DNA of 34,976 nucleotides. Origin: Longicatena caecimuris (lineage in GTDB: Bacteria; Bacillota_I; Bacilli_A; Erysipelotrichales; Erysipelotrichaceae). The notes under the pieces are model-generated. The model ran no database searches. It had not been told where the DNA came from and worked only from the letters and a program-made list of their open reading frames with translations. The stretch is from contig NZ_SMBP01000027.1 in NCBI RefSeq assembly GCF_004341945.1, positions 1 through 34,976 on the forward strand. The letters run 5' to 3'. Below are positions 1 to 34,976 of the stretch, one piece after another (within the stretch, counting starts at the first letter, position 1; each line of letters starts with the position of its first letter). Both the position numbers and the translations under genes were made by a program.

Positions 1-717
1 CGCAAACAGTAGAAAATCATCGGCATATCTTACAAAGTAGATTCCTGCTTTCGCCAGTTCCCAGTCCAGTTCATTCAAATAGATGTTTGCCAGTAGAGGG
101 GAGATTACTCCTCCCTGTGGTGTTCCACTATTTGTCTCAAGATATTTTCCTTCTTCCATATATCCTGCTTTTAGCCATTTCCATATGAGGTTCAGCACTG
201 TACCATCTGCGATATATTTATTCAATACTCGCATTAACTGTTTGTGTGGGATATTGTCAAAGAATCCTTTTATATCACAGTCATAGATATAATTTCTTCC
301 TTTTTCTATATTCCACAGTATCAACTGCATTACCTTTTCCATACCATAATTTGGTCTGTATCCACAGGAGCATTTATGAAAGATTCCATTCTCAAACTTT
401 GGACTTAGTATATTCACTAGGGTCTGTTGGATGATTCTATCTTCTATCACAGGTATTCCAAGTGGTCTTTTACCTCCACTCTTCTTTGGTATATACACTC
501 TTCTTACAGGTGCCGGTGTATACGTTTTTGTCTTAAGTTTTTCCAGGATTTCAAGGATTCTTTCTTCCGACTTTTTATCAAATTCCGCAATGGTCTCCCC
601 ATCTATCCCTCCGCTTCCTTTATTTGTCTTTACTTGTTTCCATGCCTCCCTCAGTTTCCTGTCTCTTAGCATTTGACCATATAAAGAATGCCACTTTAAT
701 TTTAGTGGTTCGTTCAT
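1..717 (-). CDS. ltrA: Group II intron reverse transcriptase/maturase (partial, C-terminus beyond window)
   Basis: The reading frame opens with an ATG at 717-715 behind a good ribosome binding site (GGAAGGAGG) and runs without a stop off the left edge, giving 239 codons. Visible reverse-transcriptase blocks in order: GGKRPLGIPVIEDRIIQQ (RT1/2), the CGYRPNYG block, YDCDIKGFFDNIPH (first catalytic Asp), GTPQGGVISPLLANIYLNEL (RT4), and FVRYADDFLLF with the catalytic YADD box close to the edge. The thumb (X) domain and any endonuclease domain cannot be seen. Family knowledge: these proteins aid splicing of their host intron and copy it into new DNA sites. The visible part is undamaged. Confidence 0.95.
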   Translation of the reverse strand, partial: MNEPLKLKWHSLYGQMLRDRKLREAWKQVKTNKGSGGIDGETIAEFDKKSEERILEILEKLKTKTYTPAPVRRVYIPKKSGGKRPLGIPVIEDRIIQQTLVNILSPKFENGIFHKCSCGYRPNYGMEKVMQLILWNIEKGRNYIYDCDIKGFFDNIPHKQLMRVLNKYIADGTVLNLIWKWLKAGYMEEGKYLETNSGTPQGGVISPLLANIYLNELDWELAKAGIYFVRYADDFLLFA

Positions 718-1242
718 AAAACTCTTTTCCTCCTTCCCCACACATTTGGTTCGTCTATACCTCAGTATCGTGACCATTGCCATTGTGTGAAATTTAGTTA
801 AGTCGCATAAGGTCAAGCCTCTTCACATTCAGTCAAGCTTTGGTTTCTTGACCTACTCCGCTACTACAAGCTTGTCTGACTACTCCATACGTCTTATGAA
901 TTTCGCATCACGCTTATATCATAAGACCCTTTGCGAGTATGGAGTCCTCACAGGGTCATCGCTATATCCCTACTGACATGCCAACTATCATCACGTTAAT
1001 ACTCCTATCTTCCCATCCAATTCATCGAAGAAGATTAGTACATAGACTTCCCATTTTTTCGCATGGTCGCCAAGTATTCCCGCCGCCTATATAGTTCACT
1101 TTACATTTCGGCCTGCCAATCCGTCTATGGACCTCTCGGTTATCCACAACTCCTTCATACGATTTCTCACAAAACCGCACTAGTTTAGACTTTCTGTCTT
1201 GCATTGGAGCTCAACAGAGTAGGACTTTCACCTACATGACAC
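1..1242 (-). mobile_element. Group II intron, 5' portion (left end cut by window)
   Basis: The minus strand holds the 5' half of a group II intron: a non-coding ribozyme part (about 1242 down to 718) followed by the intron-encoded reverse transcriptase (717 down to the edge). The 5' end is placed at about 1242, where the minus strand reads GTGTCATGTAGGTGAAAGTC. GUGYN starts and a GUGAAAGUC-type box shortly after are usual for group II introns. The ribozyme part also contains the typical GGCGACCATGCGAAAAAATG stretch. Domains V and VI and the 3' splice site must lie beyond base 1. The insertion point is about 70 bp downstream of a strong minus-strand terminator hairpin. The exact 5' boundary is inferred from motif position only. 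Confidence 0.8.
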
Positions 1243-1312
1243 CTATCTTTTCAGGATTCATTTATTTTCGTTTATACTCTGTATCGTAAATACAATCCTT
1301 AATAAGAAAGAA

Positions 1313-1342
1313 AATTCAACCATGCCTGTACATGGTTGAATT
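1313..1342 (-). terminator. Rho-independent terminator, distal to tRNA operon
   Basis: A perfect 12-bp stem (AATTCAACCATG / CATGGTTGAATT) with a 6-nt loop is followed on the minus strand by TTTTCTTTCTT. It is the last of a series of hairpins behind the tRNA pair. A smaller hairpin (GCGAC, 5-nt loop, GTCGC; 1346-1360) precedes it. Confidence 0.75.
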
Positions 1343-1367
1343 ATAGCGACTGCCTGTCGCACAAAAA

Positions 1368-1387
1368 GATCCCGATACTTCGGAATC
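1368..1387 (-). terminator. Terminator in repeat copy 1
   Basis: On the minus strand an 8-bp stem with loop AGTA is followed by TTTTTG. It is the same hairpin as in copies 2 and 3. Confidence 0.75.
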
Positions 1388-1485
1388 GAATGTGTTTATT
1401 AGATTTCTTTATGCAAACGATTCATACCTTCTTGTTTGGCAACTACCTTGCCAAGTTTATACCTTTTAAGATTAATGCAAAAAAA

Positions 1486-1505
1486 GATCCCGATACTTCG
1501 GAATC
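1486..1505 (-). terminator. Terminator in repeat copy 2
   Basis: Identical 8-bp stem and AGTA loop, followed by a run of seven T on the minus strand. Confidence 0.8.
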
Positions 1506-1604
1506 AAATGTGTTTATTGGATTCCTTTATGCAAACGATTCATACCTTCTTGTTTGGCAACTGCCTTGCCAAGTTTATACCTTTTAAGATTAATGCAAAA
1601 AAAA

Positions 1605-1624
1605 GATCCCGATACTTCGGAATC
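1605..1624 (-). terminator. Terminator of the tRNA-Ile-tRNA-Ala transcript
   Basis: The 8-bp stem with loop AGTA and an eight-T tract on the minus strand lies 13 nt beyond the CCA end of tRNA-Ala. It is the first, and probably principal, terminator of the tRNA operon. Confidence 0.85.
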
Positions 1625-1636
1625 GAATGTGTTTAT

Positions 1637-1712
1637 TGGTGGAGCTTATCGGGATCGAACCGATGACCCCCTGCGTGCAAGGCAGGTGCTCTCCCAGCTG
1701 AGCTAAAACCCC
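1637..1712 (-). tRNA. tRNA-Ala (anticodon TGC)
   Basis: The minus strand folds as a complete cloverleaf: acceptor GGGGTTT/AAGCTCC (one G-U and one U-G pair), D arm AGCTCAGCTGGGAGAGC, anticodon loop CTTGCAC, T arm with GGTTCGATCC, discriminator A and encoded CCA. It lies 18 nt downstream of tRNA-Ile. Ile-Ala is the order usually seen in the 16S-23S spacer, but here the pair stands alone under its own promoter. Confidence 0.97.
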
Positions 1713-1730
1713 ATGTATATTTAAATTCGA

Positions 1731-1807
<77 letters not shown>

Positions 1808-1828
1808 GTTTCCATCGAATGCCCATAT

Positions 1829-1857
1829 ATAATACCATGGGATATCTAATGTGTCAA
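1829..1857 (-). promoter_or_regulatory. Vegetative promoter of the tRNA operon
   Basis: On the minus strand TTGACA (1857-1852), a 17-nt spacer and TATTAT (1834-1829) lie 21 nt before the tRNA-Ile 5' end. The -35 is a perfect match. An A/T-rich tract just upstream could act as an UP element. Confidence 0.85.
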
Positions 1858-2574
1858 CAACTTTTTTTAAAAAAATAAAATTTTTTTGTTTTTTTTATAA
1901 AGTGTTAAAAAAGCCTATAACTAAAGGGTTTTTGACTACATAGAAGTATATCTTCTAACCGCAATTCTCCACATCATGAATAATTTTTTATATCTCATGT
2001 CTTGCATACCACATCTTATGGAAGTCTTTCAACATATTTGATGAGTTCTCCGTATTAGGTGGTATCATCCCCTACTAAGGTTATGCCGTATTCTTCTGTT
2101 TCTCAGTGTCTTTTCATTTTGTATAGAAATTCAACGCTTTAAAACAATATCCACTTTCTGAAAAACGTTAACCATATAATTTTACGTCTGGACATCTGCT
2201 CTTTATAAATTATGCGTAGCATGAATTCCATGTTACCCACATACTTTCCATAACAGCAACAAACCTACCAAAGTTGCTTTTCTTCTGTTCAAGAGTAGTG
2301 CCTTTTTTCTGTTAAAACCATTTCCATGTAAGAACTTTAAGAAAAGATTACAGTCTTAAAATTTAACATATGTTCTGTTTATTGCTTTTCATCGATTGCC
2401 CGCATATAATTATATTGTTAGACTTTGTTTTAAAGATAAAAAGGAATGAAACTATATGTCTTGTCCTAGCAGCAAAAAAACTGTTGATGTCTGATGGAAA
2501 TCAAACAGATAAGTAAAATTGCTAGATTGTCCAATGAATTTATTAGTAAATGTATTATAATCACCAAACCAACA
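1858..2574. other. Gene-free A+T-rich intergenic stretch
   Basis: About 700 bp between the tRNA promoter and the XRE gene. I find no open frame with a ribosome binding site and no RNA gene. The minus strand at about 1930-2130 has short peptide-like runs broken by stops, but nothing I can assign to a family. Confidence 0.5.
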
Positions 2575-2595
2575 GTTGAATTTAGCATACTCAAC
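2575..2595 (+). promoter_or_regulatory. Possible operator upstream of XRE regulator
   Basis: An inverted repeat GTTGA-N11-TCAAC lies about 60 bp before the XRE start codon and just upstream of a TATAAA that could be its -10. XRE regulators commonly bind such short dyads in their own promoters. The assignment is inference from position. Confidence 0.3.
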
Positions 2596-2656
2596 CAATA
2601 GTTCGTGTTATAAAATAGAAAACACGCGTATTGTAATGGTGAAAGGAGAACGCTCA

Positions 2657-3496
2657 ATGGATCAAATAAAAACAGGTAAGTTTATTGCGAGATGCCGCAA
2701 AGAGAAAAAATTAACACAAGCGCAACTCGCAGAAAGACTAAGCATTACAGACAGAGCTGTGTCCAAGTGGGAAACCGGTAAAAGTATGCCAGATTCATCT
2801 ATTATGTTAGAACTCTGCAAATTACTTGGAATTACAGTAAATGAGTTATTGAGTGGAGAAAAAGTTACTATGGATAGTTTAGAAAGAAAAGCAGATGAAA
2901 ATTTAATTGCTTTAAAAAGAAAGGACGAAAACAACATAGCAAAGAATGTCGTTATTTCAACACTATTTACAATAACACTTTTGATTGGAATGATGGTATG
3001 TGTTATTTGTGATATTACCATAACCGGTAATCTATCATGGTCCCTTATTTCCATGACTTCTATTGTGTTTGTATGGGTTATATCTTTTCCAAGCATTATG
3101 TTTGGCAAAAAGGGTATGGTAAAGAGCTTAATATCACTTAGCGTTTCGATCATACCGTACCTATACTTGCTTAGCCAAATTTTAAAGGTGAAAGAGTTGT
3201 TCCCACTTGGAACAGCGATATCATTGATTATTCTTGTGTTTTTGTGGATAATGCTTGCGGTCATTTATCGTATCGGCAAAACAAGAAAATTAATTGCTCT
3301 TGGAACAATTACATTATTAGCTATACCATTAGTGGTTATTATCAATGTTTTACTTTTTAAAACAACAGAAACGCCTCTCTTTGATGTTTGGGATTTTATG
3401 GCAATCTTCCTATTGCTAATAATAGCGATTGCTTTATTTATCTATGACTATGCAGAGAAAAAAGGATTGCTGAAAAGTAAATCAAAAAGCGCTTAA
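2657..3496 (+). CDS. XRE-family transcriptional regulator with C-terminal membrane domain
   Basis: A 279-aa protein. The ATG at 2657 is chosen over an upstream in-frame ATG because GAAAGGAG lies 8 nt before it. Residues 6-62 form an HTH_3 (Cro/cI-like) domain, with the helix-turn-helix around LTQAQLAERLSITDRAVSKW and the typical GKSMPD turn. After a charged linker (about 70-95) there are about six hydrophobic segments to residue 270. This HTH-plus-membrane layout is common in gut Bacillota, where the protein is annotated as a helix-turn-helix protein of unknown signal. It may regulate in response to membrane state, but no target is evident. It stands alone, with terminators on its 3' side. 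Confidence 0.85.
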   Translation: MDQIKTGKFIARCRKEKKLTQAQLAERLSITDRAVSKWETGKSMPDSSIMLELCKLLGITVNELLSGEKVTMDSLERKADENLIALKRKDENNIAKNVVISTLFTITLLIGMMVCVICDITITGNLSWSLISMTSIVFVWVISFPSIMFGKKGMVKSLISLSVSIIPYLYLLSQILKVKELFPLGTAISLIILVFLWIMLAVIYRIGKTRKLIALGTITLLAIPLVVIINVLLFKTTETPLFDVWDFMAIFLLLIIAIALFIYDYAEKKGLLKSKSKSA

Positions 3497-3502
3497 TAGA
3501 TA

Positions 3503-3544
3503 CGGCTGTTTTGAAATTATTATCAAAACAGCCGTTTCTTTTTA
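3503..3544 (+). terminator. Terminator of the XRE gene
   Basis: A perfect 12-bp stem (CGGCTGTTTTGA / TCAAAACAGCCG) with an 8-nt loop is followed by TTTCTTTTTATT, 7 nt after the stop codon. Confidence 0.9.
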
Positions 3545-3567
3545 TTATATATCAAATGAACAATATC

Positions 3568-3614
3568 GATAGGCATGCGCATTGATTTTACATATACGCA
3601 TTCCTATCTTTTTT
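3568..3614 (+). terminator. Second terminator-like hairpin
   Basis: GATAGGCATGCG pairs with CGCATTCCTATC (one mismatch) across a 17-nt loop and is followed by six T. It looks like a back-up terminator. Confidence 0.5.
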
Positions 3615-3751
3615 GCTTCAATGTCCTAAACTTATCAGAATGATAGTTTGTTCTATACTTGTTGCATAAGCAATGCTTTCGCACGCTTAAAATGCATGAA
3701 TTGATAAGTAACTTTTCAAAAGGAAAAAGAATTATGCATAAAAAAACGTGA

Positions 3752-3757
3752 TATAAT
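3752..3757 (+). promoter_or_regulatory. -10 element before small membrane protein gene
   Basis: A perfect TATAAT lies 37 nt before the start at 3795. No convincing -35 is present (GAATTA at the right spacing). Confidence 0.5.
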
Positions 3758-3794
3758 GAGCACAAAAACAATGATATTTTAAAGGAAGATGAAT

Positions 3795-4175
3795 ATGAAA
3801 AAAGAATTAAAACAAATCTTATTTATTTGTGTCTTTTTGATTGTTGGTTGTATAATTGGTTATTTCTTCGCAATCTATCAAATAAATCAATATAAAGATC
3901 CTGTGTTTATGGAACTTTTAGCCAGTCATAATATGTCTTCTTCAGAACCTATAGGACTAACGAAGAGTATTATCAATTTGGGTTGTCTTTCAGCAGGGAT
4001 AGCTACTGGGGGTATTTTTTATAATAGTATTGCAAAAAAATGGTTAACCCCGATTGCTCCTAAAATTTTTATAGGATTTATTACATTTCCATTTTACACA
4101 TTGGCTGGAATAATTGGGTTCATCCCATTTATTATTTATAAAAGTATTATTCTATTTAGAAGCGACACATGCTAA
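3795..4175 (+). CDS. Small membrane protein of unknown function
   Basis: A 126-aa protein. The ATG at 3795 has AAAGGAAG 6 nt before it; the ATG at 3789 directly abuts that site and is less likely. There are three hydrophobic segments: about residues 7-29, 59-75 (glycine-rich) and 90-120, the last long enough to be a hairpin. No motif or family is recognised. It is monocistronic, with its own -10 element, and faces the convergent amidase gene. No function is proposed. Confidence 0.7.
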   Translation: MKKELKQILFICVFLIVGCIIGYFFAIYQINQYKDPVFMELLASHNMSSSEPIGLTKSIINLGCLSAGIATGGIFYNSIAKKWLTPIAPKIFIGFITFPFYTLAGIIGFIPFIIYKSIILFRSDTC

Positions 4176-4323
4176 TAGTTAAGTTTTCTCATTTATATCA
4201 TTCCTTCCTTTAAGTTTTTGTTTGCAATCCTGTCTTATAACTAATGCTATGTTAGTTAAATATTCTCATGTCGCTGTAATACCAAAGATTTTTTCCACTT
4301 TACATCATGCTTATAATAGTGAA

Positions 4324-5010
4324 CTACAATAAAAAATCGAAATATTCTACGATACTATCGCATAAACATTGTGCTACTTTTTCTTGATAAGAAGGACTTT
4401 TTAAATTGCTGCGATCTTCTGGATTTGATAGGAAGCCACATTCAACTAAAGAACCGATTTTTTTCGCATTGTTTAACAAATAATAATCTCCTGGTTTAGC
4501 GCTCATCTTTGTTTGCGTTAATACTTTAAAATGCTTTTGGATGAGCTTAGCAAAGGTTTCAGAGACAGCATTCCCTTTTTGATAGAATGCCTGTGCTCCG
4601 TGTACACTGGTATTTGGATAGGAATTCAGATGCACACTTAAAAAAACATCGACCTTATCTGCATTGATGATCTCCATACGTTTCTTCATGTCTTCCCGTT
4701 TGCGATTACTCGCGTTAGCACTAGCCAAGTCATATTTACCATCTCTTGTTAAAATAACTTCTGCGCCTTTTGTTTGTAACTGTTTTTGAAGTTTTTTTAC
4801 GATACTTAAATTGATATCTTGTTCTTTTTCATTTTCACAGCGTGCCCCATCATCCTTGCCCCCATGACCGGCATCCAAGACAACGACCACGCCATCTAAT
4901 ACTTTCCTATCTTTTTCTGCTTCTACATTTACAAGATGTGTATGAAATACCGATGTGATCAGTAAGGTCAATATCAGACCTAGTCCCAAAAACATTTTTC
5001 TTTTTTTCAT
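4324..5010 (-). CDS. N-acetylmuramoyl-L-alanine amidase (Amidase_3), CwlD/LytC type
   Basis: A 228-aa zinc amidase that cleaves the bond between N-acetylmuramic acid and L-alanine in peptidoglycan. Residues 5-25 are a signal peptide or anchor, so the enzyme acts outside the membrane. The catalytic domain (about 40-225) is intact: VLDAGHGGKDDGA with zinc ligand His49, Glu63 in EQDINL, His126 in VFLSVHLNS, and the catalytic Glu189 in LVECGFLSNPED. No cell-wall binding repeats are present; the size matches CwlD-like spore-cortex amidases. The start has GGTGAGAG just upstream. A paralogue lies at 21120-21764. Involvement in sporulation or germination is inference from size and from the SleC-like genes nearby. 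Confidence 0.92.
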   Translation of the reverse strand: MKKRKMFLGLGLILTLLITSVFHTHLVNVEAEKDRKVLDGVVVVLDAGHGGKDDGARCENEKEQDINLSIVKKLQKQLQTKGAEVILTRDGKYDLASANASNRKREDMKKRMEIINADKVDVFLSVHLNSYPNTSVHGAQAFYQKGNAVSETFAKLIQKHFKVLTQTKMSAKPGDYYLLNNAKKIGSLVECGFLSNPEDRSNLKSPSYQEKVAQCLCDSIVEYFDFLL

Positions 5011-5129
5011 TCTCTCACCAATACAGTGTATGAGGTCAAGGCTAGAAAAAGAGCTGTTCCAGTAAAATTAATAATTTTCCACACCTTATTCGTTTTTTTA
5101 ACCTTTTAAAAGAAAAGTATTGCTAAAAA

Positions 5130-5159
5130 TTCACATAAAAATAAAAATAGCGGTATAAT
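5130..5159 (+). promoter_or_regulatory. Promoter of the SnoaL-LytTR gene
   Basis: TTCACA (5130-5135), an 18-nt spacer and a perfect TATAAT (5154-5159) lie 31 nt before the start codon. Confidence 0.6.
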
Positions 5160-5190
5160 AAATAAAGATTATATGGGAGGTAAAGATGCT

Positions 5191-5988
5191 ATGATGAATC
5201 AGCATTTCACCTATCAGGATGTTTTAAATCATTCAAAAGACTTTGTTCATGCATTGATGAATCGCGATATCATCATGTTTCAATATTTATTAGATGATGA
5301 TTTTGTCTGGATTGGTGATTATACGAACCAATATATCAGTGGTAAAGAAGCCTTTATCCATGTATTAAAAAACGTTGAAGTTAGCGGACAGCTGTATATA
5401 TCTCATGAAGAATACACCCTGTTGACACAAGAAGAAAAAACATGGGTCGTGTATGGAAGATTTTGCGCGACCGCAACATTGCCGACAACCAAAGTGATTT
5501 CAACTATCATTCATTTTACTTTTATCTGGCAATTAAACAAGCAACAAAAATTGCATCTCATCCACGCACAGGCATGTCATGTAAACACGCCGGCTTCCAA
5601 CAATGAGCAAAAAAAGAAGCTGTATTTTTATAAAAACGGTACCAGCGCACACGAAGATACCATACGATTAGAGAACCCTATGAATAAGATTCGCATCAAG
5701 GACATGCATCATCAACTACATTTCTTGTCTCCAATGGAAATTCTTTATATTGTATCGAATAATAAGTTATGTACCATTTATACAGCAGAGGAATCCTTTG
5801 TGACAAGGATGACCTTACGTGAATTTGATCATCCTCTATTCTTACGAATTCATCGCAGTTATTTAGTAAATCGCCACTATATTAAACAGATACATCGCTA
5901 TTGTGCAACTTTAAGTAATGGTACGAAGCTGCCTATTGGCAAACAACGCTATATGGAACTGCAAATGCAGTTATGGAAAGAAAATTAA
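5191..5988 (+). CDS. Transcriptional regulator: SnoaL/NTF2-like sensor domain fused to LytTR DNA-binding domain
   Basis: A 265-aa protein. The ATG at 5191 (next in-frame ATG 5194) follows GGGAGG by 10 nt; the ATG at 5173 lies upstream of that site. Residues about 5-130 resemble a SnoaL-like/DUF4440 cone fold (tryptophan- and aspartate-rich first half with DDDFVWIGD, and SGKEAFIHVLKNV). Residues about 170-262 are a LytTR domain: strand-rich, with FLRIHRSYLVNRHYIKQI and LSNGTKLPIGKQRY. LytTR proteins bind direct repeats; here the usual receiver domain is replaced by an NTF2-type fold that may bind a small ligand. No kinase is adjacent, so direct ligand sensing is possible. This is inference. 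Confidence 0.85.
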   Translation: MMNQHFTYQDVLNHSKDFVHALMNRDIIMFQYLLDDDFVWIGDYTNQYISGKEAFIHVLKNVEVSGQLYISHEEYTLLTQEEKTWVVYGRFCATATLPTTKVISTIIHFTFIWQLNKQQKLHLIHAQACHVNTPASNNEQKKKLYFYKNGTSAHEDTIRLENPMNKIRIKDMHHQLHFLSPMEILYIVSNNKLCTIYTAEESFVTRMTLREFDHPLFLRIHRSYLVNRHYIKQIHRYCATLSNGTKLPIGKQRYMELQMQLWKEN

Positions 5989-6063
5989 AAAAGGGAAGAT
6001 TGAAATTGCCCCATTTCATTTGGATATCCAAACTTTGGAGTTTCTTTCAGATTCCCTTTTTTT
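5987..6063. terminator. Bidirectional terminator between convergent genes
   Basis: AAAAAAGGGAA at the left pairs with TTCCCTTTTTTT at the right, with weaker pairing inside (GATTGAAA/TTTCAG and a TTTGGATATCCAAA core). It sits between the LytTR gene (+) and the PH-like gene (-) and has A and T runs on both sides. Confidence 0.7.
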
Positions 6064-6069
6064 GTACTC

Positions 6070-6444
6070 TTACAGTCCTGCTTTTTCAGTAATAAAACTC
6101 ATCCATTTATCACGTTTCATCATGGAAATTTTATCGGTTGTTATCTTTCCGGTTTCCATATCTTCATGAGTAATGGAAATACCGATTGGCATAAAGCCCT
6201 GTGAGCATTTTTCCAATTCTTTAATATTTTTATACGGAATTACGATATCAGCATTTAATAGTCCTGTCACAATAATCAAGCGTTCTTCTGTAAAATATGC
6301 CCATCCTTGTTTCCATTTGCCCATTTTGCCAATTAAGCGTTCCACATAACTTGCTTGTAAAAAATCAATTAAGGTATCCTGTTCATCCATCAATTTGGCT
6401 TCTACAAGCTTTACTTTTTGTTTTTCTAATTTTGCGTCGTTCAT
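6070..6444 (-). CDS. GRAM/bacterial PH-like domain protein
   Basis: A 124-aa soluble protein with no signal peptide or membrane segment. It starts behind an excellent ribosome binding site (GGAAAGGAGA). The middle (about residues 45-105) has the alternating strand pattern WAYFTEERLIIVTGL...IPYKNIKELEKC and MMKRDKWMSFI, typical of GRAM/bPH-type folds, where a short beta barrel ends in a helix. The N-terminal 40 residues are helical and charged. These folds bind lipids or proteins, but no ligand can be inferred. It is a single-gene unit, convergent with the LytTR regulator. Confidence 0.7.
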   Translation of the reverse strand: MNDAKLEKQKVKLVEAKLMDEQDTLIDFLQASYVERLIGKMGKWKQGWAYFTEERLIIVTGLLNADIVIPYKNIKELEKCSQGFMPIGISITHEDMETGKITTDKISMMKRDKWMSFITEKAGL

Positions 6445-6644
6445 AGGTTCTCCTTTCCAAATCTTCTGAATATAGTTTTGCGGTTATAGTATACCATAAG
6501 AATTATACATTTTCTTGTAAGATATTACTTTTTTTACTTAACGCATGTGTGCATTTAGATACGGAAGATGCTACGTAAACGGTGCTGAATTTCATAACAG
6601 CAAATTAGGTTATTGCGTAAATAATATTTTTTAGGAATCATATG

Positions 6645-6757
6645 TAAAAAGTAACTGTCAACATCCATTATAAGGAAATACATAGATATAAAGATAAAGA
6701 CGGTTAATAAAAAACCAATCCTTTTCTAAATTTGCCTATTTTATAAGTTACTTTTTA
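6645..6757. repeat. 12-bp perfect inverted repeat enclosing 89 bp
   Basis: TAAAAAGTAACT at 6645-6656 and AGTTACTTTTTA at 6746-6757 are perfect reverse complements, and similarity continues weakly outward (TCAT / ATGA). The layout resembles a short MITE-like element, but no target-site duplication is clear. Confidence 0.5.
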
Positions 6758-6823
6758 TGATAGGAAATATTAAAATAGAATTCTTTGCTTTTATAAGGGC
6801 AAATGCAAAAAAGTCATAAAAAA

Positions 6824-6884
6824 ATGCAAGAGATCTCAATTTTTTTATTTTTTACACACACATAAGAAAGGAGAGCTCTTGCAT
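6824..6884 (-). terminator. Inverted repeat, possible minus-strand terminator
   Basis: ATGCAAGAG (6824-6832) and CTCTTGCAT (6876-6884) pair perfectly across 43 nt. On the minus strand the stem is followed by a seven-T run. No minus-strand gene is known to end here, so an unlisted small RNA or a purely structural role on the plus strand is equally possible. Confidence 0.35.
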
Positions 6885-7034
6885 CTTCAGTATAGCGTAA
6901 ATGTGAAAATTCGTCCATATTCTTTGGAAACTTCATGAAAAAACTTGTGTTCTTTTGAGGAATCTATGGGTTTCATGGATAAATGACCACGATGTGTATC
7001 CCTATTTGCATACGTTGTAATGGAGGTGGTTGAT

Positions 7035-7433
7035 TTGCCACAAGGATATTTACGTATAGAAGTCTATAATGAACAATCCCTGCCAGTCAGCAATGCGACT
7101 GTCACCATTTTTAATGGTAATCTTATGGTACGACAAGTCGTATGTGAGAAAACAGATGCAATGGGGCGATGTAAAGAAATTGCGTTAGAAGCGCCACATC
7201 CTTCCTTATCCCAACAAAGTACCACAGCAAGACGTCCCTATTCCACATACAGTGTTGAAGTAAGTCATGTGGAATATGATACTGAAGTCGTGCACAATGT
7301 ACAGATCTTTGCGGATATTGGATCAACGCTTACCGTGATTTTAAGAGAAAAGAAAGGAGAAACGCCAGGGCGTAATGAGAATGATTTAGGCGAACATAAA
7401 TTATTTACTGGCACAGGAAGAACGTATGCTTGA
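7035..7433 (+). CDS. SleC-like spore cortex protein, N-terminal beta-sandwich part (split gene)
   Basis: A 132-aa protein. The start is taken as TTG 7035 because GGAGGTG (7022-7028) lies at the right distance; the ATG at 7020 overlaps that site. The sequence (M)PQGYLRIEVYNEQSLPVSNATVTIF resembles carboxypeptidase-regulatory/transthyretin-like beta-sandwiches, with a second half at about 75-110. From memory of the family, clostridial SleC pre-pro-proteins begin with this kind of segment and continue in the same chain into the domain encoded by the next ORF. Here a TGA ends the frame and the next ORF starts 8 nt earlier (ATGCTTGA), so the two are translationally coupled. It may be a true split or a frameshift. 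Confidence 0.7.
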   Translation: MPQGYLRIEVYNEQSLPVSNATVTIFNGNLMVRQVVCEKTDAMGRCKEIALEAPHPSLSQQSTTARRPYSTYSVEVSHVEYDTEVVHNVQIFADIGSTLTVILREKKGETPGRNENDLGEHKLFTGTGRTYA

Positions 7434-8496
7434 GGAAATCATCATACCCAGAACAATTACAGTACATCTGGGCAGACCGAATACGGCAGCTGAAAATCTG
7501 ACGGTAGATTTTGTATATTATTTGAAAAATGTCGCATCCTCAGAAATCTATCCGACCTGGCCATATGAGGCCTTGCGAGCTAACATCTGGGCACAGATGT
7601 CACTGGTGTTGAATCGTGTATATACAGAATGGTATCGTGGTCGTGGCTATCCCTTTGATATCACCAATTCAACAGCTTATGATCAGGCTTTTGTGAAAGG
7701 ACGTAATATTTATGACAGTGTCGCAGCTGTTGTTGATGAAGTTATTGGTCAATTCCTGCAAAAGCCATATTTCCGTGAACCTTATTATGCAGAATATTGT
7801 GATGGTAAGATTGCTCAATGCCCTGGCATGAAACAATGGGGTACACTTGATTTAGCAAATCGCGGCTTTGATTCTACGCGCATTATTCGTTATTACTATG
7901 GCGAGACGATGCAATTTCGCGAAACGGATAATGTACAATATATCACACCCTCCTATCCCGGTTATGCGCTAAGAAGAGGCTCTCAAGGACAAAATGTCTT
8001 CATCATACAGGAACTGTTGAATGGCATCGCTGTCAATTATCCAAATATTCCCCTTATCTATCCACCGGATGGTATCTTTGGAGAAGTAACAGAACGCGCT
8101 GTCAGAACTTTCCAACAACAATTCAATTTGAGTGTAGATGGTATTGTCGGTCAGACAACATGGAATCAGATATCTCGTATTTATGTGGCTGTAAGAAAAT
8201 TAGCTGAATTAGGCAGTCTTGGCAGACCACAGGGTTATTTTACCGGTTTATGGACAGGCCGCGTATTGCGGCGGGGAGATGTCGGTATTGAGGTGCAGCA
8301 ACTACAGTATTTCTTATCTGTCATTGCCCAAACTTATACCAATATCCCCCCTGTTGATATCGATAGTCGTTTTGGGGCCGGATTGGAGCGATCCGTGCGA
8401 GCTTTCCAAAGAGAATTTGGATTAGCACAAGATGGTCTTGTCGGACAAGTAACTTGGAATACCATTTATGAAACGTATATTGCATTAACCCAATAA
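7426..8496 (+). CDS. sleC: SleC-like spore cortex-lytic protein: SpoIID-like domain plus two peptidoglycan-binding domains
   Basis: A 356-aa protein starting inside the end of the preceding ORF. Residues about 5-165 match the SpoIID-like region of SleC pre-pro-forms (VASSEIYPTWPYEALRANIW, RGYPFDITNSTAYDQAFVKG, and a late YYYGE). Two PG_binding_1 repeats follow: about 183-250 (LRRGSQGQNVFIIQELLNGI ... FQQQFNLSVDGIVGQTTWNQ) and about 275-350 (LRRGDVGIEVQQLQYFL ... FQREFGLAQDGLVGQVTWNT). SleC-type proteins degrade spore cortex during germination after processing by Csp proteases; no Csp gene is in this window. There is no signal peptide, as is usual when such proteins are made in the mother cell. 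Whether it is catalytic is not proven by the sequence. Confidence 0.8.
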   Translation: MLEEIIIPRTITVHLGRPNTAAENLTVDFVYYLKNVASSEIYPTWPYEALRANIWAQMSLVLNRVYTEWYRGRGYPFDITNSTAYDQAFVKGRNIYDSVAAVVDEVIGQFLQKPYFREPYYAEYCDGKIAQCPGMKQWGTLDLANRGFDSTRIIRYYYGETMQFRETDNVQYITPSYPGYALRRGSQGQNVFIIQELLNGIAVNYPNIPLIYPPDGIFGEVTERAVRTFQQQFNLSVDGIVGQTTWNQISRIYVAVRKLAELGSLGRPQGYFTGLWTGRVLRRGDVGIEVQQLQYFLSVIAQTYTNIPPVDIDSRFGAGLERSVRAFQREFGLAQDGLVGQVTWNTIYETYIALTQ

Positions 8497-8571
8497 TCGA
8501 TTTTTTGTCGATATCCGTAGGAAAGGGGTTTGTCTCATCTATGTTCATAAAGTGTATACACCTTTATAAAC

Positions 8572-8604
8572 AAAAAAAGAAGGTTCTAGTTAAAAGAATC
8601 TTCT
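8572..8604 (-). terminator. Terminator of the OpuC/EgtUV-like operon
   Basis: AGAAGGTTCT pairs with AGAATCTTCT (one G-U) around a 7-nt loop, and a seven-T run follows on the minus strand, about 50 nt beyond the ATPase stop codon. Confidence 0.75.
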
Positions 8605-8649
8605 TACATAGCACTACATTATTAGCATCCCCTGCACATAGAATATACT

Positions 8650-9372
8650 TTACAAATAAGATAATAATTGTTTCACAAAAGCTGTTTTAGGATGCTGACG
8701 AATATGTTGTGCGGTATCGAATTGTTCGACACATCCATCTTTCATCACCATGACGCGCTCTCCTAAATATAAAGCTTCTTTGATATCATGCGTCACAAAT
8801 ACCAGAGTGAAAGGATCGACAGCATGTATTCTTAACAACTCTTCTTGCAAGGTATGTCGGGTTATTTCATCTACGGCGCCAAAAGCTTCATCCATCAAAA
8901 CAACCTTAGGATCTGCCGCTAATGCTCTAGCAATGCCAACACGCTGTTTCTGTCCACCACTTAATTCATCAGGATAACGTGTTAATAAAGTAGCATCCAA
9001 ATCAACTATATGCAGTAATTCTTCCACACGCTGCTGCATGCGTATGGCATCCCATTTCTTTAAACGTAATACATAAGTAATATTGTCATAAATCGTCATA
9101 TGCGGAAATAGGCCAATGCTTTGAATGACATAACCGATACTTTGACGTAAGAGGTTGGCATCCATGGTACTGATATCAATGCCATCGATTTGAATACTGC
9201 CTTCATCCGGCAGAATAAGAGCGTTTAACAGCTTAAGTAATGTTGTTTTACCACTGCCACTGCCACCGATGATACTGATGCGTTCATGAGGTTGTATCGT
9301 AAAGGAAACATCATGCAATACGATCGTCTCTCCATAGGCTTTTTTCACATGGTTACAAATGATTTCACTCAT
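8650..9372 (-). CDS. ABC transporter ATPase, osmoprotectant/quaternary-amine (OpuC/EgtV) class
   Basis: A 240-aa ATPase. Walker A is GGSGSGKTT (about residues 35-43), the Q-loop is VIQSIGLFPHMT, the signature LSGGQKQRVGIARAL, Walker B VVLMDEAFGAVD and the H-loop FVTHD. The FGAVD form of the D-loop and the DPFTLVFVTHDIKEAL stretch are typical of the OpuCA/ProV class. It lacks the C-terminal CBS domains of OpuCA, as in EgtV- and BilEA-like ATPases. The start overlaps the end of the permease fusion gene by 8 nt, so the two are coupled. It energises import by its upstream partner. Confidence 0.92.
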   Translation of the reverse strand: MSEIICNHVKKAYGETIVLHDVSFTIQPHERISIIGGSGSGKTTLLKLLNALILPDEGSIQIDGIDISTMDANLLRQSIGYVIQSIGLFPHMTIYDNITYVLRLKKWDAIRMQQRVEELLHIVDLDATLLTRYPDELSGGQKQRVGIARALAADPKVVLMDEAFGAVDEITRHTLQEELLRIHAVDPFTLVFVTHDIKEALYLGERVMVMKDGCVEQFDTAQHIRQHPKTAFVKQLLSYL

Positions 9373-10918
9373 GGTTCTTCACCTCCAACAGACCTTTTTT
9401 TATGAGAAAGGCGCGTGCAACATCCGCCTCATTCTTTTTCTGGGTTTCTACTTCATGATTCATTGCGGCCATTTCTTTTTCACTGATCAGATTATTCATC
9501 AGCATCAGCACTTGGCGTAATTCAGGATATTTTTTTAAAGTGTCCTGACGAATGATCGTTCCTGCATAATAAGTTTGGAAAAAATGTTTATCATCCTGTA
9601 GCAATACGATATTAGGACTACTTAAACGCCCATCTGTCGTAAAGGCAATAATGGCATCCGTCTCGCCATTTTCTAAGGCATCATATTTTAAGCCGATATC
9701 AAGATCCCTCGTCTTTTTAAAGTGAAATCCATAAGCCGTCGTTAATGCATCATAGCCATCCTCACGCTCATAGAAATCATATTCCCCGCCAAAAGAGAGT
9801 TTATGTGAGACAGCCGCCAAATCAGAATACGTTTTTAAATGGTACGTATCTGCCAATTTTTTAGTTACTGCGATTCCATACGTATTATTGAAGCCATATA
9901 AACCTACCCATTCCATATGATAGTTTTTTTGATATTGCTGATTGAGTTCTTTGAATAAGGTAGCATCATCCGGCAGTTCTTTTTCTTTTAAGACAAAGCT
10001 CCATGAGGTTCCTGTATATTCCGGATACAAGTCAAAATCTCCTTTGACCATTGCCGGATGGATGTTGCTAGTACCGCCGCCGACACCTTTTGTGATTACT
10101 ACAGAAATTCCAGTACGATCTTCAATAAGCTGTTTCAGCATTTCCCCGATAATAAATTCTTCGCTCATCGGTTTCGTTGCCAGATGAAGCACTTCTTTTT
10201 TATGTGGTGTATAAAAGAGGCCAGCGCTAAGCGCGATGAAAACAGCCAAAATACTTAGCATAACACGATGCTTCGTTTTTTGTGTATGCCGGCGATTGCG
10301 CAAAAAGCGTTCCATACAGCCGATCAAAATATCACAGAGAAAGGCTAGTAGAGCAACCGCCAGACTACCGGCAATCGTCATCGTCATATTGTTCGTAGTA
10401 ATTCCACGATAAATCGCAACACCGAGTCCTCCAGCTCCGATAAAGGATGCAATACCGGCCAAGGCAATTGTCATAACGGTCATATTTTTAAAACCCGATA
10501 ACATAACCGGCATTGCTAAGGGCAGTTTAATCTGAAATAGAATCTGTTTTCGTGTACTGCCCATTCCTCGGGCAGCTTCTATGATATCTGCATCTACATT
10601 TTCCAAGCCGGTAAAGGTAGCGCGTATAATGGGCAATAAAGCATAAATAGTCAAAGCGATAATAGCACTTTTATTGCCGATACCACTAAAGGGAATGAGA
10701 AAGCCCAACATAGAAATTGAGGGAATTGTATAAAGAAAGCTGACAAGTCCCAAAACAATGGGGGATAAACGTTTCTTTTCATGAATAAAAATGCCAAGAG
10801 ATACACCAATCATCGTTGCGGCGATGATAGCAATAACGGCAATCTGCAAATGTTCAATAATCAATGGAACAATAAAATCGTAGCGGGTTCGGTAAAATTC
10901 CCATAAGCTTTCAATCAT
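9365..10918 (-). CDS. ABC transporter permease fused to substrate-binding protein (OpuCB-OpuCC fusion; choline/betaine or ergothioneine type)
   Basis: A 517-aa fusion. Residues about 10-210 are a BPD_transp_1 permease with six predicted helices and the EAA-type loop IIEAARGMGSTRKQILFQIKL. A helix at about 216-235 leads to an extracellular type-II binding domain (about 240-515, OpuAC family), with EEFIIGEMLKQLIE, the diagnostic DLYPEYTGTSW and GLYGFNNTYG. Such fusions are seen in BilE/ProWX and in EgtU, which imports ergothioneine. I cannot separate these ligands from motifs alone. The gene begins about 180 bp downstream of trxB on the same strand, behind a structured leader and with AAGGAGAG before its ATG. 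Confidence 0.92.
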   Translation of the reverse strand: MIESLWEFYRTRYDFIVPLIIEHLQIAVIAIIAATMIGVSLGIFIHEKKRLSPIVLGLVSFLYTIPSISMLGFLIPFSGIGNKSAIIALTIYALLPIIRATFTGLENVDADIIEAARGMGSTRKQILFQIKLPLAMPVMLSGFKNMTVMTIALAGIASFIGAGGLGVAIYRGITTNNMTMTIAGSLAVALLAFLCDILIGCMERFLRNRRHTQKTKHRVMLSILAVFIALSAGLFYTPHKKEVLHLATKPMSEEFIIGEMLKQLIEDRTGISVVITKGVGGGTSNIHPAMVKGDFDLYPEYTGTSWSFVLKEKELPDDATLFKELNQQYQKNYHMEWVGLYGFNNTYGIAVTKKLADTYHLKTYSDLAAVSHKLSFGGEYDFYEREDGYDALTTAYGFHFKKTRDLDIGLKYDALENGETDAIIAFTTDGRLSSPNIVLLQDDKHFFQTYYAGTIIRQDTLKKYPELRQVLMLMNNLISEKEMAAMNHEVETQKKNEADVARAFLIKKGLLEVKNHE

Positions 10919-10954
10919 ACCTTTTCTCTCCTTCGTTAAGAAAGAGGCATTGTC

Positions 10955-11022
10955 AGAGCAGATAATCCATAAAATACAGATCTATACGTTGTCCTAATGG
11001 ATTTCTTCTGTAAGAATGCTCT
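10955..11022 (-). promoter_or_regulatory. Nested stem structure in the leader of the permease-fusion gene
   Basis: On the minus strand AGAGCA (11022-11017) pairs with TGCTCT (10960-10955), and inside it AATCCAT (11003-10997) pairs with ATGGATT (10970-10964). The paired arms enclose a 26-nt loop and end about 36 nt before the start codon. A cis-acting leader is possible; I recognise no known riboswitch. Confidence 0.4.
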
Positions 11023-11097
11023 CTTGTTTTTTGTGTCATCAGGTGGTTTCACCTGTTTGTCTAGGACTTTTAGAAGTATCGTTTCTTCCTTAAGTTT

Positions 11098-12024
11098 TTA
11101 AACAGCATGTTCTTGTTCATTTAAATAATCTTCAATATATTTGGAACAGGTTGCGCCATCACTGGCTGCAGTGATAATCTGTCGAAGAGCCTTGCTACGT
11201 ACATCACCGATGGCAAAGACACCTTCCACATTGGTTCGTGTGGATTCATCTGCAAGGATATATCCATTGTTATCAAAAGTCAGCTGTGCTTTGAATAGCT
11301 GTGCATCCGGGACACGTCCGATTGCCACAAAGATACCATCGCAGGAAAGCTCTTGTATCTCATGTGTAAGTAAATTTTCAATTTTCGCTCCGGTGACTTT
11401 TTTATCAGCGATAATATCAACGACTCGACTATCCCATAGGAAAGCAATCTTACTGTTTGCCAACTGTTTCTCATAAATCCGCGATGCTCTTAACTCATGA
11501 CGGCGATGAATCAAGGTTACACGATGACAGATTTTGGATAAAAACAGAGCATCTGCAATGGCGGAGTTGCCACCACCGACAACGAGTACATCTTTCCCTT
11601 TATAAAGCATCCCATCACAAGTTGCACAATAAGCAATTCCTTTTCCACGCAGTTGTGCTTCTTTTGCCAATCCTAATTCTCTTGGATGAGCACCGGTAGC
11701 AATCACAACTGTTTTCCCATAGTAGTCAGCTTCTTCTCCGTGAATGATTTTTGGATTGTTTTTCAATTCAACCTGAATCACGGTATCATAAACTGTTTCC
11801 GCCCCAAACTTTTCGGCACCTTCCTGCATCTTTTCCGCCAGTTCAAAGCCATCAATACCATCGGTAAAACCAGGATAATTTTCCACAATGCCTGTAGTAG
11901 CCATCTGCCCTCCGGCTGATAATTTTTCAATAACTAAAACGCTTCGGGCATTTCGAGCAGCATATAGAGCTGCACTATAACCGGCAGGACCACCGCCGAT
12001 AATGATAACATCATAAAGTTTCAT
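11098..12024 (-). CDS. trxB: Thioredoxin reductase (NADPH)
   Basis: A 308-aa flavoprotein that passes electrons from NADPH through FAD to thioredoxin. Motifs in order: FAD-binding GGGPAGYSAALYAARNA (about 10-26), GGQMATTG, the redox-active CATC (Cys133 and Cys136), the NADPH-binding VVGGGNSA (about 147-154) followed by HRRHELRAS, and the C-terminal FAD motif AIGDVRSKALRQIITAASDG. All match classical low-molecular-weight TrxB, and the length is normal. It follows trxA by 14 nt, ending the Rrf2-DUF302-trx operon. A ferredoxin-dependent variant is unlikely, as both the GGGNSA and HRR elements are present. Confidence 0.97.
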   Translation of the reverse strand: MKLYDVIIIGGGPAGYSAALYAARNARSVLVIEKLSAGGQMATTGIVENYPGFTDGIDGFELAEKMQEGAEKFGAETVYDTVIQVELKNNPKIIHGEEADYYGKTVVIATGAHPRELGLAKEAQLRGKGIAYCATCDGMLYKGKDVLVVGGGNSAIADALFLSKICHRVTLIHRRHELRASRIYEKQLANSKIAFLWDSRVVDIIADKKVTGAKIENLLTHEIQELSCDGIFVAIGRVPDAQLFKAQLTFDNNGYILADESTRTNVEGVFAIGDVRSKALRQIITAASDGATCSKYIEDYLNEQEHAV

Positions 12025-12038
12025 ATTGCTTTCCTTTC

Positions 12039-12362
12039 TTAAGCAATTAGCTTATGTTCTTTCAAAAAGGCCAGTACTTCATGTTTTGATTGTGGAGCTA
12101 TCAAAGCATCTTGCGCCTTTCCATGATGTAAGAGGGCAAGTGTCGGTATGGTTTCAATGCCATAGGCTTCTGCCAATGTTTCAAATTCATCAATATTGAT
12201 TTGTAAAATATCAAATGCTTCTGCATGTTCTTTAGCCACTTGTTTTAAAACAGGTGCTAAGCGTTTGCAATAGCCACACCATGGTGCCCAAAATTCGACA
12301 ACTACTGTTTCACGTTCCTTAACTTCGTTAACGTTCTCGTTGGTGATTGTAATGAAACTCAT
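12039..12362 (-). CDS. trxA: Thioredoxin with WCGYC active site
   Basis: A 107-aa thioredoxin. The ATG at 12362 is used because CCAGGAGG precedes it; a longer frame to 12431 has no such site. The fold is standard: FWAPWCGYCKRLAPVLKQ, ILQINIDEFETLAEAYGIETIPTLALL with the cis-Pro loop, and an amphipathic C-terminal helix. The active site is WCGYC (Cys29, Cys32) in place of the usual WCGPC; replacing that Pro is known to alter thioredoxin redox potential and reactivity. It sits directly upstream of trxB and downstream of two small genes in the same operon. Confidence 0.95.
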   Translation of the reverse strand: MSFITITNENVNEVKERETVVVEFWAPWCGYCKRLAPVLKQVAKEHAEAFDILQINIDEFETLAEAYGIETIPTLALLHHGKAQDALIAPQSKHEVLAFLKEHKLIA

Positions 12363-12434
12363 ATTGCTTTCCTCCTGGATCATATTAGATCTTATTGTTA
12401 TTTGGATGTTGATGCGTAAATTGTGAATCATAAA

Positions 12435-12671
12435 TTAAAACGTATTCTCTAAATAGGCAGCTTCTATGTTTTGATACAATTTTGCTTCTTCTTCACTTAA
12501 GAACAAGGTGTGATGCAACTGTGAAGAGTGTAGGACATGTGGCCCTGCGCATGCGCCATAGCCTTCGATATGAAAGGTATATGCTTGTTCATCACCTTGG
12601 ATATGTACGGCTTTCCCCTGCATCAAATAACCTTGTACATAAAAATAAATAGTCGTTCCTTCTTTTAACAT
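12435..12671 (-). CDS. Small conserved-looking protein of unknown function in redox operon
   Basis: A 78-aa protein. Start ATG 12671 overlaps the stop of the upstream DUF302 gene (ATGTTAA), a sign of coupling, and has AAAGAGAAG upstream; a longer frame to 12701 lies inside the upstream gene. It is soluble, probably mostly beta: GTTIYFYVQGYLMQGKAVHI, then YTFHIEGYGACAGPHVLHSS, then a helical end rich in Glu. It has one Cys and five His. No family is recognised. Its place between DUF302 and trxA suggests a role in thiol or oxidant handling, by context only. Confidence 0.7.
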   Translation of the reverse strand: MLKEGTTIYFYVQGYLMQGKAVHIQGDEQAYTFHIEGYGACAGPHVLHSSQLHHTLFLSEEEAKLYQNIEAAYLENTF

Positions 12672-13078
12672 AAGCTTCTCTTTTGCATGGCAGTTAACCA
12701 TACAAGTTCTTCAACCAATTCTTCCATTTGTTGAAGAATTTCAACTTCACATATGCCATAACGCTCGGCCAAGGGCAACAGACGATTCGTTGCGACGTGG
12801 GTATGCTGATCTTCTTCCCAAATCGCAATTTTTAAAGGCAATTCTAATGCTATGGCTGCATTCTCCAGCATAAGCTTTGTCCCTATGCTGGGATTACCAA
12901 ATACAATAACAATCGTTTCGGGCATTTCCATACCAACTGTTTTTGCGTTTTCCCCATGGTCGTAAACAGCAAATATAGGTATCTTTCTCTTCTTTAACAC
13001 TTCTTTTAAGAAGTGTGCACATGTCTTTACAGAACATTCACTCTTCTTTACAAAGAGCATTGCTTTATCTTCTTTCAT
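12665..13078 (-). CDS. DUF302-family protein
   Basis: A 137-aa protein. The start at 13078 has AAAGGAG 7 nt upstream and lies 14 nt inside the end of the Rrf2 gene. The central region fits DUF302: IPIFAVYDHGENAKTVGMEM, VIVFGNPSIGTKLMLENAA and IALELPLKIAIWEEDQHTHV, where FGNP..G..LM and LPL are the family hallmarks. DUF302 is a small alpha/beta fold whose biochemical role is not settled; it often sits next to redox or thiol genes. The C-terminal extension (about 105-137) is helical. It is the second gene of the operon. Confidence 0.85.
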   Translation of the reverse strand: MKEDKAMLFVKKSECSVKTCAHFLKEVLKKRKIPIFAVYDHGENAKTVGMEMPETIVIVFGNPSIGTKLMLENAAIALELPLKIAIWEEDQHTHVATNRLLPLAERYGICEVEILQQMEELVEELVWLTAMQKRSLC

Positions 13079-13511
13079 TGGTATTCTCCTTTAACGCATA
13101 CAACTGTTCCAGTTCCTTTACGACATCACAAATGGATATGGCTTTTAACTTCTCATAGCAGGTAGCTTCCATTGTTTCATATAGATCATCCATAACCTGT
13201 GCCATACCACTCGATACGATACATTTTAAATGCGCATTCCCACTGCGCCAGTTACTGTGAAAAATACGCATCTGTAAAGCATCATAGATTTGGCTTAAGG
13301 TCACCGTTTCATTTTGAATAGAAAAAGAATACCCTCCGCTTAATCCTTGCTTGGTATCAATAAGACCATAGGCTTTCAGCTTGGCCATCACTTTTCTGAC
13401 CCTGACCGGATTCACACAAATATTTTCGGCCAGCTCTTCACTAGATATCAAACGCGGATGCTTTCTCAGATAAGCCATTGCATGAACAGCAATGATAAAC
13501 TCACTTGGCAT
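13065..13511 (-). CDS. Rrf2-family transcriptional regulator
   Basis: A 148-aa regulator. The N-terminal winged helix (about 1-75) shows IAVHAMAYLRKHPRLISSEELAENICVNPVRVRKVMAKL and the wing GLSGGYSFSIQ. The C-terminal part is a dimerisation helix. It lacks the three-Cys cluster of IscR; Cys residues are Cys30 in the HTH, one in LKCIVSS, one in ATCYEK and one in SICDVV. It thus resembles YwnA/CymR-like members rather than Fe-S sensors. ATG 13511 follows GGAGGTGAGAG. As the first gene of an operon with DUF302, trxA and trxB, it probably represses that operon and responds to thiol stress. This is inference. Confidence 0.9.
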   Translation of the reverse strand: MPSEFIIAVHAMAYLRKHPRLISSEELAENICVNPVRVRKVMAKLKAYGLIDTKQGLSGGYSFSIQNETVTLSQIYDALQMRIFHSNWRSGNAHLKCIVSSGMAQVMDDLYETMEATCYEKLKAISICDVVKELEQLYALKENTNERR

Positions 13512-13526
13512 TCTCTCACCTCCAAT

Positions 13527-13545
13527 TGTAACTTTTTATATTACA
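13527..13545 (-). promoter_or_regulatory. Candidate Rrf2 operator
   Basis: TGTAA-N9-TTACA is a perfect 5-bp dyad between the -10 element and the ribosome binding site of the Rrf2 gene, where bound repressor would block transcription start. It is A+T-rich inside. Confidence 0.5.
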
Positions 13546-13550
13546 CTTAT

Positions 13551-13579
13551 AGGATAAACCGCTTTTCCCTATCCGTCAA
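13551..13579 (-). promoter_or_regulatory. Promoter of the Rrf2-trx operon
   Basis: On the minus strand TTGACG (13579-13574), a 17-nt spacer and TATCCT (13556-13551) lie about 40 nt before the start codon. Confidence 0.6.
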
Positions 13580-13619
13580 ATAAGAAGCCCTCTTCTTTTT
13601 ATTGTAAAAAGAAAAGCAT

Positions 13620-13649
13620 AAAAAAAACAGGAACATGTTAATTCCTGTT
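13620..13649 (-). terminator. Terminator of the AGCS symporter gene
   Basis: AACAGGAA pairs with TTCCTGTT (8 bp, 8-nt loop), followed on the minus strand by an eight-T run, about 35 nt past the symporter stop codon. Confidence 0.85.
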
Positions 13650-13682
13650 ACGCTTTTTTGATAATGCATAAAACGATAGAAA

Positions 13683-15110
13683 TCATTTGTCATCCATCGA
13701 TGCGTCTTCTTTATAATCTTTTACAATAGCTTTCCAACAATCCGCATTTGCGATGCCCAAACGCTCAGGATCAAAAACAGGATCTTTCCCCTGTTTTTTC
13801 TGTGCGCTATAATCTTTTAAACAGGTAATTGCAATCTTGCCCAGCAATAGGATGGCAATGATATTTACGATTGCCATAAAGCCCATAAGCACATCTGCTA
13901 GATCCCATATGGTCGAGAAACTAGCCTGTGCTCCAAAGAAGATCACAACAATCGCCAATATTCGAAAGATACATAAAGAACGCTTTGTATCCAAAATGAA
14001 TTTCAAATTGCTTTCTGCATAGCAGTAATTCCCAATTAGAGAAGAGAAAGCGAATAAGAAAATCGAAATGGTGATAAAGTGGATTCCTGCCTGTCCGACT
14101 TCAGCAGATATCGCCTGCTGTACATAAGGCATTCCGGTCAAATTAGCATCACTACCATAATTCAACAGCATAAATGCGGTTGTCGTACATATAAGAATCG
14201 TATCAATAAAAACCGAAATTGTCTGCACTAGACCTTGCTTCACCGGATGTGATACATCTGCACTCGCGCCGGCATTTGGTGCTGATCCCATTCCTGCCTC
14301 ATTAGAAAATAATCCTCTTTTGATACCATACATCACACAAGAACCGGCAAAACCACCCATGATAGCTTTTAGATCAAAGGCCTGTTCCATGATCATGCCA
14401 AAAATGGCAGGTAATTTCTGCACATTTGCCAAGGTGATATAAAGTCCCAATATGATATACAACAACGCCATAATCGGCACTACTGTAGAAGAGATGATAC
14501 CGATACGATGAACACCGCCAAAAATAACCGCTGCTGTAGCGATAGCCAAAATAAGACCAATCACGACGGCTACTAGTTCTTGATCTTCAAAATAATACGA
14601 TACGGCACTGCTCACATTATATGCCTGTAAAGGATTAAATCCGAAAATAAAGCAGGCAATTAACAGTAAAGAAAAAACAACTCCCAGCCAGCGCTTGCCT
14701 AAAGCTTTCGCTATATAATAAGCCGGACCGCCGCGATACTGTTCACCATCTTGTTCCTTATATACCTGTGCCAAGGTCGATTCCACAAAAGCACTCGCCC
14801 CACCTATCAAAGCCGTTACCCACATCCAAAAGATAGAGCCTGCGCCTCCAGCTGCTAACGCGGTAGCCACACCAGCGATATTGCCGGTACCGACACGCGA
14901 TGCTGTTGAAATCATCAAGGCCTGAAAGGAAGATACCCCATCCTCTGTATGTGCTTTTTCCATCAATAAAGAAATGCCTTCTTTCAACAAGCTAAATTGC
15001 ACGAACCGTGTCCGTATCGTGAAATATATTCCTGTACCAATCAATAACGCAAGTAAGATATTGCTATATAAAAATTCATTTACATTTGCCAGTACCATTT
15101 GTATTGTCAA
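13683..15110 (-). CDS. Sodium:alanine/glycine symporter, AGCS family
   Basis: A multi-spanning symporter that takes up small neutral amino acids with Na+. I choose TTG 15110 as start (475 aa), with GAAGGAG 8 nt before it; ATG 15140 would give 485 aa but has no good site. Family features: TRFVQF near the N-terminus, SFQALMISTASRVGTGNIAG, GGAGSIFWMWVTALIGGASAF, the EQYRGGPAYYI segment, GLFSNEAGMGSAPNAGASA, and about 10-11 hydrophobic helices. The length is normal and the motifs are intact. It is monocistronic, with its own promoter and terminator. The substrate (alanine, glycine or another) is not decided by sequence. Confidence 0.95.
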   Translation of the reverse strand: MTIQMVLANVNEFLYSNILLALLIGTGIYFTIRTRFVQFSLLKEGISLLMEKAHTEDGVSSFQALMISTASRVGTGNIAGVATALAAGGAGSIFWMWVTALIGGASAFVESTLAQVYKEQDGEQYRGGPAYYIAKALGKRWLGVVFSLLLIACFIFGFNPLQAYNVSSAVSYYFEDQELVAVVIGLILAIATAAVIFGGVHRIGIISSTVVPIMALLYIILGLYITLANVQKLPAIFGMIMEQAFDLKAIMGGFAGSCVMYGIKRGLFSNEAGMGSAPNAGASADVSHPVKQGLVQTISVFIDTILICTTTAFMLLNYGSDANLTGMPYVQQAISAEVGQAGIHFITISIFLFAFSSLIGNYCYAESNLKFILDTKRSLCIFRILAIVVIFFGAQASFSTIWDLADVLMGFMAIVNIIAILLLGKIAITCLKDYSAQKKQGKDPVFDPERLGIANADCWKAIVKDYKEDASMDDK

Positions 15111-15214
15111 TGTGTTCACTCCTTCTTTTTGCTTTTGCATCCCATACCCTTTACGGCCATAAAAAAAGTGTGTTCATTTATCGCACGATTGGGTGTGTTT
15201 CGCACAGCCGTCTC

Positions 15215-15243
15215 ATTATAACATACTTTTTTTCTACCGCCAA
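15215..15243 (-). promoter_or_regulatory. Promoter of the AGCS symporter gene
   Basis: On the minus strand TTGGCG (15243-15238), a 17-nt spacer and TATAAT (15220-15215). The roughly 100-nt leader contains two related GTGTGTT...CGCAC units (15168-15186 and 15193-15204), reading on the plus strand, that could act as regulatory repeats. Confidence 0.7.
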
Positions 15244-15336
15244 ATGATTACTGATACACTCCTATAGTTAGATTGTCGAATACTTTCATGCTTATACCTA
15301 AAGCCCTATTGTTTTCTTCTATGAAAAGATAACTTA

Positions 15337-15345
15337 TGGTATAAT
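15337..15345 (+). promoter_or_regulatory. Extended -10 promoter of the VanZ-RDD gene
   Basis: TG-G-TATAAT at 15337-15345, 26 nt before the start codon. The -35 region is poor, which fits an extended -10 promoter. Confidence 0.6.
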
Positions 15346-15371
15346 ACGAAACAGTGAAGGAGTATTTGTCT

Positions 15372-16604
15372 ATGTCTGTATATCTGATTCCCATTACTGC
15401 TGCAATGCTTATCTTTCCTTTTTTAGCAGCTCTTTTTACGATTCCCTATATCATCATACAATACCGCCGTTATGGCAGTATCCTCTTTTTGCGTGTCTTG
15501 ATTATCTATTCTTTTATCTTTTATCTACTTTGTGCGTATTTCTTAGTAAGCCTTCCTTTACCACCTATTGAAGAAGTACAGCATTACACCAAACCAATCA
15601 TGCAGCTGATTCCTTTTAAATCCTTAATGGAATTTACAACATCAACCTCACTCGTCTGGAATGATCCCGCCACTTACTTAACTGCCTTTAATGAGCCTAG
15701 CTTATACTTAATCATCTTTAATGTTTTATTAACCGTTCCTTTCGGTGTATATCTGCGTTACTATTTTCAATATAGTTGGAAGAAAACGCTGCTTGGCAGT
15801 TTTATGTTATCCTTATCCTTTGAATGTCTGCAGCTAAGTGCACTATTTGGTATTTATCCACGTCCTTATCGTTTATTTGATGTGGATGATCTTATCACGA
15901 ATAGTTTTGGCGGTATGTGTGGCTATGTTTTAACACCTATCTTTGTCCATTTCTTACCAACACGTTTAAAGTTAGATGAAGAAGCCTTCCAAAAAGGACA
16001 GCAGGTTACCTCAATGCGTAGAGTCGTTGCCTTCTTCAGCGATGTTCTATTTATCCTTATTGCTTCTTTTCTGCTTTATTATATATGTACAAAATACTTT
16101 ACGATTACAACTTTCCTTCAAACACTCCTTGTTTTTTATGGCTGTCTTGTATGTTCTGTTACCCTACTATTGTTTATTTTGCCTATTTTTACCAAAGGCT
16201 GGACCTTCGGTAAGGCCTTAGTGAAGATAAAATTGGTGAATGAGGAAGATGAACGACCAAAATGGTATCAATATTTTCTACATTTCTTTCCTCTGTATCT
16301 ATTTATATTGCCAATACCATTAATGTTATTGATGCTGTTTGATATTTATTTTTCCATACCTTCCACCTATCAGATTTGCATATTGGCATTGGCCGTGCTG
16401 CTATGCGCATTCTATTTGGTTTCCCTAAAAACAGGCATTCATATGCTCTTTCATCATAATAAAACAGCCTATTTTGAACGCCTTGTGAAATTAAAAAATC
16501 ACTCTATGATTCAAGTTACTACAAAAGCCGCTGTGCAAGAAACTAAGATAGAGACCGCAAACACAGAAGAAGTTGCTGAAGAAAACATAGAAAACACACT
16601 ATAA
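15372..16604 (+). CDS. VanZ-RDD membrane fusion protein
   Basis: A 410-aa membrane protein. ATG 15372 lies 9 nt after GAAGGAG; a GTG at 15354 overlaps that site. Residues about 1-195 are VanZ-like (LIPFKSL near 80, then the FECLQLSALFGIYPRPYRLFDVDDLITNSFGGMCGY block, split by helices). Residues about 215-345 are an RDD domain (MRRVVAFFSDVLFI, and TKGWTFGKALVKIKLVNEED at its end). The C-terminal tail is charged and cytoplasmic. VanZ proteins are linked to low-level glycopeptide resistance, although most homologues have no tested role. RDD proteins are linked to ion transport. The joint role is unknown. Confidence 0.88.
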   Translation: MSVYLIPITAAMLIFPFLAALFTIPYIIIQYRRYGSILFLRVLIIYSFIFYLLCAYFLVSLPLPPIEEVQHYTKPIMQLIPFKSLMEFTTSTSLVWNDPATYLTAFNEPSLYLIIFNVLLTVPFGVYLRYYFQYSWKKTLLGSFMLSLSFECLQLSALFGIYPRPYRLFDVDDLITNSFGGMCGYVLTPIFVHFLPTRLKLDEEAFQKGQQVTSMRRVVAFFSDVLFILIASFLLYYICTKYFTITTFLQTLLVFYGCLVCSVTLLLFILPIFTKGWTFGKALVKIKLVNEEDERPKWYQYFLHFFPLYLFILPIPLMLLMLFDIYFSIPSTYQICILALAVLLCAFYLVSLKTGIHMLFHHNKTAYFERLVKLKNHSMIQVTTKAAVQETKIETANTEEVAEENIENTL

Positions 16605-16616
16605 TCAAATTCGTTA

Positions 16617-16642
16617 GAAAAAAGCAGATAACTGCTTTTTTT
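16617..16642 (+). terminator. Terminator of the VanZ-RDD gene
   Basis: AAAAAAGCAG-ATAA-CTGCTTTTTT forms a 10-bp hairpin whose T-rich arm supplies the U-tract. It could also stop minus-strand transcripts from the right. Confidence 0.85.
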
Positions 16643-16652
16643 CTATATTTGA

Positions 16653-16872
16653 TCAATATGAAAAGACAAGGGTAAAAGCCATGTCATCATCTTTTATCTG
16701 CGCATAGATCTTACCACCCATCTTATGCATGAAATAGATAAACCTAAACCACAACCTAGTTTGTTGGTTAGCACCATGATCAAAGCTATCGAACTTGTGG
16801 TGTCTAAATATAATGCTAAAAGTATGATGAATCTTTTGATACTACCGGAAGAAACTTTATGTTTCGCAAAAA
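16653..16872 (-). pseudogene. Frameshifted remnant of a histidine-kinase ATPase domain (C-terminal part)
   Basis: The minus strand encodes LTNKLGCGLGLSIS in one frame, which resembles a kinase G2 box (GxGLGLSI), then after a one-base shift HKMGGKIYAQIKDDD and a stop after VFSY. Those match the last strands of a HATPase domain. No start codon with a ribosome binding site is present, and the upstream half of the domain is not recognisable. It is probably the relic of a two-component sensor downstream of ybaK. The call rests on two short motifs only. Confidence 0.5.
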
Positions 16873-16895
16873 AAAGTCACATATGCATGCAACTC

Positions 16896-17369
16896 TTAGC
16901 TTTCTATGATCTTACAGACATCAACCCATGTAGCGTTTCCAATTAATTCAGCGAGTTCTTCACAGGTTAAACGAATGGCTGAATTAGCACTGCCACATGC
17001 TGGATAGACATGCGCAAAACGTTTTAATGATACATCTAAATACACCTTGGTATCCTGTGGTATTGCAAAAGGACAGACACCGCCAATCGCATGATTGGTA
17101 TATTTCTCCACATCCTCTCCTCGCAACATTTTAGCTTTTACTCCAAAAGATTCCTTAAACTTATGATTATCGACCTTTGTATCGCCTGCACATACCACGA
17201 TGAGTGCTCCATCACTCCCCATAAAAGACATTGATTTTGCGATATGAGCAGGTTCTGTGCCTAACGCAGCAGCTGCTAATTCCACCGTTGCACTTGATGT
17301 ATCCAGTTCAATGATATCCTGTTCTCTTCCATAAGTTTTTAAATATTCGCGTACAAGTTCAATTGCCAT
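16896..17369 (-). CDS. YbaK/EbsC-family aminoacyl-tRNA deacylase
   Basis: A 157-aa protein. ATG 17369 follows AAGGAGG at good spacing; the longer frame to 17396 overlaps the upstream gene. The fold is YbaK-type: an N-terminal helix (AIELVREYLKTYG), STVEL-like strand start (SSATVELAAAALG), IAKSMSFMGSDGALIVVCAGDTKVD with the conserved Lys, and IGGVCPFAIPQDTKVYLD, then the HVYPACGSANSAIRLT block. These proteins hydrolyse misacylated tRNAs (Cys-tRNA-Pro and relatives). It lies downstream of the cobalamin adenosyltransferase gene, 13 nt apart, with no evident functional link. Confidence 0.9.
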   Translation of the reverse strand: MAIELVREYLKTYGREQDIIELDTSSATVELAAAALGTEPAHIAKSMSFMGSDGALIVVCAGDTKVDNHKFKESFGVKAKMLRGEDVEKYTNHAIGGVCPFAIPQDTKVYLDVSLKRFAHVYPACGSANSAIRLTCEELAELIGNATWVDVCKIIES

Positions 17370-17382
17370 TTTGCTATCCTCC

Positions 17383-17889
17383 TTAATATTCCACACCTTT
17401 ACGTGGTGCCTGCTGTTTTTGATAGGGATGCTTCTCTAGCTTCATCTGGGTTATATAATCCCCACATGCGAGAATGTTCTTTGATGGATTGCGCCCCGTT
17501 AGTATAATTTCACGCGCTTTGTTTGCGTTCAGAAAGGCAAGCATTTCAATTTCCTGAAGAATCCCCAACTGCAATGCATCCAAAGCTTCATCCAGAAGAA
17601 TGCAAGCATATTGTGCAGCTGTTTGTTCCGCCGTTTCAAACAAGGCATGCTGAGATAAGGCCGTTGTTACGCGCATTTCCTGCCCCATCTGATAGTAAAA
17701 CAATTTTGGCATAGGAGAATACAAGCAGGTCACAAGTGGCTGCTGTTTGAGAAAGGATATTTCCCCACTCTTGCCATCCTTAAGAAACTGTACAACAAGC
17801 ACTTTTTGTGCATGACCCAGCTCGCGCATCACCAAGCCCAAAGCGGCTGTTGTTTTTCCTTTACCATCCCCATGATAAATATGCAGCAT
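17383..17889 (-). CDS. cobO: Corrinoid (cob(I)alamin) adenosyltransferase, CobO/BtuR family
   Basis: A 168-aa enzyme that transfers the 5'-deoxyadenosyl group of ATP to cob(I)alamin or cobyrinate diamide. The P-loop is at the very N-terminus (HGDGKGKTTAALGLVMRELG, residues about 6-25), with VLVVQFLKDG and a Walker-B-like ACILLDEALDALQLG in the middle and ILTGRNPS near the end, all CobA/CobO hallmarks. There is no other cobalamin gene in the window, so it probably serves salvage of imported corrinoids. The start codon lies in a perfect 14-bp palindrome (17882-17895). A TATACT element at 17920-17925 is a likely -10. Confidence 0.93.
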   Translation of the reverse strand: MLHIYHGDGKGKTTAALGLVMRELGHAQKVLVVQFLKDGKSGEISFLKQQPLVTCLYSPMPKLFYYQMGQEMRVTTALSQHALFETAEQTAAQYACILLDEALDALQLGILQEIEMLAFLNANKAREIILTGRNPSKNILACGDYITQMKLEKHPYQKQQAPRKGVEY

Positions 17890-17895
17890 GCTGCA
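17882..17895. promoter_or_regulatory. Palindrome over the cobO start codon
   Basis: TGCAGCATGCTGCA is a perfect 14-bp palindrome centred on the cobO start codon region. It could fold in mRNA or bind a protein. The role is unknown. Confidence 0.35.
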
Positions 17896-17975
17896 ACACC
17901 TACTTTCTGTTTGTGTATTAGTATAGCACAGAGTTGGCTATCTGTCTTTGAAGATTCAGATATTACTGAATATAT

Positions 17976-18000
17976 TTACATTTTATAATAATAAATGTAA
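17976..18000 (+). promoter_or_regulatory. Dyad with embedded TATAAT upstream of ABC importer
   Basis: The arms TTACATTT and AAATGTAA, separated by 9 nt of A/T, enclose a TATAAT (17984-17989). A second perfect palindrome, ATTTTCATGAAAAT, lies at 18024-18037. Both are between the putative promoter and the lipoprotein gene, as operators would be. Confidence 0.45.
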
Positions 18001-18103
18001 GCGCAATGCATTTATTTGCAAATATTTTCATGAAAATGTTGATTTTACATACAAAAGAAGGTATCATCATAACTATAATATGGAAAAGAAAAGAGGAGAA
18101 ACA

Positions 18104-19081
18104 ATGAAAAAATTAATGGGAATTCTCGCTGTCTGTCTGCTCATCAGTGGATGTGGCACAAAAAACGAGGAAGCAAAACCAGAAACCGCCAAAACGTACA
18201 AAATAGGTATCGTTCAACACATGACACACCCGGCTTTGGATAGTGCCAAAGAAGGTTTTACGAAATATCTCAAGGGGAAAGGCATTGAAGTTGAATTCGT
18301 TGAAAAGAATGCCCTAGGTGATACAGCCACAAACGATATTATCACAAAACAATTCGTCTCTGATGATGTCGATTTGATTTATGCCATTGCGACACCTTCT
18401 GCATTAGCTGCGGCGAATGCAACCGTAGGCAAAGACACACCGGTAGTTTTTAATGCGGTAACGGATGCCGTAGATGCCAAGCTGGTAAAAAGCAATGAAG
18501 AACCGGGAGCGAATATTACTGGTGTATCAGATGCAGCACCTTTAGAAACACAAGTTAAACTCATTCGCACCTTCTTACCAAAAGCTAAAAAAATTGGTAT
18601 GATCTATAATATTGGTGAGCCAAATGGTAAGTTACAGGTAGAACAAGTTGAAAAAATGGCACCTGATTACGGCTTTACCGTAGTAAAGAAAGGTATTTCT
18701 CAAGCTTCTGAAATTACAACAGCGGCACAACAGCTGGCAAGTAGCTGTGACTGCATTTATAACATTACAGATAACTCTGTCGTAGCTGCCACCGCAACCA
18801 TTACGGATAAGGCAACAAATGCCAAAATCCCGGTATTTGCGGCAGAAGATGGACAAATGAAATCAGGTCTTTTGGCTAGTGATTCCATCAGCTATGAAAA
18901 ACTAGGAGAACAGGCTGGTGCTATGGCTTATGATATTTTGGTAAATGGAAAAAAACCATCTGCTATCCCTGTTGAAACAGCGAAAGAAACCAAACTGATG
19001 ATTAATAAAAAAGTTGCCGAAAAACTCCAAATCAACATTCCTGATGATTTGGCAAAACGTGCGACCTTCATTGAAGAATAA
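18104..19081 (+). CDS. ABC transporter substrate-binding lipoprotein (ABC_sub_bind, TrpX type)
   Basis: A 325-aa lipoprotein. ATG 18104 follows AGAGGAG. The signal ends in the lipobox LLISGC (Cys17). The mature part is a two-lobed ABC_sub_bind protein: YKIGIVQHMTHPALDSAKEGF, IYAIATPSALAAANATVGKDTPVVFNAVTDAV, ITGVSDAAPLETQVKLI, KKIGMIYNIGEPN, and IPVFAAEDGQMKSGLLAS. Family members are tied to uptake of tryptophan and tyrosine in streptococci and other substrates elsewhere. No T-box leader is visible that would name an amino acid here. It heads a three-gene operon with the permease 9 nt downstream. Confidence 0.93.
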   Translation: MKKLMGILAVCLLISGCGTKNEEAKPETAKTYKIGIVQHMTHPALDSAKEGFTKYLKGKGIEVEFVEKNALGDTATNDIITKQFVSDDVDLIYAIATPSALAAANATVGKDTPVVFNAVTDAVDAKLVKSNEEPGANITGVSDAAPLETQVKLIRTFLPKAKKIGMIYNIGEPNGKLQVEQVEKMAPDYGFTVVKKGISQASEITTAAQQLASSCDCIYNITDNSVVAATATITDKATNAKIPVFAAEDGQMKSGLLASDSISYEKLGEQAGAMAYDILVNGKKPSAIPVETAKETKLMINKKVAEKLQINIPDDLAKRATFIEE

Positions 19082-19090
19082 GGTGATGAT

Positions 19091-20002
19091 ATGGATTTCT
19101 TACTAGATGTAGTGGCACAAGGCCTTGCCTATGGCATATTGGCCATCGGTGTGTTACTGACCTATCAAGTATTGGATTATGCGGATTTGACGGTAGAAGG
19201 AAGCTTTCCCTTAGGCGCAGCAGTAGGAGCAATCTTTATTACCCAAGGATGGAATCCTTTTGTTGTCCTCATCGCTGCTTTCATTGCCGGGGTACTAGCT
19301 GGGTATGCGACCGGAATCCTCCATGTGAAATTTCGCATATCCTCCTTATTAAGCGGTATACTGGTCATGACTGCTTTATACTCTATCAACCTTATTGTCG
19401 CAGGTAATTCCAGTTTGATTCCTTTATTCTCTTATGATACGATATTTACCTATGGAAATGCAATTGCGGATATGGTAGGCGGCACCATGGGAGAATGGAT
19501 CATGAAACTTTGGCCTGTAATCATTCTCCTTGTACTGGTCCTCCTTATGAAGCTGCTAATAGATTGGTTCTTACAAACCAAATATGGATTCTTAATGAGA
19601 ATAGCCGGAGATAATCCACAATTGATTGCCACCTTAGGAAAAGATATCGGTTGGATCAAAATGAATGGACTGGCCTTAAGCAATGGGTATGCCGCCGTTT
19701 CCGGTGCTTTAATTTCACAGTTTCTGCGCTCCTTTACCGCAGATCTGGGTACTGGCATGATTGTCTTAGGCTTAGCCAGCGTCATCATGGGAATCACCTT
19801 ATTTAAACGCTCCCGCTTCATTGGCTTTACTACCAGCGTTGTGCTTGGTGCCATCGTTTATCGTTTTGCCATTGCCGCTGCCTTAAATGCCGGATTTCCA
19901 TCGACGTATCTGCGTTTGATCATGTCGATTATCTTCATCCTGGTATTGATTCTTGGCAATGGAGTGATGGCAAAATTCTTTCATCGCTCGATAAAAAATT
20001 GA
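19091..20002 (+). CDS. ABC transporter permease (BPD_transp_2, TrpY type)
   Basis: A 303-aa permease with about nine hydrophobic helices. It begins MDFLLDVVAQGLAYGILAIGVLLTYQVLD... in the manner of this family, with DLTVEGSFPLGAAVGA, VKFRISSLLSGILVMTALYS and the cytoplasmic loop TLGKDIGWIKMNGLALSNGYAAVSG, which contacts the ATPase. Its ribosome binding site (AAGGTGATG) partly overlaps the end of the lipoprotein gene. The operon supplies lipoprotein, one permease and one ATPase, so the permease is expected to work as a homodimer. Confidence 0.93.
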   Translation: MDFLLDVVAQGLAYGILAIGVLLTYQVLDYADLTVEGSFPLGAAVGAIFITQGWNPFVVLIAAFIAGVLAGYATGILHVKFRISSLLSGILVMTALYSINLIVAGNSSLIPLFSYDTIFTYGNAIADMVGGTMGEWIMKLWPVIILLVLVLLMKLLIDWFLQTKYGFLMRIAGDNPQLIATLGKDIGWIKMNGLALSNGYAAVSGALISQFLRSFTADLGTGMIVLGLASVIMGITLFKRSRFIGFTTSVVLGAIVYRFAIAAALNAGFPSTYLRLIMSIIFILVLILGNGVMAKFFHRSIKN

Positions 20003-20011
20003 GGTGACGAT

Positions 20012-20812
20012 ATGTTAAAATTAGAACACATAAAAAAGACCTTCAACAAAGGAAGTGCAAATGAGGTCGTTCTGTTTACAGATTTGAATGTTGCAATTGA
20101 AGATGGAGAATTTGTGACGATCATTGGTTCCAATGGCAGTGGTAAATCTACTTTCTTTAATATCATTAGTGGCAATATCCTGCAAGACAGTGGAAAAATC
20201 AGCTTTCAGAAGCAAGATATTTCCAAGGTTCCCGAACATAAACGCTCCCAATATATCGGACGTGTTTTTCAAGACCCGCAAAAAGGAACAGCACCTTCTT
20301 TAACCATCTTACAAAATATGGCGATGGCTTATAATAAAGGGAAAGCCTTTGGTTTAACAAAAGGTGTTGATCGTTCCTTAATCCCTTTATTTAAGGAAGA
20401 ATTAACAAATATGCAATTAGGCTTAGAAGATAAGCTGGAAGTCTTAGTAGGCGCTTTATCCGGTGGGCAGCGCCAAGCTTTATCCTTATTAATGGCAACC
20501 TTAATTAAACCGGAAGTACTACTATTGGATGAGCATACGGCTGCACTTGATCCCAAAACAAGTGATTTGATCATTCATCTGACAGATAAAATCGTAAAAG
20601 AAAAGAAGATGACGACGATTATGATCACTCATAATCTAAAACATGCCATCACATATGGAGATCGTTTATTAATGTTCCATAAGGGAGATATCATATTAGA
20701 CATTAAAGGTGAAGAAAAGAAAACCTTAACTGTTGAGAAATTGATAGAGAAATTTAACTCTTTAAATATGATTGATGCCCTAGATGATGAATTAGCATTC
20801 AGTGCCCAATAA
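20012..20812 (+). CDS. ABC transporter ATP-binding protein (TrpZ type)
   Basis: A 266-aa ATPase. Walker A GSNGSGKST (about 40-48), Q-loop VFQDPQKGTAPSLT, signature ALSGGQRQALSLLMATL, Walker B VLLLDEHTAALDP and H-loop IMITHN. The EHTAALDP variant and the long insert before the signature (about 105-140) are usual in the ATPases paired with ABC_sub_bind proteins. It starts 9 nt after the permease with GAGGTGACG upstream. It is the last gene of the operon, followed by a large terminator hairpin. Confidence 0.94.
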   Translation: MLKLEHIKKTFNKGSANEVVLFTDLNVAIEDGEFVTIIGSNGSGKSTFFNIISGNILQDSGKISFQKQDISKVPEHKRSQYIGRVFQDPQKGTAPSLTILQNMAMAYNKGKAFGLTKGVDRSLIPLFKEELTNMQLGLEDKLEVLVGALSGGQRQALSLLMATLIKPEVLLLDEHTAALDPKTSDLIIHLTDKIVKEKKMTTIMITHNLKHAITYGDRLLMFHKGDIILDIKGEEKKTLTVEKLIEKFNSLNMIDALDDELAFSAQ

Positions 20813-20836
20813 AAATAAGAGTATTAGCATATAAAA

Positions 20837-20919
20837 AACGGCTGTTTTTAAAGTGAAAAGAACCCTTTCCTTTGGTTGTTCAAAGAATTGGGTTTCCTTC
20901 ACATAGCGACAGCCTTTTT
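20837..20919 (+). terminator. Long imperfect terminator hairpin after the ABC importer
   Basis: Nested pairs: GGCTGT/ACAGCC, GTGAA/TTCAC, AACCC/GGGTT and CTTTG/CAAAG around a 6-nt loop, followed by TTTTTC. The stem is about 75 nt and interrupted by small internal loops. It ends the operon and may be a dispersed palindromic element. Confidence 0.75.
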
Positions 20920-21082
20920 CTATATGCAGTAAGATTATCCTTACGGTTTTACTTTTAGAAAACCATCCTATATTCGTAAGCGTATAGCTAAGCCCCTATT
21001 TCACCGTCATATGCATGGTACTTCATTTATTCAGAAAGTATTAAGGTTTTAGAAAGAAAGCGTTACCTTTTTCGTAAGTATT

Positions 21083-21108
21083 CTTCGTTATACTTTAACT
21101 TAACGAAG
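21083..21108 (+). promoter_or_regulatory. Inverted repeat overlapping the ribosome binding site of the second amidase
   Basis: CTTCGTTA and TAACGAAG are perfect 8-bp complements separated by 10 nt. The right arm contains the first bases of AAGGAG (21106-21111), so the folded mRNA would partly hide the ribosome binding site; alternatively it is a protein-binding operator. Confidence 0.5.
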
Positions 21109-21119
21109 GAGATGAAATT

Positions 21120-21764
21120 ATGCGTAAGAAAACTTTAAAATACATGATTGTGACGGTTGGAACTTTGCTCATTGCCACACGGCTATTCCAACAGAAAGCT
21201 CCTGCCTATGATAAGTGTGAAGTCATCCTTGATGCAGGGCATGGCGGACAGGACAGCGGTGCGGTGTATGGTGGATTCATGGAGAAAGATTTTAATCTTG
21301 AAATGGCACATGAAGTGCGCCGATGCTTAGAGCAAAAAGGAATTAAAGTTCATATGACACGCTATAAAGATGAAGCCTTAGGTGAAAATGAACTTAGCGA
21401 TTTAAAGCGTCGGGTACAACTTGCCAATCATACTTCCTGCAAATACTTTGTTTCCTTGCACGCGAACGCCTCGAACAATCATCTGGCACATGGCTTTGAA
21501 ATCTATACAAACAAAAAAGGAACTGCTTTAGCAAACGCTGTATCTGCTGCTCTAGCTACACAAAAAGACATCCGCAATAATGGTGTATTTGATGGTAATC
21601 GTTTGTATGTAGTACGCAATACCTTAATGAATTCCATCCTAATTGAAGTCGGTTATCTAGATCAAACAACAGATAAACAAATTCTAAATCATCCCGACAA
21701 ACGAAAAGCTCTTGCCAAACTGATTGCTGAAGGCATTTTCCAAGAAATGAAGAATTGCGATTAG
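21120..21764 (+). CDS. N-acetylmuramoyl-L-alanine amidase (Amidase_3), CwlD-like
   Basis: A 214-aa zinc amidase with an N-terminal anchor (about residues 7-22) and a complete catalytic domain: VILDAGHGGQDSGA (His41), MEKDFNLEM (Glu55), YFVSLHANAS (His114) and ILIEVGYLDQ (catalytic Glu176). It is a paralogue of the enzyme at 4324-5010, differing mainly in linker regions. CwlD-type enzymes remove stem peptides in the spore cortex before muramic-lactam formation. That role is inferred from size and lack of wall-binding repeats. It is monocistronic, with a dyad over its ribosome binding site. Confidence 0.92.
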   Translation: MRKKTLKYMIVTVGTLLIATRLFQQKAPAYDKCEVILDAGHGGQDSGAVYGGFMEKDFNLEMAHEVRRCLEQKGIKVHMTRYKDEALGENELSDLKRRVQLANHTSCKYFVSLHANASNNHLAHGFEIYTNKKGTALANAVSAALATQKDIRNNGVFDGNRLYVVRNTLMNSILIEVGYLDQTTDKQILNHPDKRKALAKLIAEGIFQEMKNCD

Positions 21765-21802
21765 GCGAAACGATCTAACGCCATATAAAAAATACATAGC
21801 AT

Positions 21803-21826
21803 AAAAAAAGGAGAAACGCTTCTCCT
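21803..21826 (-). terminator. Terminator of the DUF378 gene
   Basis: AGGAGAA pairs with TTCTCCT around a 4-nt loop; a seven-T run follows on the minus strand. The stem touches the stop codon of the gene. Confidence 0.75.
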
Positions 21827-22032
21827 TAATCTCTATGCGGTGTATCTATGCGAGCAAAGAAGCTCAAGGCGTATAAACCACATACACCTACAACTGCATA
21901 GATGATTCTGGATAATACAGATCCTGTTCCAAACAAGGCATCTACCAGATTAAAATCTAAAAATCCAATAAGACCCCAGTTAACAGCTCCAACAATTACC
22001 AGAGAAAGAGCTATATAATTCAATGCTTTCAT
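21826..22032 (-). CDS. DUF378 family small membrane protein (YuzA-like)
   Basis: A 68-aa protein with two membrane segments (about 5-28 and 40-60). The family hallmark LVIVGAVNWGLIGFLDFNLVD is near the start, followed by GTGSVLSRIIYAVVGVCGLYAL. It begins behind AAGGAGG. DUF378 proteins are widespread in Bacillota and have no established function. It is monocistronic and divergent from pta. Confidence 0.95.
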   Translation of the reverse strand: MKALNYIALSLVIVGAVNWGLIGFLDFNLVDALFGTGSVLSRIIYAVVGVCGLYALSFFARIDTPHRD

Positions 22033-22169
22033 GTTTATTCAGCCTCCTTGTTCATAGTATGCTCAACACATCCCTTTTTATACATCATCAAATTGCGGTT
22101 ATTTTGGCAATACCTTTTTCATAAATTTCTGTTATGATTAAGGCAGAAGATAAGAAAGCTGGTGTCATC

Positions 22170-23117
22170 ATGCAAAAACTTGATGCAAAGACAAGAATCC
22201 TCTTCACGGAAGGAACCGATCCACGCGTTTTACATGCCGCCCAAAAATTAATTGATAAAAACGTGCTACACCCGATTGTTTATGGAAAACGGGATCGCAT
22301 TAAAGAAGTAGCGAGTAAAGAACATTTAGATATCCGTAAACTGGAAATCCTTGATCCGGATGCGTTTGCCGATAAAGAACAGATGCTATTGCGAATGCTG
22401 GAACTGCGCAAAGGAAAAGCAGATCGCAAAATGGCAGAGGAATGGATACAAAAGGATACGTATTTTTGTACAATGTATGTTGAAATGGGGTATGCCGATG
22501 GCTTACTTGGCGGTTCTACCAATTCTACTGCAGATACCTTACGTCCCATTATGCAATTGGTAAAAACGAAGCCCGGTTGTAGTTTTATGTCCAGTTGTTT
22601 TCTAATGCTAAAAAAAGAACAGCGCCTAATTTTTGCAGATTGTTCCATGAATCGCAATCCCAATGTTGATCAATTGGTGGAAATCACATTGCAAAGTGCT
22701 GAAAGTGCAAAAGCTTTCGGCTTAACGCCAAAAGTGGCACTCCTATCCTATTCTAGTAAAGGAAGTGGCAGTGGTATTGATGTTGACCTAGTACATGAAA
22801 CCGCCATACGTCTTTCTCATATGCCCTTGGATTATATTGTCGATGGTGAGTTACAGGTAGATTGTGCATTAAACCCTCAAGTGGCAGAGCTAAAAGCACC
22901 TAACAGCCCCATCAAAGGAGAAGCCAATGTACTGATCTTTCCTGATTTGAATTCCGGCAATATCGGATATAAGCTTGTTGCTAATTTAGGAGGCTATGAG
23001 GCATTAGGACCTATTTTGCAAGGCGTTCGTTTGCCAATGAATGACTTATCCCGTTCTGCCAGCATAGATGAAATATATAAAATGGCAATCATTACCGCTA
23101 TGCAAAAAGAACGTTGA
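22170..23117 (+). CDS. pta: Phosphate acetyltransferase (PTA_PTB family)
   Basis: A 315-aa enzyme interconverting acetyl-CoA and acetyl phosphate in acetate formation. ATG 22170 (MQKLDAKTRILFTEGTDPRV) fits the usual family start, and a GGTG element lies just before it; ATG 22134 has no ribosome binding site. Motifs: GGSTNSTADTLRPIMQLVKT, FADCSMNRNPNVDQLVEI, the conserved SYSSKGSGSG, DYIVDGELQVDCALNP, and ANVLIFPDLNSGNIGYKL with ANLGGYEALGPILQG at the end. The length is slightly short of the usual 320-330. No acetate kinase gene adjoins it. Confidence 0.93.
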   Translation: MQKLDAKTRILFTEGTDPRVLHAAQKLIDKNVLHPIVYGKRDRIKEVASKEHLDIRKLEILDPDAFADKEQMLLRMLELRKGKADRKMAEEWIQKDTYFCTMYVEMGYADGLLGGSTNSTADTLRPIMQLVKTKPGCSFMSSCFLMLKKEQRLIFADCSMNRNPNVDQLVEITLQSAESAKAFGLTPKVALLSYSSKGSGSGIDVDLVHETAIRLSHMPLDYIVDGELQVDCALNPQVAELKAPNSPIKGEANVLIFPDLNSGNIGYKLVANLGGYEALGPILQGVRLPMNDLSRSASIDEIYKMAIITAMQKER

Positions 23118-23290
23118 TGATTTCCCGAAAAATTATAATGAGCACTTGAAAGATAATAGAATTTCAAAACACGTTTTTATGCACTCTGCCAAGCTTGATC
23201 AAAATGCTGAAATAGCAACATTAATTATGCTTTCGATAAATTAGAGAATTATCGTCATGTTCATTGCGAAATGTTTAACTAAAAACAAAA

Positions 23291-23314
23291 AAGAAAGCCA
23301 GACCAAAGTCTGAC
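23291..23314 (-). terminator. Terminator after the MFS-small protein operon
   Basis: GCCAGAC/GTCTGAC (one G-U in RNA) around a 4-nt loop, followed on the minus strand by TTTCTTTTTT, just past the 45-aa ORF. Confidence 0.75.
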
Positions 23315-23336
23315 TTACCATAACCTGTGGACAATG

Positions 23337-23474
23337 TTATTCTCCCGAAGGACCGTTTTTAGGTTCCCTTTCATCAGGATAATACTTTAGATTGGCATTG
23401 GTCCACTGATTATTACCGGCATCCTTTTTGGCCGGTTTTTTATTTGTGGCTGGTTTTGCTTTCTGCTTTTTCAT
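23337..23474 (-). CDS. Small basic protein (45 aa) of unknown function
   Basis: The frame starts at ATG 23474 behind GAGGTGAG and ends with TAA at 23337. The first 21 residues are rich in Lys, Ala and Pro (MKKQKAKPATNKKPAKKDAG), followed by a short polar part with WTNANLKYYPDEREPKNGPSGE. It has no hydrophobic segment and is probably unstructured. It starts 17 nt after the MFS stop codon and is followed by a terminator, so it is the second gene of that operon. Such tiny basic ORFs are easily missed. No family is recognised. Confidence 0.65.
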   Translation of the reverse strand: MKKQKAKPATNKKPAKKDAGNNQWTNANLKYYPDEREPKNGPSGE

Positions 23475-23490
23475 ATTCTCACCTCAGTCG

Positions 23491-24693
23491 CTAGTAGCGT
23501 GGATGCTTATCGCTGATTCTATGTATATAGCTAACAAAAAAAATGACACAAAGCATAACCGTCAGAGCACAGACACAAAATATCCATTTCAATGCGATAT
23601 AATCTGCCAAAGGTCCAAACACTACAGTGCCTAAAGGCAACGCACAGGCATTTATGATCTGTACAGCACCAAATACCCTACCTTGTAAGAAAGATTCTAC
23701 ATGCTCTTGCAGATACGTTTGATAAGACGTTTGAAAACAAGGCATACATATGCCTATCAGAAAATTAGCACCTAAATACACTGCAAAATTAACGGCCATT
23801 CCTAATACCAACATGAATGCACCATAAACAAAAGTTGAGTATAGCAGCATTGTAATATGCCTTTGGCGATGTCCCCAGATGCTCATCAAGACACCGCCAA
23901 CAACAGCACCTAAGGCAAACATCATTTCGCTGATAGAAAGAGCATATACGGTTCCATGAAAATTACGTGCAACCAATAACGGTGTCATAAAAGCAGCAGG
24001 TGATATAAATACCATAACAAAGAAGATAAAGAGCAGCAGCTTAGACAGCATGTCATGATGTCTTATATACTGCCATCCTTCTTTCATCATCTGCATCGTC
24101 TTTTTCTTGTTTGCGTTTAGCTTTTGTGAATCCACCCTTACCAACAGCATAATGCCATTGCCAATGAGGGCAGTTATCACATCAAGGAAAAAAGCTATTT
24201 CTAAAGGCATAAGTGTTAACAGCAGCCCACTGATGATAGGAGATAAAAACATCATCAGCGAATTAATAACACTATATATACTATTTATCTGCAGTAAATG
24301 CTCCTGTGGCACTAGCTGTGGCAATAAAGCATTTACAGCCGGCATTTGGATACCACTTCCTGCAGAGCGGATAAGTAAAACAACATACAGCATCCACATT
24401 TCCTGATAGCCTGTTAAAAATGCCATAGCGACGATCCATGTGGAAAACGCAATTATACCATCGCTCCACATAATCAAATTACGCCGCGAAAAACGATCTG
24501 CTAACACCCCTGCAAACATGGATATCAACATTTGCGGAACATAACCACAAATCGTAGCAACACTCATCATAACACCGGATTTGCTTTGCAGAGTAATTTG
24601 CCAGATGATTGCAAATTGAACGATACTGGATCCAAATAATGAAATTGTTTGGGCACTTAAAAATTTAATACTATTCTGTTTCCATAATTGCAT
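23491..24693 (-). CDS. MFS efflux transporter, DHA3 (macrolide-efflux-like) family
   Basis: A 400-aa exporter. ATG 24693 is used because AAGGGAG stands 7 nt before it; ATG 24699 is too close. About 12 membrane helices are visible. The N-terminal half has the DHA3 features ISLFGSSIVQFAIIWQIT, GYVPQMLISMFAGVLADRFSRR (the A-motif loop) and LIRSAGSGIQMPAVNALLPQLVP, as in MefA-type proteins. These expel drugs or siderophores; the substrate cannot be read from sequence. The leader has a strong hairpin with a T-tract (24732-24770). Confidence 0.92.
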   Translation of the reverse strand: MQLWKQNSIKFLSAQTISLFGSSIVQFAIIWQITLQSKSGVMMSVATICGYVPQMLISMFAGVLADRFSRRNLIMWSDGIIAFSTWIVAMAFLTGYQEMWMLYVVLLIRSAGSGIQMPAVNALLPQLVPQEHLLQINSIYSVINSLMMFLSPIISGLLLTLMPLEIAFFLDVITALIGNGIMLLVRVDSQKLNANKKKTMQMMKEGWQYIRHHDMLSKLLLFIFFVMVFISPAAFMTPLLVARNFHGTVYALSISEMMFALGAVVGGVLMSIWGHRQRHITMLLYSTFVYGAFMLVLGMAVNFAVYLGANFLIGICMPCFQTSYQTYLQEHVESFLQGRVFGAVQIINACALPLGTVVFGPLADYIALKWIFCVCALTVMLCVIFFVSYIHRISDKHPRY

Positions 24694-24731
24694 AATCATA
24701 CTCCCTTTTTATAAGATACAAAACATAAAGA

Positions 24732-24770
24732 AAAGACTTCGCCTTGTTAAAAAAATTCGCGTAAGTCTTT
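24732..24770 (-). terminator. Hairpin with U-tract upstream of the MFS gene (terminator or attenuator)
   Basis: AAAGACTT and AAGTCTTT, extended inside by CGC/GCG with one bulge, followed on the minus strand by TTTTCTTT. It lies only about 40 nt before the MFS start. It may end the dinB transcript or act as an attenuator in the MFS leader. Confidence 0.55.
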
Positions 24771-24857
24771 ATCATGTGAAACAGCATATTATTTTTATAT
24801 GACGAAAAAAACAAAGAACTTTGTTTATTGACCGATACTATCTATTTTTAAGACAAC

Positions 24858-24890
24858 GGCTTCGCACAACACTGTTTTCACTGCGAAGCC
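24858..24890 (-). terminator. Hairpin downstream of the dinB-small ORF operon
   Basis: A perfect 9-bp stem GGCTTCGCA/TGCGAAGCC around 15 nt. The minus-strand sequence after it (GTTGTCTTA) has few T, so termination there would be weak. Confidence 0.4.
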
Positions 24891-24981
24891 CTCTGCTCTT
24901 CGATGCTTTTTGAATACCCGATACAGCATTCTGCTCACCGCCTTTCTTTTTTATTATAAAGATAATTTTTATCCTCGTCAA

Positions 24982-25227
24982 TCAAGGTTTTGCACTTTCA
25001 ATAAACCAGCGAGTTCTCTCTAGAAATAAATTACGTTCAACCCCTGCTATACGACAGCGATATAAGATGCCACATCCTCCTACCTGTGATGCTGACTTGC
25101 GGATTTCCAATACCCGATCAATTGGATATTCCATGCCATTGTCCCATATCATGACCTTGGGTATCAGATTGCCATAGCGATCATGTAAAGTCAATACATC
25201 CACATAGCGCTTATACAGTTTCATCAT
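24982..25227 (-). CDS. Small protein encoded directly after DNA polymerase IV
   Basis: An 81-aa soluble protein beginning 2 nt past the dinB stop codon. The sequence YKRYVDVLTLHDRYGNLIPK is followed by VMIWDNGMEYPIDRVLEIRK, then GGCGILYRCRIAGVERNLFL and RTRWFIESAKP. This strand-rich layout with an Arg-Cys-Arg core and a C-terminal RWF is familiar to me from small ORFs next to Y-family polymerases in Bacillota, but I cannot name the family. The tight linkage suggests a polymerase accessory role, comparable in position to YolD next to UvrX. No strong ribosome binding site precedes it, so translation may be coupled. Confidence 0.75.
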   Translation of the reverse strand: MMKLYKRYVDVLTLHDRYGNLIPKVMIWDNGMEYPIDRVLEIRKSASQVGGCGILYRCRIAGVERNLFLERTRWFIESAKP

Positions 25228-25229
25228 AC

Positions 25230-26474
25230 TTAAAAGAAGGATACCGGATGAATCACATGTTCTTCCTTAGGATTAAATTCTGAGAGATCCGGTGTCAGCA
25301 ATGTTACACAGCGTCGCACTTTCGCAAAACCAAAACGATTGCGTATCTGATCAATACTGATTTCTAATTGCTTCTGGCGCTGTCGCTCTTCTTCACTGGT
25401 AAATAAATTTAATTGTGTAAGTGCTTGATCATCCTCAATGCCACTTACACTTACTCCTATCGTTCGCAACGGTTGTTCAAAAGTATAATTTTCTTTTAAT
25501 AACTGCAATACGACCAGCATGATTTCCTGCGCAATATTGGTAGCTTGCATGATCTTACGCTGTCTTGAAAACCAGGATAATTCTTTATTGCGCAAAGAAA
25601 TGCTGATTACATTTCCCCTCAATCCACTGTCACGCATTCTTGAAGCTACGGATTCAACTAAAACATAATAAATAATCTTCGCTTCCTCAAAGGTATTGAT
25701 ATCTCTTGGAGCCGTAATGGCATTCCCTACGGATTTTACCGGCTCTTTCGCTCCACTCAATGCCACTTCGGAAATATCTTCGCCATTCGCAAACCACCAG
25801 ATAAGCTCTCCCATCTTGCCAAAATGATCTTTCATCCATCCCTTTGATAAATTAGCCAAATCACCAATCGTATCAATACCATAATAACGCAGTTTCTTTT
25901 TGGTAGCTCTGCCCACATAAAATAAATCTTCTACCGGCAATGGCCAAACCAGTGTCTGATAATTATCCTTGCGAATTTCCACAAGCCCCATTGGCTTTTG
26001 CATATCGGAACCAAGTTTCGCAAAAATCTTATTATAACTGACTCCGATGGAAACGCTTAATCCTATTTCCTGCCATACTCGCTTCTGAATCTCTTGCGCA
26101 ATCGCTTTTCCGCTGCCAAATAAAGAAATCGATTGTGTCAAATCAATCCATGCTTCATCTAAACCAAAAGATTCCACTTTATCCGTGTATGCCCGATAAA
26201 TGTCCTTTACCTGCTCCGTATAATACATATAAGCTTCATAATCCGGATGTATGATTTTCAACTGCGGACATTTTGCATAAGCCTCACGTAAAGATTCACC
26301 TGTTTTAATATGATAAGCTTTTGCCATATCATTCTTTGCTAAAATTATGCCATGGCGAGCCTCTTCATGACCACCGACCGCCATCGGTATCTTTCGCAGC
26401 TCCGGATGTCGCATTTCCTCAATTTGCGCATAACAATGGTTGATATCGCTGTGTAAAATCACACGTTCCTGCAT
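25230..26474 (-). CDS. dinB: DNA polymerase IV (Y-family, DinB)
   Basis: A 414-aa translesion polymerase. ATG 26474 follows AAAGGCGGG; the frame upstream to 26516 is promoter DNA. Catalytic carboxylates: Asp10 in LHSDINHCYA, and Asp106/Glu107 in SFGLDEAWIDL. The HhH region (YYGIDTIGDLANLSKGWMKDHFG) and little-finger domain follow, and a clamp-binding motif QLNLF is near residue 360. The family copies damaged templates with low fidelity. The gene is divergent from a LexA/HdiR-like repressor, and both its -10 elements lie next to TGTTCCA half-sites, suggesting DNA-damage control. Confidence 0.96.
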   Translation of the reverse strand: MQERVILHSDINHCYAQIEEMRHPELRKIPMAVGGHEEARHGIILAKNDMAKAYHIKTGESLREAYAKCPQLKIIHPDYEAYMYYTEQVKDIYRAYTDKVESFGLDEAWIDLTQSISLFGSGKAIAQEIQKRVWQEIGLSVSIGVSYNKIFAKLGSDMQKPMGLVEIRKDNYQTLVWPLPVEDLFYVGRATKKKLRYYGIDTIGDLANLSKGWMKDHFGKMGELIWWFANGEDISEVALSGAKEPVKSVGNAITAPRDINTFEEAKIIYYVLVESVASRMRDSGLRGNVISISLRNKELSWFSRQRKIMQATNIAQEIMLVVLQLLKENYTFEQPLRTIGVSVSGIEDDQALTQLNLFTSEEERQRQKQLEISIDQIRNRFGFAKVRRCVTLLTPDLSEFNPKEEHVIHPVSFF

Positions 26475-26495
26475 ATTATCCCGCCTTTCGCATTT

Positions 26496-26523
26496 ATTAT
26501 ACCTCTTTTGTTCCACTTTTCAA
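26496..26523 (-). promoter_or_regulatory. dinB promoter P1 with half-site
   Basis: On the minus strand TTGAAA (26523-26518), a 16-nt spacer and TATAAT (26501-26496). The spacer contains the half-site TGGAACA (26515-26509). Confidence 0.6.
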
Positions 26524-26577
26524 TAAAATTTGGAACATTGGATAACTTTTCCTCTCATTATTATATCAAGTGTTCCA
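26509..26577. promoter_or_regulatory. Three TGTTCCA-type operator half-sites
   Basis: TGTTCCA at 26509-26515, its reverse complement TGGAACA at 26531-26537 and TGTTCCA at 26571-26577. The first two form a dyad with a 15-nt gap; the third lies in the spacer of the distal dinB promoter, facing the repressor promoter. Confidence 0.6.
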
Positions 26578-26588
26578 AAAACTTGTCA
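26560..26588 (-). promoter_or_regulatory. dinB promoter P2
   Basis: On the minus strand TGACAA (26588-26583), a 17-nt spacer and TATAAT (26565-26560). Its -35 shares the six base pairs of the repressor gene's -35. Confidence 0.6.
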
Positions 26589-26611
26589 CAAATGAAAAGT
26601 TATGGTAAACT
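26583..26611 (+). promoter_or_regulatory. Promoter of the LexA/HdiR-like repressor gene
   Basis: TTGTCA (26583-26588), a 17-nt spacer and TAAACT (26606-26611), 22 nt before the start codon. Confidence 0.65.
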
Positions 26612-26633
26612 AAAGTAAAGTGAGGTGCACGCT

Positions 26634-27218
26634 ATGACATTAAGTGAACTGATTCGTTATTATCGTGCTAGTGAGCATCTGAGTCTGGAAGCTATAGGAG
26701 ATTATGTCGGTGTAGCAAAATCCACTGTTAAACGATGGGAATCCGGGGAATCAAAAAACATACCTCAGGCGAAACTGGAAAAACTCTCGGAATTATTTGG
26801 CATTAATGTAGAGGCATGCCTAAACAACCAGATAAAACCTATTTTGGGATATGTGAAAGCCGGTTATGATTTATTTGCACAAGAAAATCTACTTGGTTAT
26901 GAAGAGGTGACACGCAAAGAAGCCAGACAAGGTGATTATTATTTAAAAGTACAAGGGGATTCCATGAACGGATCGCGCATTTATGATGGAGATTTGGTTT
27001 ATGTGAAAAGCTGTAGCGATGTCAATAGTGGAGAGATTGCTGTTGTTTTAGTCGATCGACAAGAAGTTACGATTAAAAAGATTATTAAAAAAGAAGACTC
27101 TTTACTATTAGTCGCCAGCAATCCTACTTATGAACCTCGTTTATTTCATGGAGAAGATCTTCGCAATGGACGTATTCAAATCTTAGGCAAAGTGCTCCAC
27201 TCAAAAATACAATTCTAA
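26634..27218 (+). CDS. LexA/HdiR-like self-cleaving repressor (XRE HTH plus S24 peptidase)
   Basis: A 194-aa protein. ATG 26634 follows GAGGTG by 6 nt. Residues 4-58 are an XRE helix-turn-helix (LSLEAIGDYVGVAKSTVKRW). Residues about 70-190 are an S24/LexA peptidase: cleavage site Ala76-Gly77 in YVKAGYD, Ser110 in QGDSMNGSRIYDGD, and a Lys148 or Lys149 in EVTIKKI, so the catalytic dyad is intact. This is the HdiR layout (known in Lactococcus to control umuC), rather than the winged-helix LexA layout. It probably represses itself and the divergent dinB until RecA-stimulated cleavage. That circuit is inference from domains and the shared promoter region. Confidence 0.92.
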   Translation: MTLSELIRYYRASEHLSLEAIGDYVGVAKSTVKRWESGESKNIPQAKLEKLSELFGINVEACLNNQIKPILGYVKAGYDLFAQENLLGYEEVTRKEARQGDYYLKVQGDSMNGSRIYDGDLVYVKSCSDVNSGEIAVVLVDRQEVTIKKIIKKEDSLLLVASNPTYEPRLFHGEDLRNGRIQILGKVLHSKIQF

Positions 27219-27294
27219 ATTTCCTATACATATAGTATAACTACCGTATAAAGCAGTTACCTCTTGTCAATAATCTAAACAGGAGGTTTTTATT

Positions 27295-27513
27295 ATGTAT
27301 GCAATTCGCAGTAAACGCACCCATCGTTTTTTTGCAGGCGTAGATACACATACCGGCATTCACAGCTCTCACCATCTGCGCATGGATGAAATTCCCCTTT
27401 TATTTCTAAATGAAGAGCTTGCCCGCATTGAATTATTAATGCATCACATGAGCCCTTCCGCTTATGATATCGTAAAAATAAAGCTGGAAATTGAAGAGCC
27501 GATTTCCTCATAG
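27295..27513 (+). CDS. Small soluble protein of unknown function
   Basis: A 72-aa protein behind a strong AGGAGG (27281-27286), ending 2 nt before a terminator stem. The start YAIRSKRTHRFFAGVDTHTGIH is basic and rich in Arg, Thr and His; the rest (PLLFLNEELARIELLMHHMSP ... YDIVKIKLEIEE) is helix then strand. It has seven His in total. No family or signal peptide is recognised. It lies 76 nt after the S24 repressor gene on the same strand and may share its transcript, but a separate promoter cannot be excluded. Confidence 0.7.
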   Translation: MYAIRSKRTHRFFAGVDTHTGIHSSHHLRMDEIPLLFLNEELARIELLMHHMSPSAYDIVKIKLEIEEPISS

Positions 27514-27515
27514 AA

Positions 27516-27540
27516 GAAATTCCCACCGGAATTTCTTTTT
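27516..27540 (+). terminator. Terminator before the Bce module
   Basis: A perfect 8-bp stem GAAATTCC/GGAATTTC with a 4-nt loop, followed by five T. The T-tract overlaps the next promoter's -35. Confidence 0.85.
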
Positions 27541-27565
27541 CATTTTTAACAAAATAAGCTATAAT
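27538..27565 (+). promoter_or_regulatory. Promoter of the bceRS-like operon
   Basis: TTTCAT (27538-27543), a 16-nt spacer and TATAAT (27560-27565), 20 nt before the start codon. Confidence 0.55.
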
Positions 27566-27585
27566 AAAACCAAGGTGGTGATGAT

Positions 27586-28260
27586 ATGTATCGCATTATG
27601 GTAATTGAAGATAACGATAAAATACGTAATGAGCTTTGTGATTTTTTAAGTAAAAACGGATATGAGGCCTTTGGTCCTGCCGAATTTGATCATTTACTGG
27701 AAGATATTCATCAGCAGAAGCCAGATTTACTACTGCTAGATCTAAACCTTCCTGTCGTAGACGGCCATTTTATATGCCGCGAAGTACGTAAGAACAGTGA
27801 ACTCCCTATCATGATCGTCACAAGTCGTGATTCTGATATGGATGAATTAATCAGCATGAATCTTGGTGCCGATGATTTTGTGACAAAACCATATAACCTG
27901 CAAATTCTATTAGCAAGAATTTCCCGTATCTTACAGCGTTCCTATGAGCACGCTTCCAGCAACCAATTGATGATTCATGATATCGTCTTAGATATATCCA
28001 AAAGCACCCTCAATTGGAAAGGCAACAGTGTTGATTTAACAAAAAATGAATTACGCATCATGCATTGTCTGTTTCAAAATAAAAATAAGATTGTTTCCCG
28101 CAATGAGTTGATGCAGCATATGTGGGATTGTGATCTGTTTGTTGATGATAACACCTTAACGGTCAATATTAACCGCCTGCGTAAGAAATTGGAATATCTG
28201 CGATTGGATGATTTGATTCAGACAAAACGTGGTATGGGATACATTATTTATGAAGATTAA
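27586..28260 (+). CDS. bceR: Response regulator, OmpR family, BceR type
   Basis: A 224-aa regulator. The receiver (1-118) has the acidic pair Glu8-Asp9, phospho-acceptor Asp52 in LLLLDLNLPVVDG, Thr80 in MIVTSRDSD, and Lys in DDFVTKPY. The C-terminal winged helix (about 128-222) has LTKNELRIMHCLFQNKNKIV, MQHMWD and NRLRKKLEYL ending in the GMGYI wing. It is followed by the kinase with an 11-nt overlap and by a BceAB transporter, so it is expected to activate that transporter when peptide antibiotics such as bacitracin or lantibiotics are sensed. The site at 29874-29889 is its likely target. Confidence 0.92.
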   Translation: MYRIMVIEDNDKIRNELCDFLSKNGYEAFGPAEFDHLLEDIHQQKPDLLLLDLNLPVVDGHFICREVRKNSELPIMIVTSRDSDMDELISMNLGADDFVTKPYNLQILLARISRILQRSYEHASSNQLMIHDIVLDISKSTLNWKGNSVDLTKNELRIMHCLFQNKNKIVSRNELMQHMWDCDLFVDDNTLTVNINRLRKKLEYLRLDDLIQTKRGMGYIIYED

Positions 28261-29263
28261 AGATTATTTATTTGAGAAACTATATTTCATCTTGTTAGGC
28301 TTATTGACCTATGCCATTATCGTGCTATTTCTTTATGGCATAGGAAATAATACGCAGGCCATCATGGTTGTATCTCTATTATATTGGGGCATGCTGCTGG
28401 CAATCCTCATCATTGAATATGTACGCCGTGCATCTTTTTATCAACGTTTGTTAGATACCGCACAATCCTTAGATGAAAAATATTTGCTTACTGAAATGAT
28501 GGAAGAGCCCTTATTCTTAGATGGTAAAATTCTTATGGAAGTATTGCATGAGGTAGATAAATCGATGGCTGATCATGTCAACCTTTATCGTAGTGCACAA
28601 GCCGATTATAAAGATTATATTGAGATGTGGGTTCATGAAATTAAAACCCCACTTGCCGCAGCAAAATTGGTGATTTCTAATAATCCATCCGCCATTACCG
28701 ATAGTTTACATGAAGAAATAGAAAAAGTAGAAAGCTTTGTAGAACAAGCACTTTTCTATGCCCGCAGCACATCAGTAGAAAAGGATTATCTGATTAAAGA
28801 ATTATCGCTACAAGAATGTATATCCAAGATTTTACGCAAGCATTCTAAAATATTTATCTTACAGAAAATCAGCGTAGAATTATCAAATCTTGACCAAATC
28901 GTATATAGTGATAATAAATGGCTGGAATTTATTCTCGAACAAATCATTTTAAATGCTATCAAATACATGGATAAAGAAGAAAAAACATTGCACATTTATG
29001 CAGAGCGGAAAGAAAATACGATCCACCTGCATATTCAGGATAATGGCATCGGTATTTGTCCAAGTGATATTTCACGCATCTTTGAACGGGGATTTACTGG
29101 TAAAAATGGCCGAATAAATGAGAAAGCAACCGGTATGGGGCTATATTTATGTAAGAGTTTATGCGATAAACTATATTTGGGTATACATGCCGCTTCTTCA
29201 GAAGGTGAAGGCACTACTATAACATTGGATTTTCCCATTAGTACATTGATGCTGTTAAAGTAA
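28250..29263 (+). CDS. bceS: Intramembrane-sensing histidine kinase, BceS type
   Basis: A 337-aa kinase. ATG 28250 overlaps the response regulator's stop codon. It has two membrane helices (about 11-30 and 38-56) joined by a very short extracellular loop, so it has no sensor domain of its own; BceS-type kinases are controlled by the ABC transporter. The H-box is MWVHEIKTPLAAAKL (His129). The N-box (QIILNAIKYMD), G1 (DNGIGI) and G2 (KATGMGLYL) are intact. It is paired with the BceR-type regulator and the downstream transporter. Confidence 0.93.
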   Translation: MKIKDYLFEKLYFILLGLLTYAIIVLFLYGIGNNTQAIMVVSLLYWGMLLAILIIEYVRRASFYQRLLDTAQSLDEKYLLTEMMEEPLFLDGKILMEVLHEVDKSMADHVNLYRSAQADYKDYIEMWVHEIKTPLAAAKLVISNNPSAITDSLHEEIEKVESFVEQALFYARSTSVEKDYLIKELSLQECISKILRKHSKIFILQKISVELSNLDQIVYSDNKWLEFILEQIILNAIKYMDKEEKTLHIYAERKENTIHLHIQDNGIGICPSDISRIFERGFTGKNGRINEKATGMGLYLCKSLCDKLYLGIHAASSEGEGTTITLDFPISTLMLLK

Positions 29264-29288
29264 TTAATTTTTTATAAATTTTATCTAG

Positions 29289-29312
29289 AAGCCTTTAATA
29301 TAAGGCTTTTTA
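29289..29312 (+). terminator. Terminator of the bceRS operon
   Basis: AAGCCTT/AAGGCTT around a 6-nt loop with a TTTTTA tail, 26 nt past the kinase stop codon. Confidence 0.8.
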
Positions 29313-29387
29313 TTGTATAATATGTCGGAATATCTATGGTAAAATATACAAATTTCTGCTAGTATGAACATACAGGGAGGGAGAACT

Positions 29388-29612
29388 ATGAACACAAGTG
29401 AAAAAAACAGTTATCTGATTATCTATGTTCTGCTTGACTTTGTCCGCTATGTAAAAGAATTGGAAAAAGCTGCTACGACAGAAGAAGAGCAAAAACGTAT
29501 TCATGAACAGTGCGACCTTTTACAAAATTATTGTGGATTGTATCTGAAGCAGACACTTGGTGAACGTGAAGTTTCTATTTTTCTAAAAGAAATTCAAGAT
29601 CTGCTAGCCTAG
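29388..29612 (+). CDS. Small helical protein between bceRS and bceAB
   Basis: A 74-aa protein. ATG 29388 stands 4 nt after GGGAGGGAG; the frame upstream to 29364 overlaps that site. The sequence is strongly helical and charged (YLIIYVLLDFVRYVKELEKAA, TEEEQKRIHEQCDLLQNYCG, EVSIFLKEIQDLL), without a signal peptide, with two Cys in the middle. No family is recognised. It has its own terminator and a TATAAT-like element near 29316, so it is probably a separate transcript. A link to peptide resistance is by position only. Confidence 0.7.
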   Translation: MNTSEKNSYLIIYVLLDFVRYVKELEKAATTEEEQKRIHEQCDLLQNYCGLYLKQTLGEREVSIFLKEIQDLLA

Positions 29613-29632
29613 CTGTGGTAAGCAGATAAAAA

Positions 29633-29676
29633 GCTACAGAACGCTTTGTTTTAAACGGGGCATCTGTAGCATTTTT
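29633..29676 (+). terminator. Terminator after the 74-aa ORF
   Basis: A perfect 8-bp stem GCTACAGA/TCTGTAGC with a 22-nt loop, followed by ATTTTTC. Confidence 0.75.
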
Positions 29677-29963
29677 CTTGAAGGATAACGGTTTGCTTTT
29701 ATACTATGCATTTCTTTATGATATGATAACTGCGTTTTTTTATATACGTTTCTTATATGTGAGGATACATACGTTTTCGTATCTGCCTCTTTCTTTTATA
29801 AGATAATGCATTTACATATCTGTCCACAACAAAGCTCATAAGAGATGTGTGTGGAAGATGATAAAAATGCTAACTTACAGAAATGTAAGTATATTGTAAT
29901 ACACATCCATGGCGTAGCAGACACAGATAACGTAAAATATGAGTGTACCATGGAGGTGATGAT
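29677..29963 (+). promoter_or_regulatory. Regulatory region upstream of the bceAB operon
   Basis: About 290 bp without a supported gene. It contains a TCCACA/TGTGGA dyad (29823-29855) and, nearest the operon, the TTACA-N4-TGTAA palindrome. A 27-codon frame starting near 29724 has no ribosome binding site. Confidence 0.6.
29874..29889 (+). promoter_or_regulatory. Candidate BceR binding site and promoter of the bceAB operon
   Basis: CTTACA-GAAA-TGTAAG is a perfect 6-bp dyad with a 4-nt gap. Its left arm provides a CTTACA that lies 17 nt before TAATAC (29897-29902), a plausible -10. The TNACA-N4-TGTAA form is, as I recall, the reported box of BceR-like regulators in lactic acid bacteria. Confidence 0.6.
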
Positions 29964-30146
29964 ATGAAAACATTATGGAATCATCGAATCGAAGGCTGTA
30001 TTTTATGTATGGCGATACTCTTATTTCTACAGACTCTGCTGCCACCATTTTTACATACCGGCATTTACTGGTGTCTGTTCTTCTTATTTCTTATGACCAT
30101 ACTATTATATCGACTTAATGCCATCCATGAGCATTTGCATAAATAA
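29964..30146 (+). CDS. Small two-helix membrane protein, first gene of the bceAB operon
   Basis: A 60-aa protein. ATG 29964 follows GGAGGTG by 7 nt. Two hydrophobic helices (about 10-30 and 32-51) leave short charged ends (KTLWNHRIEG and RLNAIHEHLHK). No family is recognised. It ends 11 nt before the ATPase start, behind the same promoter and candidate BceR site, so it should be made together with the transporter. It may assist or modulate the BceAB-kinase complex, which is a guess from the operon. Confidence 0.75.
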   Translation: MKTLWNHRIEGCILCMAILLFLQTLLPPFLHTGIYWCLFFLFLMTILLYRLNAIHEHLHK

Positions 30147-30157
30147 AGGAGGAGCTT

Positions 30158-30925
30158 ATGAAACCTGTATTAGTTGTAGATAAAATTCAAAAATATTATG
30201 GAAATCGCGGTAACATAACAAAAGCAGTTGATAATATCAGCTTTTCTGTTGAACATGGGGAATTTGTTGGTGTGATGGGACCCAGTGGTTCTGGAAAGAC
30301 GACACTGTTAAACTGTATCTCTACCATCGACACGGTAACCAGTGGTCACATTTTTATCAATGATTCTGATATTACAACATTGAAAAAAGGTGACTTAAGC
30401 AAATTTCGTCGTGAAGAATTGGGCTTTATTTTCCAAGACTTTAATCTGTTAGATACTTTAAATGCTTATGAAAATATTGCTTTAGCATTGACCATCCAAA
30501 AAGTGAAACCAGATACGATTGATAAACGTATCAAAGAAGTAGCTCATAAATTAAATATTCTTGATGTTTTACAAAAATATCCTTACCAGATGTCCGGCGG
30601 TCAAAAACAACGTGTCGCAAGTGCCCGAGCATTAATCACCAATCCAAGCTTGATATTGGCAGATGAACCAACAGGTGCTTTAGATTCCAAATCCAGTCGT
30701 ATGCTATTAGATACTATGGAACATTTAAATCAAGAATTTAACGCAACCATCATGATGGTAACCCACGATGCGTTCACCGCATCCTATGCACATCGTATTT
30801 TATTTATCAAGGATGGTAAGATTTTCAACGAACTTCATCGTGGTAATGACACGCGCAAAGCATTTTTCTCCCGTATTATGGAAGTTGTCACACTATTGGG
30901 AGGTGACATTAGTAATGTACTTTAG
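30158..30925 (+). CDS. bceA: ABC transporter ATPase, BceA type
   Basis: A 255-aa ATPase of the MacB/BceA group. Walker A GPSGSGKTT (about 41-49), Q-loop FIFQDFNLLDTL, signature MSGGQKQRVASARALI, Walker B LILADEPTGALDSKSS and H-loop MMVTHDAFTAS. A strong AAAGGAGG lies before its ATG. Its end overlaps the permease start by 11 nt. With BceB it senses and removes peptide antibiotics from their lipid targets and tells BceS how much transport is needed (family knowledge). Confidence 0.96.
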   Translation: MKPVLVVDKIQKYYGNRGNITKAVDNISFSVEHGEFVGVMGPSGSGKTTLLNCISTIDTVTSGHIFINDSDITTLKKGDLSKFRREELGFIFQDFNLLDTLNAYENIALALTIQKVKPDTIDKRIKEVAHKLNILDVLQKYPYQMSGGQKQRVASARALITNPSLILADEPTGALDSKSSRMLLDTMEHLNQEFNATIMMVTHDAFTASYAHRILFIKDGKIFNELHRGNDTRKAFFSRIMEVVTLLGGDISNVL

Positions 30926-32945
30926 ACTTGCCCTGCGCAATGTCCGAAAAAGTTATAAAGACTTCCTCATATATTTCTTGACCTTAGCCTTTTCTGTCTG
31001 TCTGTTCTATATGTTTAATTCCTTTCAAGAACAACAGGCAGTCATGGAGGTCAGTCAATCACAGATGGAAATGATTAAAATTCTGGTTTATACCATGAAA
31101 TATCTTTCCATCTTTATTGCTATTGTCTTAGCCTTTCTTATTTTATACGCAAATAACTTTTTGATTCGGCGCAGAAAAAAAGAACTTGGTTTATATATGC
31201 TACTTGGAATGCCAAAAAACAAAATATCCCGTGTCTTGGTGTATGAAACATTTATTATCGGTATCTTATCCTTGTTTACCGGCATGCTTATCGGCATCTT
31301 TCTTTCCCAAATCCTGACAAGCGTCACCGCCAATTTATTTGAGGTTTCTTTAGATTATCATTTTATCTACTCAAATAATGCCACTATATTAACCATTTTC
31401 TCCTTTAGTATCATCTTTTTTATTGTCATGTTGTTTAATACCTTCATTTTGAACCGCTATAAACTGATAGACTTAGTAAGAGCAGAACACATCATTGAAC
31501 ACATGCACATTAAAAAGGTTTATTTATCTTTTACGCTATTTATCCTTTCCCTAGCCATACTCGCTTTTACATATCATAAGGCTTTATATGAAAAAAGTCT
31601 GATACTTTCCTTCGATCATCTACCAACCATCATCCTCTATGGCAGCATAGGAACTTTCTTATTTTTCATGTCTTTGGCTGGCTTTCTGATAACAATTATC
31701 AAACGATTTCATACTATTTATTTAAAAAACTTAAATATCTTTATTCTGAACCAGATCAATGCCAAAATAAATTCAAACTATATTTCAATGAGCATTGTTT
31801 GCATCATGCTGTTAATAAGTATCGGGGCATTATCTACCGGCTGGAACATGAATGCAACCATTAATAAGAGTATACGTAATGTGACCCCTTTTGATTATTC
31901 CTTATCTTTACAATATCCATGGGGAAAACATCTTAAACAAATGAACAACGAGCAATTTCAAGCAGTTATTGATAAACTTGGAATAAGCGATGATCCTAAT
32001 ATACAGGAAACAAGAATCACTAGCATGTATATGACAAAACTGCAAAGTGATGTGCATTCCTTCAGTAAATATGTAAGCGATAAAGAACTGCGCAATCTTA
32101 TAAATACGAATGAATTAAATACTTCTATACTGGTGGTTCCCCTTAGTGACTTTAATTATGTTTTAGAAAAAACCGGGAATTCTAAACTTCATTTGAAATC
32201 AAATGAAACTTATCTTTATACGACCATGGCTTTGTTTGATCAAGCTGTTTCTGATATTCTTGCTTCTCATCCTACTATTCAGTTATATAATACTCCACTA
32301 ACGATAATTAATGATACTTATGAAGCTGTTTCCATGTACACCTCCAGCAATATCGGATATGATACCTTTGTTTTTATCATACGGGATGAGCTTATTCCCT
32401 CAAATGCGATTCCCTATGTAAAAGCTTGGAATGTTGAATTAAAAGACCCTACCAAGGAAACTGCATTTGATCAAATGGTAAATCAAAAATTACATACAAA
32501 AAGTGCTAAGCACTATCCTTTTCAAGGACGTTCAGCGCAAATAGTTAAAGAAGCCAATAAAGGCATGTCGGTGATATTTACTTATATTGGTTTATATCTT
32601 GGCATCGTCTTTATGATTGCTAGTGCCATCATCCTAGCACTTCAACAGTTATCACAGGCAAATGATAATAAAAAACACTATGCGATATTAACCAAGATTG
32701 GTACAGATCAGAAAATGTTAAATCGTTCTATCTTTTTACAAATCAGTATATACTTTCTCCTGCCATTATTATTAGCACTCTTACATAGTTTTATCGGTAT
32801 TCAAGTCGTAAATGAATTAGTTTTATTATTCGGTAAAAGTGATATCCTTATCCCTTCTTTCTATACAGCGTGTATTATCACACTTATCTATGGATCTTAT
32901 TTTGCCATTACTTATATCGGATATAAAAATATTTTACGTTCATAA
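30915..32945 (+). CDS. bceB: ABC transporter permease, BceB type
   Basis: A 676-aa permease. ATG 30915 (MYFRLALRNVRKSYKDFLIY) is the family start, following GGGAGGTGA; the frame further upstream belongs to the ATPase gene. An N-terminal helix (about 18-36) is followed by an FtsX-like block (about 60-160, with RRRKKELGLYMLLGMPKNKI). More helices lead to a large extracellular domain of roughly 200 residues (about 320-545), which is diagnostic for BceB, and the last three helices (about 560-670, with ANDNKKHYAILTKIGTD). It is complete. Confidence 0.95.
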   Translation: MYFRLALRNVRKSYKDFLIYFLTLAFSVCLFYMFNSFQEQQAVMEVSQSQMEMIKILVYTMKYLSIFIAIVLAFLILYANNFLIRRRKKELGLYMLLGMPKNKISRVLVYETFIIGILSLFTGMLIGIFLSQILTSVTANLFEVSLDYHFIYSNNATILTIFSFSIIFFIVMLFNTFILNRYKLIDLVRAEHIIEHMHIKKVYLSFTLFILSLAILAFTYHKALYEKSLILSFDHLPTIILYGSIGTFLFFMSLAGFLITIIKRFHTIYLKNLNIFILNQINAKINSNYISMSIVCIMLLISIGALSTGWNMNATINKSIRNVTPFDYSLSLQYPWGKHLKQMNNEQFQAVIDKLGISDDPNIQETRITSMYMTKLQSDVHSFSKYVSDKELRNLINTNELNTSILVVPLSDFNYVLEKTGNSKLHLKSNETYLYTTMALFDQAVSDILASHPTIQLYNTPLTIINDTYEAVSMYTSSNIGYDTFVFIIRDELIPSNAIPYVKAWNVELKDPTKETAFDQMVNQKLHTKSAKHYPFQGRSAQIVKEANKGMSVIFTYIGLYLGIVFMIASAIILALQQLSQANDNKKHYAILTKIGTDQKMLNRSIFLQISIYFLLPLLLALLHSFIGIQVVNELVLLFGKSDILIPSFYTACIITLIYGSYFAITYIGYKNILRS

Positions 32946-33335
32946 TGTCATATTTGTTTTATAAACTATGAAATGTATCAATATTCTTGTATTGCTAAAA
33001 ATAATTTCTTTTTATGATAAAGACCTCTTTTCTCGCACCCTTTACTTGTAATCGTATGAAATACTGAATGGGTATATATGGGATAATAACGATTTAGCGG
33101 CTTATGATAAAATGCTGAGTTTAGGGGGTTTTTACATACAACGAAAAGGCGAGCTCTTCCTACAAAAAGCTTGCCTTTTATTAATATTCATAAAGAACTT
33201 ATAGCATAAAAGAAGGACTAACACTTAAATAAAATCGCAATAATATGAAAGAGAGACTGATTCTATTCTCATTTTATTTTTATAATACTTAGAGATACTA
33301 ATCTCCTGCTATCTTTCTTGACTAGACAATTTATA
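32946..33335. other. Intergenic stretch between bceB and the PBP-like gene
   Basis: 390 bp between convergent genes. Apart from the terminator at 33144-33179, I find no frame with a ribosome binding site, no RNA and no clear repeat. Confidence 0.5.
33144..33179. terminator. Terminator between bceB and the PBP-like gene
   Basis: AAAAGGCGAGCT pairs with AGCTTGCCTTTT (12 bp, one G-U) around a 12-nt loop. The A/T-ended arms allow use in both directions. Confidence 0.75.
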
Positions 33336-34511
33336 CTACTTCTGTATTATTGAGACGTAACCAGTCTTTTCAATCAATTGCTGGCCTTCATCTGATTGTA
33401 TCCAATTGATCAATCGCATAAGATTTTTATTTTCATTCCCCTTTACATAAACCGCATAAAACGGACTTGTAATAGGGTAGATATCATCACGTATATGTTC
33501 TACCGTTGGGGCGACTCCATCAATCTGTAAGAGCTTGATTTTATTACTTTTTTTCATTGCCTGTGTATAAAAACGGAAAGAATACCCTATTGCATTATCC
33601 CGATTTTCATATTCAGCTGTTACGGAAATAATTGCCCCCATACCTGCAGGCACATCCTTTGTCATAGGTTTCATGATTGATTGACCATTCATAAACCGAA
33701 TCAACGCTGATTGAGAACCACTGCCTTCAGGACGTTGGAAAGCACGAATCTTTTCATCCTTTCCCCCTACCTCTTTCCAATTAGTTATCTTTCCACTATA
33801 GATATCCCGAATTTGTTTACTGCTCAAATTTGTTACGGGATTATCTTTATTCACAAAAAAGACAAATGCTTCCTTACCAATCGGAACCTTAACCAATTCT
33901 TCCTTTTGCTTTTTAAACATTTCCTCCTGTTTTGACGAAGGAGCAGCCACAAAAATAAGATCTGTTTTCTTCTCTAATAGACGTTCATAGGCGGTAGGTG
34001 TTGTTGTGCAGCTAACGATTTCACTAACGTATGGATCATACTCATCCTTAGGATAAAGCGCTTGTACAAAGGATGCATAGACCGGATATAAGGCAGTAGC
34101 ACCATCCAAACGAACAAGTTCATCTTTTATTTGAAATTGACTTTCCTTATTCAAAGTAGCTATTTTATAACTGTGAAATGGTTTATATTCACTGAGATTC
34201 ACTTCTGTACCCTTAATTTCATAACGATTTTCCCACATATCGTAGCCAAATGTAGCTAACAGAATCACAATGCATGATAAAAATGGTACTACCATAAAAA
34301 GCTGCTTACGAAAAGATAACCAGGCATGGCGTCGATAACGATAAAGAACCATTAACCATATATATACATATAGGATCAACACTGCTACAATGAGAAGGTA
34401 TTCAATAAAAGGATGTGTCGTAGTCCATACGATACTTAAAAGAAAGATATATACAAATGGTAAAGTAAATAGCGTCGCAAGACACAAAGCTCCTATCAAT
34501 ACTAATATCAT
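33336..34511 (-). CDS. PstS-like phosphate/anion binding protein with N-terminal membrane helices
   Basis: A 391-aa protein. The start has AAGGGAG 6 nt upstream. Three hydrophobic helices (about 4-28, 36-58 and 71-90) anchor a PBP_like_2 domain (about 120-390). Binding-domain features: DGATALYPVYASFVQALYPK, VPIGKEAFVFFVNKDNPVTNL, SSKQIRDIYSGKITNWKEVGG, and FQRPEGSGSQSALIRFM, the phosphate-loop region of PstS proteins, then GMGAIISVTA and IGYSFRFY. Classical PstS is a lipoprotein with one signal; the three-helix anchor and lack of pstCAB neighbours suggest a sensor or scavenging role, which is inference. Confidence 0.88.
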   Translation of the reverse strand: MILVLIGALCLATLFTLPFVYIFLLSIVWTTTHPFIEYLLIVAVLILYVYIWLMVLYRYRRHAWLSFRKQLFMVVPFLSCIVILLATFGYDMWENRYEIKGTEVNLSEYKPFHSYKIATLNKESQFQIKDELVRLDGATALYPVYASFVQALYPKDEYDPYVSEIVSCTTTPTAYERLLEKKTDLIFVAAPSSKQEEMFKKQKEELVKVPIGKEAFVFFVNKDNPVTNLSSKQIRDIYSGKITNWKEVGGKDEKIRAFQRPEGSGSQSALIRFMNGQSIMKPMTKDVPAGMGAIISVTAEYENRDNAIGYSFRFYTQAMKKSNKIKLLQIDGVAPTVEHIRDDIYPITSPFYAVYVKGNENKNLMRLINWIQSDEGQQLIEKTGYVSIIQK

Positions 34512-34638
34512 AGTTAGCTCCCTTCTGCTTTTGCAAGCTTTTTTTTATTTTCGATAAACCAATAGGACATAGCAGTAGAAACATAAAAATCTGAGAATAG
34601 GAAAGATTTAATAAGGTGCAGCTGTTATCATCAATTTT

Positions 34639-34666
34639 ATTATATCGGATATATGCTTAAAGACAA
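34639..34666 (-). promoter_or_regulatory. Promoter of the PstS-like gene
   Basis: On the minus strand TTGTCT (34666-34661), a 16-nt spacer and TATAAT (34644-34639), with a leader of about 120 nt. Confidence 0.6.
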
Positions 34667-34897
34667 GGTAAATTAAGAAAGGTTTAGATTTCCAAAGAAA
34701 TCACAATATATGATTTCCCCATGAGGAATCTTCAACAAAAGATGTATTGATTATATTAGGAGATGACTAAGTAATAGTACATGATAGGTAAAAGGGTTAG
34801 TAAGATTATTTCTGATAAAGCAGAAATAGTACAACTTCTTGTGATGCCATTGGTTTCGCTCACATAAGAAATGTGTTTAGGTTTCTTTCTCTATATA
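34667..34897. other. Gene-free spacer between the rRNA operon end and the PstS-like gene
   Basis: It contains small hairpins (TATTTCTG/CAGAAATA at 34807-34828 and GAAATC/GATTTC at about 34698-34718) but no supported gene. Confidence 0.45.
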
Positions 34898-34926
34898 GAA
34901 AAAAACCTGTCCTTCTCAGAACAGGT
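34898..34926 (-). terminator. Terminator of the rRNA operon
   Basis: ACCTGT pairs with ACAGGT across 10 nt, with weaker pairing inside, and a seven-T run follows on the minus strand, directly after the 5S rRNA 3' end. Confidence 0.85.
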
Positions 34927-34931
34927 CTTCC

Positions 34932-34976
34932 TACCTGGCAACGTGCTATCTTTACTGGAGCTCGTCCAGCTATTGT
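34932..34976 (-). rRNA. rrf: 5S ribosomal RNA, 3' end (cut by window edge)
   Basis: The minus strand reads TAGCTGGACGAGCTCCAG, a helix IV hairpin, then AAAGATAGCACG and the 3' helix I strand CGTTGCCAGG. This order is that of the 3' third of bacterial 5S rRNA, and a U-tract terminator follows at once. The rest of the gene and the presumed 23S and 16S genes lie beyond the right edge. Confidence 0.8.

Follow-up and report, generated by a model that had tools for sequence, protein, structure and literature searches.

We analysed a window of 34,976 nucleotides of Longicatena caecimuris DNA (contig NZ_SMBP01000027.1, positions 1 to 34,976), in which dinB and a gene for a repressor of the XRE/Peptidase_S24 type are divergent and separated by a gap of 159 bp (26475-26633). 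A third gene, here called P3, lies on the far side of dinB. The genes, and the promoters and repeats between them, are listed in Table 1.

Table 1. Features of the dinB-repressor locus, in window coordinates.
Feature	Position	Strand	Remarks
P3, uncharacterised 81-aa protein	24982-25227	-	2 bp downstream of dinB; conserved repressor partner
dinB, Y-family (IMS) translesion polymerase, 414 aa	25230-26474	-	Pfam IMS 4e-40, IMS_C 6e-23; NCBIfam DNA polymerase IV models
dinB promoter P1	26496-26523	-	TTGAAA (26518-26523)-16-TATAAT (26496-26501); 11/12 consensus match; conserved in relatives
Candidate operator O1	26509-26537		Dyad TGTTCCA-N15-TGGAACA; both dinB-side half-sites, exact
Dyad ATAACTTTTC / GAAAAGTTAT	26542-26551 and 26594-26603		Exact; 2.2% of shuffles; not conserved
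Putative dinB promoter P2	26560-26589	-	Shares repressor -35; 11/12 consensus match; window only
Third half-site	26571-26577	+	TGTTCCA; directly upstream of repressor -35, ending 5 bp before it
Repressor promoter	26583-26611	+	TTGTCA (26583-26588)-17-TAAACT (26606-26611); 9/12 consensus match
Repressor gene, 194 aa	26634-27218	+	XRE/HTH_3 + Peptidase_S24; Pfam HTH_3 9e-10, Peptidase_S24 7e-24

The predicted cleavage site of the repressor is Ala76-Gly77, with Ser110 and Lys148 as the catalytic dyad. Gly77, Ser110 and Lys148 are invariant in two family alignments; Ala76 is invariant in one of them and conserved at 90% or above in the other. The region around the cleavage site aligns with LexA proteins of solved structure, the full-length matches are CI/LexA-like, and the fold matches of the predicted model (pLDDT 87.5) in the PDB are LexA and CI. 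With the LexA of Firmicutes the protein has in common the S24 domain, the Ala-Gly cleavage site and the Ser/Lys dyad. It is, however, not LexA by the criteria applied. It carries HTH_3, and the winged LexA DNA-binding domain (PF01726) was not found in it; against the LexA model TIGR00498 it scores 77.6 bits, from the S24 domain only and below the cut-off of 110.95; and a direct reading of 26475-26633 found no CGAAC, as in the Firmicutes LexA box CGAAC-N4-GTTCG. It also differs from Firmicutes LexA in its operator and in that no regulon is seen beyond its own locus. Some genomes have two or three paralogues of the repressor, among them the genome of locus L009 (G175) and Breznakia pachnodae (L111, L112); in the latter, one paralogue lies beside dinB and no polymerase turned up at the locus of another.

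The preliminary description of this DNA had named, as one of two findings that would count against its reading, a separate LexA controlling dinB through a different site. No LexA was found in the genome, which is 99.96% complete and encodes RecA. Its S24 matches are the present repressor, a phage-type repressor on contig 9 and two signal peptidases, its matches to the LexA winged HTH are HrcA and a GntR regulator, and the TIGR00498 cut-off is not reached. The contig 9 repressor (L001) is accompanied by a small divergent HTH gene and an integrase-like gene, and that locus is probably an integrated element. Across the family, the LexA cut-off is exceeded in only 5 of 272 genomes; among these five, one is related to the present repressor and another has internal stops.

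Within the gap, the 7-mer TGTTCCA/TGGAACA occurs exactly at all three places previously noted: 26509-26515 (+), 26531-26537 (-) and 26571-26577 (+). One 7-mer with at least three G/C appears three times in only 0.3% of dinucleotide shuffles of the 159 bp. Two points go beyond what had been described. The whole half-site pattern is kept across the family (see below), and the two dinB-side copies form one symmetric operator, O1, centred on base 26523, where the P1 -35 element begins. The exact dyad has a single match in the window, against 0.00 expected, and a pattern search found it only once in the 2.95-Mb genome. The third half-site lies 62 bp from the first, in identical orientation. TGTTCCA occurs 16 times across the whole window, against 5.2 expected by shuffling. 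Lone half-sites carry no information, because the majority of these copies are inside ORFs.

The -35/-10 pairing of P1 is found again in most relatives, and at the position of the repressor promoter the locus L008 has TTGACA-16-TAAACT. The preliminary description had proposed that the repressor promoter shares its -35 with a second dinB promoter, P2. The letters of P1, P2 and the repressor promoter are all present as described, and a TG precedes the P2 -10. However, a promoter scan of the two closest relatives, L008 and L009, found no minus-strand promoter overlapping the repressor -35, whereas P1, O1 and the third half-site are retained in both; shuffled DNA of like composition yields 1.2 promoter-like matches per region by chance. 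P2 is, on this comparison, probably not functional. Nor did the longer dyad hold up as an element spanning the region. ATAACTTTTC/GAAAAGTTAT is exact in the window, is missing from both L008 and L009, and a 10-bp inverted pair arises in 2.2% of shuffles of the gap; it is probably a chance or lineage-specific match. Both P2 and this dyad were set aside as functional parts, since neither is conserved and the chance levels are not negligible.

A repressor homologue (E<=1e-20) is present in 198 of the 272 family genomes. From family genomes and a set of named genomes that includes Amedibacillus dolichus, Erysipelothrix, Dielma, Sharpea, Traorella, Solobacterium and Breznakia, 110 loci were gathered, 84 of them with distinct upstream regions. 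Among exact inverted repeats of 7 bp within the 180 bp upstream, a gap of 15 is the commonest (22 of 84 regions, against 1.7 in shuffles); the adjacent odd gaps from 9 to 19 are also raised, because longer arms have the same centre. About 50 of the 84 loci have a recognisable dyad of like geometry, centred on a minus-strand -35 (TTNCAA when read on the plus strand). When aligned on the centre, set off here by hyphens, these read HALF-...TTNCA-A-T...-HALF', the constant middle being the minus-strand -35, and in most of them a -10 is spaced 16-18 bp from it.

The half-site letters, in contrast to this geometry, change between lineages. TGTTCCA is found in the window, L008 and L009; GTTGCRT in Erysipelothrix (with a gap one longer) and Solobacterium; GTTTCAT in Sharpea; and elsewhere GTTATCA with ATATCA, ATTACCA with ATTCCCA, TTACGT, GTCTCA and TGTGCAT. 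The position of the operator is kept over protein identities of 45-55%. Fixed geometry with drifting letters is what is expected from selection on a repressor site and not from chance, and we take it as a strong sign that the position of the dyad is under selection.

The third half-site is likewise a family feature. Between the dyad and the repressor start, 41 of 50 loci have a copy of their own half-site (at least 6/7), against 12.8 expected; matches oriented like the left arm number 46, against 9.4; and 16 of these lie at +42/43 from the centre, against 0.3, all of these conservation counts being inflated because the loci are related and not independent. In the window's group the offset is +52/53. 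The offsets tend to fall at multiples of 10.5 bp (resultant 0.40, shuffles 0.03), which probably places all three half-sites on the same helix face. There is no more than a hint that the half-site has co-evolved with the DNA-reading helix: recognition helix and half-site distance have a partial r of 0.21 given the C-terminal domain (p 0.0065), and the correlation disappears (0.06) once the remainder of the HTH domain is allowed for. A strict code between recognition helix and half-site is for that reason unsupported.

The divergent neighbour of the repressor is a Y-family polymerase in 59 of the 84 loci. In 40 it is a dinB like that of the window, followed by P3 in 31 of them, and in 19 a more distant UvrX/UmuC-like polymerase; in a further 17, P3 itself is the divergent gene, with no polymerase alongside. 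P3 has no match in Pfam or NCBIfam. An alignment of 40 P3 sequences has 11 invariant columns, and the predicted model is an all-beta barrel (pLDDT 95). We give it no fold assignment, because neither Foldseek (no PDB match at E<=0.001) nor VIA-align (best Z 3.4) produced a clear relative. On the other flank of the repressor, the window has a two-component system with ABC-transporter genes after it (27586-32945). The same two-component system is found beside the repressor in Erysipelothrix inopinata (L057, 4473-6585), with a permease after it.

Genome-wide, the operator was looked for by pattern searches. The dyad with up to 3 mismatches has 171 matches, against 128 in the control. Fourteen of the 15 mismatched dyads inspected lie inside ORFs, and the sole intergenic one, with 2 mismatches, is upstream of a small lipoprotein-like ORF; the relaxed pattern GTTCC-N15-19-GGAAC occurs 8 times in the genome and 8 times in the control. 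No GTTCC half-site is present in the stretches read of the recA operon and of the region upstream of the second DinB gene. This second DinB (pol IV) gene (L054, contig 1, about 165.5 kb) comes after a gene for a Spo0A C-terminal-like product, and the interval between the two holds no half-site. A genome-wide regulon was accordingly rejected, as the exact dyad is unique, the mismatched ones are nearly all intragenic and the relaxed patterns are at about the level of the control. The expectation that TGTTCCA dyads would be found at repair genes was thus not borne out and, because recA is without an operator site in the stretches read, the locus does not control a full SOS regulon.

Taken together, these features resemble the HdiR system. 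HdiR is a phage-type S24 repressor that replaces LexA in Streptococcaceae and controls itself and UmuC (PMC8565304). The hdiR-umuC loci of Lactococcus and Streptococcus pair a self-cleaving XRE+S24 repressor with a Y-family polymerase in LexA-less Firmicutes, a minimal SOS network (PMC8565304). Switches of this type are further marked by cleavage that RecA stimulates and Clp processing completes, and by induction on damage. The present locus appears, from its sequence, to have the same ingredients: an XRE HTH with S24, the Ala-Gly and Ser-Lys residues, no LexA, and linkage to a Y-family polymerase, the promoter region between the two containing an inverted repeat. It differs in arrangement. 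In S. uberis, the hdiR cassette is a single four-gene operon, whereas here the polymerase is divergent and has the uncharacterised P3 as partner, and the candidate operator consists of a third half-site and a two-turn dyad with the dinB -35 at its centre. The plasmid Y-polymerase loci of Lactococcus and Enterococcus inspected for a comparison of operators have no S24 repressor adjacent. We use the likeness to HdiR as an analogy.

In layout the locus can be compared with UmuDAb/DdrR of Acinetobacter, which also lacks LexA. There an S24 regulator gene is divergent to a small-protein gene and controls error-prone polymerases, and the UmuDAb binding site overlies the -35 elements of both divergent promoters (PMC7273328). 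A divergent S24 regulator gene, a candidate site over a -35 and the presumed control of an error-prone polymerase are the points of likeness; UmuDAb, however, is a member of the UmuD clade with several umuDC loci under its control, against one locus here, and P3 is comparable to DdrR in size and position only. The non-canonical LexA of Bacteroidetes is again a repressor with a phage-like HTH and S24 in an SOS role (PMC8565304), but its operators are short and fixed (GGA-N5-TCC and others) and its SOS regulon is complete, as opposed to a 29-bp candidate operator and a single locus here. The two-turn spacing of the half-sites, longer than that of LexA, was counted against the reading that follows.

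In our best reading, the locus would be a switch for SOS mutagenesis that resembles HdiR, regulates itself and has a regulon of one locus, dinB and P3, and we think it likely that L. caecimuris has here a self-regulated DNA-damage switch in a LexA-less bacterium. The S24 repressor would bind the inverted repeat, with half-sites two helical turns apart, as a dimer or pair of dimers lying across the dinB -35 and touching the third half-site over its own promoter. Since the repeat is centred on the dinB -35, we propose that bound repressor blocks RNA polymerase at dinB-P3. The third half-site, on the same helix face, would cover the edge of the repressor promoter and so provide autoregulation, possibly through contact with repressor at O1; binding may be cooperative. 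Polymerase and repressor would both be held low while repressor is bound. Upon DNA damage, RecA filaments would stimulate cleavage at Ala76-Gly77 and binding would collapse. The locus would then open briefly, the polymerase and P3 would be made, and resynthesis of the repressor would reset the switch. The idea of a compact SOS-like switch with an operator of its own, distinct from LexA boxes, is well supported by the lack of LexA, the retained cleavage residues and the conserved position and geometry of the operator.

Other explanations have to be weighed against this one. The preliminary description held the fuller model, with two dinB promoters, P2 sharing the repressor -35, and half-sites in both spacers. 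P2 does match 11 of 12 consensus positions and has its TG, but it is missing from precisely those two relatives in which P1, O1 and the third half-site persist, and we consider this model unlikely. The observations behind it were largely real and are partly confirmed overall; its interpretation, taken whole, is partly supported. It could also be that the site serves only the autoregulation of the repressor, or that the switch answers a signal other than damage, such as heat or envelope stress, with cleavage not driven by RecA. In Lactococcus HdiR is also heat-responsive, and in S. thermophilus it interferes with competence (PMC8565304); a paper on the LexA-like protein IrvR of S. mutans reports an exception to RecA dependence (PMC7101444). 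The conserved Ala-Gly and Ser/Lys residues, the translesion polymerase divergent from the repressor in most loci and a predicted fold matching the RecA-cleaved LexA and CI argue for damage as the signal, and make this alternative distinctly unlikely.

A phage origin bears on the matter differently. Beyond the family, the closest matches (about 32% identity) are CI-type repressors of phages, on plasmid prophages where they adjoin cro-like and antirepressor genes, and the present repressor could be a domesticated or recently acquired one, its divergent target having replaced cro, the whole a phage remnant of little function. Against this, the locus is stable and chromosomal, homologues are widespread in the family, and the operator position has outlasted considerable divergence of the protein. 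The same two-component/ABC neighbours occur in Erysipelothrix inopinata, which makes this a syntenic, chromosomal locus and not one gained recently from a phage. We regard a mere remnant as very improbable; phage origin and present function are, in any case, compatible. A chance cluster of AT-rich promoter-like words, to which the over-representation of TGTTCCA in the window might point, is scarcely credible: the dyad is unique, position and spacing are conserved though the letters change, and conservation has already refuted chance clustering.

We found nothing on an SOS regulator of Erysipelotrichaceae in the open-access literature. A further proposal, which we offer tentatively and with more doubt than conviction, is that P3 is a conserved damage-inducible target of the repressor, acting as a polymerase accessory or DdrR-like corepressor, and that P3 and the repressor form an SOS module which is widespread among LexA-less Erysipelotrichaceae and so far undescribed, its operator letters drifting and its two-turn geometry over the -35 fixed. 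The locus also draws attention to P3 as a small, uncharacterised family of proteins with ties to translesion synthesis. The related operators, alike in geometry and diverse in half-site sequence, form a natural series that is useful for following how phage-like repressors change specificity. The damage-switch reading predicts a one-locus SOS response, and the locus indicates how a LexA-less, mostly gut- and animal-associated family may control its mutagenic polymerases.
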